Source: Bacteroidota bacterium (GTDB lineage: Bacteria; Bacteroidota; Bacteroidia; Cytophagales; Cyclobacteriaceae). Taken from it: a DNA stretch of 64,000 nucleotides. The first letter of the stretch is position 1. Every line of letters begins with the position of its first letter. This document shows, piece after piece, positions 1-64,000 of this stretch. A model generated the notes under the pieces. It was not told where the DNA came from. It did no database searches and was given only the letters and a program-made list of their open reading frames with translations. The stretch is taken from assembly GCA_022567155.1 (NCBI GenBank), contig JADFHN010000006.1:1-64000 (forward strand), written 5' to 3'. The translations under genes and the position numbers were made by a program.

Positions 1-50
1 ACAGCGCCGATGGTACTGCAGTAAAATGTGGGAGAGTAGGTCGTTGCCAG
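1..50 (+). rRNA. rrf: 5S ribosomal RNA, 3' end only
   Basis: The first 50 bases match the 3' part of a bacterial 5S rRNA: the loop-E/helix-IV stretch GCCGATGGTACTGC, then GGGAGAGTAGGTCG and a terminal TGCCAG. The 5' half lies outside the window, so the gene is partial because of the window edge. It implies a 16S-23S-5S operon immediately upstream, transcribed on this strand. A rho-independent terminator follows about 40 bases later. Confidence 0.88.
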
Positions 51-88
51 ATTTTACTGCGACCAACGAAGCTTAACGAAGTTGGATT

Positions 89-118
89 AAGCCCTTGTTG
101 TAAAACGAGGGCTTTTTT
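89..118 (+). terminator. Rho-independent terminator of the rRNA operon
   Basis: A perfect 7-bp stem, AAGCCCT at 89-95 pairing with AGGGCTT at 108-114, is followed by a run of T. It lies about 40 bases after the 5S rRNA end, on the same strand, and fits the end of the rRNA transcript. Confidence 0.8.
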
Positions 119-140
119 AATATCCCGTCTATATTGCTTG

Positions 141-206
141 CCTTCTCCTTCTCCTTCTCCTTCTCCTTCTCCTTCTCCTTCTCCTTCTCCTTCTCCTTCT
201 CCTTCT
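141..206. repeat. Hexanucleotide tandem repeat, CCTTCT x 11
   Basis: Eleven perfect copies of CCTTCT (66 bp) lie between the rRNA terminator and the SDR gene, ending 105 bp before the chosen SDR start. Perfect repeats of this length are prone to slipped-strand change. Because the unit is 6 bp, copy-number change would not shift a reading frame but would alter promoter or leader spacing. The serine/phenylalanine open frame that runs through it is an artefact of the repeat. Confidence 0.97.
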
Positions 207-311
207 ATTTAACACTGCAAAGGTGTGGTTTTTATACTACTTTCCTGCTTTGTGAATTATGTAACTCATGTGAATTATGTTATTTTACATACAGTAAAAC
301 TAAACCTTGTT

Positions 312-965
312 ATGAAGACAGCATTAGTAATAGGAGTAGGCCCGGGATTGGGTTTGGCATTGGTAAGAAAATTTTTCGCCGCAGGATATAAAATTATCAT
401 GGTGGCACGAAGCCTTGAAAAACTAAAAGAATTTGCAGCTACCGTTTCAGGATCGGAAGATGGAATTGCATATTACCAGGCTGATGTAGGGGACCGGGAT
501 TCAATAGGAACAGCAATAAATAAAATACTGCATGAACAGGGTGTACCGGATATCATAATTTATAATGTATCCGTACTCAGACCTGCTTCTCCTTCAAAGA
601 TTGATTATGACACCTTTTTAGAAGATTTTAAAATCAACGTGGGAGGAGCGTTGACAACATATCAGAAAGTAAGACCTGCGCTGCAAGAAAAAGGAGAAGG
701 TATATTTATATTTACAGGAGGCGGTCTGTCACTTTCTCCTTTTCACGAATTTGCTTCATTAGGTGTAGGAAAAGCGGGGTTGCGAAATCTTGTGGCATGT
801 ATGGCACAGGAAAATAAGGATTCGGGCATTATGGTATATACCATAACGATAAATGGAATGATTGAAAAAGGAACCTTTTTTGACCCGGAAAAGATTGCAG
901 AAAAATTTTATGAAGTATGCGAAAACGGACTGCCTGAATGTGAAGCCGAATTTATTTACCAGTAG
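312..965 (+). CDS. SDR-family protein lacking the catalytic tyrosine
   Basis: A 217-residue short-chain dehydrogenase/reductase-fold protein. The N-terminus has a Rossmann dinucleotide-binding motif (GVGPGLG, residues about 7-13) after the first beta strand, and an N-V-S stretch (YNVSVL) sits where SDRs have NNAG. The catalytic YxxxK position reads L-G-V-G-K, so the lysine is kept but the tyrosine is leucine. The substrate cannot be told, and the protein may bind NAD(P) without classical SDR chemistry. I chose the ATG at 312 because the Rossmann strand starts immediately there; an in-frame start at 225 would add 29 residues that look like AT-rich leader. The 3' end overlaps a convergent small gene by 14 bp. 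Confidence 0.82.
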   Translation: MKTALVIGVGPGLGLALVRKFFAAGYKIIMVARSLEKLKEFAATVSGSEDGIAYYQADVGDRDSIGTAINKILHEQGVPDIIIYNVSVLRPASPSKIDYDTFLEDFKINVGGALTTYQKVRPALQEKGEGIFIFTGGGLSLSPFHEFASLGVGKAGLRNLVACMAQENKDSGIMVYTITINGMIEKGTFFDPEKIAEKFYEVCENGLPECEAEFIYQ

Positions 966-1116
966 TGTTTTCATCCGCATCAGCGTCTTCCCACTCTTTT
1001 TCCCGGGCTTTGACTCTTAAAAAGTCCATAGCGGTAAGTCCGGCTGCAACGCCAATGAGAATGGCAACAATGATTAGAAAAAGATTTGCACCAGGTGCGA
1101 TATTTATCAGAAACAT
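952..1116 (-). CDS. Small single-pass membrane protein (54 aa)
   Basis: A 54-codon reading frame encodes a short N-terminus, one hydrophobic segment at about residues 12-29 (LFLIIVAILIGVAAGLT) and a charged cytoplasmic-type tail (RVKAREKEWEDADADEN). The pattern of one membrane helix followed by an acidic and basic tail, and the sharp shift in composition, are typical of genuine small membrane proteins. It converges on the SDR gene and its stop overlaps that gene by 14 bp. The sequence before the ATG is A-rich, as usual for Bacteroidota translation starts. I do not recognise a family; function unknown. Confidence 0.62.
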   Translation of the reverse strand: MFLINIAPGANLFLIIVAILIGVAAGLTAMDFLRVKAREKEWEDADADENTTGK

Positions 1117-1277
1117 AAAATTTATTTTTTTTGCAAGATAAAATTTACTGAAGATATATAAAAATGAAAACGCAATAAATATTTTTCGTGCATCCTAATT
1201 TATATTGTTATATATTGCAGCGCAAATAGGACTGATGTATAAACCCGAGAAGAACCTTAATCTTATTTGATTTTTTT

Positions 1278-1526
1278 ATGAGGCACGAAATTGAGAAGGA
1301 GCTGTTACTTGCTCGATTGCATTATCTGAATGAAATTCATCGCAAACCAGGAACCTCCAACATTCACCCCAACGTAAGCCCGAAAGTTAAGGAAATGATT
1401 CTTAACGGCAATGTAGGGAGTTATATGGAAGTGGAGTCTTTGTTTAATTTTTTGGCTGAGAAACTGCCAGAGGATGAAAGCAAGGCAGATGAACTGGCAT
1501 ATGAAATGATTTCATTTATCAACTAA
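1278..1526 (+). CDS. Hypothetical protein (82 aa)
   Basis: An 82-residue, soluble, mostly helical-looking protein beginning MRHEIEKELLLARL and ending in an acidic, leucine-spaced helix (NFLAEKLPEDES then DELAYEMISF). There is no signal peptide, membrane segment, metal motif or clear DNA-binding motif. It stands alone, with an AT-rich 160-bp region upstream that could hold its promoter. I do not recognise the family. Codon use and the clean ATG start make it a plausible real gene. Confidence 0.6.
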   Translation: MRHEIEKELLLARLHYLNEIHRKPGTSNIHPNVSPKVKEMILNGNVGSYMEVESLFNFLAEKLPEDESKADELAYEMISFIN

Positions 1527-1929
1527 ACGGTTTTTAATTCTATAAACCAGAACCAACCTCGCACGGCTGCACGGGGTTGAGTGATACGATTTCGGTTGCT
1601 TACAACTACCTCCATTCAGGAGAGGTAAAGTCAAGAACGGAAATCAATGTGATGGGAAATAGAACGGCAATACCTGCTTGTCATTAAAACCGGAGTTTTT
1701 TTCAAAATGGTCATTCATGGTTTTTCTCAAAAGTTCATTTATTGCATTTTGTTGTGAGTGTTAAAAAATATGGGCGACTTGTAAATATGCCCAAAATTGG
1801 CCAAATCCGTATTCTTATCCTGTCAGGAAACAAGTCAGGTAGTAGTAGTGTGGAGTTTAATGCCAAATTGGATTCGGAAAAGCCGCGCTAATCAAGTAAA
1901 TTACCAATCGGAATCGTAAGTGTTGATTG
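1527..1929. other. Intergenic region without a convincing gene
   Basis: About 400 bp. The plus strand has a stop-free stretch of roughly 48 codons (about 1540-1686, ending ...IPACH then TAA) with no start codon and no family I recognise. It may be a decayed gene remnant. No hairpin terminator or transposon end stands out. Confidence 0.4.
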
Positions 1930-3381
1930 ATGAAAATACCTTCCAAAATCACTGCAAAAAGGGAAAGTTTGAGTTTTGATCCAGACCACACCAAGGTGAT
2001 CACCCGTTTTTTTGAACCGGACCATCAGAGAAAAGAACACATAATCGAAAGGATACTAAAGTTAGATCAGAAGGAGACGATACGGATTCTGGATCAGACC
2101 ATCGCTAATTTCTCCAATCGACACGACGATATCAAGAGGATTTTTAAAACCAATTTTGACCGGTTGAATATTGAGAGGGACCTCTCACTGGAGAGCCGGC
2201 TATTGCTGGGCGCGTACTTTACCATGGAATATGCCATTGAAACCGCAGCGCTTTTAAATCCCTCTATTGTTCCCCATCCCGATCAAAACGAATTACAAAA
2301 GAACGAACAAAGAGTGATCCTTAGCTTTAGGGCGGTGGGTGAGGGCCATATGTCATCCATTGTATTTCGCGAGGGCGTCATTAATAAAAACGGACTTCTG
2401 GTCATTCAAAGCAACAACACCAATTTTGAGCTGGGAAAGATCAATGAAGACTTTTTATACGATAAAAAAGATTTTATCATCAAACTGGAAGAGATTAAAT
2501 CCTATAAATCAGTTAAAAGTATCCTTGACAATCTTTTAGATAAGTTTTCAAGAGCCGAATTGAAAGAAAGCATCCAAAGGTTTGTGAAGAAATATCAGGA
2601 TGAAATGCATTTTAATCAGCAGGCCATAGACACTTTATTGTGGTTATCCAAATCCAATTTTGAAATTGATTTTGATGAAGAGTTGGATATTTCGGGAAGG
2701 GTTATCTTTCCCCGTTCCAAAGGGGAGATCAGAGCTTTAGAGGATGCGAGATTTGTGCAATTCCAGGATAGCGATGGTACCATTAAATACTACGCTACCT
2801 ATACAGCTTACGATGGCAGAAATATTCTTCCCCAACTGATTGAAACCAAAAACTTTTATCGATTTAAGATCAAGACGATGCTGGGTAGTGGTTCGCAAAA
2901 TAAAGGGATGGCCCTGTTCCCTGAAAAAATCAAGGGGAAATACGTCTTGATCTCACGTAACGACAACGAGAATTTATTTTTAATGTATTCCGACCGGATT
3001 AATTATTGGGAAAAACCTGTATTGATCAGGAAACCTGCCTTTTATTGGGAGTATTATCAGATCGGGAATAATGGGTCGCCCATTAAGACTAAAAACGGTT
3101 GGCTTGTACTCACACATGGGGTGGGTCCGGTGAGAACTTATTGTATGGGTGCCATGCTTCTGGATCTGGAGAATCCGGGGAAAGTCATCAAAATCACCAG
3201 AGAACCCATTTTATTTCCTTTGGAAAACGAACGAGATGGTTACGTACCCAATGTGGTGTACTCCTGCGGCTCCATTGTACACAAGGATTATCTGATCATG
3301 CCCTATGCCATATCCGATACCCGTTCAGGGGTGGCAAGGTTTAACCTGAAGGAGCTACTCAAAAGTATGGACCCCTGTTAA
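1930..3381 (+). CDS. GH130-family glycosidase/phosphorylase
   Basis: A 483-residue protein whose C-terminal two thirds (about 215-480) is a five-bladed propeller of glycoside hydrolase family 130, the family of mannosyl phosphorylases and beta-1,2-mannosidases. Recognisable blocks include E-I-R-A-L-E-D-A-R-F (the catalytic-region ED-R pattern), YYATYTAYDGRN, the K-G-M-A-L-F-P stretch, GNNGSPIKTKNGWLVLTHGVG and a YSCGSI block near the end. A helical N-terminal domain of about 200 residues precedes it, as in the longer GH130 members. There is no signal peptide, so it is probably cytoplasmic. I prefer the ATG at 1930 over the TTG one codon earlier. No SusCD pair, transporter or other mannan gene lies nearby. 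Phosphorylase versus hydrolase cannot be settled here. Confidence 0.82.
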   Translation: MKIPSKITAKRESLSFDPDHTKVITRFFEPDHQRKEHIIERILKLDQKETIRILDQTIANFSNRHDDIKRIFKTNFDRLNIERDLSLESRLLLGAYFTMEYAIETAALLNPSIVPHPDQNELQKNEQRVILSFRAVGEGHMSSIVFREGVINKNGLLVIQSNNTNFELGKINEDFLYDKKDFIIKLEEIKSYKSVKSILDNLLDKFSRAELKESIQRFVKKYQDEMHFNQQAIDTLLWLSKSNFEIDFDEELDISGRVIFPRSKGEIRALEDARFVQFQDSDGTIKYYATYTAYDGRNILPQLIETKNFYRFKIKTMLGSGSQNKGMALFPEKIKGKYVLISRNDNENLFLMYSDRINYWEKPVLIRKPAFYWEYYQIGNNGSPIKTKNGWLVLTHGVGPVRTYCMGAMLLDLENPGKVIKITREPILFPLENERDGYVPNVVYSCGSIVHKDYLIMPYAISDTRSGVARFNLKELLKSMDPC

Positions 3382-3522
3382 AAATCATTATTGAGGATTC
3401 ACCGGAAGTTTAATATCCAGGTTTTTATACCTTTTCGATCATTTTATCAAAAGATCAACCTTAACTGAACTCCCCGGAGATCGTGAAACAATACTTTCCT
3501 GAGATACGATCTTGAAGTCTTT

Positions 3523-3693
3523 AATTAGAGTCTGTCTATTAACTTGCAATATAGAAAAATTGCCATGCCTGCCTGCTAGCATTCCATAAATCCCCTCTTG
3601 GGAGGCCTGTCTGCCGGTCAGGCAGGGGTAGGTTTATTAATAAATTTATTGAATTTTTCTTTGAATAAACGACTTTATTGACAGACTCTAATT
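3523..3693. repeat. MITE-like element with 14-bp terminal inverted repeats
   Basis: A perfect 14-bp inverted repeat, AATTAGAGTCTGTC at 3523-3536 and GACAGACTCTAATT at 3680-3693, bounds 171 bp with no coding capacity. Inside are a C-rich/G-rich palindromic patch (CCTGTCTGCCGGTCAGGCAG, about 3606-3625) and T-rich stretches. This structure fits a non-autonomous insertion element. The outer AATT on each side could be part of the inverted repeat or a short target duplication. The rest of the 670-bp gap (3382-4055) shows no gene; a short AGGAGG-preceded frame at 3763 encodes only eight codons. Confidence 0.6.
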
Positions 3694-4055
3694 AGTTCCT
3701 TTTGCTGATCAGCTGTCATCAGGGTGGATAAACCTGGCGCCAACCATTTCTTAGGAGGAAGTCATGAATCAAAACCGGACATTTAAATAGTTGTTTGGCA
3801 AAAACAGTCAACCTAAATTTAGGGATTGACAATCTTATCCACTAAATAAATGATGATACCTTATTTTTTAAAAAATGTGTAGCCGGTTGGTCATAACTGC
3901 CTTGTATGCTTTTAAAATAACCAATGATTTTTGTCATAAAGCCGGGTGCGCATTATCTTGTTGTTTTTTACCCCTTGTTCAACTAATTTTAGTCGCTTAA
4001 AACAGAAACCGGTTTGAAGAAAGTTTAGTATTGATAATTTAAATGAATTGCTCTT

Positions 4056-6179
4056 ATGAAGGTATTTGACAACAAACACATAAAAAACATTGTACTTGTC
4101 GGTAGTTCTAAATCTGGCAAAACAACACTTGCCGAAACCATGCTGTTCGAAGCAGGTTTGATAAACAGGCGGGGAACTGTGGAAAGCAAAAACACTATAT
4201 CAGACTTTCATGAAATTGAGCATGAACGTGGGAACTCTGTATTTGCCACCAGCATGCATACCGAATGGCGTGATTATAAGATCAATATCATTGATACACC
4301 CGGACTGGACGATTTTATCGGAGAAATTGTAAGCTCGCTTCGCATAGCCGATACCAGTGTAATGCTTATTAATTCACAACATGGTGTGGAAGTGGGTACG
4401 GAACTGATCTGGAAATACGTGGATAAATTTGACAAACCGGTAATATTTGCTATCAATCAGGTGGATCATCCAAAATCAAACTTCGATGAAGCGCTTGAAT
4501 CTGTAAAGTTGCGTTATGGTAGTGCCGTTACGCAGATGCAATACCCGGTAAATCAGGGTGATGCATTTGATTCCATTATCGACCTGTTGAAAATGGTTAT
4601 GTACAAATTCGCCTCTGATGGTGGGAAACCGGAAAAGTTGGCTATACCGGATGCAGAAAAAGAAAAAGCAGAAAGGCTTCACAATGAGCTGGTAGAGAAA
4701 GCTGCTGAAAATGACGAAGATCTGATGGAGCTTTTCTTTGAAAAAGGAACACTTAATGAGGATGAAATGCGTAAGGGACTAAAAATCGGCATGGTCAACC
4801 ATGAGGTATTTCCGGTATTTTGCCTTTCTGCAAAAAAAAATATGGGTAGCGGAAGAATGATGGGCTTCATTGACAATGTGGCCCCATCTGTATTTGAACT
4901 GAAACCTGAAACTTCGGAAAGTGGTGATCCTGTGCCTTACGACCCTTCCAAACCAACCGTGTTGTTTGTATTCAAGTCAATGATAGAACCTAAACTGGGT
5001 AAATTGTCTTTCTTTAAAGTGATTAGCGGTGAGATAAAAATCGGCATAGATCTCCAGAACAGCCAGACGGGCGCTACCGAAAGAATAAACCAGTTGTTTA
5101 TCATGGACGGAAAAACCAGGAATCCGGTTGATAAACTTGTTACGGGCGATATCGGCGCTACGTTAAAATTGAAAGATACTGATACGAATCATACGTTGTG
5201 CGATAAAAAGATAAATGTCACTATCAAACCGATAGAATTTCCGGAGCAACGCATACGTACGGCCATTGTAGCAAAAAACAAAAGCGATGATGAAAAGCTG
5301 GGAGAAGTGTTGAGTAAAATCCATCAGGTGGATCCGACTATCAAGATGGAATACTCCAGGGAACTTAAGCAAATGATACTTTCAGGACAGGGAGAGCTTC
5401 ATCTCGACATCGTTAAATGGGAACTTGAAAATATTTATAATCTCCATATAGATTTTATCAAGCCCAGAATATCGTACAGGGAAACCATTCAAAAAGCAGC
5501 CGATGCTTCGTACAAGCACAAAAAACAATCAGGAGGCGCCGGCCAGTTTGGCGAAGTATATTTACATATCGAACCGTATTATGAAGGAATGCCTGAACCG
5601 GAAGGATTCAATTTGCGTGGCAAGCAGGAAATTAATCTGGAGTGGGGAGGGAAGCTTGTATTTTATAATTGCATTGTAGGCGGGGTGATCGACCAACGGT
5701 TTATTCCTGCCATCCAAAAAGGAATTTTGCAGAAAATGGAGGAAGGCCCGATTACCGGATCGTATGTAAGGGATGTTCGGGTAATGGTGTATGACGGAAA
5801 GATGCACGCCGTTGATTCGAATGATATTTCGTTTCAGATTGCCGGAAAAATGGCATTCAGAGATGCCTTTAACTCGGCAAACCCAAAGCTGCTGGAGCCT
5901 ATATATGATACCGAAGTACTTGTTCCTGAAGAACTTATGGGTGATGTGATGACTGATCTTCAGTCACGCCGGGCAATGATCATGGGTATGGATTCACAGG
6001 GAAATTACCAGGTAATTAAAGCAAAGACCCCGCTTGCTGAGATGGACAAGTATTCCACCACGCTCAGGTCGCTTACGCAGGGCAGGGCAAGCTTTACTAG
6101 TAAATTTGCCGAATACGCCCCTGTACCAGCTGATATTCAGAAAAAGCTGATGGCAGTACATGCGGATGCAGAGGAATAA
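4056..6179 (+). CDS. fusA2: Elongation factor G paralogue (EF-G2 type) with altered GTPase motifs
   Basis: A 707-residue EF-G-family protein with all domains: G domain (about 1-290), domain II, domains III/IV (Q-G-E-L-H-L-D block near 445-452, then a GAGQFG block in domain IV) and a V domain at the end. The P-loop reads GSSKSGKTT (16-24). The switch-I block is ERGNSV instead of ERGITI, the switch-II block is DTPGLDDF instead of DTPGHVDF, so the catalytic His is Leu84, and the G4 motif is NQVD instead of NKxD. It is therefore a specialised paralogue, not the housekeeping EF-G. Bacteroides species have an EF-G2 reported to translocate without GTP hydrolysis, and this protein may be its counterpart, which is inference. 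It stands alone without rpsL/rpsG/tuf neighbours. Confidence 0.88.
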   Translation: MKVFDNKHIKNIVLVGSSKSGKTTLAETMLFEAGLINRRGTVESKNTISDFHEIEHERGNSVFATSMHTEWRDYKINIIDTPGLDDFIGEIVSSLRIADTSVMLINSQHGVEVGTELIWKYVDKFDKPVIFAINQVDHPKSNFDEALESVKLRYGSAVTQMQYPVNQGDAFDSIIDLLKMVMYKFASDGGKPEKLAIPDAEKEKAERLHNELVEKAAENDEDLMELFFEKGTLNEDEMRKGLKIGMVNHEVFPVFCLSAKKNMGSGRMMGFIDNVAPSVFELKPETSESGDPVPYDPSKPTVLFVFKSMIEPKLGKLSFFKVISGEIKIGIDLQNSQTGATERINQLFIMDGKTRNPVDKLVTGDIGATLKLKDTDTNHTLCDKKINVTIKPIEFPEQRIRTAIVAKNKSDDEKLGEVLSKIHQVDPTIKMEYSRELKQMILSGQGELHLDIVKWELENIYNLHIDFIKPRISYRETIQKAADASYKHKKQSGGAGQFGEVYLHIEPYYEGMPEPEGFNLRGKQEINLEWGGKLVFYNCIVGGVIDQRFIPAIQKGILQKMEEGPITGSYVRDVRVMVYDGKMHAVDSNDISFQIAGKMAFRDAFNSANPKLLEPIYDTEVLVPEELMGDVMTDLQSRRAMIMGMDSQGNYQVIKAKTPLAEMDKYSTTLRSLTQGRASFTSKFAEYAPVPADIQKKLMAVHADAEE

Positions 6180-6254
6180 TGAATCAGTCCGAATCGTTTT
6201 CATAAATTACCAATGCCAAGTTTTAGACTCCGGCACTGGTAACAGATAGCCGAA

Positions 6255-7250
6255 TCACAATGTAAATCCGAAGGTAAAGGCATTTACACCCGGTGTATCT
6301 TTGGAATCGGAATACAATTTGTTGAGGTCATAGTTCACAAACAGGTCCACTCCTTTAAACCCAACCTGAAGGCGGGCGCCATACCTGAAGTTGTTAAGGT
6401 AATAATTTGATTTATCATGCCTCTTTTCCTTTTTGTTATTTTCCCGGAAAGTATATTTTGACCAACTGTCAATTCGATAGCCGACATATGGGCCAAACCC
6501 AATCCTGAATCCGCTTCCGATATCTTCATTCCAGAGCCTGTCTCTTAACCAGCCTCGTTTTTTACTGAAGTCTAAAACAGGTATAAACCTGGCATCCAGA
6601 TATGCGACAGACAATTTAGACTTGACGGGAGAAATGTCAGGACGAGGATCCTCAGTAAAATCCACACCTGTGTCATTTTTACTCATCCTGATTCTTGTAT
6701 TTTCATATTTGAAGGTGTACCAGTCAATGCCACCACCCCATTCGAGGAAAAGTGGCCCTGCAACTTTGGTTTTAAATATGGTGAAAAACCCGATGTACCA
6801 CGAACCCCACGGACGAACGGTATAAGGGGCATTTTGCTCATCCGGAAAACTGCCGTCCTCTTCAAGGTAATTGTTCATGCCCAGATCGATATTCCAGAAA
6901 GTTTTTGTTCGTTTTGCGTAATGAAATTCCGAGGTCCTTTCCTTTTTTTTCTCATAAATTTCTTCACGGATATCTTTCAGGTAGTAGTCGCTGAATTCAT
7001 CGTCCACCACGAGGATGACCGTGCCGCTTTCTGTTTCGATTTTCCCGTTAAGATTTTCGAGTATCTTATTCAGATCGTACACGGTGACTGACCCGAGGTC
7101 ATCGCTCTCATCTGCAATAACAACAATGCTTACATTGTTTCTGAATTTCAGGATAACGGTATCACTATCAGACGTACCGGCATATAAGGTGCTGCATGCG
7201 AATAGTACGGACACAGCAATTCCTGTTAAAAGTAAAGGTATCTTTTTCAT
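6255..7250 (-). CDS. Outer-membrane beta-barrel protein of an ECF-sigma operon
   Basis: A 331-residue exported protein with an N-terminal signal sequence (KKIPLLLTGIAVSVLFACS then TLYAG), followed by a segment of about 100 residues with beta strands and charged linkers, then a repetitive pattern of alternating aromatic/hydrophobic strands with tight turns (WNIDLGMNNY, PWGSWYIGFF, RIGFGPYVGYRI, GFKGVDLFVNYDL) ending FTFGFTL. That pattern is typical of small outer-membrane barrels of Bacteroidota. It is the last gene of the sigma/anti-sigma operon, 10 bp after the anti-sigma gene, so it is probably controlled by that sigma factor. Cargo or role unknown. Confidence 0.72.
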   Translation of the reverse strand: MKKIPLLLTGIAVSVLFACSTLYAGTSDSDTVILKFRNNVSIVVIADESDDLGSVTVYDLNKILENLNGKIETESGTVILVVDDEFSDYYLKDIREEIYEKKKERTSEFHYAKRTKTFWNIDLGMNNYLEEDGSFPDEQNAPYTVRPWGSWYIGFFTIFKTKVAGPLFLEWGGGIDWYTFKYENTRIRMSKNDTGVDFTEDPRPDISPVKSKLSVAYLDARFIPVLDFSKKRGWLRDRLWNEDIGSGFRIGFGPYVGYRIDSWSKYTFRENNKKEKRHDKSNYYLNNFRYGARLQVGFKGVDLFVNYDLNKLYSDSKDTPGVNAFTFGFTL

Positions 7251-7260
7251 TTTTAAGTTT

Positions 7261-7986
7261 CTAATTTAAAGGGTGTGTTTCTGATTTCAGCCTTACATTC
7301 CCAGCCATTGCAAACAGATCTTTTCTGGCTTTTACAAGGTCCATTTCTATGAGTTTTTTTTCGCCGTTTTTCACTTTGCTGATATATTCAAAAGCTCTTT
7401 TCAGGGAGGTGTTGTCATACACCGGCAGATCGGATAAAGGCTTTCGGATAAACTCCGGTTTCAACAGTACATATCCGGTTTCGACATAAGTTCCATACCT
7501 TTCCAGTTGCAAACTGTTTTCATAATGTATTTCAGTTAAGACTTTATCATTTACCTCATTATCACGTACAACTACCCCACTGGCCTGATACGTTCTGGCC
7601 TGCATGGCCGGTGGGTTTTCCATGCGGGTTACCGGTTCACTGAATTCTTCAGTATAACTACCGGATACCACCGGCTCAACGGTATTTGCTGTAATTTTCT
7701 GAGTACGGTTATATTCAGGCATTGTCTGAACTGTTTCCAGTCGTATTTGTTCAGATGCCGGAACAGTAGCAAATTGTGTATTCCAGGTAAGCGCTGCGGT
7801 GAGCAATACGGCGATTGCTGCGGCAACGGAAGCAAACCAAGTAATACGACTTCTTTTTGCCTTTGTCTGCAGGCTGGCATGCACCTTATCCCAGGCATCA
7901 TCCGGCGGGCGGATTTCCAGCGTAGCCAGTTTATCATTAAACAATTTATCGAGCCGGATCTCTTTATTCAATAAGTAGTTTTTCAT
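7261..7986 (-). CDS. Membrane anti-sigma factor (putative)
   Basis: A 241-residue protein with a short cytoplasmic N-terminal region (1-45, containing PPDDAWDKVHASL, the pattern typical of Bacteroidota anti-sigma-like proteins), a single membrane helix at about 48-68, and a periplasmic domain of about 170 residues without known motifs. Its start overlaps the end of the ECF sigma gene by 23 bp, which implies co-translation and supports a sigma/anti-sigma pair. It lacks the HxxxCxxC zinc motif of classical ZAS anti-sigma factors. The role is inferred from position and topology. Confidence 0.72.
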   Translation of the reverse strand: MKNYLLNKEIRLDKLFNDKLATLEIRPPDDAWDKVHASLQTKAKRSRITWFASVAAAIAVLLTAALTWNTQFATVPASEQIRLETVQTMPEYNRTQKITANTVEPVVSGSYTEEFSEPVTRMENPPAMQARTYQASGVVVRDNEVNDKVLTEIHYENSLQLERYGTYVETGYVLLKPEFIRKPLSDLPVYDNTSLKRAFEYISKVKNGEKKLIEMDLVKARKDLFAMAGNVRLKSETHPLN

Positions 7987-8560
7987 AGCTTACCATTTTT
8001 TTCTTCTCCCATAGTTCTCTTTCCAGCAAAGATTTTCGCAAAAGCTTGCGCGCCCTGTTCAACTGCGACTTTGATGTATTGACATTGATTTCCAGCTTTT
8101 CGGCAATTTCCTTATGCGTAAATCCTTCGATAGCATACAGGTTAAAAACGGTGCGGTATCCTCCGGGTAGCTTTTGCACCATCTCCAGCAGGTCTTCCGC
8201 TTCGAGCCGGTTATCCAGCAGATAGTAGTCCGGTTCATGGTCCGCATTGCTTATGTTCACTTCGAGGTACATATTCCTGTTCTTTCGCAGGTATATCAGC
8301 GATTCATTGATCATGATCTTTCTAACCCATCCTTCGAAATTGCCGTCACCTTTATATTGGAATATTTTTTCAAATACCTTTATAAATCCTCCAATCATTA
8401 CACTCTCAGCTTCCGAGCGGTCTTTGATATATCTCCGGCAAACGGCTGACATTTTTGCTGCATACTTTTCGTAAAGCAATTGCTGCGCCCGGGAATGATT
8501 CTTTCTGCATCCGGTAATAATGTCTTCCTCTTTTTTTGACCTTTGTATAATCAGCCCCAT
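7964..8560 (-). CDS. ECF-family RNA polymerase sigma factor
   Basis: A 198-residue sigma-70 family protein of ECF size. Region 2 (about 25-90) contains the conserved core-binding stretch (YKGDGNFEGWVRKIMINE). Region 4 (about 125-180) carries LPGGYRTVFNLYAIEGFTH then KEIAEKLEINVNTSKSQLNR, the helix-turn-helix that reads the -35 element. It heads the operon with an anti-sigma factor and an outer-membrane protein. A candidate promoter of the ECF kind lies upstream at 8581-8609, so autoregulation is likely. Confidence 0.92.
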   Translation of the reverse strand: MGLIIQRSKKEEDIITGCRKNHSRAQQLLYEKYAAKMSAVCRRYIKDRSEAESVMIGGFIKVFEKIFQYKGDGNFEGWVRKIMINESLIYLRKNRNMYLEVNISNADHEPDYYLLDNRLEAEDLLEMVQKLPGGYRTVFNLYAIEGFTHKEIAEKLEINVNTSKSQLNRARKLLRKSLLERELWEKKKMVSYEKLLIE

Positions 8561-8580
8561 ATTTTGATCTGCTCATTTAT

Positions 8581-8609
8581 TAGATACGCATGCATGTGGT
8601 TAGGTTGCA
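8581..8609 (-). promoter_or_regulatory. Candidate ECF-type promoter of the sigma-factor operon
   Basis: Reading on the minus strand, TGCAACC (8609-8603) is followed after 14 bases by CGTATCTA (8588-8581), 20 bp before the sigma-factor ATG. AACC-type -35 and CGT-type -10 elements are the usual ECF pattern, so this may be the sigma factor's own target. The spacing is slightly short. Motif-based only. Confidence 0.4.
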
Positions 8610-8948
8610 CCGATTTGATATTTTTATCCATATTATTTTCAACATTCCGGATAGACAGAGATAAAAATAACACAGGTTTGCTGTTTTAACTCCATTATTT
8701 GCAGGTTATACCATATGAGAAGCCATTTCAAATGTTAACATGACTATTTTTACTGCCGTCTCACCCTGCTACTACAGGTCGATCAACAGGCTGTTTTTAC
8801 TGTCAATTCTATTCTTGAGAATTAATTATGGAATACACAAATCAGCTATCCATATCTCGAATTGCATAATCAAACTCCTCGAAATCTTTAAGCACCAATA
8901 TTGAATCCTTTTTTGCTAACCCTTAGGGTGTCAAGAAAAAGGAGCAAA
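8610..8948. other. Intergenic region with a possible gene-tail remnant
   Basis: About 340 bp between the sigma operon and the broken toxin gene. On the minus strand a short stop-bounded frame reads ...DSILVLKDFEEFDYAIRDMD then stop (about 8851-8928). It looks like the C-terminal end of a protein rather than random sequence, but has no start and no family I can name. No hairpin terminator was seen. Confidence 0.35.
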
Positions 8949-9281
8949 TTAATCGAGTTCTAAGCAGTACCCTTTTTTTGAGATAATAAGATTCTTCATA
9001 TGCAGGAGATTTTCACTAAGAATGGATTCAATTTTATTTGTAATGGAATTGCCTGTACGTATCCATATTATTTTAGATGGAAAACCTTTAAGTAGAGAAA
9101 TTTCACGGAAATCAGAATCTTTTGATATAATTGTGTAACCTCCTTTTTATATAAATTCCCAAACAGTCAAATCGTCTTTGTCTGACAATTTATGTAGTCT
9201 CGTGGGTGTGGATTTTGGGAAAACATCTGACAACTGATAGACGGGTTTATGGGAAAGATTTTGGTCGAAAAGCAGCTTCAT
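8949..9281 (-). pseudogene. DUF5615 PIN-like toxin, interrupted by a nonsense codon
   Basis: A 110-codon frame reads MKLLFDQNLSH...VFPKS then DKDDLTVWEF, a stop (TAA, 9147-9149, codon 45), KGGYTIISKDSDF, IIWIRTGN and a C-terminal ...LELD. These blocks are the signature of the DUF5615 PIN-like toxins, with the acidic residues D6, D36/D37 and the S-K-D-S-D-F motif kept. Apart from the one TAA in place of a sense codon the frame is intact over the full family length. The start overlaps the antitoxin stop by 4 bp (ATGA), the normal arrangement of this pair. As written no functional toxin can be made, unless the stop is read through or is a sequencing error. Confidence 0.8.
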
Positions 9282-9511
9282 GAAGCCGGTGTGATAATTC
9301 GATTTTCCCGATCTGAAGAAAAATAGAGAGCAGCTCTGATTACGTTTTCGGTTAGGTCGGGGAAGTCACATAAAATTTCTTTATATGACATTCCTGAGGC
9401 AAGCCAGTTCAAGATGTCATAAACCGTTATACGTAAACCTCTGATACATGGCTTTCCACCCCTTTTACCTGGCTCAATAGTGATCTAATCCTTGTAATCG
9501 ATATTCTCCAT
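9278..9511 (-). pseudogene. DUF433 antitoxin, interrupted by a nonsense codon
   Basis: A 77-codon frame reads MENIDYKD, stop, then ITIEPGKRGGKPCIRGLRIT, VYDILNWLASGMSY, FPDLTENVIRAAL and a short tail. The I-x-x-x-P-x-x-x-G-G-K-P-C-I-x-G and the Y-D-I-L helix are hallmarks of DUF433 antitoxins, which pair with DUF5615 toxins. Codon 9 is TAG (9485-9487), where family members usually have Trp (TGG to TAG, one base). No good start follows, as the next ATG is deep in the domain. Placed immediately upstream of, and overlapping, the toxin frame. Confidence 0.8.
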
Positions 9512-9632
9512 AAAGTAATGATAAGAATTACACTCATTTTGCACAACTTGTGTTAAAAACTACTAAATGAATGTATTTCCTTTGAAACTCAATGGATAAT
9601 CGGAAGTTACATCATTTTATCTTCTCACCTTT

Positions 9633-11294
9633 CTATCTATTCGTCCTCACTCTGGCGCCTCCCCTGTACTTGACATCGCTGATGATAGAAGCATGAATAT
9701 CAAGGTTTTTGGTTACATACACTTTAGCGCTTGACGCCACACTGGCATCAATACGGGCGTCATCTACACGAAAGTCATAGGCGTCCAACACGGAAGCAGC
9801 CGAAAGACTGGCCGTCATTTCATGGCCACTGCCGGTAATAGTAAGTCTGGAGGCACCCGAAAGATCAATATCAATTTCATAAACATCCATGTCAATATCG
9901 GCTTGCGAGGCGCCGTTCAGTTCGATTTTTACGCGCTCTTCATCGAAGCCTTTTGCATAGGCCTTTATTGCGCCATTCAGTTCCAGCGATTTGAGCGCCG
10001 GCAAACCAATGATAATTTTAATCCGGTTTTGATACCTTTTGTAATTGAATAAATCACGGTCATGATTGATTGAAAGCTGATTGTCTTCCACCTGCAGGAT
10101 TATCTTGCTGATATCATTTTTTTGGCCGTTCAATACCAGCCGGTAGTCCTCGGTTTGTGTGAGATGCACCTCAAAGGCTCCATCTATCACAATTTCATCA
10201 TAATCCCTGAAATCAAACTCTTCGTAGTACCCCCGCACTTCGAACGACTCCTCATAGCTCCTCAGGTAACTTTCCGATCGTTCTTTTTCCCTATTAATTT
10301 CGTCATAACACGTAAGACACTCCAGACCGGAGGGGTTAAATATCCAGGTATTGTTTTCCATCTGGCGAAAATCGTAGCCATGCCTTGAAATGGTATAATA
10401 CTTTAGTAAATGCCTCATATCATCACTCATGGTAAACCGTTGACCATACGGGATGTACAATGTCATGTCCAGTTCCTGGAATCTGAATTTGACTCCGGAT
10501 TCAAAATAGATATTGGTATCGAAAGTGATGATAGAGTCTTCCACCTCAATGTGATAGCCAACTGCATGTGCATTTTGAAGCGCATCTTTTCGTGAACTTC
10601 CAAATGATGAAAACCTCTTGACAAGTTTAAGTTCAGTGTTTTCGTACCCTTTTAAGCTGAGTTCAGTAAGATCAAACGCATCGTTGCCTGTTTCGTGCAC
10701 GTCCAGGTGAATCGATTCTGCCGTTATGTTATATGTTTCAATTTCTTCAAAATTGGCTTCCGATCTGAAACTGTAAACCACCTTTGGAATGGCAACACTG
10801 AGACCTACAAGGCTAATCATCCACAATCCAAACAATATCCATCCCAATGCCACATTAATTATATTGGTTTTTGCAATCAAGGACAAACCCAGTAACGTTA
10901 TAACAAGAACAGGAACTATACCGGCAACAAAAGCGGCAACCACGCCCCAAACCGGGACCGTTTCAATGAGTAGCTCCATTGGGAGATCATACATCCCGGC
11001 AATACCTCCACCGGAAGTAAATATGCCTAGTAATACTCCAATTGTAACGAGAAATACAAACATACAGGAAATGCCCACGATCACCAGAAGGAGTCCCACC
11101 AGTATCCTGGCTGCTTGCACAAAAAATAACAGAATGGGCCCCAGGGCACGAGCAAGGCCGGTTAGAACAACCGCAATCAGCCTGAAGGGGAACAGCAGGA
11201 TCTTAACCAATGTGCTTTCTTCTTCATCATCTACTTTCAGCCTTTTCTTGATATTTGACTCTATATTTTTAAGTGTCACAGGTTCGCCTTTCAT
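9633..11294 (-). CDS. Membrane protein with C-terminal DUF2807 (3' part of a frameshifted PspC gene)
   Basis: A 553-residue frame. After MKGEPVTLKNIE and a charged stretch come about four to five membrane helices (33-200), an ectodomain, and a C-terminal domain (about 370-550) of the DUF2807 auto-transporter-adhesin-head type: repeated short strands such as VIDGAFEVHLTQ, LELNGAIKAYAKG, IELNGASQADIDM, IDLSGASRLTITG. Reading upstream without a start, the same frame continues as LVYLILWIILPEATGVTDKVQ, which is how the second PspC domain of these proteins normally runs on. The gene is therefore probably the 3' part of one long PspC-DUF2807 gene (9633-12076). The internal ATG may still permit separate translation. 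Confidence 0.75.
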   Translation of the reverse strand: MKGEPVTLKNIESNIKKRLKVDDEEESTLVKILLFPFRLIAVVLTGLARALGPILLFFVQAARILVGLLLVIVGISCMFVFLVTIGVLLGIFTSGGGIAGMYDLPMELLIETVPVWGVVAAFVAGIVPVLVITLLGLSLIAKTNIINVALGWILFGLWMISLVGLSVAIPKVVYSFRSEANFEEIETYNITAESIHLDVHETGNDAFDLTELSLKGYENTELKLVKRFSSFGSSRKDALQNAHAVGYHIEVEDSIITFDTNIYFESGVKFRFQELDMTLYIPYGQRFTMSDDMRHLLKYYTISRHGYDFRQMENNTWIFNPSGLECLTCYDEINREKERSESYLRSYEESFEVRGYYEEFDFRDYDEIVIDGAFEVHLTQTEDYRLVLNGQKNDISKIILQVEDNQLSINHDRDLFNYKRYQNRIKIIIGLPALKSLELNGAIKAYAKGFDEERVKIELNGASQADIDMDVYEIDIDLSGASRLTITGSGHEMTASLSAASVLDAYDFRVDDARIDASVASSAKVYVTKNLDIHASIISDVKYRGGARVRTNR

Positions 11295-11344
11295 TTGTAC
11301 TTTATCGGTTACACCTGTGGCCTCCGGAAGAATAATCCACAGAA

Positions 11345-12076
11345 TCAGATAAACAAGGAGGCCACAAAACCAATGAAAATGGATAAAACAAACAATACCC
11401 TGATAAGCGTTACATCCGCACCAAAGTATGCTGCCACTCCGCTTGCCACCCCTCCAAGCACCCTGTCATCAGGGTCACGATACATTTTTTTCATTTTATG
11501 GTCTTCTTCCAGAGAGGTAGATGCCGGAAGAATGATCCATAATACGATGTAGGCGATTATCACCAAAATGCCCAGCGAATGACTGAAAAATATGTCTGAT
11601 CCAAGCAAAATAAACAACAGTCGTATCCATAACGGATCAACGGCAAAATAATGTGCTATTCCGGCACATACACCGCCTATAAGTTTTCTATTGTCGTCTC
11701 TGTAAAGCTTTTTGGATGTAGTTGTGTATGCTTCACCAGCTTTTTCTTCCTTTCTTTTTTTCTCATCACCTGATCTTGTTTCGGTTTCCGGAGAAGCAAC
11801 CGTTTCTTCTTCTACGGCCTGAAAATCACGGATACTACCCATTGTGGCAACCAGCGAGTCAACATCTTCAATGGTAATTACCTGTTTGCCTTCATTGAGT
11901 TTGGAGAGAAATATTTCGGCAATCCGGCTCTCGATATCTGCAACTATTTCGCCACTATCATCAAAAGAAGAAAAGTAGCCGGATATTGAATCCAGATAGT
12001 TTTTCAACTTTTCATACCCGTCTTCTTCGATATGAAAAATGATTCCGCTTATATTAATACTAATATTTTTCTTCAT
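11345..12076 (-). CDS. PspC-domain membrane protein (5' part of a frameshifted gene)
   Basis: A 243-residue frame. The first about 90 residues are a cytoplasmic domain typical of Bacteroidota PspC proteins (MKKNISINISGIIFHIEEDG, then a DIESRIAEIF block and a TIEDVDSLVATMG block). Two PspC domains follow, each with an R-K/R-L-I/L-G-G-V-C/A-x-G-(I/V)-A-x-Y-F block and a membrane helix. The frame ends suddenly after GFVASLFI, inside the last helix. A one-base shift near 11350 restores LVYLILWIILPEA and joins the downstream DUF2807 frame, so one base is probably missing in the DNA or the read. The ATG overlaps the PadR stop by 4 bp. PspC proteins of this kind are membrane stress or scaffold components; the exact role is unknown. 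Confidence 0.78.
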   Translation of the reverse strand: MKKNISINISGIIFHIEEDGYEKLKNYLDSISGYFSSFDDSGEIVADIESRIAEIFLSKLNEGKQVITIEDVDSLVATMGSIRDFQAVEEETVASPETETRSGDEKKRKEEKAGEAYTTTSKKLYRDDNRKLIGGVCAGIAHYFAVDPLWIRLLFILLGSDIFFSHSLGILVIIAYIVLWIILPASTSLEEDHKMKKMYRDPDDRVLGGVASGVAAYFGADVTLIRVLFVLSIFIGFVASLFI

Positions 12077-12438
12077 GATTCAGCGCTTTTTTTAGAGGTA
12101 CTGGTAGTTCTTTTTTTGGTAGTAATCAACCTGGTTGATTTTGCAAGATCGCGCCAGGTTTTATGGAGGTTTTTCAAAAAATCATTTCCCTGATTTGTAA
12201 GCCAGTAATATTTTCGGGGTGGCCCCGAAGTTGACTCAACCCATTTATACTCCAATAATCCTGCTTTTCGCAGTCTGGTAAGCAAAGGATAAAGGGTGCC
12301 TTCAACTACCATTATTCTGGCTGTTGTCAACTCTTCCAGCATATCGGAAGCGTAAACTTCGCCGCGGGAAATAATGAAAAGGATACAGTACTCCAGTATC
12401 CCTTTGCGCATTTGAATCTGAGTGTTTTCTAAATTCAT
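12073..12438 (-). CDS. PadR-family transcriptional regulator
   Basis: A 121-residue winged-helix repressor of the PadR family: helices in residues 8-60 with the LEYCILFIISRGEVYASDML and VVEGTLYPLLTRL recognition-helix blocks, then the wing (GPPRKYYWLT) and a C-terminal helix ending in a basic, serine/threonine-rich tail. PadR plus PspC-domain protein is a recurrent Bacteroidota operon. The stop overlaps the PspC start by 4 bp (ATGA), so the two are co-translated. It probably represses its own operon through the palindrome at 12494-12515. Confidence 0.9.
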   Translation of the reverse strand: MNLENTQIQMRKGILEYCILFIISRGEVYASDMLEELTTARIMVVEGTLYPLLTRLRKAGLLEYKWVESTSGPPRKYYWLTNQGNDFLKNLHKTWRDLAKSTRLITTKKRTTSTSKKSAES

Positions 12439-12493
12439 AATAACGCTAATTTCTTATATCAAAAAAATATTTTCAATTAGATATACGGAAAAC

Positions 12494-12515
12494 TACTATG
12501 TATAGCCAAGTACTA
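12494..12515 (-). promoter_or_regulatory. Candidate PadR operator
   Basis: An imperfect inverted repeat, TACTATG at 12494-12500 and CAAGTA at 12507-12512 within TAGCCAAGTACTA, lies about 55 bp before the PadR start, in the AT-rich promoter region. Palindromes of this kind upstream of padR-pspC operons are expected autorepression sites. Only the inverted symmetry is visible; the match is weak. Confidence 0.35.
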
Positions 12516-12598
12516 TCCAAAAAATATTAGCTTGTATTAAATATTCTTTATATATTAATATGTAATCATTAATATATTATAAAATATACCTTACAGAC

Positions 12599-12668
12599 GC
12601 ATTGCATGCGTTTCTGTTGCATTGCAAGCGTTTCCTTCGCATTGCATGTGTCTCCTCCGTCTTGTATG
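12599..12668. repeat. 20-bp tandem repeat, about 3.5 copies
   Basis: Units starting at 12599, 12619 and 12639 read GCATTGCATGCGTTTCTGTT and close variants, with a decayed fourth start at 12659 (GTCTTGTATGCT). Each carries the palindromic core GCATGC or a variant. They lie in the 460-bp gap between the PadR operon and the porV-like gene, where I see no gene. Function unknown; could be a protein-binding array. Confidence 0.72.
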
Positions 12669-12897
12669 CTGCATGCGCATCATGCGATTTGTGCGCATTT
12701 CCAGCCGGGCTTTCGGCGAACATGATTACACGGGAATGATAAAAAAGCTGAATTAATACGGGGTTTATCCATATTAAAAAATGAAAAGATATATGCGTTT
12801 AGACATAATTGCACAGATTACCTCTCATGGTGATCGGGTATAAACTGGTAACCAGTAATGATTTTACACGTTTCTGAAAAATCAAGTTAGTATATTT

Positions 12898-14004
12898 ATG
12901 GCGGCAAAACCCGTTATGAAAATCAATCTTACAAACATATCAGGCTTCTTTTTGATCGTTCTGGCAATCCATATGCCCCTTACGGGCACGGGCCAGGATA
13001 ACACGCCTAAATACAGCAATGAATTTCTTTCTCTGGGAGCCGGCGCCAGGAGCTTTGGCATGTCGAGAGCGCAGGTGGCTGTGATTGAGGATGTAACCGC
13101 TGCGTACTGGAACCCCGCCGGGCTTACGGATATGGCAGGTAACTATCAGTTTTCGTTGATGCACGCCGCAATGTTTGCAGGCATTGCAAATTACGATTAT
13201 GCAGGTTTTGCCTTAAAACTGGACTCGATAAGCGCTCTTGGAATTTCGATGATCCGGTTTGGGATTGACGATATTCCAGATACCCGGTTTCTATACGATG
13301 CCAACGGCGCTATAAACTATGACAATATCCGTTTTTTTTCAGCAGCTGATTACGCCTTTCTTTTCAGTTACGCCCGGAAAATGGGGTTTTTGGAAGGTCT
13401 GAGTGTCGGTGCAAATGTTAAGATTATTTACCGGAGTGTCGGATCGTTTGCCAATGCCTGGGGCTTTGGGGTGGATCTGGGTGGCAAATACAAAGTGAAA
13501 GGATGGCAACTGGGACTGATGCTTCGGGATATAACAGGTACGTTTACTGCATGGTCGCATGATACGGATGAAATCCGTGATATTTACCTTCAAACAGGAA
13601 ATATTATTCCTGAAACTACACTGGAGATTACATTACCACGTATGATTGCCGGTGTTGGAAGGCGTTTTACGATCAGGCAAAACTGGGGACTCCTGACAGC
13701 GATTGATATAATTATGACATTCGATGGTAAACGAAATGTACTTTTAAAATCGGAAACTGTTTCTTTGGATCCGGTGTTTGGAATAGAGGCTGACTTTAAA
13801 AAGATTGCATTTTTAAGGTTGGGGGCAGGTAATTTTCAGGAAGTGAAAAATTTTGACGGATCGTTTTCCCGTGAGTTTCAACCTACCTTCGGGCTCGGTG
13901 TGCGTCTCAAACAGGTTGATGTGGATTATGCATTGACTGATCCGGGTAACCTGTCCGATGCACTGTACACACACGTTTTTTCCATTTCAGTTAGAATCGA
14001 TTAA
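12898..14004 (+). CDS. porV2: PorV/PorQ-family outer-membrane protein (PorV2 type)
   Basis: A 368-residue outer-membrane beta-barrel with an N-terminal signal peptide (about 1-35; cleavable before QDNTPKYS), followed by the family block NEFLSLGAGARSFGMSRAQV and AYWNPAGL, which are signatures of the PorV/PorQ proteins of the type IX secretion system. Alternating strands continue to the C-terminus (HVFSISVRI). It lies directly upstream of the PorU-like peptidase, sharing one base of the TAATG junction at 14004, so the two form one unit. In T9SS, PorV carries substrates to the PorU sortase. This pair resembles the PorV2/PorU2 type, but its exact role is inferred. Confidence 0.82.
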   Translation: MAAKPVMKINLTNISGFFLIVLAIHMPLTGTGQDNTPKYSNEFLSLGAGARSFGMSRAQVAVIEDVTAAYWNPAGLTDMAGNYQFSLMHAAMFAGIANYDYAGFALKLDSISALGISMIRFGIDDIPDTRFLYDANGAINYDNIRFFSAADYAFLFSYARKMGFLEGLSVGANVKIIYRSVGSFANAWGFGVDLGGKYKVKGWQLGLMLRDITGTFTAWSHDTDEIRDIYLQTGNIIPETTLEITLPRMIAGVGRRFTIRQNWGLLTAIDIIMTFDGKRNVLLKSETVSLDPVFGIEADFKKIAFLRLGAGNFQEVKNFDGSFSREFQPTFGLGVRLKQVDVDYALTDPGNLSDALYTHVFSISVRID

Positions 14005-17000
14005 TGAGCAGGTACTTGAGGGGAGGTTTTTTTTATGTTTTGTTGATGGCCGGGATTCCAACAGTATATGCCCAGCAATATGGAAATGAATGGATTGATT
14101 ATAATAAGTCGTACTACAAGATAACACTGGCAGAAGATGGGATTTACAGACTGTCATACCAGGATATACTGGATGCGGGCATTCCGGTAAACGCCATTGA
14201 TGCCAAAAAATACATGTTGTTTCACAGAGGTGTTGAGCAGGCTCTTTTTATTGAAAACACAGGAGCTTCCCAACTTGAGCCTGGGGAATTTATAGAATTT
14301 TATGGACAGAGAAATGACGGAACGCTGGATTCGCTCCTGTATAATCCTTCCTCTTCACAACCTCACAAATATTATAATTTATACTCCGACTCAAGCAGTT
14401 ATTTCCTGACATGGGAATCCGGCACGCAGAATGGGAAAAGAATGACATTCTTCCAGGAGGCAAATATTAATGGCATTCAGGCTGAAACCTCGCATAATGA
14501 GGAACACCTTGAATTGCACACATCAAATTTTAGACTCAGGTATCATGATCATGGTGAGTTTATCGCATTATCGGAATTTGAAGATGGTGATGTATGGACT
14601 GGTAGCTGGATACAGGAAGGAAAATTCGAAGACTTTGTTATAGGTGGTCTGTCAAACCCATTTATAAGTGGAAATAAACCTGTGTTAGAGATGTTAGTCA
14701 AAGGCAAGGGTTTGCTAAATCACGAATTCAATATTTATGTTGGACCGGGGGTCTCTTCACTAAGGTTACTTAAAGCGTATAGTTTTTCTGACTTTGATAC
14801 ATATAAAATTAAAGATACGTTACAATGGTCTGACATATCAGCCATTGGAGAGCTGACAATAAAGATTGAAGTAATTAGTAACGGGGGATTAAAAAGTAAT
14901 ATTGCTCCTTCCTATTTCAAAATCACCTTTTCTCAACAATGGGATATGAGTTCGGTACCGATGAAGAAATTCTACGCTGGCATAAACCCGGGTGGCAAAT
15001 CCTATATTGAGATCATAAACACCCCCACCGATTCCAGGTTTTATGACATTACAGATCCTGACAATGTTTCAATAATTGGATATTCCGGTGGCCCGAACGA
15101 GATCAAAGCGATTGTACCCGATACATCTGCTCCGAGAATATTATTTGTAACAACTTCGACGCCGGTTGTATCCACACCTTTTATCAATAATGTATCTTTC
15201 AGGAACGTAGATCCTTCTCAGCACGATTACATTATTATCAGTCACCCGATGCTGATGCAACCTGCCGGTCAGTCAGACAACGCAGTGAAAGCATACGCTG
15301 CATACAGGGCCTCCGCCGCCGGTGGTGGGCACGATACACTTGCAGTATCTATTTTGGATTTGTACAACCAATACAGTTATGGCGAAACGACCCCGCTGGC
15401 GATTTACAATTTTATGCGGCGAATGGTGGAGCAGGGAAGTCCGGAATATTTATTTCTGATAGGCAAAGCGCTGGATATCCGGTATGCCTACCACCGGAGC
15501 GACCCGGGTACTTTCTTGTTTCATGACCTGGTGCCTACCGGAGGTTCACCGGGTTCGGACGCCGTGTTTACAGCAGGGCTCAACGGATCAGGAAACGAGG
15601 CTGCGGTAGCCACCGGCAGAATTACCGCATCCACACCGGACGACGTGATCAATTATCTTAACAAGGTAATTGAAAAGGAATCGCTGCCATACAACAACCT
15701 GTGGCAAAAAAAGTTGCTGCATCTGAGCGGGGGTACGTCGGCACTTGAAAAAGTGCAATTTGAAAATATTGTAAACGGATTTGCCTCAATAGCCGAAGAC
15801 ATTTACCTCGGAGGTGATGTAAGCACTGTTACAAAAAACACGACCAATACAGTTGAATTTATCAATGTAGCAGATAAAGTAAATGAAGGGCTTCTGTTTA
15901 TCACATTCTTCGGACATTCTGCGCCTGGAATTACGGATATAGATATCGGATTTGTAACCAATCCTTCGCTTGGCTATAACAACCCGGGCAAGTATCCGAT
16001 TTTTATTGTAAATGGATGCCAGGCCGGAGATTTTTTTGAGAATTATCTCAATTGGGGCGCCGACTGGATACTTGCAAAGGATGTTGGGGCAGTTGGCTTC
16101 ATTGCACACGTTTCATTCGGGTTTGTAAATTTTTTGAAATTGTACAGCGACAAATTCTATCAAACCGGTTTTGCCGACTCACTTTTTATTTCAAGGCCGG
16201 TTGGTGTAATTCAAAATGAAGCTGCAAAACGATATCAGGAGGTTACCCCTGATATTCCGGTGAATATCACCCAGGTTCAGCAAATGGTGCTTAATGGCGA
16301 TCCGGCAGTACGGCTTTTTGGCACAAATTTACCTGACTATGAAACCCGTGACGACAACATTTTTACCATTGCTCCCGGAAGCGGGGTAATCAACAACGCA
16401 ACTAAAGAATTTGAACTGGCAATCATTGCAAAGAATTTCGGTGCAGCGACAGATGATAGTATAACCGTGGCAATTACCCGCACATTCAGTGATGGATCAA
16501 TATTTACGTATGATACCCTGAATTTTGCAGGTATATTCCATGAGGATACGTTGATATTTGAAATTAATAATGATTTCAGTAATAATGCAGGCCTGAACCG
16601 ATTCGAAATAGTGCTAAATGCAGATGGCAGTATTCCCGAACTGGACCTGACCAATAACACCGGGATTCTCAACCTGATGATTCCGTTGAACGGTACGGTA
16701 AATCTGCTTCCTTTAAATTATGCAATAGTTGCCGGGCAGCCGGTAAGGCTACTTGCGCAAGCTGCCACCCTGCTCACCGGTGTGAGAACGTTTATGTTCG
16801 AGATCGACACGGTTCAAGACTTCACAAGTTCCTTCAGGAAGTCTGCCATGCTGGATGGGAAGGAACTTGCCGAATGGAATGTAAGCATTCCTGAAACCGA
16901 CAGTGCAGTGTATTACTGGCGTACAAAATATACACAACCTTTGCCTGGTGAAGAAGACGAGTGGGAGGTAAGCTCCTTTACGTATATTTCCAGCAGTCCG

Positions 17001-19004
17001 GCAGGATGGGCACAAATCAAATTTTCTCAATTTAGCGGAGCAGAACTGACCGGAATTATAGCCGATACAATAACGGGGAAATGGGAATTTGAAGAGAATC
17101 AAACTTCCGTTTTTATTCAGACATACGGGGCGAATCATCCTGAATTTGATTACCAGGATGTGGATGTTGAGATCGACGGGCAGAATTTTATTTTTGCAGG
17201 CAGACTTTGCCGTGATAATACGATAAATACGATTGCATTCGATAAATCTACCGCGGTACCGTATGCGGCGTTGTTTGAAGGAGTTTTCAGCCCACGTACC
17301 TGTGGCAGGCAGATTCAGGTTATCAATAACTATACTGAATCGGAAATTCTTGGAGCCGGAAACTACCTGGTTAATTATATTGATGCCGTTAAGCTGAAAG
17401 ACCATATTGTGTTGTTCTCGATCGGACAAGTCAATTATTCTGCATGGACGTCAGAAATCTTTAACAAGCTGGGTGAAATTGGGGTAGCTGCTGCAGATAT
17501 TCAGGCGCTGGCTGACGGAGAGCCCATGATCATTTTCGGGCGTAAAGGAGACCCTCCGGGTGATGCCCGCATTATCACCTCCGTCAGTAGTCCGAAGAAT
17601 GAGCAGGCCATACAGTTTTCAGAACTGGTCCCGGGTAAATTTTCCAATGGAGAGGTTACGGGCACCCCCGTCGGTCCTGCCGTGGCATGGACTACACTTT
17701 TCACAAATGTTACTACGGATGACGCTACCGATCAATATACTTTTAATGTGTATGGAATTAAAAACAACGGCAGTGAATCGCTGTTGCTAACCGGCCTCAG
17801 CGGCAGTGTCGAAGATGTTTCTTCCATTGACCCGTCCGTTTTTCCGAAGATACGGCTGAAGGGTATGTTCAGCGATGAGCAAAATCTTACGGTCCCACAA
17901 TTGAAAAAGTGGATGGTTATTTATAGCTCACCACCTGAAGGTGTGCTTGTTTTTACAGATGAAGATGTGCGGATAGCACTGCAGGAAGGCGATACCACCC
18001 TTACAGGGTTTGCCTTTCTGAATGTATCAGACAGGGATTTTACCGACTCTCTGGATGTGCAATATTCGGTATTCAATCTCGATTCACGGACAAAAGAGGA
18101 TTTCTCCTTCAGGATTGAACCGGTTTTTGCCGGTGACACAACAAATTTTGATACGCCCCTGAATTCATTCGGGAAATCCGGACTGAATGATCTCAACGTA
18201 GTTGTCAATCCAGGAATTTTGCCAGAACAGGATTATAACAATAATGTAATCCAGCTTTTGGGGTACATGACAGTAGAAAAAGACAATATTAATCCATTGG
18301 TGGAGGTCACCATCGACGGTGAGCATATTTTTGACGGTGACATCGTATCACCAAGTCCGTTTATCAGCATTCGTGTACGCGATGCCAACCCATTTCTGCT
18401 TCTTCAGGATACTACCGTCACCGATATTTTTCTGAAGGCCCCTTGTGAAGGATGCATATTGAAGCGTATACCTTATTCGGATCCGGCTGTTATATGGGAG
18501 GCGTCAGAAGAAAATAACAAACCATTCATTATTGAATATAATCCTCAAAATCTGGGGAATGGGATTTACCTTCTTGAGGTTCAGGCAAGGGATGCAACAG
18601 GCAACAAAGCTGGAGATGAGCCATTCCGGATCCACTTTGAAGTTATTAATGAATCGACAATCACCAATTTTTATCCGTATCCCAATCCATTTTCAAGCAG
18701 TACACGGTTTGTGTTTACTCTTACGGGAAATGAGATTCCGGATGAAATAAAAATTCAAATCATGACCATTTCCGGCAGGATTGTACGTGAAATCACGCAG
18801 GATGAACTGGGCCCGGTCCGGATTGGTAACAATATTTCCGAGTTTGCCTGGGATGGCAGGGATGAATATGGTGACCAGTTAGCCAATGGAGTGTACTTGT
18901 ACCGGGTGATTGTGCGGATAAACGGTCAGGATGTGGACATGCGGATGTCCGGTGGTGACAAAGCATTTAAAAACGGGTTTGGTAAGATCTATTTGTTGCG
19001 GTAA
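14004..19004 (+). CDS. porU2: C25-family cysteine peptidase, PorU-like type IX sortase (PorU2 type)
   Basis: A 1666-residue exported protein: signal peptide (about 1-22), a long N-terminal beta-rich region, a gingipain-type C25 peptidase domain (about 410-780), repeated Ig-like beta domains, and a C-terminal FlgD-like/T9SS sorting domain (from about 1570; YPYPNPFSSSTRF, then a GVYLYRVIVRING block). The catalytic His638 lies in the FFGHSAPG block and Cys672 in the VNGCQAGDF block, both expected for C25 enzymes. Gingipain relatives of PorU cleave the C-terminal sorting signal and attach cargo to A-LPS. Length and large Ig repeats match the putative PorU2 group, not the about 1100-residue PorU. 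It immediately follows porV2. No GldKLMN/SprA genes are in the window. Confidence 0.85.
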   Translation: MSRYLRGGFFYVLLMAGIPTVYAQQYGNEWIDYNKSYYKITLAEDGIYRLSYQDILDAGIPVNAIDAKKYMLFHRGVEQALFIENTGASQLEPGEFIEFYGQRNDGTLDSLLYNPSSSQPHKYYNLYSDSSSYFLTWESGTQNGKRMTFFQEANINGIQAETSHNEEHLELHTSNFRLRYHDHGEFIALSEFEDGDVWTGSWIQEGKFEDFVIGGLSNPFISGNKPVLEMLVKGKGLLNHEFNIYVGPGVSSLRLLKAYSFSDFDTYKIKDTLQWSDISAIGELTIKIEVISNGGLKSNIAPSYFKITFSQQWDMSSVPMKKFYAGINPGGKSYIEIINTPTDSRFYDITDPDNVSIIGYSGGPNEIKAIVPDTSAPRILFVTTSTPVVSTPFINNVSFRNVDPSQHDYIIISHPMLMQPAGQSDNAVKAYAAYRASAAGGGHDTLAVSILDLYNQYSYGETTPLAIYNFMRRMVEQGSPEYLFLIGKALDIRYAYHRSDPGTFLFHDLVPTGGSPGSDAVFTAGLNGSGNEAAVATGRITASTPDDVINYLNKVIEKESLPYNNLWQKKLLHLSGGTSALEKVQFENIVNGFASIAEDIYLGGDVSTVTKNTTNTVEFINVADKVNEGLLFITFFGHSAPGITDIDIGFVTNPSLGYNNPGKYPIFIVNGCQAGDFFENYLNWGADWILAKDVGAVGFIAHVSFGFVNFLKLYSDKFYQTGFADSLFISRPVGVIQNEAAKRYQEVTPDIPVNITQVQQMVLNGDPAVRLFGTNLPDYETRDDNIFTIAPGSGVINNATKEFELAIIAKNFGAATDDSITVAITRTFSDGSIFTYDTLNFAGIFHEDTLIFEINNDFSNNAGLNRFEIVLNADGSIPELDLTNNTGILNLMIPLNGTVNLLPLNYAIVAGQPVRLLAQAATLLTGVRTFMFEIDTVQDFTSSFRKSAMLDGKELAEWNVSIPETDSAVYYWRTKYTQPLPGEEDEWEVSSFTYISSSPAGWAQIKFSQFSGAELTGIIADTITGKWEFEENQTSVFIQTYGANHPEFDYQDVDVEIDGQNFIFAGRLCRDNTINTIAFDKSTAVPYAALFEGVFSPRTCGRQIQVINNYTESEILGAGNYLVNYIDAVKLKDHIVLFSIGQVNYSAWTSEIFNKLGEIGVAAADIQALADGEPMIIFGRKGDPPGDARIITSVSSPKNEQAIQFSELVPGKFSNGEVTGTPVGPAVAWTTLFTNVTTDDATDQYTFNVYGIKNNGSESLLLTGLSGSVEDVSSIDPSVFPKIRLKGMFSDEQNLTVPQLKKWMVIYSSPPEGVLVFTDEDVRIALQEGDTTLTGFAFLNVSDRDFTDSLDVQYSVFNLDSRTKEDFSFRIEPVFAGDTTNFDTPLNSFGKSGLNDLNVVVNPGILPEQDYNNNVIQLLGYMTVEKDNINPLVEVTIDGEHIFDGDIVSPSPFISIRVRDANPFLLLQDTTVTDIFLKAPCEGCILKRIPYSDPAVIWEASEENNKPFIIEYNPQNLGNGIYLLEVQARDATGNKAGDEPFRIHFEVINESTITNFYPYPNPFSSSTRFVFTLTGNEIPDEIKIQIMTISGRIVREITQDELGPVRIGNNISEFAWDGRDEYGDQLANGVYLYRVIVRINGQDVDMRMSGGDKAFKNGFGKIYLLR

Positions 19005-19202
19005 AAGAAAGGTTAAATAAGCGCCTTTTTCAATTCATTTTACCGGGTATAAGGTTATTTTACTGGTTGCAGAGCTACCCGAATCTGGCGCAGAAGTTAC
19101 CTGTGCCGTTTTCTTCGAAAAAGAACCCAATTTGTCCTGATGATTAGCATATAGCAAAAGCTTAGTCATGCCATGACTGGTTTCAGTTCAATCTGTGCAA
19201 AT

Positions 19203-20161
19203 TTATATGGTTAAATAAACTTCTTTATCTACCAGTTTCTTTTCTAACCAACTTCCACCCTTGCCAATGTTCCAATCAAATCGGTTTATTAAGAATGACG
19301 TACTTAAATACTTACGATTTTCATTATATGTAATTGGGTTACCCACATAAAGCACAGAGATTGTATCCCAAAACTGCCTTCAATCTGCTGAATCGCAATT
19401 TTTGTCCGATTTCTGAATCAGAGTAGATGATGACTATAGTTTAATACAGCATTGTTAAATGTAAATGGTTAAAGCCCAGTATATTATAATGATCTCAAAA
19501 CCCCAGACTTAAGCCTGGGGTTAGTAGTACTAATAAGAAAAAGGACTTTAGTCCTGTATAGTTGCAGATTGCAACCCTAATTTAAAATATAGCCTGGATG
19601 ATTTGTAATTTATTATATACCAATGTTATGATACCTAAATGAGTAACCCTAATTTTTAAGATGCACAGGGATTGATATATTTTTTGTTACATCCTTTATT
19701 GTCATATTCCCGTTTATTTTCAGTAAAGTATCATTTGTATATTGGACATTTGTAATCTCAAATTTCGATTCGAGATATTTTTGCTTATTATAATCACTCT
19801 TTAAATGTGTTGTCAGGTTCCGGATTGCAATTGTTTCATGTACGGGAATATCGGTAATTTCGATGGAATTCATATCAGCCATGAAGTACCCGCCGGTAAG
19901 TTTATCATTTTTAAAAAGTAAGATACCTTCTTTCAATTTCAGGGTTCCTTCATGCTTCCCTGTTCGCATCATTTTTGTTTCCTTCCAACGAATAATGAAT
20001 TTTTTCGTATCTATTTGTTTCTCTTTTGCACTTTTGGATGGATTTACTGTCTGTGTTTGATTGGTGATTGCTGAATACTATTCTGACATATGCCTGCCTT
20101 CCCACCCGTAACTGGTTAGCAGAACAAATAGAAATAGATTTTTTAAAAAAAGATCATTCAT
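19203..20161 (-). pseudogene. YceI-like lipid-binding protein, disrupted
   Basis: Reading downstream from an ATG at 20161 (overlapping the dioxygenase stop by 8 bp) gives a signal peptide MNDLFLKNLFLFVLLTSYG, an internal TAG at codon 28 (20078-20080), and then the YceI lipocalin-like part: GTLKLKEGILLFKNDKLTGG, FMADMNSIEITDIP, LLKINGNMTIKDVTKNISIP, which stops after VHLKN (TAG near 19649). The C-terminal strands reappear at 19203-19365 as a frame reading FLINRFDWNIGKGG then SWLEKKLVDKEVYLTI, the usual YceI ending. The 250 bp between holds a hairpin-rich element (see 19499-19555). The gene therefore has one nonsense codon and one insertion/frame break and is very probably dead. The longest intact piece is 19649-19972. 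Confidence 0.72.
19499..19555. repeat. Double-hairpin palindromic element (REP-like)
   Basis: Two palindromes lie in tandem: AACCCCAGACTTAAGCCTGG plus GGTT (19499-19522), an imperfect dyad with arms CCCCAG/CTGGGG, and AGGACTTTAGTCCT (19542-19555). They sit between the two halves of the yceI pseudogene. Paired hairpins of this style resemble REP elements mobilised by REP-associated transposases; that is inference. The surrounding 19005-19648 region has no intact gene. Confidence 0.5.
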
Positions 20162-20795
20162 AATTGGGAACGTTTTTTCCTAAAATGATGTCTCTTTTGC
20201 CAACCCAAAGGTTTCCTTCTTTGTGTATGGATAGTAATCCCGAACTACCGCCACGTTGTGAGTGGGGCGATATTTCCTTTTCTGTCAGTAATGGATCACC
20301 TTCAAAGTGGTAACTCCCGAGCCAATAATATTTTCCGTTGGGCTCTAATATTATTGGGTGGATATGGGCAGATATTGACCCATCGGGATAGGTGCCGGGC
20401 TTTAGAGTGTAAAACGTATATCTTCCGTCTTTACCTGTCTTCACCCAACCCCTGATGTAGCCATGCCGTTTAGCCCAGTTCTTTTTGTCGTACTTGTTCT
20501 CATATATTCCATTTTGATTGGTATGATAAACGTAAAGGATCACATCCCGGGCAGGTGTTTTACCATCATTTTGATAAACTGTTCCGCTGATTTTTATTCT
20601 TGTTCCTTCTCCCTTAAAATCAGGTAATGTGTCTATGGAGTGCAACTCTTTGTTACCATATTCAAAAATTGCTTCGCAACCTTCGCATGGCCCACCAATT
20701 AATTTGGCGTTACTTTCATTCCAGGTTTGAGCACGTGTGCATGGTGATAGTAAAATTGTCAGAAAAAGCGTTATGATTGATTTTGTTATTGACAT
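20154..20795 (-). CDS. Intradiol ring-cleavage dioxygenase-like, exported
   Basis: A 213-residue protein with a signal peptide (MSITKSIITLFLTILLSPC, cleaved near TRAQT), a C-E-G-C-E motif right after the mature start, and an intradiol dioxygenase domain (about 45-205). The fold's iron ligands appear as Tyr in the LYVYHTNQNGIYENKY block, a YTFYTLKPGTY stretch, and the two His of SISAHIHP. This is a member of the protocatechuate 3,4-dioxygenase-like fold found as secreted, often uncharacterised versions in Bacteroidota. No other aromatic-degradation gene is nearby, so catechol cleavage in vivo is not established. Its stop overlaps the start of the disrupted yceI gene, implying an ancestral operon. 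Confidence 0.78.
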   Translation of the reverse strand: MSITKSIITLFLTILLSPCTRAQTWNESNAKLIGGPCEGCEAIFEYGNKELHSIDTLPDFKGEGTRIKISGTVYQNDGKTPARDVILYVYHTNQNGIYENKYDKKNWAKRHGYIRGWVKTGKDGRYTFYTLKPGTYPDGSISAHIHPIILEPNGKYYWLGSYHFEGDPLLTEKEISPHSQRGGSSGLLSIHKEGNLWVGKRDIILGKNVPNYE

Positions 20796-20904
20796 TATAT
20801 TTAATATTACTATTAGCAGTTATATAAATGCAATTCATATCCGGTACAAATGCACTAATGGCTATCTGACTGTTTACATTTCAAAGACCATCAGGAGCGT
20901 ACAT

Positions 20905-21339
20905 TTAAACTACAATAAAAGTCCTTCCCAATACATCTATATCGCTTCCGGAAGGAAGATGTGCTTTTATATCCTTAAACTCAAAAGTGCCTCCCTGTTT
21001 TAATGACCTCATACTTTTCAGCATTTCGTCGGTTAACACGTGTGATGTACCCTTAAAAACCTTTGATTTACCATCGGAATTTACATGTAAACTGAATTTG
21101 TATATTAAAGATCCGGCCGCACATCCCGCAACGCCGACTTCCGAATTAAACATGAGGTCTTTACTTGTTATATCCCCTCCGAATTTGCCGCCAAACGTGG
21201 CATAGGCGCCACCTGCAATTTCTGTGTCACTTTCACTGTCACAGAGAATAGTTAGTCCGTTACCGACGGTTTGTGTTGAAATGAATAAAAAAAGGCCGCA
21301 TAATATTGCTGCATGTGAAGATTTTAGAAAATTTTTCAT
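20905..21339 (-). CDS. Secreted hypothetical protein (144 aa)
   Basis: A 144-residue protein with a signal peptide (MKNFLKSSHAAILCGLFLFIST, cleaved near QTVGN) and a beta-rich mature part (ATFGGKFGGDITSK, SLIYKFSLHVNSD, GGTFEFKDIKAHLPSGSD). It may be periplasmic or surface-exposed. There are two or three Cys after cleavage and no catalytic motif. I do not recognise the family. It is oriented like the dioxygenase gene, 110 bp upstream of it, and may be the first gene of that transcription unit. Confidence 0.6.
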   Translation of the reverse strand: MKNFLKSSHAAILCGLFLFISTQTVGNGLTILCDSESDTEIAGGAYATFGGKFGGDITSKDLMFNSEVGVAGCAAGSLIYKFSLHVNSDGKSKVFKGTSHVLTDEMLKSMRSLKQGGTFEFKDIKAHLPSGSDIDVLGRTFIVV

Positions 21340-21581
21340 GATCGTTTTGTTTTTTATTAAAGAATTTTAGATAAAATTAATGATAACAGGAATACCAAAT
21401 TATTAAAATAGACTAACTACAGGATTTGGTATATATACAGCTAATTCATAGATATATATGTTTTGAAAGGGCATATTTGAATTTAATCTGTTGTTGCTCT
21501 ATAATATCATGTCGTTGCTCGGCAATCTGTCAATCATTGCGTTTTATTTGCCATATTTAATGTGCGGTTTGATGCTATGGT

Positions 21582-22622
21582 ATGAATAAAGACACAGGAA
21601 AAGGTAAGTTAAAAGTAGTTTTGATTCATTCATTATTATGGCTTTTGTATGTGGTATCAGAGTATATAGCTAACCTGCCCCACTTCCGTCCGAATGAAAG
21701 TTTTACCTTCATCGGCTCCACCCTTATTTCTCTTCCTTTGCTTATTATACCCACATACTTCATTGTATTCTTTGCGGTACCGCGTTATTTAAAACGAGAC
21801 AGATTTGCGTTGTTTGTATTGATCATACTGATTACAGGAGCTCTCGTACTGGCCGGGAGAATGAAATGGCTGGAATTGATCAATTACCTGAATTATGATT
21901 ATATAGGCAGCGTACCGGTTTCCAAAGTCCTGAAAAATACAATTCGAGATTATTCAGTAATAGCTCTTGCAATCTGTATTTACATTATAAGTGACTGGCG
22001 TAAAAAGGAAAATGAAAATAAACGTTTGATGGAGGCCAAAGCAAAATCAGATATCGAGCTGCTGAAAAGACAGCTTTGACCACACTTTCTGTTCAACACA
22101 CTCAATAATATTTACAGCCTTTCTTTGAAAAACTCTGATCAGACCTCCCGGAGTATTCTTAAGTTATCCAATCTGCTGGAGTACCTTGTGTATCAGGCAG
22201 GCGAGAGTCAGGTTGCCCTGATACAGGAAATTAACCTTGTGAAGAATTATATTGATCTGGAAGTGCTGAGGTACGGCAATGAATTAAACATACAGTTGGA
22301 CATTGAAGAGGTGGATCAATCGGTTAAAACGGCTCCTCTGATACTTTTGCCCTTTGTGGAAAATTGTTTCAAACATGGCGGTAAAAATAAAAATGGTGTA
22401 TTTTGGATAAAAGTGAAAATTCGTGTATTTGAAAAGGTATTAACTATTATTATAAATAATAGTAAAAGTAAATCAAAAAGAACGGGGAAACCTGATACAC
22501 CGGGGGTAGGGCTCACAAACGTTACCGAAAGACTGGACTTGTTATATCCCGGGAAATACAAGCTGGAGATTGAAAACAGTGCGGATTTTTATTCGGTTAA
22601 GCTTGAGTTAAACATAAAGTAG
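21582..22622 (+). pseudogene. LytS-type histidine kinase interrupted by an in-frame TGA
   Basis: A frame of 347 codons contains one stop, TGA at 22077-22079 (codon 166), and continues in phase. Before it are four membrane helices (about 14-35, 45-70, 80-100, 115-135) and a coiled linker (ENENKRLMEAKAKSDIELLKRQ). After it are PHFLFNTLNNIYSLSL, the His phospho-acceptor block of LytS-type kinases (PF06580; His at codon 168), the NLLEYLVYQ block, and the ATPase block with LLPFVENCFKHGG and GVGLTNVTERLDLLYP. The TGA sits where homologues have a polar residue before PHFLFN (QxNPHFLFN), so a single base change would restore the gene. It overlaps the LytTR gene by one base. If the stop is real no signalling kinase is made unless the TGA is read through. 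Confidence 0.78.
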
Positions 22623-23323
22623 TGACGAAATACAGATGTTTTATAGTAGATGATGAGCCTTTGGCCATAGATGCGATAGCCAGTCATCTTGATAAACTTC
22701 CGCAGTTTCAGGTGAAGGGAAAGTTCACCGAAGCGCTGAAAGCTTATAGTGCGTTGAAAAATACCCGGGTTGATCTTATCTTTCTTGATATCCAGATGCC
22801 TGATTATAACGGGCTTGATTTTATAAAATCTATTCAAAAAAAGCCTGAAATCATTATTACTACTGCCTACAGAGAGTTTGCCGTGGAAGGTTTTGAATTG
22901 AACATTCTGGACTATCTTGTAAAGCCGGTTGCATTCGAACGATTTATGAAATCAATCGACAAATTTTTGGATAAAAAAGCGAAAGGCAGCCATTCATCAG
23001 GTGAAGGATCTGGTTTTGTAATGGTGAGGGCAGACCGCAAGTTTATTAAAATTAAACTGGATGATATTCTTTATATTGAAGGTCTGAAAGATTATGTAAG
23101 AATTGTACTTCCGGAGCAGCAGGTACTCACCCGGCAATCTATTGGAAATTTTTATCAGAATTTAAATGAAGAAGATTTTCTACAGGTTCACAAATCTTTT
23201 ATTGTATCCAAAAGCAGAATTACCGCTTATACCTCCCACGAAGTGGAAATCGGTAAAATTGAAATACCGATAGGAAGAATTTATAAAGAGGCCTTCCTTC
23301 AGGTCATGAAGGATAATACATAG
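22622..23323 (+). CDS. LytTR-family response regulator
   Basis: A 233-residue response regulator: receiver domain (1-118) with acidic pocket D10/D11, phospho-acceptor Asp56 (IFLDIQMP), Thr83-area block IIITTAYREFAV and Lys near NILDYLVKP; then a LytTR DNA-binding domain (about 133-232; MVRADRKFIKIKLDDILYIE, LQVHKSFIVSKSRI). The start is GTG at 22622, sharing one base with the upstream kinase stop. It is the cognate partner of the interrupted kinase, and so could be left without phosphate donor or be activated by another route. The targets are unknown. Confidence 0.92.
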   Translation: MTKYRCFIVDDEPLAIDAIASHLDKLPQFQVKGKFTEALKAYSALKNTRVDLIFLDIQMPDYNGLDFIKSIQKKPEIIITTAYREFAVEGFELNILDYLVKPVAFERFMKSIDKFLDKKAKGSHSSGEGSGFVMVRADRKFIKIKLDDILYIEGLKDYVRIVLPEQQVLTRQSIGNFYQNLNEEDFLQVHKSFIVSKSRITAYTSHEVEIGKIEIPIGRIYKEAFLQVMKDNT

Positions 23324-23424
23324 ATCATTTCAGGCGCTTATCCGGATGGATTGAAATAATAGGTTGCACATGATACCCTAATTGCTGAAATTAGCCGGTT
23401 CACTAAAATACCAAAGATAAAAAC

Positions 23425-24507
23425 ATGAATCAGGCTCTGCAACTGAAACCCGGAGTGATCTCCGGCAACGACCTTAAGGAATTATACGATTTCGCCAATC
23501 GCAGCAACATCGCTTTTCCTGCGGTGAATGTGATCGGGACAAACAGCGTAAACGCCGTTCTCGAAACCGCCAGGGACGTTAATTCACCGGTGATTATCCA
23601 GTTTTCGAATGGAGGAGCGCACTTTTATGCAGGTAAAGGACTGGATAACAGTGATCAGCAGGCAGCCATTGACGGCTGTGTTACGGGCGCATTGCACATC
23701 CATCACTTGGCCGAAAAGTACGGTATTCCGGTAATCCTACATACCGATCACGCTGCAAAAAAATTACTTCCCTGGATTGAAGGACTGATCGGGGAGGGTC
23801 AAAAGTTCTATGAGCAAAATGGCAAGCCGCTTTTTAGTTCACACATGCTTGACTTGTCGGAAGAACCACTTGAAGAAAATCTCGAAACAAGCTGTCTGCA
23901 TTTCAAATCCATGAGTGAAATGGGAATGATTATAGAAATTGAATTAGGCGTAACAGGCGGGGAGGAAGATGGAGTTGACAATACGGATATTGACAGTTCA
24001 CGGCTGTACACCCAGCCTGATGAAGTGGCCTATGCCTATGAGAGGTTGAGCAGGATATCGCATCATTTTACCATTGCAGCTTCTTTTGGCAATGTGCATG
24101 GGGTGTATAAACCCGGCAATGTACAGCTTACACCTGTAATCCTGAAAAATTCACAGGAGTACATCCGGGAGAAATTTGGTACAGGCCCCAATCCGGTGAA
24201 TTTTGTATTTCATGGCGGGTCCGGTTCGGAACCGGAGAAAATTACCGAAGCCATTGGATACGGGGTTATAAAAATGAACATAGATACTGATATGCAGTGG
24301 GCATTCAGTTGTGGAGTACGTAATTACTATGCCGAAAAAAGCGAATACCTGCAAACACAGATCGGGAACCCCGAAGGGGATGAAAAACCAAATAAGAAAT
24401 ACTATGATCCGCGTGTCTGGCTGCGGGAAGGTGAAAAAGAATTTATCACAAGGCTGAAGCAGGCATTTAAAGAATTGAATTGTATTAACGTACTAGACCA
24501 ATTATAA
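23425..24507 (+). CDS. fbaA: Class II fructose-bisphosphate aldolase
   Basis: A 360-residue class II, FbaA-type aldolase, which cleaves fructose-1,6-bisphosphate to DHAP and glyceraldehyde-3-phosphate using zinc. Visible features: the start FPAVNVIGTNSVNAVLETAR block, zinc-ligand region LHTDHAAKK, IIEIELGVTGGEEDG, the GNVHGVYKPGN loop and the phosphate-binding FHGGSGSEPEKI. Length is the normal 345-360. It leads the glucan block but is separated from the next gene by about 50 bp; its own promoter is not obvious. Confidence 0.95.
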   Translation: MNQALQLKPGVISGNDLKELYDFANRSNIAFPAVNVIGTNSVNAVLETARDVNSPVIIQFSNGGAHFYAGKGLDNSDQQAAIDGCVTGALHIHHLAEKYGIPVILHTDHAAKKLLPWIEGLIGEGQKFYEQNGKPLFSSHMLDLSEEPLEENLETSCLHFKSMSEMGMIIEIELGVTGGEEDGVDNTDIDSSRLYTQPDEVAYAYERLSRISHHFTIAASFGNVHGVYKPGNVQLTPVILKNSQEYIREKFGTGPNPVNFVFHGGSGSEPEKITEAIGYGVIKMNIDTDMQWAFSCGVRNYYAEKSEYLQTQIGNPEGDEKPNKKYYDPRVWLREGEKEFITRLKQAFKELNCINVLDQL

Positions 24508-24557
24508 TACATCAATTGAATTTGTGAATTTTTAAGCTGCACTGTTTTTTTTCTGAA

Positions 24558-26405
24558 ATGAATAGGCTAAAACATCATTACCTCCCGGGGTTCATACTCC
24601 TGCTTGTACTTGTCATCGGGTTTTTGCCTGCAGGAGCCCAGGGCATCAAAATTAACCGTATTGACCCGCCAAACTGGTGGGCGGGAATGAAGAATCAGGA
24701 ACTTCAACTGCTTGTTTATGGGGAACATATTTCGGGATCAGAAGTTTCTTTCGAATATCCCGGAGTGAAACTAAAGGAAACGATCAGGCTGGAAAACCCG
24801 GATTACGTATTTCTCAATCTTCAATTTACCAATGAAGCAATGCCGGGCTCATTCCAAATTAAATTTACTTCAGGAAAAAAATCCGAAACCTACAGCTACG
24901 AATTAAAAAAAAGAATTTCCCGTATATATAACGGGCTGAATTCAGGCGATGTATTGTATCTGATCATGCCTGACAGGTTTGCAAACGGAGATAAAACCAA
25001 TGATAATGCGGCGGGCATGTATGAAAAGCATGACAGGCAAAATCCCAGCGGAAAACATGGCGGTGATCTTCAGGGAATCATAAATCATATCGATTATATC
25101 CGGAACCTCGGAGTGACTGCCGTTTGGCTTAATCCGGTATTTGAGAACAACATGCATGCGTATTCCTACCATGGCTATTCCATTACTGATCATTATAAGG
25201 TTGATCCCCGGTACGGTACTAATGAATTGTATTTTGATTTCGTGAATAAATGCCATGAAACGGCCCTGAAGGTAGTTAAGGATATGATTTTTAATCACTG
25301 TGGTAGTGAACATTGGTGGATGAATAATCTCCCGTCCCAGGATTGGCTAAACCAATGGCCCGAATACACACAAACAAATTACACCAATGCCGTTTCTTCT
25401 GATCCGCATGCATCCGCTGCTGATTACAGGAAACTGGTGGACGGATGGTTTGTAAAGAGTATGCCTGATTTAAACCAACGCAATACATATCTCGCCACCT
25501 ATCTGATCCAGAACAGCATCTGGTGGATCGAATCCGCGGGAATTGATGGCATACGTATGGATACCTATCCGTATCCTGACAAAGATATGATGACAACCTG
25601 GGTTGACAGGGTTCTTGAGGAGTATCCTGGATTTTACATTGTAGGAGAAACGTGGCTGCATTCACCAGCCTATGAGTCATATTGGCAGGGTGGTTCGGCA
25701 AATTTTGACGGGTACGACTCGCATCTGCCGGGTATTTCCGATTTCCCTGTCCACTATGCTGTCATCAATACGTTCAGGAAAGGCGGAAGCGTCGGCAATC
25801 TTTATGATGTCATTTCAAAAGACCTGGTATATAGCAATCCGGATATGAATAAAATATTCATGGACAATCATGATATGGACAGGGTATATGCACAGCTTGG
25901 TCAGGATTTGGATAAATTGAAAATGGCTACTGTGTTCATACTCACTACTCGTGGTATTCCTCAGATTTTTTACGGTACAGAGTTACTGATGAAAGGCACA
26001 GGAGATCATGGCGTGATCAGGGAAGATTTTCCAGGTGGCTGGCCGGGAGATGCACGAAATGCATTTTCGCAGAAGGGAAGAACAGCAGATGAAAACGCAT
26101 ATTTTAATTTTATCCAAAAGATTTTACAATGGCGGAAAAACAACCATGCCGTTGAAAACGGAAGACTTATACACTTTATTCCTGAAGACGAAATCTATGT
26201 ATATTCAAAATATTCAGATAAAAGTGCCTATGTGGTCATTATTAATAATAACTCAGCGGCAAAGACTGTTGCCACCAATAGATATCGTGAATTATTTGAT
26301 GGTTATACGAATGCCATGGAAATCATTTCAGGAACAATTGTTACTGATCTCACCCAGGTTGAGGTTGGCCCGTACTCCGGTATAATCCTCGATTTGTCAA
26401 AATAA
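24558..26405 (+). CDS. Secreted alpha-amylase family (GH13) cyclomaltodextrinase/neopullulanase-like
   Basis: A 615-residue protein with an N-terminal signal peptide (about 1-28, ending GAQG), an N-terminal beta-sandwich (30-120; NRIDPPNWWAGM) of the cyclomaltodextrinase type, then the (beta/alpha)8 barrel. Barrel signatures include MPDRFANGD, VTAVWLNPVFEN, YHGYSITDHYKVDPRYGT, IRMDTYPYPD (nucleophile Asp335), GETW (acid/base Glu364) and DNHDMDR (Asp439). A C-terminal beta domain ends the protein. It resembles SusA/neopullulanase-like periplasmic enzymes that cut maltodextrins. It is 55 bp after fbaA and directly upstream of glgB. Confidence 0.92.
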   Translation: MNRLKHHYLPGFILLLVLVIGFLPAGAQGIKINRIDPPNWWAGMKNQELQLLVYGEHISGSEVSFEYPGVKLKETIRLENPDYVFLNLQFTNEAMPGSFQIKFTSGKKSETYSYELKKRISRIYNGLNSGDVLYLIMPDRFANGDKTNDNAAGMYEKHDRQNPSGKHGGDLQGIINHIDYIRNLGVTAVWLNPVFENNMHAYSYHGYSITDHYKVDPRYGTNELYFDFVNKCHETALKVVKDMIFNHCGSEHWWMNNLPSQDWLNQWPEYTQTNYTNAVSSDPHASAADYRKLVDGWFVKSMPDLNQRNTYLATYLIQNSIWWIESAGIDGIRMDTYPYPDKDMMTTWVDRVLEEYPGFYIVGETWLHSPAYESYWQGGSANFDGYDSHLPGISDFPVHYAVINTFRKGGSVGNLYDVISKDLVYSNPDMNKIFMDNHDMDRVYAQLGQDLDKLKMATVFILTTRGIPQIFYGTELLMKGTGDHGVIREDFPGGWPGDARNAFSQKGRTADENAYFNFIQKILQWRKNNHAVENGRLIHFIPEDEIYVYSKYSDKSAYVVIINNNSAAKTVATNRYRELFDGYTNAMEIISGTIVTDLTQVEVGPYSGIILDLSK

Positions 26406-26581
26406 ACAAATGCAATGGGAAATGCAGGTCGTGTAACGTAGCTTACCAATGAATGCGGATAATCATGGAAATGGAATGATCGTGAGGATGTTTAAAAATA
26501 ATCCGGCAGATTTAACAAGGCTTAATATTTTATATAGACGAAACGTGAATTTAATAATGGATTTTGCAGACGATTCGGATA

Positions 26582-28639
26582 ATGGTAAAAAAAAGTAATT
26601 CAGGAAAAGCGGGCAAATCTAACCCAAAGATGACATCAGTAACAAAGAAATCAGTTCAGTCCCGAACGTTCAGAAGTGTGACTGAAAAAATTGATTCATT
26701 AAAGCAATCAGATAGGCAGGCTGAATCTATTGCGGGATATACTTTATTCACTGACTTCGACATTCATTTATTCAGGGAGGGCAGGCATATCAGGTTATAT
26801 GAGAAATTTGGCTCGCATGAGGGTGAATGGGAAGGTATTAAAGGTACATATTTTGCCGTATGGGCGCCAAATGCAAAAGCTGTTTCTGTAATTGGCAATT
26901 TCAATCACTGGAACATACATGAAAACATGCTGGGCGCCCGGTGGGATTCATCAGGTATATGGGAAGGGTTTATTCCACACGTGGCGCATGGCGAAGTGTA
27001 TAAGTATGCGATAAAAACAAAATCCGGCAATGTGATTGAAAAAGGAGATCCCTATGCCCGGTTCTGGGAGGAAGCGCCCCGCACCGCTTCCATTATTTGG
27101 AATACAGGGTATGAATGGAACGATACGAAATGGATGGATCAGCGAAAGCAGGACGCCGGCCAATCGAAGCCTATGTCGGTTTATGAGGTGCATCCCGGAT
27201 CATGGCGCAGAAATGCGGATGAAGACAACCGGTCGCTTACATATGCCGAAATGGCCGACGAGCTTGTGGCTTATGTTAAGGAGATGGGCTATACACATGT
27301 AGAGTTTATGCCATTGATGGAACACCCGTTTTATGGCTCATGGGGGTATCAGATTACAGGATATTTTGCTGCGACAAGCCGTTATGGTGATCCCCAGGGC
27401 CTTATGCACATGATCGATAAATTTCATCAGGAAGGCATAGGTGTTATTCTTGATTGGGTTCCATCGCACTTTCCCGGAGATGCATACGGATTGTTTGAAT
27501 TTGACGGAACACACTTGTACGAACATGCAGATCCACGGATGGGCTTTCATCCTGACTGGAAAAGCTATATCTTTAATTACGGACGGCATGAAGTACTCTC
27601 CTTCCTGATTTCGAATGCCATTTTCTGGCTTGATAAATATCATGCCGACGGCCTTCGGGTAGATGCCGTAGCTTCCATGCTTTATCTCGATTATTCAAGA
27701 AAAGAAGGCGAATGGCTGCCAAATGTGTATGGGGGAAATGAAAATATTGACGCCATAGCTTTTCTAAAAGCATTTAATGAAAATGTTTACAAGGAATTTC
27801 CCGATGTGATTACGATTGCGGAGGAATCAACCTCCTGGTCGCTTGTATCGCGACCCACCTATCTGGGAGGTCTTGGTTTCGGGCAAAAGTGGATGATGGG
27901 CTGGATGCACGACACACTGGAATACTTCAAAAAGGACCCGGTTCATAGAAAGTACCATCAGAATGATATTACGTTCAGCATTATGTATGCGTTTACTGAA
28001 AATTTCATGCTTCCGTTATCACACGATGAGGTGGTGCACGGCAAGGGATCGCTGATCGGCAAAATGCCGGGCGATGAATGGCAGAGATTTGCAAACCTGA
28101 GGCTGTTGTTTGGCTTTATGTATGTTCATCCTGGCACAAAATTCATGTTTATGGGAGGTGAACTTGGCCAGTATGCAGAATGGAATCATGAAAAGAGCCT
28201 TGACTGGCATTTACTGAAATATGATTTACACAGGGGCTTGCATAATTGGGTAAAAGACCTTAATTCGTTTTACAGGAGTTCCACAGCTTTGTACGAACTG
28301 CAATTTGATAACCGCGGATTTGAGTGGATCGATTACTCCGACAGTGAAAACAGTATCATTGTTTTTATGAGAAAAGGTAATGCACCTGATGATGTAATTG
28401 TGGTGGTTTGTAATTTTACACCAACACCCAGACATAATTACCGCATCGGCGTTCCTTTTAAGGGAATGTGGAAGGAATTGATTAATAGTGATGATTTTAA
28501 GTATGGCGGAAGCGGCGTTATTAATCAGGGAATGCTAACAACTGATCTGGAAAAGATTCATGAAAGGGATGACGCTGTTGTCCTAAATGTACCACCCTTG
28601 GGAATTACCGTTATAAAAATGTCAGAAGAGCAGGAGTAG
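26582..28639 (+). CDS. glgB: 1,4-alpha-glucan branching enzyme
   Basis: A 685-residue glycogen branching enzyme, GH13_9. The N-terminal CBM48 region starts after a short Ser/Lys-rich lead (TYFAVWAPNAKAVSVIGNFN then WNIHENML). Catalytic-barrel signatures: YEVHPGSWRR, EFMPLMEHPFYGSWGYQ, DWVPSHFP, GLRVDAVASMLYLDY (nucleophile Asp361), IAEEST (Glu414) and LSHDEVVHGKG (Asp482). The C-terminal beta domain closes with VLNVPPLGITVIKM. The ATG at 26582 is preferred over a TTG six codons upstream, since the extra residues add nothing conserved. It creates alpha-1,6 branches in glycogen. No glgA, glgC or glgP is in the window. Confidence 0.95.
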   Translation: MVKKSNSGKAGKSNPKMTSVTKKSVQSRTFRSVTEKIDSLKQSDRQAESIAGYTLFTDFDIHLFREGRHIRLYEKFGSHEGEWEGIKGTYFAVWAPNAKAVSVIGNFNHWNIHENMLGARWDSSGIWEGFIPHVAHGEVYKYAIKTKSGNVIEKGDPYARFWEEAPRTASIIWNTGYEWNDTKWMDQRKQDAGQSKPMSVYEVHPGSWRRNADEDNRSLTYAEMADELVAYVKEMGYTHVEFMPLMEHPFYGSWGYQITGYFAATSRYGDPQGLMHMIDKFHQEGIGVILDWVPSHFPGDAYGLFEFDGTHLYEHADPRMGFHPDWKSYIFNYGRHEVLSFLISNAIFWLDKYHADGLRVDAVASMLYLDYSRKEGEWLPNVYGGNENIDAIAFLKAFNENVYKEFPDVITIAEESTSWSLVSRPTYLGGLGFGQKWMMGWMHDTLEYFKKDPVHRKYHQNDITFSIMYAFTENFMLPLSHDEVVHGKGSLIGKMPGDEWQRFANLRLLFGFMYVHPGTKFMFMGGELGQYAEWNHEKSLDWHLLKYDLHRGLHNWVKDLNSFYRSSTALYELQFDNRGFEWIDYSDSENSIIVFMRKGNAPDDVIVVVCNFTPTPRHNYRIGVPFKGMWKELINSDDFKYGGSGVINQGMLTTDLEKIHERDDAVVLNVPPLGITVIKMSEEQE

Positions 28640-28678
28640 CATAATTTTGAAGGGTCATAAAAAACGCAGGTGCAATTA

Positions 28679-31087
28679 ATGAAAAAAAATATATGTATTC
28701 ACGGACATTTCTATCAACCCCCGCGTGAAAATGCGTGGCTGGAACAAATTGAATTACAGGATTCCGCGTATCCGTTTCATGACTGGAATGATCGGATTAC
28801 CTATGAGTGCTATACACCCAATACAGCATCACGCATACTCGATGAATCAAATGTAATTAAGGATATTGTAAATAATTATTCAAATATCAGTTATAACTTC
28901 GGGCCAACATTGCTATCCTGGTTGGAGGAAAAAGCCCCGGAAACCTACCGGAATATAATATTGGCGGATGAAATAAGCAGCACAAATTTTTCAGGCCATG
29001 GATCATCTATTTCGCAGGCATATAATCATTTGATTTTGCCACTTGCCAATGCGCGGGATATCAGCACCCAGGTAAAATGGGGTATCCGTGATTTCGAGCT
29101 CCGGTTTAAACGCAGACCGGAAGGTATGTGGCTGCCTGAGACAGCGGTAAATGTAGAAACCCTGGAAGTACTGGCTGAAAATGAGATTAAATTCACAGTA
29201 CTGGCTCCGCGTCAGGCTGAAAAGATCAGAAAGCTAAGTGAAAATGAATGGATTGATGTAAGGGGCGGGAAAGTTGACCCGAGAAAGCCCTACCTATGCA
29301 ATCTTCCTTCCGGTCATTCGGTTTGCATTTTCTTTTATGATGGCAATGTTTCAAAGGATGTTGCATTCAATAAACTACTCAACAACGGTAAAAATTTTGC
29401 CGAACGCCTTTTAAAATCGATGGATGAAAACCCCGGTGACTCGCAGATAGCGAATATTGCCACCGATGGCGAGAGTTACGGGCATCATCATAACCATGGA
29501 GATATGGCGCTGGCGTATTGTGTGGACTATATTCAAACCCGGTCGGATGCCTGCATAACCAATTATGGGGAATTTCTTGAAAAGTATCCACCGGTTTATG
29601 AAGTTACCATCGTAGAAAACAGTTCATGGAGTTGTGAGCATGGCGTTGAAAGATGGAGAAACAACTGTGGTTGCAATACAGGGGCCCAGCCTGGCTGGAA
29701 CCAGCATTGGAGAAAACCGTTGCGCGATTCGCTCGACTGGTTAAGAGATCGAATGATCGAAATATACGAACAGGTTGGGGCGGAATTGTTTAAAGATCCG
29801 TGGCAGGCCCGTGATGCCTATATTGAAGTGATTCTCAACCGTACGGAAAAAACGATTGAAGATTTTCTTGAAAAATACGGTAAAGACCTGATAAGTAATG
29901 GCACAAAAAGCAGAGCCATGCGTATGCTTGAAATGCAGCGCAATGCCATGCTGATGTACACAAGTTGTGGTTGGTTTTTCAGTGAGGTTTCAGGTATCGA
30001 AACAGTGCAGATACTACAGTACGCATGCCGTGCCCTACAGCTTGCAAGTCAGGTTGCAGGGAGCGAACTGGAAGAACAGTTTATCCATAAGCTCGAGGCA
30101 TGTAAAAGTAATATTCCGGAATACGACTCTGCAGCAGACATATACAGGAAACAGATCATTCCGGCAAGACTCGATCTGATGCGTGTCGGGATGCATTATG
30201 CGGTGGCCTCATTATTTGAAAAGCAACCGGAAAAATTTCCTGTGTTTAATTATTCTACACAAAGCGAATTTTTTGAAAGAAGAGAAGCCGGTATTCACCG
30301 TATTTCATACGGGCGAATAAATATCAGGTCAAAAACAACCTTTTCAGAAAAACATTTCAGCTTTATCGCTCTGTATCTGGGGCAGCACAATATCATCGGT
30401 TACATATCGGTAGATATGAAACATGATACGTTTTTTTCGATGTACGACCAGACTTTGGCGGCTTTCAGAGAGAGTAATCTCAGCAAATTGCTTGGGTTGA
30501 TGCAGGAGTATTTTGGCAGCGAAAAGTTCTCAATCTGGCATTTATTTAAGGATGAAAAGCGAAAAGTGTTTGACGAAATCGTTGCCAAATATTTGGGTAA
30601 AATCGATACTGAACTCAAACAAATATACGATCAGGATTACCAGCTTGTAAACGCGCTTGCCAATGAAAAATATCCGGTGCCTGAGATTTACCTGCATATG
30701 TTTGCTTACGTATTAAATTCCGAATTGAAAGAATGCCTCCAGACTGATCCGCTGGACATCAATTTGCTTAAAACAATTGTATTTAAATTTGAAAAGTGGG
30801 ATCTCAAACTTAGTACTCAAATACCGTTTGAAAGGATCGTAAATGATATGATCAACAAAAACCTTATGGAACTTTATCTGGGCGTGGATGGATTTTCAAG
30901 ATTGAAACGTCTGAATTATGTATTTGAAATCATGAAAGACTTTGGGTTAAAACTAAATTTGTACCAAAGTCAGAACTTGTATTTTAAAATATCAAAAAGT
31001 GAACAGGCTGATAGCTGGGAGAAAAAATGGAAAAATGAATTTAATAACCTTGGCAGAAATATGGGAATAAAAGTGGAAATTAACTGA
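28679..31087 (+). CDS. GH57-like glycoside hydrolase, DUF3536 family
   Basis: An 802-residue protein of the GH57-like/DUF3536 group. It opens with CIHGHFYQPPRE (GH57 motif 1), followed by the FGPTLLSWLEE block, a GMWLPETAV block (motif 3, with the Glu expected as nucleophile), and the IATDGESYGHHHNHGDMAL block (motif 4 region). The C-terminal 350 residues are helical and have no known motif. There is no signal peptide, so it is cytoplasmic. Its position after the amylase and glgB genes suggests a role in maltodextrin or glycogen turnover; the true reaction of DUF3536 proteins is unsettled. The ATG at 28679 is chosen over GTG three codons earlier. The next gene starts 2 bp after the stop. Confidence 0.88.
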   Translation: MKKNICIHGHFYQPPRENAWLEQIELQDSAYPFHDWNDRITYECYTPNTASRILDESNVIKDIVNNYSNISYNFGPTLLSWLEEKAPETYRNIILADEISSTNFSGHGSSISQAYNHLILPLANARDISTQVKWGIRDFELRFKRRPEGMWLPETAVNVETLEVLAENEIKFTVLAPRQAEKIRKLSENEWIDVRGGKVDPRKPYLCNLPSGHSVCIFFYDGNVSKDVAFNKLLNNGKNFAERLLKSMDENPGDSQIANIATDGESYGHHHNHGDMALAYCVDYIQTRSDACITNYGEFLEKYPPVYEVTIVENSSWSCEHGVERWRNNCGCNTGAQPGWNQHWRKPLRDSLDWLRDRMIEIYEQVGAELFKDPWQARDAYIEVILNRTEKTIEDFLEKYGKDLISNGTKSRAMRMLEMQRNAMLMYTSCGWFFSEVSGIETVQILQYACRALQLASQVAGSELEEQFIHKLEACKSNIPEYDSAADIYRKQIIPARLDLMRVGMHYAVASLFEKQPEKFPVFNYSTQSEFFERREAGIHRISYGRINIRSKTTFSEKHFSFIALYLGQHNIIGYISVDMKHDTFFSMYDQTLAAFRESNLSKLLGLMQEYFGSEKFSIWHLFKDEKRKVFDEIVAKYLGKIDTELKQIYDQDYQLVNALANEKYPVPEIYLHMFAYVLNSELKECLQTDPLDINLLKTIVFKFEKWDLKLSTQIPFERIVNDMINKNLMELYLGVDGFSRLKRLNYVFEIMKDFGLKLNLYQSQNLYFKISKSEQADSWEKKWKNEFNNLGRNMGIKVEIN

Positions 31088-31089
31088 AT

Positions 31090-31890
31090 TTGAAAATCAG
31101 CGATAACGATATTGTTATTACCAGTTGGGGGGATCTTTGTGAGCGGTTATACGACAACTCCTGGAAAGACCGGATGGGCAGATTCAGAACAGATTATGCT
31201 TTCAGAGGGGTGTCGGTAAAGGAATACCAGCTTAAAAACCGGTTTTTACGAAATTGCGGTGAAAAAGGAAACCTGGAGTACCATTTACTGCGTAACTTCA
31301 AGAAGTATGCTATGGTGGAAACTACTGAGGCGCTGACCTCTGATTGGCGGCTTCTTACCATCGGTCAGCATCATGGGCTTCCGACGCGGTTGATGGACTG
31401 GACTTACTCCCCGTTCGTTGCCGTCCATTTTGCAACAGTCAACCTGGATAAATACGACCACGATGGCGCCATCTGGATGGTAGATTTTGTAAAAGCCAAG
31501 GAACTGTTGCCAGATTCTCTGAGAGATAAACTCCTGCAGGCTGGTGCAAATTCGTTTACCATTGAAATGCTTGAAGAAGCAATGCCTAATTTAAGCGATT
31601 TTAAAGCGCTGTCTGATACAAATGTCACATTGTTTTTTGAGCCGCCTTCAATTGATGAACGTATTGTAAACCAATATGCGTTTTTCTCCTGCATGTCAAG
31701 CGCTACACTGATCATGGATGACTGGTTGTTGCAATACCCAGATATTTACAGGCGTATTATTATCCCAAAGGAGTTTAAATGGGAAGTGCGTGATAAGCTT
31801 GATCAGGCCAATATTAACGAAAGGCTGCTCTTTCCCGGGCTGGACGGCCTTGCAAGCTGGCTGCAACGGCATTATTATCCGGGGAAGTAG
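31090..31890 (+). CDS. FRG-domain protein
   Basis: A 266-residue cytoplasmic protein of the FRG-domain family (named for a conserved Phe-Arg-Gly motif): YAFRGVSVKEYQLKNRFLR near the N-terminus, then the conserved HHGLPTRLMDWTYSPFVAVHFA block typical of these proteins, D-G-A-I-W, and the FFEPPSIDERIVNQYAFFS block. FRG domains appear in uncharacterised proteins and in some phage-defence and toxin contexts, but no activity is firmly known. It starts with TTG, 2 bp after the GH57-like gene's stop, so translation is coupled and it is probably functionally tied to that gene. It is followed by the repeat-rich patch. Confidence 0.82.
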   Translation: MKISDNDIVITSWGDLCERLYDNSWKDRMGRFRTDYAFRGVSVKEYQLKNRFLRNCGEKGNLEYHLLRNFKKYAMVETTEALTSDWRLLTIGQHHGLPTRLMDWTYSPFVAVHFATVNLDKYDHDGAIWMVDFVKAKELLPDSLRDKLLQAGANSFTIEMLEEAMPNLSDFKALSDTNVTLFFEPPSIDERIVNQYAFFSCMSSATLIMDDWLLQYPDIYRRIIIPKEFKWEVRDKLDQANINERLLFPGLDGLASWLQRHYYPGK

Positions 31891-31904
31891 AACTTTCAGA
31901 AGCC

Positions 31905-31950
31905 GGGATTCGAGCAAGAACTTTAACAGGGGTCTGAGCGGACGCTCAGA
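31905..31950. repeat. 46-bp direct repeat, copy 1
   Basis: This segment recurs at 32854-32899 with a single mismatch over 46 bp. It contains an internal hairpin GTCTGAGCGGACGCTCAGAC. The two copies bracket about 900 bp that hold the GIY-YIG gene and other repeats. No coding frame is associated. Confidence 0.85.
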
Positions 31951-31965
31951 TCCCTTCACCCTACT

Positions 31966-31987
31966 GGTCGAAGCGTCAGCTTCGACC
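31966..31987 (+). terminator. Hairpin after the FRG gene
   Basis: Perfect 9-bp stem, GGTCGAAGC at 31966-31974 and GCTTCGACC at 31979-31987, loop GTCA, followed by TTATT. It lies 76 bp after the FRG stop and could end that operon, but the T run is weak. Confidence 0.4.
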
Positions 31988-32027
31988 TTATTACCCGGAA
32001 GAAAAACCATCACCTGATGAAGGCAAA

Positions 32028-32187
32028 CGTCATTACCCGGTTTACTTGCCCGACGTGGTTTATCCTGTCGGGTCCGGGCGATCTCTAAAAATCGAACGTC
32101 ATTACCCGGTTTATCCGGGTAATCCCACTAACGAGACAGCATTTTCGTCGTCTTCCACACAACCTTAATTCAGGAGATTGCCCTACT
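32028..32187. repeat. Degenerate copies of the palindromic intergenic repeat
   Basis: The 16-mer CGTCATTACCCGGTTT occurs here twice (32028-32043 and 32097-32112) and the 19-mer GTGGTTTATCCTGTCGGGT once (32055-32073). Both recur in the copy at 32637-32783. It also shares the stretch reading AGGAGATT plus GCCC/ACCC. The right arm is degraded, so the copy looks decayed. Confidence 0.7.
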
Positions 32188-32188
32188 T

Positions 32189-32216
32189 CATTTCGTTGCA
32201 TTTCGTTGCATTTCGT
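32189..32216. repeat. 10-bp tandem repeat, about 2.8 copies
   Basis: The unit CATTTCGTTG is repeated at 32189, 32199 and 32209, the last copy incomplete (CATTTCGT). It lies between the degenerate repeat copy and the 3' end of the GIY-YIG gene. No function is indicated. Confidence 0.75.
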
Positions 32217-32241
32217 TAAGCTGGGCAGGAACACCGTCATC

Positions 32242-32550
32242 TCATCTAAAATCACTGATTTCATCAAATAGATCCTTCATGCCGGGATTCAATTTCCGGA
32301 TTAACTTTTCTTTCCATGATCTTTTATATTTTTTCAAGCGTTTTTCTCTGTGAATAGCTTCCTCAATGGAATCATAAAACTCATAATACAATACGTCTGT
32401 ACAGTTGTATTTTTTAGTAAATGTAGAACCATATTCTGATTTGTGTTCGATAACCCGCGTGTTTAAATCGCAGGTAACACCGATATAAAGAACAGTTCTG
32501 TATTTGTTAGACATTATATACACATATCCGCCTTTACCAATAGATGACAT
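32242..32550 (-). CDS. GIY-YIG domain endonuclease
   Basis: A 102-residue single-domain GIY-YIG protein: GGYVYIMSNKYRTVLYIG holds the paired tyrosine motifs (GxYVYxM...LYIG), VTCDLNTRVIEHK provides the conserved Arg/His segment and the Glu is in the REKRLKKYKRSWK region. This is the size of the widespread bacterial UPF0213/YhbQ-like GIY-YIG proteins; exact substrate unknown. No partner gene adjoins it. It is flanked on both sides by copies of the same palindromic repeat and by 46-bp direct repeats, a setting that resembles a mobile locus. AT content is similar to neighbours. Confidence 0.88.
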   Translation of the reverse strand: MSSIGKGGYVYIMSNKYRTVLYIGVTCDLNTRVIEHKSEYGSTFTKKYNCTDVLYYEFYDSIEEAIHREKRLKKYKRSWKEKLIRKLNPGMKDLFDEISDFR

Positions 32551-32636
32551 TTATTCAAGTTATAAAAATCCTGAAGTTAGTAAAAAAGATCATTGACTGA
32601 AATAAAGCGAAGCATTAATAGCCCTTGGAAAACTCC

Positions 32637-32783
32637 CGTCATTACCCGGTTTGCATGCCCGATGTGGTTTATCCTGTCGGGTTCGGGTAATCTCCCTAAC
32701 GAAACATTGATTTCAATTTATTTACACGTACGACTTTTTTCAAGGAGATTACCCGATATCGCTCCACGATTCGGGTAATGACG
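32637..32783. repeat. Palindromic intergenic repeat with 12-bp terminal inverted repeats
   Basis: Perfect 12-bp inverted ends, CGTCATTACCCG at 32637-32648 and CGGGTAATGACG at 32772-32783, enclose 147 bp containing GTGGTTTATCCTGTCGGGT (32664-32682) and AGGAGATTACCCGATATCG. A near copy of the 19-mer also occurs at 32793-32811. The structure fits a non-autonomous palindromic element; a related degenerate copy is at 32028-32187. Confidence 0.72.
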
Positions 32784-32853
32784 TCTGATGTTGTGGTTTA
32801 TTCTGTTAGGTCTGGATAATCCCCTATAAAAAACTGGAACCAGGAAAGGGTTA

Positions 32854-32899
32854 GGGATTGGAGCAAGAACTTTAACAGGGGTCTGAGCGGACGCTCAGA
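32854..32899. repeat. 46-bp direct repeat, copy 2
   Basis: Matches 31905-31950 at 45 of 46 positions, same orientation, including the GTCTGAGCGGACGCTCAGAC hairpin. It closes the repeat-framed segment before the ruvC 3' end. Confidence 0.85.
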
Positions 32900-33009
32900 C
32901 CAGTATAGTATAGACCAGTTTATGGGGAACATTAGCATAGGTTGGAACGGGCGCTCAGGCCAGTTTATCAATCTCACAAATTATCTCCCATCATACGCCA
33001 ACCATCATT

Positions 33010-33576
33010 TTACTTCCCGCTTACTCTGCCGGGGTTCTGTGTAACAAATGCTTTCCAGCTTGTGGTTTTATTTTTTTTTGATTTACCCTGAAAGTGATGA
33101 CAAAGCCCTACTGCAAGTGCATCAGTGGCATCGAGCAGTTTAGGTTCATCACGAAGATGCAGCAGTTTCATGATCATACCGGATACCTGTTCTTTTGATG
33201 CATTTCCGTTTCCGGTTACGGATTGTTTTACTTTCTTTGGCGCATATTCGGTGATTGGTATTTCCCTTGCCAGCGCGGCAGCCATTGCTACACCCTGTGC
33301 CCGTCCGAGTTTTAGCATGGATTGAATGTTTTTTCCGTAAAACGGGGCTTCCAGTGCTACTTCATCCGGATGGTATTCTTCAATTAATGATGTCACCCTG
33401 TCAAATATTTTTTTAAGTTTGAGCTCGTGACCGGAATATTTGCTGAGATGAATAACACCGTATTGAATAAGTGAAAACTGCTGCCCTCTGATTAAAAGCA
33501 GTCCGTAACCCATTACATTGGTACCGGGATCAAGGCCCAATATGATTCGCTCAGATTTTTTTTCTAATTTAGACAC
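33010..33576 (-). CDS. ruvC: Holliday junction resolvase RuvC
   Basis: A 188-residue RuvC (usual length about 165-190). It resolves Holliday junctions with RuvAB during recombination repair. The catalytic acids are visible: Asp16 in [14 protein letters not shown], Glu in the [13 protein letters not shown] block, and the two Asp in [15 protein letters not shown]. The [12 protein letters not shown] helix is also typical. The start is GTG; the divergent flippase gene begins only 2 bp away, so promoters for both must lie inside each other's coding sequence. C-terminal tail is basic. Confidence 0.95.
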
Positions 33577-33578
33577 TG

Positions 33579-34562
33579 ATGCAATTTAATTACACCACAT
33601 CGATATTAAAAGAAAGAAAGTTTATCATTGCCTGGAATGCTTTGAAGGCGGTAATTCTGATCTCCTGCCTGGCAGTTATCCTCCTGCGGGTAAGGCAGGA
33701 CCATGTGAAGTTGTATGATTTGGTTGCCAATATTTCTAAACTGCCGTTATATGGATGGGCAGGCATCGTACTTATTTCAATGCTGGCGCCAATTAACTGG
33801 CTGCTGGAGGCTTTGAAATGGAAATTCCTGACGCGGCATATCGAAAAATTATCAATCCGGGATGCGTTCCGGTCTGTTGTCATTGGTTTAAGTTTTGGTT
33901 TTGCCACACCCCGGGCGCTGGGTGATTATATCGGAAGAACGCTTGTTTTTCGTCACGATAATAAGTTGAAAATAATTTTACCGGTATTTGTCAGCAGGAT
34001 GGCACAACTTATCCCAACACTGATGTTTGGGATGGTTGGAATGTCCTTTTTGATAAACGTCAATACAGATGCAGATGTGCTGCAGTGGAGGGTGTCAGGA
34101 TTGTTTGCAGCCCTGATTTTGATTTTTGCCGGAATAGCATTTTTAACTAAAAACAATCGAATAGTGCGAAAATTCAAAAGATTTGAGAATTTTGCCGGCA
34201 GACTGTTGCTACAGATATCCCGTTATTCACCTGCAGATCTGATACGAGTTTCGGGTTACAGTGTGCTCAGATACATTGTTTTTTCCGGTCAGTTTATGAT
34301 TGCTCTATGGATATTCGGATTGCATGCCGAGCTCCTTCTTTTGTTTGCAGGTGTAACATGGATATTGCTTGCCAAATCAATTATGCCATCCTTTAATTTT
34401 CTCAGCGATCTTGGTATTCGCGAAGTTTCGGCAATCGTGTTTTTCGGAGCCTATAATTATCCTGTTCTGCCGGTACTTTCAGCCAGTTTGCTGATTTGGG
34501 TTATAAATATCTTACTTCCTGCTCTGTCAGGAGTTGTATTGGCAGGCAAAACTAAAATCTGA
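33579..34562 (+). CDS. Flippase-like integral membrane protein (LPG synthase TM/UPF0104 family)
   Basis: A 327-residue membrane protein with about eight helices. It carries the family's early [15 protein letters not shown] block and the [18 protein letters not shown] block, which is the conserved cytoplasmic motif of the lysylphosphatidylglycerol-synthase TM/flippase-like superfamily. Such proteins are thought to flip or bind lipid-linked substrates; the ligand is unknown. It leads a chain of genes for glycosyltransferases and a deacetylase, spaced 2-15 bp, which favours a role in exporting a lipid-linked saccharide. The ATG is 2 bp from the divergent ruvC start codon. Confidence 0.82.
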
Positions 34563-34564
34563 TC

Positions 34565-35680
34565 GTGGAGATTGCGTTAGCCGTTTTTGTTTCAGTTTAT
34601 GTGCTCATGCTCATTCTGATTTTGATTACCTGGATAAAAATACCTTTATCAGAAAAATCAGATTGTACGGATTCGCTGAAGATGTCAGTGATCATTCCTG
34701 TGCGAAATGAAGCAAGAAATATCCTCCGGTTGCTTGATGATCTTGGCAAACAGAATTATACAAATCAGTATTTCGAAGTGATCGCAATTGACGATCATTC
34801 GGATGATTCCACGTTTGACAAAGTTTCATCAGCATCACAGACTGTTTCTTATAAGTTGAAAATAATCAGCCTGGATGTGACTACGGGAAAGAAGGAAGCT
34901 ATAAAAAAAGGGATTGAATCATCTCTTGGTGAAATAATTGTTACCACTGACGCTGATTGCAGGGTAGGTGTAGATTGGTTGTGTGAAATTGCCCGTCAGT
35001 TTAAACGTGAAAGAACAAATCTGGTTTTCGGGCCTGTAAAATATACCTATGCCATGAATTCGTTTTCATCGTGGCAAGCAATGGAATTTGCCGTATTGCA
35101 AACCACAGGAGCTGCTACATTGCATTTAGGGGTCCCTACCATGTGCAATGGCGCAAATATGGCTTACCGTAAAAAGGTGTTTTTTGAAGTAGGTGGTTTC
35201 AGGGATAACGAGTACATTGCCTCGGGTGATGATGAATTTCTGATGCATAAGGTATTTCAGATTGATACGGACGCTGTAAAATTTATTAAATCACGGTACG
35301 CGATTGTCGAAACCACTCCACTACCTGATCTGAAAAGTTTCATTAATCAGCGCCGGCGATGGGCAAGCAAATGGGAAGGATACCGTATCGCTTATCCGAA
35401 GATATTGGCGATTGCCGTATTTGTCGCCAATCTGTCAATAATGGCAGGCGCTATACTGGCAATTACCGGATACATTCATTTTTTTTGGTTTTTGGCAATA
35501 TGGATAATGAAATTTATTCCGGAGTATTTGCTTTTGGTTGTTTCAAGTAAGTTTTTTGAAAACAGGATTGCACAAAAGAACTTCCTGATTTTAGCTGTGT
35601 TATATCCGGTTTATGCCGTATTTTTTGGCATTGCCGGACGATTCGGGAAGTACAGATGGAAAGAAAGGGATTTAAAATAA
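34565..35680 (+). CDS. Family 2 glycosyltransferase, membrane-bound
   Basis: A 371-residue GT2 enzyme with an N-terminal helix (2-24), a GT-A catalytic domain (about 36-270) and two or more C-terminal helices. Catalytic features: IPVRNEARN, the IDDHSDD acidic pocket, TTDADCRVG (the DxD metal motif), ASGDDEFL and the QRRRW signature of processive-type GT2s. It starts at GTG 34565, 2 bp after the flippase stop. It probably adds sugar to a lipid-linked or membrane acceptor; donor and acceptor unknown. Confidence 0.9.
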   Translation: MEIALAVFVSVYVLMLILILITWIKIPLSEKSDCTDSLKMSVIIPVRNEARNILRLLDDLGKQNYTNQYFEVIAIDDHSDDSTFDKVSSASQTVSYKLKIISLDVTTGKKEAIKKGIESSLGEIIVTTDADCRVGVDWLCEIARQFKRERTNLVFGPVKYTYAMNSFSSWQAMEFAVLQTTGAATLHLGVPTMCNGANMAYRKKVFFEVGGFRDNEYIASGDDEFLMHKVFQIDTDAVKFIKSRYAIVETTPLPDLKSFINQRRRWASKWEGYRIAYPKILAIAVFVANLSIMAGAILAITGYIHFFWFLAIWIMKFIPEYLLLVVSSKFFENRIAQKNFLILAVLYPVYAVFFGIAGRFGKYRWKERDLK

Positions 35681-35692
35681 AATTTACGGGTT

Positions 35693-35947
35693 TTGAATAA
35701 AAAAGAATTTGAAATACTTGATGAGTTGTATTTTCTTGTGAGTTTTGATGACCTGCAGGAAGCACTGAATTATGACAGGTCCGAACTCAGGGATAATTTG
35801 AAATCATTGGTTCGTAAAAAGTGGGTAAAATGTTACAAAACAGTAAATGAAGATATTGAATGGAACCAGGTAGATTTTGAGAATCTATTTGATAAATATC
35901 ATTACCTTGCAAGTAAAGAAGGGTTGATTGCCCACAATAGTAGGTAA
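35693..35947 (+). CDS. Small winged-helix-like hypothetical protein (84 aa)
   Basis: An 84-residue soluble protein with a LDELYFLVSFDDLQEALNY then LRDNLKSLVRKKWVKCY pattern. The helix-loop-helix followed by a short strand looks like a winged helix-turn-helix. Highly charged, no membrane segment. It starts at TTG 35693, 12 bp after the GT2 stop, and is followed 15 bp later by the phosphatase. The DNA-binding role is only a guess from the pattern; it may be a partner of the phosphatase. I do not recognise a named family. Confidence 0.6.
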   Translation: MNKKEFEILDELYFLVSFDDLQEALNYDRSELRDNLKSLVRKKWVKCYKTVNEDIEWNQVDFENLFDKYHYLASKEGLIAHNSR

Positions 35948-35962
35948 ACAATATTTTCATTG

Positions 35963-37174
35963 ATGGAAACAGATGTACAATCAATACAAAAGAAGTACTA
36001 TCTCAAGGAAATGGAGGTAAATTCCCTCCTTGAGATCACGCAAGCCATTAATGATAATCTAAACGAAGAAGCACTTTTCAGGATATATGATTTTACCATT
36101 CGCGCCAATCTTAATATTGGTAAACTCGCTTTGTATGTGTTTGACAATGAATGGAGCTGCCGGGTTAATTTCGGAACATCCAACGACTTCCTGCATACAA
36201 ATCTGCCCGGATCGATTCAAAAAATAAAAACACTGAGTTATGATTTTGAATCACCTTTTGATGAATTTAAAATTTTAATTCCTGTGAAGCATAAATCTAC
36301 TGTACTGGCCTATGTATTTGCCTCTTCGGTCGATTCTGCTGAAGAGGGAATTAATACTACCTTCCTGCAAGCGCTGAGCAATCTGATCATTGTGGCTATT
36401 GAGAATCAGCGGATGACCAGGCACCAGATCAAACAGGAGGCATTCAGAAAGGAACTGGAAATTGCCAAAGACGTACAGAAGCTGTTGTTTCCCGAATCAC
36501 TACCCTATGGCGTCCGGCTAAAAGTCGCAGCCAGTTATCTGCCTCATCAGTCTGTGGGGGGCGATTACTACGATTATATTCCCATTAATGAAAACCAGTT
36601 CCTGATCTGCATCGCGGATGTTTCAGGTAAAGGTATTCCTGCGGCTATTATGATGTCAAACTTTCAGGCTTCGTTACGCACCCTGCTCCGGACTACACCT
36701 AACCTCACGCAGATCATAGAGGTTCTCAATTACCAGATACTCGAAAATGCAAAGGGCGAAAACTTTATTACGTTTTTTGGTGGCATATATGACCATAAAC
36801 TCAATACGCTTGTTTACATAAATGCCGGCCATAACCCGCCTTTTTTATATGACAGGGAAAATGGAATCCGTACGCTTGACGAAGGATGCACCGTCTTAGG
36901 CGTGTTTCATCCACTGCCCTTTATCAATGAAGGATTTGTGACCGATCTCGACAGTTTCACTTTATTTCTGTACACAGACGGACTTACTGAAACCGAAAAC
37001 GAAAACAACGAAGAGTATGGAAGTGACCGGATCAGGGATTACCTCGAAAAAAACCCGTATAAAGATTTGAAAGAGATCCACCGTGAGCTGCTTGAAGAGC
37101 TGGATAAATTCAAAGGGAAAAATGACTACAGAGATGATATAACTATATTATCCTGTAGGTTGGAAGAAAGATAA
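35963..37174 (+). CDS. GAF-SpoIIE protein serine phosphatase
   Basis: A 403-residue regulatory phosphatase. The N-terminal half (about 20-165) is GAF-like, ending with a coiled linker (RHQIKQEAFRKELEIAKDVQ). The C-terminal half (about 190-400) is a PPM/SpoIIE phosphatase with the metal-binding residues GGDYYDY, ADVSGKGIPAA, NAGHNPPF, LYTDGLTE and YRDDITIL. It probably dephosphorylates an anti-sigma antagonist or other protein in a partner-switch circuit, responding to something sensed by the GAF part. Chosen start ATG 35963, not the TTG one codon earlier. It sits inside the envelope-glycan operon, which is unusual for an RsbU-type regulator. Confidence 0.88.
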   Translation: METDVQSIQKKYYLKEMEVNSLLEITQAINDNLNEEALFRIYDFTIRANLNIGKLALYVFDNEWSCRVNFGTSNDFLHTNLPGSIQKIKTLSYDFESPFDEFKILIPVKHKSTVLAYVFASSVDSAEEGINTTFLQALSNLIIVAIENQRMTRHQIKQEAFRKELEIAKDVQKLLFPESLPYGVRLKVAASYLPHQSVGGDYYDYIPINENQFLICIADVSGKGIPAAIMMSNFQASLRTLLRTTPNLTQIIEVLNYQILENAKGENFITFFGGIYDHKLNTLVYINAGHNPPFLYDRENGIRTLDEGCTVLGVFHPLPFINEGFVTDLDSFTLFLYTDGLTETENENNEEYGSDRIRDYLEKNPYKDLKEIHRELLEELDKFKGKNDYRDDITILSCRLEER

Positions 37175-37190
37175 TACTTCCTGATCACCT

Positions 37191-37811
37191 ATGTTTTCAT
37201 ACAAAACCCCGGCAATTTTACACACGCTGTTTCCTTCTCTCACCTGGATGATAGATACAGATACTTTGGAGGTATCACTTACATTTGATGATGGTCCGGT
37301 AGCGGGTGTAACGGATTGGGTGCTCAGCGTATTAAATAACTTTGATGTTAGGGCCACTTTTTTTTGTGTAGGCGAGCATGTTCTGGAGCATCCGGATTTA
37401 ATCCAAAAAATCGCTGAAGAAGGTCACAGTGTTGGCAACCACACACATACACATCTGAATTCGTGGACTACTTCTTTTGAGAAGTACCATTCAAATATCA
37501 TGAAATGTGAAGAAGCGCTGGCCCCGTTTAATAAAGGCAGGCTTTTCCGGCCGCCTTATGGAAAACTGCGGCCATTGCATATCAAAAAACTTAAAAATGA
37601 ATTCAAAATAATAATGTGGAATGTACTGACGGGTGACTACAGACCAGATGTTGATCCGGCAAGCTGTTTAAACGGCAGTTTGATGGCTGTATCCGGAGGT
37701 TCTATCATTGTATTTCACGACAGCCTGAAGGCAAGCCGGTTGCTCAAAACCATGTTACCTGGATTTATTGATAAGCTATTGAAACAAGGCTATACTTTTA
37801 AACCATTGTGA
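37191..37811 (+). CDS. Polysaccharide deacetylase (NodB-like)
   Basis: A 206-residue NodB-homology deacetylase of carbohydrate esterase family 4. Motifs: LTFDDGPVAG (motif 1 Asp pair), SVGNHTHTHLN (the metal-binding H-x-x-x-H type), RLFRPPYGKL (motif 3) and WNVLTGDYRPDV (motif 4), then IVFHDS. No signal peptide is evident, so it may work on a cytoplasmic or inner-leaflet substrate before export, or may be anchored through partners. 16 bp downstream of the phosphatase gene and 4 bp before the next glycosyltransferase gene. It likely removes N-acetyl groups from the glycan made by the neighbouring GT2s. Confidence 0.9.
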   Translation: MFSYKTPAILHTLFPSLTWMIDTDTLEVSLTFDDGPVAGVTDWVLSVLNNFDVRATFFCVGEHVLEHPDLIQKIAEEGHSVGNHTHTHLNSWTTSFEKYHSNIMKCEEALAPFNKGRLFRPPYGKLRPLHIKKLKNEFKIIMWNVLTGDYRPDVDPASCLNGSLMAVSGGSIIVFHDSLKASRLLKTMLPGFIDKLLKQGYTFKPL

Positions 37812-37815
37812 AAAA

Positions 37816-38931
37816 TTGAATCTGATCGAATATATACTAACGGGGGTTGTTTCTTTTGTAATCCTGAAGAATATATTGCTTTTAATTTTATTCAAAAAGA
37901 ATTTTAAGCAAGTGATCTCAGGTGATCGAAATGAAGAGACGTATGACTTTCCGTTTGTATCCGTATTTATTGCTGCCAGGGATGAAGAAAATTCTATTTC
38001 AGCATGTATTAAAAGTATCTGCAATCAGGACTACCCTACGGAGAGGTATGAAATTATCGCAGGTAATGACAATTCTGCGGACGATACCCTGACTATACTT
38101 CGTAAACTGGAATCGGAGTCACCGAATCTGTGTGTGTGTGATATTACAAAAGTTGTTACCGAAAAACCCGGTAAGATAAACGTGCTTGCTCAGCTCTCCG
38201 ACAAAGCGCAGGGGGAATATTTCTTATTTACCGATGCCGATACGATGTTGCCTCCAGCCTGGATTCGTACCATGGTAAACGTGTTACAAAGTGGATACGG
38301 TGTAGTTACTGGCACCACACTTCTCAAACCGGGGGGTCAGTTCGGGCACCTTCAGAATATTGAATGGGGTATGACAATTTCAACAATCAAAGTTTTAAGT
38401 GACATGGGGGTGCGCACAACATCAATCGGCAACAATATGGGGATGCTGCGTACCGCCTACGAGTATGTGGGTGGATACAGAGGAATACCTTTTTCGCTAA
38501 CCGAAGACTTTGAACTTTACAGGCATATATGTAATTCAGGATACAAGGCATTTCATATTTTTCAGAAAGAGGTACTGGCCATATCAAGACCGGTTTATGA
38601 TGTATATGCGCTGCTCAGTCAACGGAAAAGATGGATGTACGGAGCATTCAGACTACCCTTGCCCATGCTTCTTATTCTGATAACGGATGCCATGTTTTTA
38701 CCGGTTATTTTTTTATTTATTGTCCTTAATCCTGTTTATGGATTGTTTTTTTGGATTTTTAAGCTTTGTGCCCAATGGCTGTTTATTTACTATTCATTTA
38801 AGCGAATGCAGATAAAAGTTTCTCTTAAACACATAATTCCCTATGAATTTTATCAGGGTATAATAAATTTAGCAGCATTACTTTATTTTTTAATCCCTTC
38901 GGGAGTTGCGTGGAAAGGAAGAAAGTACTGA
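37816..38931 (+). CDS. Second family 2 glycosyltransferase of the operon
   Basis: A 371-residue GT2 with N-terminal helix (2-23), GT-A domain (about 46-285) and three C-terminal helices. It has FIAARDEENS, the AGNDNSADD acidic pocket, FTDADTMLP (DxD) and the QRKRW signature. It starts at TTG 37816, 4 bp after the deacetylase stop. Same length as the first GT2 and the same architecture, so the pair may act one after the other on one glycan. A different specificity from the first is likely because the active-site loops differ. Confidence 0.9.
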   Translation: MNLIEYILTGVVSFVILKNILLLILFKKNFKQVISGDRNEETYDFPFVSVFIAARDEENSISACIKSICNQDYPTERYEIIAGNDNSADDTLTILRKLESESPNLCVCDITKVVTEKPGKINVLAQLSDKAQGEYFLFTDADTMLPPAWIRTMVNVLQSGYGVVTGTTLLKPGGQFGHLQNIEWGMTISTIKVLSDMGVRTTSIGNNMGMLRTAYEYVGGYRGIPFSLTEDFELYRHICNSGYKAFHIFQKEVLAISRPVYDVYALLSQRKRWMYGAFRLPLPMLLILITDAMFLPVIFLFIVLNPVYGLFFWIFKLCAQWLFIYYSFKRMQIKVSLKHIIPYEFYQGIINLAALLYFLIPSGVAWKGRKY

Positions 38932-38961
38932 TAGTTGCTGAAAACAAGAATATCCAAACAT

Positions 38962-39735
38962 ATGTATATAGATACACATGCACATATTTACCTGGAAGCC
39001 TTCAGTGAGGACTTGCCTGATGTAATGGATCGCAGCCGCGATAGCGGAGTTTCCAGAATATATTTGCCGAACATCGACCACACGTCCATTGATCTGATGC
39101 TGGAGGTTGAGGAGCAGTTTCCGGGGGAATGTATTGCAATGATCGGATTGCATCCGTGTAGCGTCAATAATGGATTTGAGAAGGAGTTGTATCTTGTAGA
39201 AGAATGGTTGGGACAACGAAAATTTGCAGGTATTGGCGAAATTGGGACAGACCTTCATTGGGATAAAACATTCTGGAAAGAGCAGCAGGAGGCATTAAAA
39301 ATCCAGCTCAACTGGGCGAAAGTGTTTAATATTCCTGCGATTTTGCATTGCAGAAATTCAATCGATGAAACCATTGAGATCGTGGCACAAACAAAAGATC
39401 AGAATTTAAAAGGTATATTTCATTGTTTTACCGGAAATGTGGAACAGGCGCGTAAAATTGTGGAGCTTGGGTTTATTCTGGGAATAGGAGGCGTATCCAC
39501 GTTTAAAAACAGTGGACTGGAGGATGTGATAGCAGAGGTTAATCTTGATTTCATAGTTCTTGAAACAGACAGCCCGTATCTGTCACCCGAGCCTTTCAGG
39601 GGAAAACGAAATGAACCGTCGCACATTCCATTGATTGCTGAAAAAATTGCAAAAATCAGGAATATAAGCGTAATGGAAGTTGCGCAAAAGACAACTGTCA
39701 CGGCTGAAAATATTTTTAAATATGTATCCATATAA
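38962..39735 (+). CDS. tatD: TatD-family metal-dependent hydrolase
   Basis: A 257-residue TatD-like DNase (TIM-barrel amidohydrolase fold). Metal-binding HxH is in YIDTHAHIYL (His6/His8), the later ligands are in GLHPCSV, GEIGTDLHWD, LHCRNS, FHCFTGN and the final Asp in LETDSPYLSP. Family members act as 3'-5' exonucleases or deaminase-like hydrolases. I use the ATG at 38962; a TTG nine codons upstream only adds non-conserved residues. It overlaps the next gene by 14 bp. It completes the operon but is probably a passenger with respect to glycans. Confidence 0.9.
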   Translation: MYIDTHAHIYLEAFSEDLPDVMDRSRDSGVSRIYLPNIDHTSIDLMLEVEEQFPGECIAMIGLHPCSVNNGFEKELYLVEEWLGQRKFAGIGEIGTDLHWDKTFWKEQQEALKIQLNWAKVFNIPAILHCRNSIDETIEIVAQTKDQNLKGIFHCFTGNVEQARKIVELGFILGIGGVSTFKNSGLEDVIAEVNLDFIVLETDSPYLSPEPFRGKRNEPSHIPLIAEKIAKIRNISVMEVAQKTTVTAENIFKYVSI

Positions 39736-40795
39736 TCTTCTGGAACTTGATACCGCTGCCCCGAACGAACCGGATGCCAGGATACTTATTATATACACTG
39801 GAGGTACATTCGGAATGGGGGTGGACAAGCATGGGAGCTTAAAACCGTTTGATTTTAGTGAGATACTTCACGAAATACCTTCATTGAAGTCATTTAATCT
39901 GATCATTAAGGTTCTTGAATTCGTAAAACCAGTTGATTCTTCTGACATTAATCCGGGGCACTGGATTGAGATGGGGCAGATAATCAAACGTTTTTATGAT
40001 AGTTTTGATGGTTTTGTGATCCTTCATGGAACAGATACTATGGCCTATTCGGCGTCTGCGTTGAGTTTTATACTGGAAAATCTGACCAAGCCGGTCATTT
40101 TTACCGGCGCACAGTTACCGGTAACGGCGCCGCGGACCGATGCCGGAGATAACTTTGTTACTGCGATTGAGATTGCATCGGAACGAGATGAAAGCGGAAA
40201 ACCCGTGGTATCGGAAGTTTGTATTTATTTTAATCATCACCTGATCCGTGGCAACAGAGCGCAAAAGGTTGAAAGTATGCATTTCGATGTATTTGAATCG
40301 GCTAACTACCCTCCATTGGCAAAAGCCGGAGTTGAAATTGATTATAAATATCAATTCATTAAGTCCTTTGGCCGGGAAGGTACGTTGGGCGTAGCAGATA
40401 AACTTGATGACAACGTCACTTTTCTGAAACTTTTTCCGGGCATATCTGAAAATGTAGTAAAAAGTATACTCAAAAACCCTGATTTGAAAGGCGTTGTGCT
40501 TGAAACATTCGGAAGTGGAAATGCGCCTATGGAACACTGGTTTCTTAGCGCTGTCTCAGAAGCGGTGGGCAATGGGCTGCTCATATATAATGTATCACAA
40601 TGCCTGGGAGGCAAAGTAATACAGGGACGGTATGAAACCTCGATGGCACTGAAAGACGCAGGCGTAATCAGTGGTAAAGATATTACAAGTGAAGCCGCGA
40701 TAACAAAAATGATGTATTTACTGGGAATGGAGAAGCGTATGGATTCGATACGGAATAAACTCAAACTTTCTTTGAAAGGAGAATTATCGGAATAA
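39722..40795 (+). CDS. ansA: Type I L-asparaginase
   Basis: A 357-residue cytoplasmic L-asparaginase. The active-site blocks are IIYTGGTFGM (second Thr of TGGT, Thr29, as nucleophile), then HGTDTMAYSASALSF, with FTGAQLPVTAPRTDAGDN and the ETFGSGNAP block also conserved. It hydrolyses asparagine to aspartate and ammonia. Start ATG 39722 is inside the end of the TatD gene (14-bp overlap) and is preferred, because upstream residues in the longer frame have no family counterpart. No signal peptide, as expected for type I. Confidence 0.93.
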   Translation: MYPYNLLELDTAAPNEPDARILIIYTGGTFGMGVDKHGSLKPFDFSEILHEIPSLKSFNLIIKVLEFVKPVDSSDINPGHWIEMGQIIKRFYDSFDGFVILHGTDTMAYSASALSFILENLTKPVIFTGAQLPVTAPRTDAGDNFVTAIEIASERDESGKPVVSEVCIYFNHHLIRGNRAQKVESMHFDVFESANYPPLAKAGVEIDYKYQFIKSFGREGTLGVADKLDDNVTFLKLFPGISENVVKSILKNPDLKGVVLETFGSGNAPMEHWFLSAVSEAVGNGLLIYNVSQCLGGKVIQGRYETSMALKDAGVISGKDITSEAAITKMMYLLGMEKRMDSIRNKLKLSLKGELSE

Positions 40796-40901
40796 AATCA
40801 CAAACAAGGCTGCATTCAGGTAATGTGGGAAAATTTATATTATTCTTGCATAAACATATTTTTTATGATTTATTTGTGCAATTGAGTTTGTAAATTATTC
40901 A

Positions 40902-40990
40902 GGAGAGGTGACCGAGTGGATGAAGGTGCTCGCCTGGAAAGTGAGTGTACTCGAAAACGGGTACCGGGGGTTCGAATCCCTCTCTCTCCG
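40902..40990 (+). tRNA. tRNA-Ser (anticodon GGA)
   Basis: An 89-nt sequence folds as a class II tRNA: acceptor GGAGAGG pairing with TCTCTCC, D arm, anticodon arm CTCGC-CTGGAAA-GTGAG with anticodon GGA, a long variable arm (GTACTCGAAAACGGGTAC) and T arm with TTCGAAT. The discriminator is G and CCA is not encoded. It reads UCC and UCU codons. It stands between the asparaginase gene and an IS30 element that starts about 60 bp downstream. Confidence 0.95.
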
Positions 40991-41048
40991 CAAATCGGAA
41001 TGAAACAAATAAAATTTAAATACTTTAATATTATGCTGAGATCAACTG

Positions 41049-42128
41049 ATAAGTGCAATTGAAGGATGAAAAAGCTTTGAGGGCTTTTTCACCTCCAAAA
41101 GTCTGAGTAGTGCAATCTTTGGATTGTATAATGACCAAGAACTACACTCATCTCAGTATTGATCAAAGGTATCAAATTGAGGCATTATTGAAAACAGGAA
41201 TAACACAAAAGGAGATTGCATGTATTGTGGGTGTTGATCCATCTACAATCACACGAGAGCTAAAGCGAAATGTGGGGTTAAGAGGTAGAGGAGCTGGTGT
41301 CTACCGCCCAACCAATGGGCAAAGAAGGACTGATCTACGTCATCAAGAGAAGCCCAAAAAGAGGATCTTCACCAAATCCATGAAGGACTGGATTGTTGAC
41401 AGACTTAAAGAAGATCGGTGGAGCCCCGAGCTGATTAGCCATCAGGGAAAGAAAAGTGGAGAATGTCCTCTTAGTCATGAATGGATTTATCAATGGATAT
41501 GGGAATGTAAGCACAGCAACCGCAAGGAGAATCAAGAATACGAACAACTATACTGCTACCTCAAACATGGAAAAAGGAGGCGTAAACGTGGAAACAGAAA
41601 GGATCGGAGAGGTATTATTCCAAATAGAGTATCCATTGAACTGAGACCTCTGGTCATTGATAAAAGGGAACGATTGGGCGATATTGAAGTAGATTTAATG
41701 ATGGGCAAAAACCACAAAGGCTCCTTGTTAGTGATGACCGACCGGGCAAGTCTTTTTACCAGAATAAGAAAGATGCACAGTAAAAATGCCGAACAAATGG
41801 CCGAAGCTATTGTGGAGGAACTCTCCAGGGATAAACACAAACCAGAAACACTCACTTTTGATAATGATATGGCCTTTGCCAAACATGAGTTGATTGCTCA
41901 AACCCTTAACGTGGATACGTATTTCACTCGTCCATACACCAGCCAGGACAAAGGAACGGTTGAAAATAGAATTGGAGTAATCAGACGGTTTTTTCCTAAG
42001 AAGACAGACCTTAGATTTGTCAGCGAAGAGCAAATCAAAGTCGTTGAAAACAAAATCAATGAACGACCTATTAGAAAATTTAACTACCTAAACGCAAAGC
42101 AAGTGCTACAAAGAAAAATTGCACTTAT
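41049..42128 (+). mobile_element. IS30-family insertion sequence
   Basis: A 1.08-kb element bounded by a 12-bp perfect inverted repeat, ATAAGTGCAATT at 41049-41060 and AATTGCACTTAT at 42117-42128, enclosing one IS30 transposase. The right repeat lies inside the last codons of the transposase. The ends may extend a little further with mismatches; I could not identify a clear target duplication. A hairpin-like GAAAAAGC...GCTTTTTC sits inside the left end (41068-41090). It is inserted between the tRNA-Ser gene and exbB. Confidence 0.78.
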
Positions 42129-42135
42129 TACTTGA
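41131..42135 (+). CDS. IS30-family transposase
   Basis: A 334-residue transposase: N-terminal helix-turn-helix (LSIDQRYQIEALLKTGITQ then KEIACIVGVDPSTITREL), a linker, and a DDE integrase-like core with D in the DIEVDLMMGKNHKG block, D in LTFDNDMAFAKHE and E in DKGTVENRIGVIRRFFPKKT. This D-D-E spacing and the KGTVEN block are IS30 hallmarks. The chosen start is ATG 41131; a GTG seven codons upstream also exists. The gene looks intact and could be active. Confidence 0.93.
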   Translation: MTKNYTHLSIDQRYQIEALLKTGITQKEIACIVGVDPSTITRELKRNVGLRGRGAGVYRPTNGQRRTDLRHQEKPKKRIFTKSMKDWIVDRLKEDRWSPELISHQGKKSGECPLSHEWIYQWIWECKHSNRKENQEYEQLYCYLKHGKRRRKRGNRKDRRGIIPNRVSIELRPLVIDKRERLGDIEVDLMMGKNHKGSLLVMTDRASLFTRIRKMHSKNAEQMAEAIVEELSRDKHKPETLTFDNDMAFAKHELIAQTLNVDTYFTRPYTSQDKGTVENRIGVIRRFFPKKTDLRFVSEEQIKVVENKINERPIRKFNYLNAKQVLQRKIALIT

Positions 42136-42209
42136 ACTTACATATGATTTAATATACGCTTATTACATTTAGCTTTTATAAACAACAACCTGGTATTAAA
42201 ACATCGACT

Positions 42210-43061
42210 ATGAAACGATTATTTGCTCTTTTGGTATTAGCAGGAATTTTAACTTTCACTAATTCAAGTATTGTAGTGGCTCAGGATGACGCGACGGATA
42301 CAGAACAAACAGCAGACACTGCTGCATTCTTTGAGGCAGCAGATGCCGGACAACCTGTTGAATTTGCCGAAGAGGAAGAAGCTGTTGCCGAAGAAGATCC
42401 ATTTGCAACAACCACCGGTGAAGAATTAAATTTTCATCAGCAAATCAAAGAAAAATTTATTGAAGGCGGATGGGCTTTTATGGGAATTATTCTTCTGTGT
42501 TTGATTATCGGACTTGCCATTTCAATCGAAAGAATAATCGTATTGAATCTTTCGACTACAAGCACCAGAAAACTCCTTGCAAATGTGGAAGATGCACTTA
42601 ATCAGGGTGGCATTGACGGAGCTATGGAAGTGACGAAAAACACTAAGGGTCCTGTAGCATCAATTTTCACCCAGGGATTACTTCGAATGACTGAAGGTAT
42701 TGAAATGGTGGAGAAATCAATCATAGCGTATGGATCGGTTGAAATGGGCCGTCTTGAGAAAGGTCTGGTTTGGATATCCCTTTTTATTTCGCTTGCACCT
42801 ATGCTTGGTTTCATGGGTACGGTAATTGGTATGATCGGTGCATTTGACGCCATTGAAGCTGCTGGTGATATATCACCCCAGATTGTAGCACGTGGTATTA
42901 AGGTAGCGCTTCTTACCACGGTAGCTGGTTTGATTGTAGGGGTTATTCTTCAACTCTTCTACAACTATCTGGTTTCAAAAATCGACGCAATGGTAAACGA
43001 CATGGAAGACGCGTCAATTTCATTGGTTGATATGCTTGTACAACACAAACTGTCAAAGTAA
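42210..43061 (+). CDS. exbB: MotA/TolQ/ExbB proton channel protein
   Basis: A 283-residue ExbB-like protein. It starts with a signal peptide-like segment (about 1-24, ending VVAQ), a very acidic, about 70-residue periplasmic region rich in Asp/Glu, and then the ExbB core: helix 1 (GGWAFMGIILLCLIIGLAIS), a cytoplasmic loop, and helices 2-3 (LVWISLFISLAPMLGFMGTV then IVARGIKVALLTTVAGLIVG). The GxMGTV and V-A-x-A-L-L-T-T-V-A-G blocks are hallmarks. It works with ExbD to drive TonB or related energy transduction. First gene of a four-gene operon and 75 bp downstream of the IS30 end. Confidence 0.9.
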   Translation: MKRLFALLVLAGILTFTNSSIVVAQDDATDTEQTADTAAFFEAADAGQPVEFAEEEEAVAEEDPFATTTGEELNFHQQIKEKFIEGGWAFMGIILLCLIIGLAISIERIIVLNLSTTSTRKLLANVEDALNQGGIDGAMEVTKNTKGPVASIFTQGLLRMTEGIEMVEKSIIAYGSVEMGRLEKGLVWISLFISLAPMLGFMGTVIGMIGAFDAIEAAGDISPQIVARGIKVALLTTVAGLIVGVILQLFYNYLVSKIDAMVNDMEDASISLVDMLVQHKLSK

Positions 43062-43094
43062 AATTGAATTTTATTTCTTAAATTTGTAATAGAA

Positions 43095-43421
43095 ATGGAT
43101 ATTGTACATATCGGATTAATATTTACGTATATATTACTGACAGTGGGCGTATTGGCCGCTATTATAATGCCGCTGTTTCAGGCAATTACTACCGACCCGA
43201 AGAGCTTATTGAAATCTGCTATGGGATTGGGTGTTATTGTGGTAATTTACTTTATCGGCTACGCATTAGCCGGAGATGAAGTTACTGCAAAATATTCCGA
43301 ATTTGGTGTTGATGCTTCCATATCTAAAATGGTGGGAGGGATATTGAATACCATGTATATCCTGATGTTTGGAGCATTGGCAGGAATATTATTTACTGAA
43401 GTTCATAAGGTTACACGTTAA
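43095..43421 (+). CDS. Small membrane protein of the ExbB/ExbD operon (108 aa)
   Basis: A 108-residue protein with three membrane helices (about 7-25, 43-62, 77-100). It lies 33 bp after exbB and 18 bp before the first ExbD gene. Bacteroidota ExbB-ExbD-ExbD operons often carry such a small extra membrane protein, so it may be a subunit or assembly factor of the channel complex. I know of no defined function. Its middle loop (GDEVTAKYSEFGVDASISK) is the only soluble part. Confidence 0.75.
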   Translation: MDIVHIGLIFTYILLTVGVLAAIIMPLFQAITTDPKSLLKSAMGLGVIVVIYFIGYALAGDEVTAKYSEFGVDASISKMVGGILNTMYILMFGALAGILFTEVHKVTR

Positions 43422-43439
43422 CCGGCAAACAAAAAAACT

Positions 43440-44009
43440 ATGGCACGTAGTAAAAAAGGAATTCCGGTGATCAATAGCGCGCCAATGGCGGATATTGCTT
43501 TCCTGTTACTGATTTTCTTCCTGGTTACCACTACCATCGCTAGCGATAAAGGTTTAAGCTTACTGTTGCCACCTAAACCAGATGAAGAGAATAAACCTGA
43601 AATAAAAATAAAGGAACGTAATATGTTTAAAATTCTCTTAAATTCCGCCGACCGGCTCCTGGTTGAAGGAGAGCCTATGAACGACCCTGGAAAAATCAGG
43701 AAAATGGTAAAGGAGCATGTACTGAATTACGGTAAAGACCCTAATAAGTCTGATTCGCCTAAAGATGCCGTCATTTCATTCAAAGCCGACCGCGGAACAT
43801 CATATGAGCTGTATATAAAAGTGCTCAACAGCGTGCAGGGGGCATACTATGATATGTATGCAGACCGAGCGGGGGTAACAAACAAAAAATGGCGGAAAAT
43901 TGCTTCGGATCTGGGCGATCCGGAAAATAGAAGGATATACGATAAAGCAAGGAAAGATTTTCCGATGGCAATCTCGATCGCGGAACCTTCAAAAATAGGA
44001 GGAAGTTAA
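43440..44009 (+). CDS. exbD: ExbD/TolR-family biopolymer transport protein (1)
   Basis: A 189-residue ExbD-like protein with a short basic cytoplasmic lead (MARSKKGIPVINSAPMADIA), one membrane helix (about 18-39, FLLLIFFLVTTTIA) and a periplasmic domain. The conserved membrane Asp is in the PMADIAFLLLIF block, the proton-path residue of this family. The periplasmic domain is longer than in classical ExbD. It overlaps none of its neighbours but is 1 bp from the next ExbD. Probably forms a heteromeric channel with ExbB and the second ExbD. Confidence 0.9.
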   Translation: MARSKKGIPVINSAPMADIAFLLLIFFLVTTTIASDKGLSLLLPPKPDEENKPEIKIKERNMFKILLNSADRLLVEGEPMNDPGKIRKMVKEHVLNYGKDPNKSDSPKDAVISFKADRGTSYELYIKVLNSVQGAYYDMYADRAGVTNKKWRKIASDLGDPENRRIYDKARKDFPMAISIAEPSKIGGS

Positions 44010-44010
44010 T

Positions 44011-44469
44011 ATGGCGAAGTTTAGAAAGAAATCTAAAACCAGTCAGGAAATCCCTACTGCATCATTGCCGGACATAATATTTATTTTGTTGTTCTTTTTT
44101 ATGGTTACAACCGTATTACGGGAAACAACCATCAATGTACAACAGCGAGTGCCTGCTGCTACCGAGTTACGGAAACTACAAAGAAAATCGCTGGTAAGTT
44201 ATCTTTACCTTGGCAGGCCTAAGCAAAGTCAGTGGGGTACCCAACCAAAAATCCAGGCAAATGATGTATTTATTGAGACCAAAGACATCGTACGTTGGGT
44301 AACCCAGGAAAAGGATAAGTTAAGCGAGGTGGAAAGAGATCAGATCACCATTGCACTTAAAGTTGACAAAGATGTAAAAATGGGGTTAGTTTCGGATGTG
44401 CAGCTTGAATTAAGGGAAGCCAACGCCCGAAAGCTTATGTACACCACCATACAGGATATGGATTACTGA
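44011..44469 (+). CDS. exbD2: ExbD/TolR-family biopolymer transport protein (2)
   Basis: A 152-residue ExbD-like protein starting MAKFRKKSKTSQEIPT, with a helix containing SLPDIIFILLFFFMVTTVLR. The Asp in LPDIIF is the membrane proton-path residue. The periplasmic part carries a conserved-looking RVPAATELRKL stretch typical of the second ExbD of Bacteroidota. Starts 1 bp after the first ExbD. Followed by a terminator at 44492-44526, so the operon ends here. Confidence 0.88.
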   Translation: MAKFRKKSKTSQEIPTASLPDIIFILLFFFMVTTVLRETTINVQQRVPAATELRKLQRKSLVSYLYLGRPKQSQWGTQPKIQANDVFIETKDIVRWVTQEKDKLSEVERDQITIALKVDKDVKMGLVSDVQLELREANARKLMYTTIQDMDY

Positions 44470-44491
44470 CAACATAAATAGAAGAAAAGTA

Positions 44492-44526
44492 AAAAAAGTC
44501 TTTTCGTTTACCGGAAAGACTTTTTT
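44492..44526 (+). terminator. Rho-independent terminator of the ExbB/ExbD operon
   Basis: A 14-bp near-perfect stem, AAAAAAGTCTTTTC (44492-44505) with GGAAAGACTTTTTT (44513-44526), one mismatch, ends in a run of T. It is 23 bp after the second ExbD stop and 9 bp before the MFS gene. Confidence 0.8.
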
Positions 44527-44534
44527 ATTGCATA

Positions 44535-45839
44535 ATGGAATTAAATAACCCCAGGGTTATCAAAGCCTGGTGCCTTTATGATTGGGCTAACTCGGTGTAT
44601 AACCTGGTGATCACATCAACGATCTTTCCGGTGTATTACATCGCCGTTACCACTTCCGGAGACTCCGATCTGGTTAATTTTTTCGGCTTTTCATTACCCA
44701 ATACGGTCTTATATTCGTATTCACTTTCGTTTTCTTTTCTCGTAGTTGCTGCTATGCAACCTATTCTTTCAGGTATTGCAGATTATTCAGGAAATAAAAA
44801 GAATTTTATGAAATTCTTCACATGGCTTGGCGGACTGTCATGTATCTGCCTTTTCTTTTTTGATGGCGAAAATGTGGAATTTGGGATAACCTGTTCGGTA
44901 TTCGCCAGCATTGGATACGGGGGTGCACTTGTATTTTACAATTCATATCTTCCTGAAATAGCCACCTACGACCAGTACGATACAATTAGCGCAAAAGGGT
45001 TTTCATACGGTTATATTGGAAGTGTGCTGCTTTTGATTTTTAATCTTGTAATGATTCAAAAACCTGAATGGTTCGGGTTAACTCCCGGTAACCTTCCGGC
45101 AAAAATTTCATTTCTGACTGTAGGTGTCTGGTGGATCGGATTTGCACAGATCACCTTTTATAATTTGCCAGAAAATACCCAAAGTAAAAAAATCATGATG
45201 CAGCATTTGCTGAATGGCTATAATGAAATAAGAAAAGTATGGTTTAGCCTTGCACAATTGCCTGACCTGAAAAAGTACTTGAGATCATTTTTTTTCTACA
45301 ATACAGGCGTACAGACCATAATGTATCTTGCCGCTACATTTGGCAGCAAGGAATTAGAGCTATCGGCTGTAAAATTGATCATGTCCGTTTTGATCATTCA
45401 ACTTGTGGCCATACCGGGTTCTTTTTTATTTGCCAGGCTGTCAAATAAAAGTGGTAACCGTTTCTCACTGAGTACCATGGTGATCATGTGGATATTCATT
45501 TGCATTGCGGCATACCTTGTTCAAAATGAATTCCAGTTCTACGCACTTGCATTTTCCGTGGGTTTGATCATGGGTGGCATACAGTCACTTTCGCGGGCCA
45601 CTTTTACCAAGCTCATGCCGGCAAATACCATTGACCATGCATCCTATTTTAGTTTTTATAGTGTGACATATAATATTTCTACAGTTATCGGGACATTTGC
45701 ATTTGGATTTATAGAACAATTGACCGGAAGTATGCGAAACAGCGCATTGTCTTTGGGTGGGTTTTTTGTAATCGGATTTATCCTTTTGTTACAGGTCAGA
45801 ATTCCAAGGTCGGAAAAAGAAGCTTATAAACTGGATTAA
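44535..45839 (+). CDS. MFS transporter, UMF1/Atg22-like
   Basis: A 434-residue major facilitator with about 11-12 helices. It opens with NNPRVIKAWCLYDWANSVYN, the signature of the UMF1 (Atg22-like) family, and has a SGIADYSGNKKNF motif in loop 2-3 and a GGIQSLSRATFTKLMP block later. Substrate unknown, members of this family are often annotated as unknown or amino acid-related exporters. The terminator of the preceding operon ends just before it, so it probably has its own promoter. The next gene starts 15 bp after the stop and is likely co-transcribed. Confidence 0.86.
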   Translation: MELNNPRVIKAWCLYDWANSVYNLVITSTIFPVYYIAVTTSGDSDLVNFFGFSLPNTVLYSYSLSFSFLVVAAMQPILSGIADYSGNKKNFMKFFTWLGGLSCICLFFFDGENVEFGITCSVFASIGYGGALVFYNSYLPEIATYDQYDTISAKGFSYGYIGSVLLLIFNLVMIQKPEWFGLTPGNLPAKISFLTVGVWWIGFAQITFYNLPENTQSKKIMMQHLLNGYNEIRKVWFSLAQLPDLKKYLRSFFFYNTGVQTIMYLAATFGSKELELSAVKLIMSVLIIQLVAIPGSFLFARLSNKSGNRFSLSTMVIMWIFICIAAYLVQNEFQFYALAFSVGLIMGGIQSLSRATFTKLMPANTIDHASYFSFYSVTYNISTVIGTFAFGFIEQLTGSMRNSALSLGGFFVIGFILLLQVRIPRSEKEAYKLD

Positions 45840-45854
45840 TATTTTTTGTGATAA

Positions 45855-46334
45855 ATGGAAAATGCGGATTATGAAAAAATGAAGCAACTTGAGTTGCCAC
45901 CATTTGATATTAAACTTAAAAAGTCGGAACGTGGAGTGGAAGTGTTTGATATCATTCGCAAAAAATACATCAAGCTCACACCGGAGGAGTGGGTCAGGCA
46001 GCATTTTGTACATTTTCTGATTACCAGGTTGAATTACCCGAAAAGCCTCATTCGGGTTGAATCGGGGCACAGTTACAATGCGCTCCGTAAACGAAGTGAT
46101 ATCATCGTTTACGACAGGATGGGTAAGGCTTTTCTGCTTGCTGAATGTAAATCTGCAAGCGAAAAATTAAATGAATCCGCACTGTACCAGGTTGCAACAT
46201 ACAATCATTCGGTAAATGCGCAATATGTAGCACTCACTAATGGTATCGGATTTATTTGTGGAAAACCCGGCCGGTCAGGCAATGGTATGAAATGGCTGAA
46301 AGAATTACCACTTTTTCCTGATAAACCGGAGTAA
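45855..46334 (+). CDS. Stand-alone HsdR N-terminal (PD-(D/E)xK) domain protein
   Basis: A 159-residue protein matching the HSDR_N_2 domain of type I restriction enzymes: TPEEWVRQHFVHFLITRLNY, then R-S-D-I-I-V-Y-D followed by LLAECKSASEKL. The D...E-x-K residues fit a restriction-type nuclease core. It stands alone without hsdM/hsdS or the helicase. Such stand-alone versions are common in Bacteroidota housekeeping regions and are probably not part of a restriction system. Function not established. It converges on the alanine dehydrogenase gene with a 20-bp gap. Confidence 0.85.
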   Translation: MENADYEKMKQLELPPFDIKLKKSERGVEVFDIIRKKYIKLTPEEWVRQHFVHFLITRLNYPKSLIRVESGHSYNALRKRSDIIVYDRMGKAFLLAECKSASEKLNESALYQVATYNHSVNAQYVALTNGIGFICGKPGRSGNGMKWLKELPLFPDKPE

Positions 46335-46354
46335 AAAAACTTATCAAATCTGAT

Positions 46355-47467
46355 TTATAAGAAGGAATCGACATCTTCACAAGGCTCTCCAAAGGCGTCT
46401 GCAACTGCTTTATAAACGATTTTACCGTTTATAATATTGAGCCCCAGTTTCAATTCTTTATTCTCTTTACAGGCTTTTTTCCAACCTTTACCAGAGAGTT
46501 CTATGGCGTAGGGCAGGGTGGCATTGGTAAGTGCTACGGTAGAAGTATATGGTACAGCACCTGGCATATTGGTCACACAGTAGTGAATCACATCATCAAT
46601 AATGTAAGTCGGATTGGCATGTGTTGTGGGTTTACATGTTTCGATACAACCGCCCTGGTCAACGGCAACATCTACCAGCACTGTTCCTGGACGCATTTCC
46701 TTCAGCATATCGCGGGTAATAAGGCTGGGCGCTTTGGCTCCGGGAATCAGTACGGCTCCGATGATGAGTTCGTGGTTTTTAATAAACTCCCTGATGTTGT
46801 ATTCGTTCGACATTACCGTTTTTACGTTGGAGGGCATTATGTCATCCAGATAGCGTAACCTTGCCAAATTAATATCCATAATCGTTACATCAGCGCCCAG
46901 GCCGGCAGCCATCTTGGCAGCGTTGGTTCCTACCACGCCGCCTCCTAAAATAAGTACTTTTGCGGGTTTAACGCCCGGCACTCCTCCGAGTAAAATGCCG
47001 CGGCCTTTCATGGGCTTTTCAAGATATTTGGCACCCTCCTGTACGGCCATTCTGCCAGCCACTTCCGACATGGGCACCAATAAGGGGAGCGAATGGTCAT
47101 CACTTTCAACAGTTTCGTATGCCAGGCATACCGATTTATTTTCTATCATAGCCCTGGTCAGCGGTTCATAAGAAGCAAAATGAAAATAGGTGAAAAGAAG
47201 CTGGCCTTCCCTTATCAGGCCGTATTCACTCGCAATAGGTTCCTTTACTTTTATTATCATATCCGATTTACCATAAACATCTTCAATGGATGGTAATATT
47301 ACTGCGTCAACATTTTTATATTCCTCATCTTTGAAACCACTTTCAAATCCAGCCCCGGATTGAACATAAACCGTATGACTCCGTTTAACCAGTTCTTTAG
47401 CTCCTGCAGGCGTTAAACCAACGCGGTTTTCATTATCTTTTATCTCTTTTGGAACTCCAATGGTCAT
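46355..47467 (-). CDS. ald: Alanine dehydrogenase
   Basis: A 370-residue NAD-dependent L-alanine dehydrogenase (reversible alanine deamination to pyruvate and ammonia). Signatures: N-terminal GVPKEIKDNENRVGLTPAG, KVKEPIASEY (substrate-binding Lys), LLFTYFHFAS (His in the catalytic region), the NAD-binding KVLILGGGVVGTNAAKMA and VDQGGCIET. Length is normal for the family (about 370). A candidate -7 element lies at 47495-47502. It converges with the HsdR_N gene downstream. Confidence 0.95.
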   Translation of the reverse strand: MTIGVPKEIKDNENRVGLTPAGAKELVKRSHTVYVQSGAGFESGFKDEEYKNVDAVILPSIEDVYGKSDMIIKVKEPIASEYGLIREGQLLFTYFHFASYEPLTRAMIENKSVCLAYETVESDDHSLPLLVPMSEVAGRMAVQEGAKYLEKPMKGRGILLGGVPGVKPAKVLILGGGVVGTNAAKMAAGLGADVTIMDINLARLRYLDDIMPSNVKTVMSNEYNIREFIKNHELIIGAVLIPGAKAPSLITRDMLKEMRPGTVLVDVAVDQGGCIETCKPTTHANPTYIIDDVIHYCVTNMPGAVPYTSTVALTNATLPYAIELSGKGWKKACKENKELKLGLNIINGKIVYKAVADAFGEPCEDVDSFL

Positions 47468-47494
47468 AATTGCATGTTTTAGTTAAAAAGGATT

Positions 47495-47502
47495 CAAATA
47501 TA
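47495..47502 (-). promoter_or_regulatory. Candidate -7 promoter element of ald
   Basis: Reading on the minus strand, TATATTTG (47502-47495) matches the Bacteroidota -7 consensus TAnnTTTG, 28 bp upstream of the ald start codon. No clear TTTG -33 box at the expected 19-21 bp spacing. Confidence 0.4.
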
Positions 47503-47695
47503 GCAAGCAACAAAGTATATTTCAGATTATTTATATCAGCTCATTGTTTATTGAATTTTTTGTAGTCCGAATAAAATTTCAAATTCTGGTATAATTCAGT
47601 AATAAATTTCTTCAAAGAAGTATTTTGGTGCAATAATTGTCTTTAAATAACCTAAAAGTCAGAATTTTTCTTATTATTAATGTATAAAATGCAGG

Positions 47696-47726
47696 TTTGA
47701 TACCTCGTCGGTTTTCATTATTTTTG
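47696..47726 (+). promoter_or_regulatory. Candidate Bacteroidota-type promoter of the fused E1 gene
   Basis: TTTG at 47696-47699 is followed after 19 bases by TATTTTTG at 47719-47726, a full match to the Bacteroides pattern TTTG-N19-21-TAnnTTTG. It lies 42 bp before the TTG start of the E1 gene, which leaves a short leader. Confidence 0.55.
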
Positions 47727-47767
47727 TTTACCAACCGTCTGGTCTTGTTGTATTAAATTTTATAGAA

Positions 47768-50173
47768 TTGGACTCTACAAAGACATTGCCTGATATTACT
47801 GTCGATACATCCGAAATTCTGGGTGACTACAAATTGGCAGTGACCAGCCGCGAAGCAAGTCTGATTGGCCGTAAGGAAGTTTTTATGGGCAAGGCGAAAT
47901 TCGGGATTTTTGGTGACGGAAAGGAAATCGCCCAGATTGCCATGGCAAAAGTGTTCAGGAATGGTGATTTTCGATCGGGATACTACCGCGACCAGACATT
48001 TATGCTGGCTATTGGCGAATTGACACTTGAAGCATATTTTGCACAACTCTATGCCCATACCGATATAACCAAAGATCCAGCAAGCGCCGGTCGTCAGATG
48101 AACGGGCATTTTGCAACACGGATGATAGATGAAACGGGTAGCCTTAAGGATCTTACCAAAGAAAAAAACAGTAGCGCGGATATTTCACCCACTGCCGGGC
48201 AAATGGCAAGGCTCGTTGGGCTGGCGTGGGCATCCATGCTTTTCAGAAACAACAAAGGTCTGAAAAAATACAAGCATTTGTCAGATTCGGGAAATGAGGT
48301 TGCATTCGGGACTATCGGTAATGCGTCCACTTCCGAAGGTGTATTTCTGGAAGCCATAAATGCTGCCGGCGTACTTCAGATTCCTTTGGTGATCAGTATC
48401 TGGGACGATAATTATGGTATTTCGGTACCACAGAAATATCATACCACCAAATGCTCTATCTCAAAAGCACTGGCTGGTTTTCAAAGAAACAAAAAAGAAC
48501 CTGGTATTGAAATTTTTACGGTCAAAGGATGGGACTATCCCGGATTGTTGAAAACGTATGAAGAAGCGGCGACACTGGCCAGAGAACAACACATACCCGT
48601 AATGATACATGTAGAAGAGATGACTCAACCTCAGGGACACTCAACGTCAGGTTCACACGAAAGGTATAAGTCAAAGGAGCGCCTTGTATGGGAATCTGAA
48701 TTTGACTGCATAAAAAAAATGCGTGAATGGATTATCGATAACGGAATTGCCATTGAAAGCGAATTGGACGAAATAGAGAAGGAAGCTAAGACTGAAGCAA
48801 AAAAATCACGGAATAACTCATGGAAGAAGTATTTAGATGAAATTCTGGAATGGCAGAATGAAGTGCTTACTTTCATCGAAAAGGCTGCTTCTGAAAGCAA
48901 TCAAAAAGATAATCTGAACGGTTTGAAACATGAACTTTCCTCTGTTATAAATCCGGTTAAAGCAGATATAATCCGTACTGCAAAAAAGACGATGAGATTG
49001 CTCAGGTTTGAAAACCTGCCAGTTAAAAAAGACCTTGTACAATGGATAAAGCAATTTGAGGAAAAAAGTTTTGAAGACTATAGTTCGCATCTTTATAGCG
49101 AAACTTCCAAATCGGCATTGCTTGTCCAACGGATTGCTCCTGAGTATATCGAAAATTCAAAAATTGTAGATGGCCGGCAGGTGTTGCAGGCCTGCTTTGA
49201 CCATGCACTTAAAAGAGACCCCCGGGTATTTGCATTCGGTGAAGACCTGGGCAAGATCGGCGACGTGAACCAGGCTTTTGCAGGCCTTCAGGACAAATAC
49301 GGTGAACTACGTGTAATTGATACAGGTATTCGTGAAGACACGATTATAGGCCAGGGAATAGGTACGGCAATGCGTGGACTCAGGCCGATTGCAGAGATTC
49401 AGTACCTTGACTATATTTATTATGCCTTACAAACACTGTCTGATGATCTGGCAACCTTACAGTACCGGACCAAAGGGGGGCAAAAGGCCCCGTTGATTAT
49501 CCGGACACGAGGCCACAGGCTGGAAGGAATATGGCATTCCGGCTCACACATGGGCGTGATACTACATAGTTTAAGGGGTATTTATGTGTTGGTGCCGCGA
49601 AATATGACCAAAGCAGCGGCTTTTTATAATACCATGCTTAAATCAGACGATCCGGCGCTTATTATTGAGTGCCTGAATGGATACAGGCTGAAAGAAAAGC
49701 TTCCGGAAAATATAGGAAAAATTACCGAACCACTCGGCGTACCTGAGGTCATCAGGGAGGGAACCGACGTAACTATCGTCACGTATGGGTCCATGTGCCG
49801 GATTGTGCAGGAAGCTGCCAGCCAGCTTCAGGAGGTTGGGATTTCGGCAGAAATAATCGACGTACAAACCCTCATACCATTTGACAGGCATCATGCAATT
49901 GTGGAATCAATAAAGAAGACAAACCGGGTTGTGTTTGCTGACGAGGATGTGCCGGGAGGAGCTTCTGCATACATGATGCAGAAAGTGCTGGAAGAACAAG
50001 ACGCTTTTATATATCTCGATTCACTCCCGGTAAGTGTGACAGCCGCCGATCACCGGCCCGCCTACGGGTCTGACGGTGATTATTTCAGTAAACCCAATGT
50101 GGAACAGGTGTTTGATAAGGTTTACGAATTGATGTCAGAGGCAGATCCTGAAAAGTATCCCGGTATTTATTGA
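47768..50173 (+). CDS. Fused alpha/beta 2-oxoacid (branched-chain type) dehydrogenase E1
   Basis: An 801-residue thiamine diphosphate-dependent dehydrogenase E1 in which the alpha and beta chains are fused. The alpha part (about 1-340) has the ThDP-binding signature FGTIGNASTSEGVFLEA with the NYGIS block, and PQGHSTSGSHERY. A long charged helical linker (about 320-450) follows. The beta part (about 460-800) contains FGEDLGKIGDVNQAF, IDTGIREDTIIGQGIGTAM and the VPRNMTKAAAFYNTML block. This is the Bacteroidota form of 2-oxoisovalerate dehydrogenase, which decarboxylates branched-chain or related 2-oxo acids for E2/E3. The E2 and E3 genes are not in the window. Start is TTG 47768, since the next ATG lies far into the domain. 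Confidence 0.92.
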   Translation: MDSTKTLPDITVDTSEILGDYKLAVTSREASLIGRKEVFMGKAKFGIFGDGKEIAQIAMAKVFRNGDFRSGYYRDQTFMLAIGELTLEAYFAQLYAHTDITKDPASAGRQMNGHFATRMIDETGSLKDLTKEKNSSADISPTAGQMARLVGLAWASMLFRNNKGLKKYKHLSDSGNEVAFGTIGNASTSEGVFLEAINAAGVLQIPLVISIWDDNYGISVPQKYHTTKCSISKALAGFQRNKKEPGIEIFTVKGWDYPGLLKTYEEAATLAREQHIPVMIHVEEMTQPQGHSTSGSHERYKSKERLVWESEFDCIKKMREWIIDNGIAIESELDEIEKEAKTEAKKSRNNSWKKYLDEILEWQNEVLTFIEKAASESNQKDNLNGLKHELSSVINPVKADIIRTAKKTMRLLRFENLPVKKDLVQWIKQFEEKSFEDYSSHLYSETSKSALLVQRIAPEYIENSKIVDGRQVLQACFDHALKRDPRVFAFGEDLGKIGDVNQAFAGLQDKYGELRVIDTGIREDTIIGQGIGTAMRGLRPIAEIQYLDYIYYALQTLSDDLATLQYRTKGGQKAPLIIRTRGHRLEGIWHSGSHMGVILHSLRGIYVLVPRNMTKAAAFYNTMLKSDDPALIIECLNGYRLKEKLPENIGKITEPLGVPEVIREGTDVTIVTYGSMCRIVQEAASQLQEVGISAEIIDVQTLIPFDRHHAIVESIKKTNRVVFADEDVPGGASAYMMQKVLEEQDAFIYLDSLPVSVTAADHRPAYGSDGDYFSKPNVEQVFDKVYELMSEADPEKYPGIY

Positions 50174-50211
50174 CCGGGACGAATATGAATACCCTACGTA
50201 AAGGTTATTCC

Positions 50212-50423
50212 TAGTGACGTGTTATGTGTGATGTTCCGGTTATGCCACCGTAATTTTTGTTCCTGACAAGGCAAAAAATTTGCGCATCCCGATAGCGATT
50301 GAGATAGTTACGGAATAATTTTTTTGCCATTGGCATCCCCTTGGGAAAAGCAATCAGGGGCAAAAAGAACTAGGCTTGGGCCGGATAACCCGATAGCTAT
50401 CGGGTATGCTTGATACGTCACTA
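50212..50423. repeat. Inverted-repeat element, MITE-like
   Basis: A perfect 9-bp inverted repeat, TAGTGACGT at 50212-50220 and ACGTCACTA at 50415-50423, flanks about 200 non-coding bp between the E1 gene and the lipoprotein gene. Inside are a GGCAAAAAATTTGC patch and a perfect palindrome CCCGATAGCTATCGGG (50389-50404). It overlaps the lipoprotein stop codon. May be a small insertion or just coincidental dyads. Confidence 0.4.
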
Positions 50424-51125
50424 ATCTATTTTTATATTTTTAAGAACAAAATCCGGGGTTTCGATGACGTTACTGGTATGAAGTGCCCGGTCTTTTATTC
50501 TTACCCGCAACTTCAGGGTATCGTTACGAAATAGAATTTTGAACCCTGAAGAAGTCATCCCATACCTGAGAACGCCTTCAAGAGGTGAGTTTGAGAGATC
50601 GGTCATGACCGGGAACCGGCCGTTAAAGCTGTCGGAACATCGTGGAGGAAAGGCAATTTCCCAGTCAAATTCAGTATAAACGCCATTTTTTTTCACAAAA
50701 TATTCAACAAATATATTCCAGTGATTTTCGTTCTGCTGAAAATAAAGGGTGTCATTCTCATAACCTTCTATACCTCTATTGGTCGAATAGTTCAGGCATG
50801 TATAAGGAAACTCATAAGGGGGCAATGTGTCATAAGGAGGGGTGAAGCGGTCAGAATAGGTAAGCAAGGTCTGGTCCTCCTTTCTCCAAAACCAGACATC
50901 ATTATAAGGTTCATATAATTCATTCGTACCCAGCCCCAGATCACCATCTCCATCCTTAAACTCCAGGGATAAGATCAGCGAATCAGGCAGATTATCCAAT
51001 TCTTTAAAAATAATGCTTTTAAAAGAAATCGATGGTTCAACCGGGAATTCCGGAGGAGAATAACACGATACTGCAATAAACAGTACCGGAACCAGTAGAA
51101 CCGTTGTTACTTTTTTAATTATCAT
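50421..51125 (-). CDS. Lipoprotein of unknown function
   Basis: A 234-residue lipoprotein: N-terminal IIKKVTTVLLVPVLFIAVSC, with a lipobox-like AVSC and Cys at about 21, so it should be lipid-anchored. The mature part is beta-rich with GDGDLGLG and an aromatic-rich region. I do not recognise a named domain. It is one of the small lipoproteins common next to envelope genes in Bacteroidota. It is divergent from the LuxE-like gene, and a candidate -7 element lies at 51158-51165. Confidence 0.72.
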   Translation of the reverse strand: MIIKKVTTVLLVPVLFIAVSCYSPPEFPVEPSISFKSIIFKELDNLPDSLILSLEFKDGDGDLGLGTNELYEPYNDVWFWRKEDQTLLTYSDRFTPPYDTLPPYEFPYTCLNYSTNRGIEGYENDTLYFQQNENHWNIFVEYFVKKNGVYTEFDWEIAFPPRCSDSFNGRFPVMTDLSNSPLEGVLRYGMTSSGFKILFRNDTLKLRVRIKDRALHTSNVIETPDFVLKNIKID

Positions 51126-51157
51126 GTTAATTAGGGTACTTCAATAGTATTATTTTG

Positions 51158-51165
51158 CAAATTTA
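51158..51165 (-). promoter_or_regulatory. Candidate -7 promoter element of the lipoprotein gene
   Basis: On the minus strand TAAATTTG (51165-51158) matches TAnnTTTG, 33 bp before the ATG. No -33 box is evident. Confidence 0.35.
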
Positions 51166-51184
51166 CCTCATGTTAAGATAACGT

Positions 51185-52165
51185 ATGGATTATTTTAAAA
51201 GTTTTAAACATGAAGTCCTGCATCTGATTCCTTCGGATTTTGACGACCTCGCATTGAAGCTTTTTAAATACCAGGCTCAAAATAATCCGGTGTATGCCGG
51301 GTATATCAAGAATTTAAAAAGAGATTATCGTAAAATAAAGGCAATAAAGGACATTCCCTTTCTGCCTGTTGAATTTTTTAAAACACAGAAAATCACCTGC
51401 GGCGCCTGGGAGCAACAAATGGTATTTGAGAGTAGTGGTACCAACGGGTATGTGCCTGCACGACATTATATACAGGATGTTACATTTTATAATACACTGG
51501 CCGGAAGGACATTTACTTCTTTTTTCGGGCCATTAAACGCATACACGATACTGGCATTGCTCCCTTCATATATGGAGAAAGGAAATTCTTCGCTGATAAA
51601 TATGGTGTCATACTTTATAGCCAATGCCAAGTTAGAATCTGGTTTTTACCTGAAAAATTTAGAAGAACTGGTTCGTAAGATCACCGATGCAAGGGATAAA
51701 AAAATTGTTTTATTCGGTGTGGCTTATGCACTTCTTGACCTGGCAGAATACTTCCCTGTTGATATGCATCATGTAACTATAGTAGAAACGGGAGGCATGA
51801 AAGGAAAACGAAAAGAAATAACACGCCAGGAACTTTATGCGATCTTAAAGGAAAAGCTAAAGGTTAAGGATATCTATTCGGAATACGGCATGACGGAACT
51901 ATTGTCACAGGCGTATGCGAAGAACGGAATCTTCAATGCATCGGCAACGATGAAGGTATTCATCAGGGAACCGAACGATCCGTTTTCGTATGTAGTACAC
52001 GGAAAAACAGGAGGAATAAACGTGATCGATCTGGCAAACATTCATTCCTGCGCTTTTGTTGAAACAAAAGACCTGGGAAAAAGCCATGAAGACGGATCAT
52101 TTGAAGTATTGGGGCGATTTGATTATTCGGATATCCGCGGATGCAACTTTTTGTTGAATTTATAG
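51185..52165 (+). CDS. LuxE/acyl-protein synthetase-like protein
   Basis: A 326-residue member of the LuxE/PaaK-like adenylating family: PFLPVEFFKTQKI, the FESSGTNGYVPA block (the AMP-binding Ser/Thr loop), LPSYMEKGNSSLINM, IVETGGMKGKRKEI and YSEYGMTELLSQAY. LuxE proteins activate and transfer fatty acids, but most stand-alone versions in Bacteroidota are uncharacterised. No luxCD or reductase is nearby, so a bioluminescence function is not supported. The gene is separated from the desaturase by 183 bp of AT-rich DNA. Confidence 0.85.
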   Translation: MDYFKSFKHEVLHLIPSDFDDLALKLFKYQAQNNPVYAGYIKNLKRDYRKIKAIKDIPFLPVEFFKTQKITCGAWEQQMVFESSGTNGYVPARHYIQDVTFYNTLAGRTFTSFFGPLNAYTILALLPSYMEKGNSSLINMVSYFIANAKLESGFYLKNLEELVRKITDARDKKIVLFGVAYALLDLAEYFPVDMHHVTIVETGGMKGKRKEITRQELYAILKEKLKVKDIYSEYGMTELLSQAYAKNGIFNASATMKVFIREPNDPFSYVVHGKTGGINVIDLANIHSCAFVETKDLGKSHEDGSFEVLGRFDYSDIRGCNFLLNL

Positions 52166-52348
52166 ATGGCATGGATTAAAGAACTGCAATAATTCAACCA
52201 TAGATTATAATTTTAGATTAAACCAAGATTAAACTGAATTATATATGATTTTGAAGAATAAATATTTTGATATTTTATAAAACCTTGTTTTTTTTAAGTT
52301 TCTTGCAACATTATTTTTTAATACTTAACTTTAATCTTAACACCTGTA

Positions 52349-53446
52349 GTGAAAATAGTAAAATTTGAACCACCGATAAAAGATGATTTTTTCAGCACGG
52401 TGAAAAAACGCGCTAATTCCTACTTTAATGAAAAAAAATTGTCAAAACATGCCAATGGTGCAATGATTTCGAAAACCATTATCATGTTTTCAATTTACTT
52501 CATTCCTTATGGCATTCTTTTGTCTGGCACACTAACAAGCGCCTGGCAGGTTATACTTATGTTTTCCATTATGGGAGTCGGAACGGCCGGTATTGGATTG
52601 TCTGTGATGCATGATGCCGTGCATGGTGCTTACAGTAAATCACCCACAATCAACAAAATTCTGAGCATGTCAATGCATATAATCGGAGGCAGTGCACTGA
52701 ACTGGAGAATTCAACATAATGTGCTTCATCATACCTACACAAATATTAACGGTCACGATGACGACATCTCACCAAAATATATTTTACGATTTTCACCGCA
52801 CACCGAATTGCATGGTTTTCATAAGTACCAATATATTTATGCATGGTTTTTATATGGCCTTACCACACTCAGTTGGGTAATCGCAAAGGATATTAAGCAA
52901 ATAAAGCAGTTTAATGAACGCGGATTGCTTAAAATGCAGGGTATCAGCAGCGGAAAAGCACTGACAATTCTTGTAATTTCAAAAGTATTCTATGTGTTAT
53001 ATATGATCATGCTTCCTGTCATTTTTGCAGGTTTTGCATGGGGGGTCATTATCGGCGGCTTTGTACTTATGCATCTGATTGCCGGGATCATAATGGGACT
53101 TATTTTTCAGCCGGCACACCTAACAGAACATGTATTGTTTCCTTTACCTGGTGTCGATGGCTACATCCACAAGGAATGGGCAGAGCATCAGATGTTTACT
53201 ACATCTAATTTTGCAAATAAAAATCCTTTGGTTACCTGGTTTGCCGGGGGCTTGAATTTTCAAATCGAACATCATTTGTTTCCCAATGTTTGCCACGTGC
53301 ATTATAAGAGGCTTTCACAAATCGTAAAAGAAACAGCTAAGGAGTTTGGATTACCCTACTATGCACAACCCACCTTTAGCAGTGCTCTGAGGTCGCACGC
53401 AAGAATGTTGAAGAAATTTGGAAATCCGGTTGAATCGGCAGCCTGA
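52349..53446 (+). CDS. Membrane fatty acid desaturase (acyl-CoA/linoleoyl-type)
   Basis: A 365-residue membrane desaturase with three His boxes: HDAVH (88-92), HNVLHH (123-128) and QIEHH (305-309). The QxxHH box is typical of front-end (Delta5/Delta6-like) desaturases, but the cytochrome b5 domain is absent. About four to six helices lie between the boxes. Introduces double bonds into acyl chains; the substrate position cannot be told. Starts at GTG 52349. Its stop is 4 bp from the convergent regulator gene and shares a hairpin. Confidence 0.92.
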   Translation: MKIVKFEPPIKDDFFSTVKKRANSYFNEKKLSKHANGAMISKTIIMFSIYFIPYGILLSGTLTSAWQVILMFSIMGVGTAGIGLSVMHDAVHGAYSKSPTINKILSMSMHIIGGSALNWRIQHNVLHHTYTNINGHDDDISPKYILRFSPHTELHGFHKYQYIYAWFLYGLTTLSWVIAKDIKQIKQFNERGLLKMQGISSGKALTILVISKVFYVLYMIMLPVIFAGFAWGVIIGGFVLMHLIAGIIMGLIFQPAHLTEHVLFPLPGVDGYIHKEWAEHQMFTTSNFANKNPLVTWFAGGLNFQIEHHLFPNVCHVHYKRLSQIVKETAKEFGLPYYAQPTFSSALRSHARMLKKFGNPVESAA

Positions 53447-53456
53447 TTTTTCAGGC
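53441..53456. terminator. Shared hairpin at the convergent gene ends
   Basis: GCCTGA (53441-53446) pairs with TCAGGC (53451-53456) around TTTT. The stems cover the desaturase stop on plus and the regulator stop on minus. A small hairpin without a T run, so a bidirectional terminator role is possible but weak. Confidence 0.4.
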
Positions 53457-54602
53457 ATATTTATGAACATCTTTTTTCAAAATACGGGAGTCTGACATAA
53501 TGACCAATCGTTCGACTACATTTCTTAGTTCTCTGATATTTCCGGTCCATTCTTTTTTCTGTAGTTCTTTTAAAGCTTCTGCATTCATTTCCTTTGGTTT
53601 TGTGCCATATTCTGCGGCAATATCATGAAGGAATTTATGTACAAGTGCAGGTATGTCGTCCGTTCGTTCGCTTAGCGGGGGAACTTTGATAATAATAACG
53701 CTGAGCCTGTGATATAGATCTTCCCTGAAATTACCTTCTTCAATTTCCTTTTTCAGGTCTTTGTTGGTAGCCGTAAGCACCCTTATATCTACTTTAATGT
53801 CCTTGTCGCCTCCTACACGTGTGATTTTATTTTCCTGTAATACACGTAGCACCTTGGCTTGCGCTTTCAGGCTCATGTCGCCTATTTCATCAAGGAAAAG
53901 TATGCCTCCACTGGCTTGTTCAAATTTGCCTATGCGTTGTTTTATGGCCGAAGTAAATGATCCTTTTTCATGGCCGAACAGCTCACTTTCGATCAACTCA
54001 GAAGGAATTGCAGCACAGTTCACTTCAACAAAATTTTCATTGACCCGGTTACTTTTTTCATGAATCCAGTGGGCTACAAGTTCCTTACCTGATCCGTTTG
54101 GGCCAGTTATCAAAACCCGTGCGTCAGTCGGGGCAACTTTATCAATGACCAGCTTAACTTCCTGCATCGCCTCAGAATCGCCCACCATTTCGAACTTCCT
54201 TGATACTTTATTTTTCAGTACACGGGTTTCTTTAACCAGGTTGTTTTTATCTACTGCATTTCTCAAACTAATCAGCAGCCGGTTCAAGTCCGGGGGTTTT
54301 TCCAGAAAATCGTACGCTCCTTTTTTTGTTGCATCCACAGCCGTCTCAATACTGCCATGTGCTGAAATCATGATAAAAGGAGTATCTACGCCGGCCTTTG
54401 TTGCTTTTTCCAATACATCCATGCCATTCATCTTAGGCATTTTAATGTCGCATAACACTAAATCAAAGTTGTCAGAAAGCAATTTCTTAAGTCCCTCTTG
54501 GCCATCTGAAGCTTCATCAACAGTATATTTCTCATATTCGAGAATATCTTTGAGCGTAGCCCGGATGCTGTCTTCATCGTCGATAATCAATACTTTTTTC
54601 AT
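53451..54602 (-). CDS. Sigma-54-type (NtrC-like) response regulator without DNA-binding domain
   Basis: A 383-residue regulator: receiver domain (1-120, phospho-acceptor Asp52 in LVLCDIKMP) and an AAA+ domain (about 145-380). The P-loop reads GPNGSGKE (family GESGTGKE), the Walker B is FLDEIGDM, and NIRELRNVVERL is present. The GAFTGA loop, which contacts sigma-54, reads GSFTSA in HEKGSFTSAIKQRIG. No C-terminal Fis-type helix-turn-helix follows, as the protein ends shortly after the AAA+ lid (KKDVHKYA). It may therefore work without DNA binding, or partner with another protein. Lies directly downstream of rnpB on the same strand. Confidence 0.86.
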   Translation of the reverse strand: MKKVLIIDDEDSIRATLKDILEYEKYTVDEASDGQEGLKKLLSDNFDLVLCDIKMPKMNGMDVLEKATKAGVDTPFIMISAHGSIETAVDATKKGAYDFLEKPPDLNRLLISLRNAVDKNNLVKETRVLKNKVSRKFEMVGDSEAMQEVKLVIDKVAPTDARVLITGPNGSGKELVAHWIHEKSNRVNENFVEVNCAAIPSELIESELFGHEKGSFTSAIKQRIGKFEQASGGILFLDEIGDMSLKAQAKVLRVLQENKITRVGGDKDIKVDIRVLTATNKDLKKEIEEGNFREDLYHRLSVIIIKVPPLSERTDDIPALVHKFLHDIAAEYGTKPKEMNAEALKELQKKEWTGNIRELRNVVERLVIMSDSRILKKDVHKYA

Positions 54603-54630
54603 AAATCGAAAGGTGTCCTGCAGTTAAAAA

Positions 54631-55096
54631 AAACAGGCCTGTAAGCCGGGTTCTGTTTCCTTACGCAATGAAGGAATCTTATCATTTATCTTGTCGCTGC
54701 GTTGCCACAACGATCAATCGGCCTACCCGTAAAGCTACCTCCTGACGGAGGATTGGGCGAGCAACCCTCTCTCCGGCTTGCACCGGAGTAGCTAAACCTA
54801 TTTGGCCTTTCAACTCGTAAGGTTTACCAAGCTTCCGGAGTCACCCCCGGAACTGGTGAGCTCTTACCTCACCTTTTCACCTTTACCCTGAAATATGTGC
54901 TTGCGCAGAACTTCAGGGAAGTTTGTTTTCTGTGGTACTGTCTGTCCCTGAAGCAGTCCTGAAGTTATATAAAAATATATTTCAGGGTACTCAGGGCCTT
55001 CCCGTTAGGAAGTACGATGCTCTGTGTTGCCCGGACTTTCCTCCATGAAGCAGAAGCGCAAGCGCCTCACTTCATAGCGATAAGACAGCCTGTTTT
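54631..55096 (-). ncRNA. rnpB: RNase P RNA (bacterial type A)
   Basis: On the minus strand the sequence begins AAACAGGCTGTC and near its 5' part carries GGAGGAAAGTCCGGGCAAC, then ACAGAGCATCG and a GGGAAGGCCCTGAG block. The 3' half has GGTGAAAAGGTGAGGTAAGA followed by the GAGCTCACC stretch, TTGGTAAACC and a terminal AACCCGGCTTACAGGCCTGT. The ends pair as P1 (AAACAGGCTGT with ACAGGCCTGTTT). About 465 nt, longer than many type A RNAs; the extra length lies in an A/T-rich hairpin (CCCTGAAATATATTTTTATA...) near 54960-55000. A poly-T run after the P1 3' strand acts as terminator. Confidence 0.92.
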
Positions 55097-55126
55097 ATGC
55101 AAAAATAATCAATATTTATACCAAAA

Positions 55127-55510
55127 TCAGTGTATGTCCTGGTCGGTTAGTTTTAATTCCCAGTTATCAGCGGTTTCTGCAATTTCAAGGAGCATATCCT
55201 TCATGGCTTTTCCGGGTTCGGCGCCGGGTAATACCCTGCTTTTCACATAAATCACGCCATCTTCGATTCCAATGCACGAATAAGAAAGACTTCCGTTGTT
55301 ACGAACAAGCTTTTCGTATGGAGTTACATCATTCTCATCACAGGCTTTTGAAATTATTTTTATACCTTGTTCTCCTTCATCATACGCATAAACTGTTTGT
55401 ATCCGGTGTTCGCCAACCGGTACAATTAATACACTTGTGGTGTCGTCGTATTGCGAAAATGACCCTCCGGCCAGATCAGCCAGTTGTTCCATCATGGTTC
55501 CGAATTCCAT
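55127..55510 (-). CDS. Hypothetical cytoplasmic protein (127 aa)
   Basis: A 127-residue soluble protein with an alpha/beta pattern: VLIVPVGEHRIQTVYAY, GIKIISKACDEND, YVKSRVLPG and a long C-terminal helix (KAMKDMLLEIAETADNWELK). It looks like the CesT/YbjN chaperone-like fold, but I cannot confirm the family. It sits alone between rnpB and the DUF2279 gene. No catalytic motif. Confidence 0.58.
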   Translation of the reverse strand: MEFGTMMEQLADLAGGSFSQYDDTTSVLIVPVGEHRIQTVYAYDEGEQGIKIISKACDENDVTPYEKLVRNNGSLSYSCIGIEDGVIYVKSRVLPGAEPGKAMKDMLLEIAETADNWELKLTDQDIH

Positions 55511-55575
55511 AATCAGTTACTTTTAAATTTGAATGAAGATACAAAATAAAAAGACTAAAATAGAGATAAAAAACA

Positions 55576-56496
55576 CTAAAAATGAATGGGGTGGAATATC
55601 AGTTTGTCCATTTTGTTGTACTCCAGTGCCGGGGCAGGCAGATGAATCATATTTACGATAAAAAGCATTGTATTTAAGAACGTAGATTTAGTTTTGATAT
55701 ATGTGAGATCGAAATCTACCGCGAGATAGTACTGCCTGTAGGATGGGTAAGGAAATTCCGGAGTGGAGGTTCCACTGGCATTAACCATGTTGTTTACACC
55801 ATAACCAAGCGCCAGGTTCAACCATTTTGGCTTAGCGCCGGCAAGCGCATGCAAATCAAATGAAAGCCAGTAGGTCTGACCGTTATAATCTTTCAACCAT
55901 TTTTCACTATAATTTTTCCCCAGTACCCCTGGCCTGTATGTTGCAATTACTGATTCTGAAAATGAATATTTTGGGTGTATTCGTACTTCATTCCAAAGCA
56001 GCGACTGACCCAGAAAAAAACCGGAACCAAGAAAATTTGCAGCCAAATCTGATCCTGAAGCACCATATTCGCTTGAGTAACCATCCATGATTTCAATTGG
56101 AAACATAAGGGCAAACCCCATAAGACTCCCCCAGAACACTGATTTTTTTGATGAAACACCGGCCCATCTGAATGCGTTATTGCTAGTTTTAATTAAATGA
56201 AAAGCAGTATAGAAGTGGCCGATTTTATCCATTTGTTTCCATTCTTTGCTATCGTTAAAAAAATGAAAATTTTCGCGTGGATAATCAGAATACCAAACCT
56301 TGTTCAATGCTATTAAAGCTGCAGTATAAGTAACACCGGTTGCAATGAGAAAGGTGTTAAGCCGAGTCCTGTTGAGTGTATCGGAAGCCTGGGCGTAAAC
56401 CTGTTCAGCCCTGCAGATCAGTACAAGGCAGGCCAATATGAGCCATATCTTTCCGGAATTACTTGTTATCATTTGATCAGGGCTTTTTGAAGTCAT
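55576..56496 (-). CDS. DUF2279 family exported protein
   Basis: A 306-residue protein with a signal anchor or signal peptide (about 12-35), then blocks of the DUF2279 family: DYPRENFHFFNDSKEWKQMD, KIGHFYTAFHLIKTSN, FPIEIMDGYSSEYGASGSD and LGQSLLWNEVRIHPKYSFS. Members are predicted periplasmic or outer-membrane-linked proteins of unknown function. Its start overlaps the TamB stop by 20 bp, which links it to that transcription unit, so a role in envelope biogenesis is possible. Confidence 0.82.
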   Translation of the reverse strand: MTSKSPDQMITSNSGKIWLILACLVLICRAEQVYAQASDTLNRTRLNTFLIATGVTYTAALIALNKVWYSDYPRENFHFFNDSKEWKQMDKIGHFYTAFHLIKTSNNAFRWAGVSSKKSVFWGSLMGFALMFPIEIMDGYSSEYGASGSDLAANFLGSGFFLGQSLLWNEVRIHPKYSFSESVIATYRPGVLGKNYSEKWLKDYNGQTYWLSFDLHALAGAKPKWLNLALGYGVNNMVNASGTSTPEFPYPSYRQYYLAVDFDLTYIKTKSTFLNTMLFIVNMIHLPAPALEYNKMDKLIFHPIHF

Positions 56497-59400
56497 CGGG
56501 TTTTATATCCTGACGTGTAACTTTGTCTTTGCCGCTTTCGGTATTATCTTTTTCCCTGATTTTTTGCTTTTTACGTGCAGCATCAAATATTTCCTTTATT
56601 TCATTATAGCTTTGAGTGTAAAGTATGCTTACTCCACCCTTGATAGCCGCATAATCAGAAGCATAAGAATTATCAAGTGTACTGTAATTGATTTCCTGAA
56701 ATAATTTCACCCGCACACTGCCACTTTCGGTGAGCATATATTCAATCGACCAGTCGCCAAGTATGCTGGCCACATTTGGCTGATTTTCCTTGTCTGTAAA
56801 TCCCCCGTCGCGTGTAACGCGTAGCCGGCCGTCGAGAAAAGTGTAGGAAAGCCTCATTTGAAAGGTATTGTATGTTTCTTCGGTAATATCGCCAAAATCA
56901 AGATCGATTTCCAGATTTTCGTCCATCTGGCTGATCCAGTAGCTGAGCTGGTTTGACACGAATTCGCTTACACTTCGGCCAACAGTGCCTCCGGTGTTGA
57001 TGTATTTTTCACTGAACTGACGCAATATCATCAAACTGAAAACCTGCTTTTGAAGTTCCTGTTTGTTCAACGCCCAGGTTGCCTGCACAGCGCTCAATTC
57101 CGTATCAAGATTAACAATTTGCCCGTTGTACGAAAATGTATTCGGGTAATCCTCAATGATTATGGAAAATTTGATTTCAGGAGAAAGTAATGGTCCCTTC
57201 AGGTCCAGGATCACATTGGAGGGGTACCTGCGCCGGATTTGAGGTGCGTTACGGTATAGCGTGTCGAGCAACGGTCCTACCGATGCGTATTGCTCATAGG
57301 AGGCTTCAATATCCAGAATCCCCTCATAGGGGTCGGCTAACCATGATATTTTACTGCCCGGGAGAATATTAAATTCTTTATTTACAATATTATAAAGCGT
57401 AAAGTTGTAACCACCTTCTTCAATCGTGTAATCGCCATACATAGTAAAATCCCCGTTAGGATCAAAATGAAAGCTTAGATCTCCGTTTCCCCTGCCACGT
57501 ATTATGTCGCCTACGGTTACATCAAAAATCAGCTCGATATAGGCATCTCTGGTTATCGTGAGATCAAGTTTGAAGTCCAGTCCCTTTACCGTTTGGCTTA
57601 CTGGTTCAATATTCTCAGCGCTTTCAATATCTTCCCGGGTGAAACTGATGAAATGAATAAACTCTTCCTGGTCGATTTCGGTGGTGCCGCCGAGTGGAAT
57701 AAAAACCCGTGTGTTAGCAGAAGTGGTTGCGGTTACATCAATAAATAAATTTTGTGGAGGTCCTTTAATTGAAATCTCACCGGATCCTCTTCCCGTACCA
57801 TAAAACAGGTCATTGTCATTAAAAGAGGTATTGAGAAACATAAAATCGGTGAAATTTCCACTGAAATCCATTACAATATTATCAAAGCCATTGTGAAAAA
57901 AACCGCCGGATAACAGGGCCATACTTCCGTCACGATCCCTGAAACGTATGTTTCTGAAACCGATTTCATTGTTATTCAACAATATATCCGCGTCGAAGGT
58001 GTAAAAAGTATTAAGGTAATTGATTTTCATTCCGCCAAAAGTGATTTTGCCAGTACCCCCCAAAATCGGATAGTTAGGGTTTCCCGTAACAGTAAAATTC
58101 CCACTCGCTACACCCTGGATCTGCGAAAAATAATTTTCTATAAATGGTTCAATAATTTTCAGATCAGCTTTATCGAGTGTTGCATTCAGATGCAGTCCTT
58201 CTTTATTGCCGGGGTAATAATCACCGGAAACATATATAATATTCTGCGCATCCCGTGATAGCTGGAATTCTAGGTCAAATTTATTTTCAACATTATTATA
58301 TATGCTTTTATTGTAGATGTCACCTATCAGAAAATCATTGATCTGGAAGTCTTTTATCAGCAGGTTTGTTTCAAACAAGATATCGTTATAATAGTTTTTT
58401 ATCTGAAAATACCCGTTTCCTGAACCTTTCAGATCTTTTGTGATAATCTGGTTGAAGTTTGACAACTCCACATTTTGCAGATTGAGCGTCAAGGGGATAA
58501 GCGGGTCTTCTGTGATGCGTCCGTCAAGCAGGATCTTTTCAAATGATTTTTGCAAACCCACATTCTGAAATCCTATTTCATTACCCGAAATGGTAATGGC
58601 ATTGTTGGTAACTATTTCCCATTTTTCATTTAATGCCTGTAAGTCAGACGGATTTAATTTTATAACCGTAAGGTCAGGTAAAAAGATGATTTCCCCGAAG
58701 ATATTGGCGTATGACTCCAGGTCTTTCTGCTCCACAGTTAGATTGAAATCAATTTCATTCCGGTTCCATATAGCCTGAGCCGATAATTTTTGTGTTTTAG
58801 CATTATTTGAATAGTGCTGAGCCTCTGAAGACACATATATACTTGCAAGTACGTTGGTGCTGTCAGATATCTTGGAAGCGTTGATGTCGAACAGGTTGCC
58901 GGTGAAAAGATTATTTTCGATCCGGATGGAATCCATCCGGGTATTCAGGTTTAATATGGACGTATGGCCATGACGGAAATCAGCATTAATACGTATGCCC
59001 TTAGAAAACATTACCGATGGATAAAAAAGCTGCACAAGGGGGTTCACATCGTGTAAATCCATTTGCAGTTTCACGTCATAATTTTCAGGGATACTGGTTT
59101 CTTTACCTGCATAGTATTTATTCAATGCTTCTGCATTATTCGCCAGGTTGAGTTCGTATTCATGTAAAAGGGTAAGAAAATCCTTATACGCGGTGGTATA
59201 ATGGTAATTACCTGTAAGGCTGATGTCAATATTATCAGAGTTTAATATTAACGATCTCGAATTTTCTTCAAATACAGAAGTCAATTTTAACTCTTTGAGC
59301 ACCAGTGTGTTTGTGTCGTATGACATAAAAAAATCTTTTAGAATCATCTCTCCGCTGATACTGTCAATTTTAAGTCCGTGAATGTCGATATCGATATAAC

Positions 59401-61015
59401 TGCTCAACGATGCAGGTGTTTCTGATAAATTAAGGGGTTTCATTATGAGAGTGTCCAGGCGGGCTTTCAAATTGATGTTGTTGATATTATTCCTCAGGTC
59501 AATTGAGCCTGAGGCAGTTATTCGAAGGTTCGGATCGTTTATACTGAGTTCGCCTGAAAAGAATTCGGAGGCAAACCGGGCGTTGGTTTCTATATTCTTA
59601 AGATCATAGTGATTTATTCCCAGCCTCGAAATTATACCGTTCAGAATAAAATCGGCATCGCTTACTTTCAGGCCTTCTCCTCTGATGATTCCGTGCATAT
59701 CCACTGTCTGTAGCAGCTTTATGCCCGAATAAATGCCTATATCAAAATTCCGGGTGATCAGTTTGCCAACATATGCAGTAATATCGTCCCTGATCTTAAG
59801 GTTTATATCTGTTATAATATTGCCAATATTTGTATCAAAATTGCCGTAGGCAACAAAGTCATTCGGAAATCCGGTAAAATTACCCGTAAAACTAAACTGT
59901 TCAATACCGGTAAGCGTATTCAGCACTTTTTCTCCAAAGTATTGCTCCAGGTCGGTAAATTCTACGAATGATCTATTGAGACGTACCGCAATGAATGTTT
60001 CATCGAAATCAGGCAATCCCGAAAAACTAAGAAATCCATGGATATGCCCTTTTTGCCCAAAAGTGAGGTCAAGATTACGGACTGTAAAATCCTTTACTCT
60101 GCCTTTATAAACTCCAGATATTTTATAGACGTCGATGATGCTTTTAAATTCTTTGGAGAACCATGCCAGGTCTCTTGAAATTATGGTGCTGTTGTCTAGT
60201 TTTACATATATCTGAACGCTATCCATGAAATATCTCAGGTTACTCATTTTATTATATGTAAAAGCGATTGAATCCTTTATATGACTGTCACCAACTTTCA
60301 GATCTAAATTTCCGAATTTCATTTCCCGTTGATGGACGGTAAGATTCGACCGAAACTGATGAATCCTTAGGTTGGTTTTTTCTTCCAGTCCCGTTAAATC
60401 ATTCAGAACAAGACGGATGGTATCATGATGTACCGAAAAATCACTCAGACGGCAGTTCATTTCAAGTATTCTGAAGGTGTTCAGATCGAATCCCGGATAA
60501 GAAACATCTGTAGTGAAATTTTTAAAAAAGAAACGTGAATCTTCTATTTCAATTTTATCGATGGTGGTTACCATATGGCCATCGCCCTTAAGGAGGTATT
60601 TGAGGGTATCGATAAACCGCGTGATATTGAGCGGTTCGTTGGCAATGTGTTTGTACATGTTAAATTCTATATCGGTAACTTTAATTTTGTCAAAATGCTT
60701 ATGGTTCTTGTTGAGAATGGAACTTATGCTGAAGTCGATTTTTGCTTCAGGAATAAAAATCATAGTACTGTCATGGGTGTCTGTGACTTTCAGATCATTT
60801 ATTTTCAGTACATCAAACCAGTTAAGGTTTATGTATCCTATTTCAAATTCAAAACCTGTTTTTTCACTCAGACTGCCTGTGATTCGCTGAATGAGTTCTG
60901 TCTGGATTGCGGGAATGCGCAGGAGTGAGGTTGCTGCAATGAAAATAAAAATTACCAAAAGGGATATCCATAATATTCCTTTGACTAATCCATTTTTTAT
61001 AACTTGCAACCGCAT
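56477..61015 (-). CDS. tamB: TamB-like translocation/assembly protein (DUF490)
   Basis: A 1512-residue envelope protein. A single N-terminal membrane helix (about 10-32, KGILWISLLVIFIFIAATS) anchors it; the rest is long repeated beta structure (AsmA/TamB-type taper) and the C-terminal DUF490 domain (about 1050-1480) with FSGNFTDFMFLNTSF, DFKLDLTITRDAYIEL, ISWLADPYEGILDIEASYE and GRSVSEFVSNQLSYWISQ. TamB family proteins bridge the inner and outer membrane, and are proposed to move phospholipids or assist barrel assembly. No tamA-like gene is in the window. A candidate -7 element lies at 61062-61069, and the tsaD gene is divergent. Confidence 0.9.
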   Translation of the reverse strand: MRLQVIKNGLVKGILWISLLVIFIFIAATSLLRIPAIQTELIQRITGSLSEKTGFEFEIGYINLNWFDVLKINDLKVTDTHDSTMIFIPEAKIDFSISSILNKNHKHFDKIKVTDIEFNMYKHIANEPLNITRFIDTLKYLLKGDGHMVTTIDKIEIEDSRFFFKNFTTDVSYPGFDLNTFRILEMNCRLSDFSVHHDTIRLVLNDLTGLEEKTNLRIHQFRSNLTVHQREMKFGNLDLKVGDSHIKDSIAFTYNKMSNLRYFMDSVQIYVKLDNSTIISRDLAWFSKEFKSIIDVYKISGVYKGRVKDFTVRNLDLTFGQKGHIHGFLSFSGLPDFDETFIAVRLNRSFVEFTDLEQYFGEKVLNTLTGIEQFSFTGNFTGFPNDFVAYGNFDTNIGNIITDINLKIRDDITAYVGKLITRNFDIGIYSGIKLLQTVDMHGIIRGEGLKVSDADFILNGIISRLGINHYDLKNIETNARFASEFFSGELSINDPNLRITASGSIDLRNNINNINLKARLDTLIMKPLNLSETPASLSSYIDIDIHGLKIDSISGEMILKDFFMSYDTNTLVLKELKLTSVFEENSRSLILNSDNIDISLTGNYHYTTAYKDFLTLLHEYELNLANNAEALNKYYAGKETSIPENYDVKLQMDLHDVNPLVQLFYPSVMFSKGIRINADFRHGHTSILNLNTRMDSIRIENNLFTGNLFDINASKISDSTNVLASIYVSSEAQHYSNNAKTQKLSAQAIWNRNEIDFNLTVEQKDLESYANIFGEIIFLPDLTVIKLNPSDLQALNEKWEIVTNNAITISGNEIGFQNVGLQKSFEKILLDGRITEDPLIPLTLNLQNVELSNFNQIITKDLKGSGNGYFQIKNYYNDILFETNLLIKDFQINDFLIGDIYNKSIYNNVENKFDLEFQLSRDAQNIIYVSGDYYPGNKEGLHLNATLDKADLKIIEPFIENYFSQIQGVASGNFTVTGNPNYPILGGTGKITFGGMKINYLNTFYTFDADILLNNNEIGFRNIRFRDRDGSMALLSGGFFHNGFDNIVMDFSGNFTDFMFLNTSFNDNDLFYGTGRGSGEISIKGPPQNLFIDVTATTSANTRVFIPLGGTTEIDQEEFIHFISFTREDIESAENIEPVSQTVKGLDFKLDLTITRDAYIELIFDVTVGDIIRGRGNGDLSFHFDPNGDFTMYGDYTIEEGGYNFTLYNIVNKEFNILPGSKISWLADPYEGILDIEASYEQYASVGPLLDTLYRNAPQIRRRYPSNVILDLKGPLLSPEIKFSIIIEDYPNTFSYNGQIVNLDTELSAVQATWALNKQELQKQVFSLMILRQFSEKYINTGGTVGRSVSEFVSNQLSYWISQMDENLEIDLDFGDITEETYNTFQMRLSYTFLDGRLRVTRDGGFTDKENQPNVASILGDWSIEYMLTESGSVRVKLFQEINYSTLDNSYASDYAAIKGGVSILYTQSYNEIKEIFDAARKKQKIREKDNTESGKDKVTRQDIKPDDFKKP

Positions 61016-61061
61016 TTTTATTGTGGTTTCATAAAGCAGGATACGTCCTGCATGTTTTATA

Positions 61062-61069
61062 CAAAGGTA
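61062..61069 (-). promoter_or_regulatory. Candidate -7 promoter element of tamB
   Basis: On the minus strand TACCTTTG (61069-61062) matches TAnnTTTG, 47 bp before the tamB start. The -33 box is not clear. It lies in the 80-bp gap shared with tsaD. Confidence 0.4.
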
Positions 61070-61096
61070 CGCTACAATTTATTAACGTTAGAATTT

Positions 61097-62101
61097 ATGA
61101 ATTCTGTAATTTTGGCAATAGAATCTTCATGTGACGAAACTTCTTCGGCGGTGGTTGTAAACGGGAGCATAATGAGCAATGTGATTGCCACACAAAAAGT
61201 GCATGAAAAATTTGGTGGCGTTGTACCGGAACTGGCATCTCGTGCACACCAACAAAATATTGTACCTGTTGTACAACAGGCGCTGAAAGAAGCCGGAGTG
61301 AAGAAAGACCGGTTGACGGCAATCGCCTTCACCCAGGGACCCGGCTTGCTTGGTTCACTGCTTGTAGGCGTTACTTTTGCCAAAGGACTTGCGCTTGCAC
61401 TGGGTATCCCACTTGTATCAGTTCATCATATGAAAGCGCACATACTTTCGCATTTTATTGAAGACCCGAAACCGGTATTCCCTTTTCTTTGTCTGACCGT
61501 AAGCGGCGGACATACACAAATCGTATTGGTGCGGGACTACCTGGATATGGAAGTTATCGGTGAAACACTGGATGATGCAGTGGGCGAAGCATTTGACAAG
61601 GCAGCAAAACTTCTTGGATTGCCTTATCCAGGCGGTCCCATGATTGACAAGCATGCTCAAAAGGGCGATTCAAAGGCATTTACCTTTCCCAAAACGAAAG
61701 TTCCGGGATTGAATTTTTCGTTCAGCGGCATAAAAACCGCTTTTCTTTATTTTTTACGTGACAACAAAGCGGTTAATGCAAATTTTATTAAAGAAAACTA
61801 TAATGATATCTGTGCTTCCATTCAGCATAGTCTGATTCAGATGTTGCTGGATAAGCTAAAACTTGCTACACTGAAAACAGGCATCAATGAAATTGCAATA
61901 GCAGGAGGTGTGTCTGCTAATTCTGAACTGCAACGCAGCATGCAGCAGCTTGCAGCAAAGAAAGGGTGGACCTTATATATCCCGAAAATCGAATATTGTA
62001 CAGACAATGCAGCCATGATTGCCATGGCTGCGCATTTTAAATTTATAAATCAGAAGATGGCAGACATGGAAACTCCGGCGCTACCCAGAATGAAATTCTA
62101 A
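61097..62101 (+). CDS. tsaD: tRNA N6-threonylcarbamoyladenosine transferase TsaD
   Basis: A 334-residue TsaD (Kae1/Gcp family), which transfers the threonylcarbamoyl group to A37 of ANN-decoding tRNAs with TsaB/TsaE. Hallmarks: AIESSCDETS, ELASRAHQQNI, GPGLLGSLLVG, the metal-binding VHHMKAHILSH (HxxxH), SGGHTQI, GEAFDKAAKLLGL and PSFSG-like LNFSFSGIKTA, with AGGVSANSELQ near the end. I use the ATG at 61097 because the strand motif VILAIESSCDET follows directly; 31 extra residues in the longer frame have no family counterpart. Leads a cluster with the thioesterase and smpB genes. Confidence 0.95.
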   Translation: MNSVILAIESSCDETSSAVVVNGSIMSNVIATQKVHEKFGGVVPELASRAHQQNIVPVVQQALKEAGVKKDRLTAIAFTQGPGLLGSLLVGVTFAKGLALALGIPLVSVHHMKAHILSHFIEDPKPVFPFLCLTVSGGHTQIVLVRDYLDMEVIGETLDDAVGEAFDKAAKLLGLPYPGGPMIDKHAQKGDSKAFTFPKTKVPGLNFSFSGIKTAFLYFLRDNKAVNANFIKENYNDICASIQHSLIQMLLDKLKLATLKTGINEIAIAGGVSANSELQRSMQQLAAKKGWTLYIPKIEYCTDNAAMIAMAAHFKFINQKMADMETPALPRMKF

Positions 62102-62104
62102 GCG

Positions 62105-62512
62105 ATGAGAAGCGTGTATAAACCAGGTGATTCAAAATCACATAGCTTTAAAGTGACGGATAAGAATTTTCCGGATTTTGGAAATAGTATCGTTCATGAT
62201 GTATGCGCAACATATACGCTTGCAAAGGAGATAGAATGGGCCAGCCGGCTGTTTGTGCTTGATATGCTGGAGAAAAATGAGGAAGGAATCGGCACACTGA
62301 TTACCATTGAACATGTTAATCCGGCGTTTTTAAATGAACCGGTACGCATCAAAACAACCGTAGTGTCATTGAAAGGCCATGAACTGCTTTGTTCGTATGT
62401 TGCCACAGTAGGCAGCAGGATTATTGCAAAAGGCCGTACCGGACAAAAAATTTTAGAAAAACGTAAATTAATTAGTAGATTTTCTACTTTACAACAAGGT
62501 GGCAAAAAGTAA
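62105..62512 (+). CDS. Hotdog-fold thioesterase-like protein (FlK-type)
   Basis: A 135-residue hotdog thioesterase-like protein: VYKPGDSKSHSFKVTDKNF at the start, ASRLFVLDMLEKNEEGIGTL in the centre, and IEHVNPAFLNEPVRIKTTVV with the SLKGHELLCSYVATVGS block. It resembles the FlK (fluoroacetyl-CoA thioesterase) group by the S-x-x-x-V-T-D entry and the central helix. Substrate unknown. It begins 3 bp after tsaD and overlaps the smpB start by 14 bp, suggesting one transcript. Confidence 0.75.
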   Translation: MRSVYKPGDSKSHSFKVTDKNFPDFGNSIVHDVCATYTLAKEIEWASRLFVLDMLEKNEEGIGTLITIEHVNPAFLNEPVRIKTTVVSLKGHELLCSYVATVGSRIIAKGRTGQKILEKRKLISRFSTLQQGGKK

Positions 62513-62966
62513 ATCAAAATTACCAGCAGTTATAAATATCCGTAACAAAAGAGCTTCTTTTGAATATCATCTTTTGGAAAAGTATGCTGCAGGTATTGTA
62601 TTGGCAGGATCTGAAATCAAATCGGTGAGAGAAGGTAAAGTGAGCTTGAAGGAGGCGTATTGCGTTTTTCTCAAAAATGAGTTGTATATACGGCAGATGA
62701 ATATTGCCAGGTATAAGCAGGCGTCATATAATAACCATGAACCGCTTCGGGAAAGAAAACTACTGCTTAATAAAAAAGAGCTTAAAAAACTCAAGAAGAA
62801 GGTGGATGAAAAAGGTCTGACCATTATTCCACTTCGCATGTTTATAAATGACCGGGGATTAGTGAAATTAGAAATTGCCGTAGCGAAAGGAAAGAAAACT
62901 TACGATAAGCGTGAATCGATAAAAGAAAAGGACCAGAAACGTGATGTTGCAAGTCTCAGGCTATAA
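62499..62966 (+). CDS. smpB: SsrA-binding protein SmpB
   Basis: A 155-residue SmpB, the tmRNA partner in trans-translation. Blocks: INIRNKRASFEYHLLEKYAA, GIVLAGSEIKSVREGKVSL, LYIRQMNIARYKQASYNNHE, RKLLLNKKELKKL, GLTIIPLRMFINDRGLVKLE, VAKGKKTYDKRESIKEKD. It starts at GTG 62499 within the end of the thioesterase gene, a 14-bp overlap. No tmRNA is visible in the window. Confidence 0.95.
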   Translation: MAKSKSKLPAVINIRNKRASFEYHLLEKYAAGIVLAGSEIKSVREGKVSLKEAYCVFLKNELYIRQMNIARYKQASYNNHEPLRERKLLLNKKELKKLKKKVDEKGLTIIPLRMFINDRGLVKLEIAVAKGKKTYDKRESIKEKDQKRDVASLRL

Positions 62967-62989
62967 TATGAACACGAAATAAGAAGGTA

Positions 62990-63775
62990 ATGAATAAGGA
63001 ATACGGCATATGCAGAGTCAGCCTGGCGCCTATGAGAAGCCTTCCTGATCACAGCTCAGAACAGGTGAGCCAGTTGCTGTTCGGAGAACATTACACAGTT
63101 GAAGAATTTTCAGCAGACGGTGCATGGCTCAAAATTATTGCCGGTTACGATAAGTATGAAGGGTGGATTCAAAAGAAGCAGCATCATCTTATTACAGTGG
63201 AATATTTTGAGCAGCTTGTTAACTCAGATTATAAAATTTGTACCGATGTATTTTCCTCTATTCTTTTCAACAAAAACCGTCTCAATATTCTCATTGGGAG
63301 TATTCTTCCCATAACAGTAAATGAAATATTTAAAATGGAGGAGCAATTTGCATTTAATGGTGAATCGAAAAGCCTCAACCAACGCATGGACAGCGAATTT
63401 GTAAGACAAATTTCCCTCAAATACCTGAATGCCCCATACCTGTGGGGTGGCAAATCGCCTTTTGGCATCGACTGTTCAGGATTTACGCAGATGGTTTTCC
63501 GGATTTCAGGTTATTTAATTCCACGGGAATCAACACAGCAGGCAGAACACGGTGAATTGGTGAAAGATGAAGCGAAGGCCAAATGCGGTAACCTGGCATT
63601 TTTTACTGATGACCAAAACAAAATTGACCATGTCGGAATCATTCTGTCTGACGGAATTATCATCCACGCTTCCGGGTATGTGCGCATCGATAAACTGACT
63701 GACGAGGGAATTATTAATTCTGAAACCGGGGCATTAACCCACCGTATGCATAGCATCAGAAGTATTTTGACATAA
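62990..63775 (+). CDS. NlpC/P60-family cell wall hydrolase
   Basis: A 261-residue protein with N-terminal SH3-like region (CRVSLAPMRSLPDHSSEQVS, WLKIIAGYDKYEGWI), a linker, and a C-terminal NlpC/P60 peptidase (about 135-255). Catalytic Cys is in SPFGIDCSGF, His in KIDHVGIILSDG and the third residue in IIHASGYV. It cleaves gamma-D-glutamyl-diamino acid bonds in peptidoglycan. No signal peptide is visible at the chosen start, which is unusual unless export is by another route; the frame before the ATG shows no hydrophobic lead. It starts 24 bp after smpB. Confidence 0.88.
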   Translation: MNKEYGICRVSLAPMRSLPDHSSEQVSQLLFGEHYTVEEFSADGAWLKIIAGYDKYEGWIQKKQHHLITVEYFEQLVNSDYKICTDVFSSILFNKNRLNILIGSILPITVNEIFKMEEQFAFNGESKSLNQRMDSEFVRQISLKYLNAPYLWGGKSPFGIDCSGFTQMVFRISGYLIPRESTQQAEHGELVKDEAKAKCGNLAFFTDDQNKIDHVGIILSDGIIIHASGYVRIDKLTDEGIINSETGALTHRMHSIRSILT

Positions 63776-64000
63776 TTTTAGTTCTGTATGATTTATTTCT
63801 ATGGTATTACCATTTTTTTATGGATAGTATTGTTGAAAGCTGGAAGCCTGGAGTCCGAAGTCCGAAGTTCTATTATTCAACTTCCGTCTTCCGTTTTTCA
63901 TTAAATTTGTGATAGATCCATTTTTTCACAAGCTAAAAATCAAATAAATCATAATTTTTTTCCGAACCCATTAGAATCATTCACTGTTATTTATTATTAT

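Follow-up and report, generated by a model that had tools for sequence, protein, structure and literature searches.

A Bacteroidota EF-G2 with a P-loop lysine and altered GTPase motifs: a candidate slow translocase

A 26-residue region unique to EF-G2 is reportedly responsible for both the absent GTPase and release from the ribosome in the work of Han et al. 2023, whose title includes the words "lacking GTPase activity". Which translocation events need GTP hydrolysis is still debated, and a GTPase-less EF-G paralogue has been cited as evidence (PMC12775393). The EF-G2 of Bacteroides thetaiotaomicron (BT_2167, fusA2; 7uvp and 8dmf) is described in PMC10294740, which cites Han et al. 2023, as a factor that "enables GTP-independent translation". 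PMC6989115 reports that fusA2 mRNA rises 238-fold on carbon limitation but only 4.7-fold without BT4338, and that this Bacteroides gene is preceded by a Cur site. Its wider subfamily, EFG II, was delimited by Gly16, Leu25 and a Ser in switch I, together with a divergent G domain and a conserved domain IV (Margus et al. 2011, PMC3150367). In translational GTPases generally, K+ is held between an Asp at K-3 (three residues before the Walker lysine) and the carbonyl of a switch I Gly, and water is placed by a His at D+4 (PMC9599734).

Identity of the window protein and its domain IV

The window, a stretch of DNA of 64,000 nucleotides, carries a gene of this kind (Table 1). Its ATG start codon is well fixed because the stop-to-stop frame spans only 710 aa and opens three codons 5' of the ATG. 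The product contains the Pfam domains GTP_EFTU, EF-G_D2, EFG_III, EFG_IV and EFG_C, and its best NCBIfam model was NF058620, the elongation factor G2 family of Bacteroidota (score, 1072.5 bits; curated cut-off, 1000). The same genome holds 14 GTP_EFTU matches, including a canonical EF-G (L002) reading HIDAGKTT / ERGITI / DTPGHVDF / NKMD; with this five-domain protein beside L002, the gene is a true paralogue encoding a second EF-G, as an earlier sequence-only reading had proposed. The AlphaFold model (mean pLDDT, 85.8; pTM, 0.78; pLDDT below 50 for residues 41-46 and 49-51 at the start of switch I) found its best PDB fold match in 8dmf (TM, 0.87; 52% identity), which is titled "Cryo-EM structure of the ribosome-bound Bacteroides thetaiotaomicron EF-G2". 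By sequence, the best solved relative was the chain common to 7uvp and 8dmf (806 bits). The family score and the nearest fold bear out the clustering with EF-G2 that the sequence-only reading had implied. In the sequence file, the shared chain carries the molecule name "Tetracycline resistance protein TetQ", which is misleading against the title of 8dmf; assignment as a tetracycline-protection protein was rejected on that title and on the score of the Tet(Q) model (124.5 bits against a cut-off of 1425).

Table 1. Coordinates of the EF-G2 gene and of the motifs discussed, in window positions
Feature	Residues	Position	Strand	Basis	Remark
EF-G2 (fusA2-type) gene		4056..6179	+	ORF, NF058620, Pfam	product 707 aa, five-domain EF-G
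P-loop (G1) GSSKSGKTT	16-24	4101..4127	+	alignment
Lys19	19	4110-4112	+	alignment	at K-3, where EF-G has the K+-holding Asp
Switch I (G2) HERGNSVFA	56-64	4221..4247	+	alignment	Ser61 at Mg ligand position; Asn60 replaces Ile
G3/switch II DTPGLDDF	80-87	4293..4316	+	alignment	Leu84 replaces catalytic His
G4 NQVD	134-137	4455..4466	+	alignment	Gln135 replaces Lys
Domain IV loop 1 KKQSGGAGQFGEV	489-501	5520..5558	+	alignment	conserved
Domain IV segment with EF-G2-specific insertion	506-536	5571..5663	+		WGG at 530-532
Domain IV tip His584	584	5805..5807	+		93/93 in clade

The comparison set consisted of 80 named loci from genome contigs plus loci from other genomes of two phyla, Bacteroidota and the phylum of a Desulfobulbaceae-like MAG (G296). 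It was drawn by similarity from best matches, and its counts describe the set only. A match was present in 217 of 222 loci; 214 proteins longer than 600 aa were aligned (three that did not exceed this length, L005, L067 and L188, were excluded), giving 195 rows once identical ones had been dropped. The 93 rows of the window clade, assigned by a 99-row tree or by at least 61.5% identity, are distinct sequences with 56-100% identity to the window protein and no pair 99% identical, and a single branch of the FastTree of 195 rows, with a support of 100, separates all of them from the remainder. The "EF-G1 like" rows were first sorted by the His itself, and this grouping was then checked on the 195-row tree, in which the 15 His rows are likewise split off from all others by one branch (support, 100).

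With EFG II numbering taken as in 1wdt, Gly16, Leu25 and Ser61 (within a switch I that is not RGITI) were invariant in 37 rows. Judged by this signature and by its family model, the window protein is a genuine Bacteroidota-type EF-G2 of the EFG II subfamily, a kind already known, and it shares with the EFG II of Margus et al. (PMC3150367) the Gly16, Leu25 and switch I Ser as well as the divergent G domain and conserved domain IV. It departs from the Bacteroidetes switch I YGYSV given there for the 2011 sequences, reading RGNSV like most of its clade; other rows of the EF-G2 family also deviate from YGYSV. Relative to B. thetaiotaomicron EF-G2, the NCBI family, the fold, the missing His, NQxD, the switch I Ser and a domain IV insertion with LEWGGKL are held in common, whereas the Bacteroides protein has Gly in the P-loop where ours has Lys, DCPGS in place of DTPGL, EYGYS in place of ERGNS, and an insertion of 26 residues rather than 17, making ours 9 shorter.

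The gene is under strong purifying selection, which acts to preserve the protein and above all the end that faces the ribosome. In a comparison with the nearest relative (L009), dN/dS was 0.071 for the whole gene and fell to 0.023 for domain IV, the most constrained part (domain borders are approximate), compared with 0.078 for EF-G1 (L002 against L167); a pseudogene was rejected on the intact frame and these ratios. Gly493, Gly494 and Gln497 of domain IV loop 1 were found in 93/93 clade rows, and in the G' region Glu214 and Glu225 were found in 93/93 and 92/93, respectively. The view that the translocation domains are preserved is supported by the invariant residues and the low dN/dS of domain IV.

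The domain IV insertion was absent from the sequence-only reading. Situated between loop 1 and the following IVGG, it is a shorter form of the Bacteroides EF-G2 insertion with a common LEWGGKL core: there are 17 extra residues in the window protein and 26 in Bacteroides EF-G2 relative to a piece of E. coli EF-G, or 20 and 29 relative to T. thermophilus EF-G (manual count). On its length, we take it to be the published 26-residue EF-G2 region. Within the clade, the insertion measured 17 residues in 92/93 rows and 18 in 1/93, with the WGG pattern in 93/93. Counting only rows that fit (5/15 His, 2/57 other Bacteroidota EFG II and 4/30 other-phylum EFG II rows were left out), an insertion of 17-26 residues occurred in 44/55 of the remaining Bacteroidota EFG II rows, whereas 11/55 lacked it, as did 26/26 EFG II rows from the phylum of G296; the same loop varied from -4 to +10 in 10 His-bearing EF-Gs, none of which had the WGG pattern. 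Since the Bacteroidota EFG II rows without the insertion branch off first in the 99-row tree, the simplest view is that the insertion arose within Bacteroidota EFG II after the His had changed.

Altered GTPase motifs and the missing histidine

Alignment placed all three altered motifs named in the sequence-only reading where expected, namely DTPGLDDF without the His, ERGNSV (residues 57-62) and NQVD, and G5 reads SAK (residues 258-260). A fourth altered site, not previously pointed out, is the P-loop change from Asp to Lys19. The canonical set of K+-dependent translational GTPases, Asp at K-3 and His at D+4, is thus replaced by Lys19 and Leu84. The Ile before the switch I Thr is a hydrophobic-gate residue, and this position (T-1) was Asn in 83/93 clade rows. 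The D+4 residue of the clade was Leu in 47 rows, Phe in 38, Met in 3, Tyr in 2, Ser in 2 and Pro in 1, and never His; K-3 was Lys in 87, Arg in 2, Ser in 2, Asp in 1 and Asn in 1; and position 2 of G4 was Gln in 88/93. Recurrence across a supported clade of 93 sequences argues that these changes are not due to chance. Lys22, Thr23, Asp80, Gly83, Asn134 and Asp137 were kept in 93/93 rows, and the switch I Mg ligand was Ser in 91 and Thr in 2.

Outside the clade, the 15 His-bearing EF-Gs had Asp at K-3 in all 14 rows covering the site, the same 14 carrying RGITI (L171 is without that part). The 57 other Bacteroidota EFG II rows showed Tyr (39), Thr (6), Leu (5), Phe (4), Ala (2) or Ser (1) at D+4 and Gly (55), Asp (1) or Ser (1) at K-3. 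In the 30 EFG II rows from the phylum of G296 (L193-L222), the His position was acidic in 21 (Asp, DTPGD) and otherwise Tyr (8) or Phe (1); K-3 was Gly in 28 and Lys in two proteins, L211 and L215.

The sequence-only reading had gone from the missing His to a factor without normal GTP hydrolysis, a step that proved weak. His at D+4 was found in 0/180 EFG II rows of the comparison set, so its lack is a rule of EFG II and not a mark of the window gene; the His state changes once on the 195-row tree and likewise on the 99-row tree (both counts unrooted). Thermus thermophilus EF-G-2 (1wdt, 2dy1), an EFG II protein with a similar fold (TM, 0.84), also lacks the His, reading DAPGYGDF, and differs from ours in its Gly at K-3, its 30% identity and its reported GTPase activity (PMC3150367, PMC3832671), which these two sources variously present as intrinsic or ribosome-dependent. 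M. smegmatis EFG2 is reported in PMC3832671 to be without GTPase activity. In E. coli EF-G, the H91A mutant retains intrinsic GTPase activity; ribosome-bound, it hydrolyzes GTP 7-fold more slowly, and phosphate release is hit harder than hydrolysis (PMC4532990). In IF2, replacement of the His by Leu or Tyr gives a protein that binds GTP, is GTPase-dead and remains on the 70S ribosome, and the Gln mutant is GTPase-active yet also remains there (PMC7037019). Taken together, these cases indicate that an inactive enzyme cannot be predicted from the missing His and that the residue by itself is not decisive; switch I of the window protein, moreover, still offers Ser61 as a Mg ligand. A loss of GTPase activity in this protein is plausible mainly because it is related to B. 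thetaiotaomicron EF-G2 and has the domain IV insertion in common with it.

Distribution, neighbors and upstream region

Full-length EF-G2 (>900 bits) occurred in 15/37 genomes of the window's family, its own included, with one further partial copy, and in 0/22 genomes from other families of the same order; EF-G2 is an accessory gene in this family. Carriers available in culture include Chryseolinea serpens DSM 24574 (L035) and Flexithrix dorotheae DSM 6795 (L075). In the phylum sample, 15/296 genomes exceeded the NF058620 cut-off, and many more full-length matches lay below it. In the order of G296, 11/77 genomes (G296 and G297 included) had copies above 1190 bits. The copies in Desulfobulbales-like genomes (L074, L076-L079 and L082-L087), one of which passes NF058620 at 1009 bits, come from hosts labeled Desulfobulbaceae, Desulfurivibrio, Deltaproteobacteria or proteobacterium, which in our own reading are Desulfobulbales. 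Contamination was rejected as their source: flanking genes are common to several MAGs, G+C lies within 4 points of the flanks, and one copy (G458) sits at 2.39 Mb of its contig. The window clade, itself supported at 100, lies among Bacteroidota EFG II rows, which makes transfer into Desulfobulbales the simplest account; EF-G2 there was probably acquired across phyla from the Bacteroidota side. Nesting of these copies inside Cytophagales sequences was not established, since a tree holding the Bacteroidota part of the clade together was not rejected (p-AU, 0.56). PMC3150367 records no transfer between sub-subgroups, in contrast to the occurrence of this clade in Desulfobulbales-like genomes. Among the titles and abstract openings listed in literature searches, none concerned a P-loop lysine in EF-G2 or its spread to Desulfobulbales, which is a weak sign of absence.

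Upstream of the gene, a 484-aa ORF (1927-3381) matches Glyco_hydro_130 in its C-terminal half, and only a piece of it, 48% identical, lies beside EF-G2 in the nearest relative. As candidate operon partners, this GH130-like piece, an upstream SDR gene and a downstream hypothetical gene were set aside because, among the loci compared, they recur in the nearest relative only, a weak negative given that many loci are short. An ORF (134-391) that immediately precedes an SDR gene opens with an extended Ser-Phe repeat and probably reflects simple repetitive DNA. Between the GH130-like ORF and EF-G2 lies a MITE-like element (3522-3694) with 21-nt inverted repeats, 90% complementary and 131 nt apart; the stretch 3500-3720 has at least 39 matches in its own genome (itself included, many partial, with 40 of 62 candidates scored).

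No convincing Cur (BT4338)-like TATGTTnTAnAACATA site stood out in the 350 bp upstream of the window gene, unlike B. thetaiotaomicron fusA2. The best Cur-like site in this upstream region matched 11/14 positions, a score equaled in 8% of 50 shuffles. Among 90 clade upstream regions, L039 alone reached 12/14 matches (0/50 shuffles), and no shared upstream motif was found, common 10-mers occurring in at most 8/90. With no comparable Cur site standing out there for the window gene, starvation control of its EF-G2 is something we infer from kinship.

Possible roles of an EF-G2 with an altered catalytic set

With moderate confidence, we regard the window EF-G2 as a slow translocase of the starvation type, whose GTPase activity the ribosome would stimulate little or not at all. 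It would act as an accessory factor that binds GTP and moves tRNA-mRNA by means of its intact domain IV, allowing slow translation when energy is short with little or no GTP hydrolysis stimulated by the ribosome. The usual catalytic set is missing in its entirety (Asp to Lys19, Ile to Asn60 and His to Leu84), whereas the residues for nucleotide binding (Lys22, Thr23, Ser61, Asp80, Gly83, Asn134 and Asp137) are retained. Lys19 may occupy the place of K+ near the phosphates and so favor the GTP-bound state. The insertion in domain IV, for its part, may help the factor to leave the ribosome without hydrolysis. Three points count against the hydrolysis-poor part of this account: the activity of Thermus EF-G-2 without the His; the milder alteration of the window protein than of its Bacteroides counterpart (DTPG, ERGNS and SAK in G5), together with the shorter insertion; and the conserved Lys/Arg at K-3, which could instead support hydrolysis. 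The score of the Cur-like site, only 11/14, counts against its starvation-type part.

Lys19 could either replace K+ and support slow hydrolysis or merely neutralize charge and hold GTP. The former possibility leads to a different account, in which EF-G2 of this clade still hydrolyzes GTP as a slow, cation-independent translational GTPase, with Lys19 as a built-in finger replacing K+. Such a role is suggested by the basic residue at K-3 in 89/93 rows, or in 68/71 (66 Lys and 2 Arg) after clustering at 90% identity, by the retained Mg and phosphate ligands, and by the Thermus protein reported to be active without the His, but the four exceptions with Ser, Asp or Asn (L117, L118, L120 and L121, all one branch) and the Gly of the Bacteroides rows weaken it, as does the middling variability of the site, 43.8% of the 707 columns varying less. 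The tree shows three changes between basic and other residues at K-3, and it offers only 3 independent pairs for judging whether Lys19 co-varies with other sites. A precedent comes from GB1/RHD3 (atlastin-type) GTPases, whose Arg finger at K-3 serves its own P-loop upon dimerization (PMC9599734). This is a one-site parallel and not membership: their architecture is unrelated, they use Arg rather than Lys, and the finger works in a dimer, of which there is no sign here. B. thetaiotaomicron EF-G2, moreover, is reported to be without GTPase. We consider a lysine-finger GTPase unlikely. Equally doubtful is the broader proposal that the clade swapped the K+ cofactor and the His for a permanent lysine in the P-loop (Lys19, along with Asn60 and Leu84). 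The result would be a factor with an in-cis finger that either hydrolyzes GTP without needing a cation or stays locked in its GTP-bound state, and that passed between phyla with the domain IV insertion.

A protective or hibernation-like factor that occupies the ribosome, binding in the GTP form and leaving slowly, appears improbable. The existence of the ribosome-bound structure 8dmf and the behavior of the IF2 Leu and Tyr mutants on the 70S ribosome are consistent with such a role; the GTPase-active IF2 Gln mutant, however, stays there as well, which means that retention is not a consequence of failed hydrolysis (PMC7037019). Occupancy alone would not demand the invariant decoding-center loop and the tip His, and B. 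thetaiotaomicron EF-G2 is said to translate (PMC10294740). Still less probable is a mainly ribosome-recycling role, as reported for mitochondrial and Borrelia EF-G2: second EF-Gs with such a division of labor exist (PMC3832671) and EF-G1 of the same genome is available for translocation, but those EF-G2s belong to spdEFG subfamilies (PMC3832671) whereas ours fits EFG II (Gly16, Leu25 and Ser), constraint is strongest in domain IV, on which translocation depends, and the B. thetaiotaomicron protein is said to support translation (PMC10294740).

The window clade also shows that EF-G2 is not a gut-specific trait. It supplies naturally occurring forms that stand between the EF-G2 of Bacteroides and the EF-G-2 of Thermus, reportedly active: the His is missing in all, but the P-loop differs and the insertion is shorter. 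A comparison of the three could show whether GTPase loss is due to the His, to the cation site of the P-loop or to the insertion, and the lysine-bearing EF-G2 clade is a variant worth testing.
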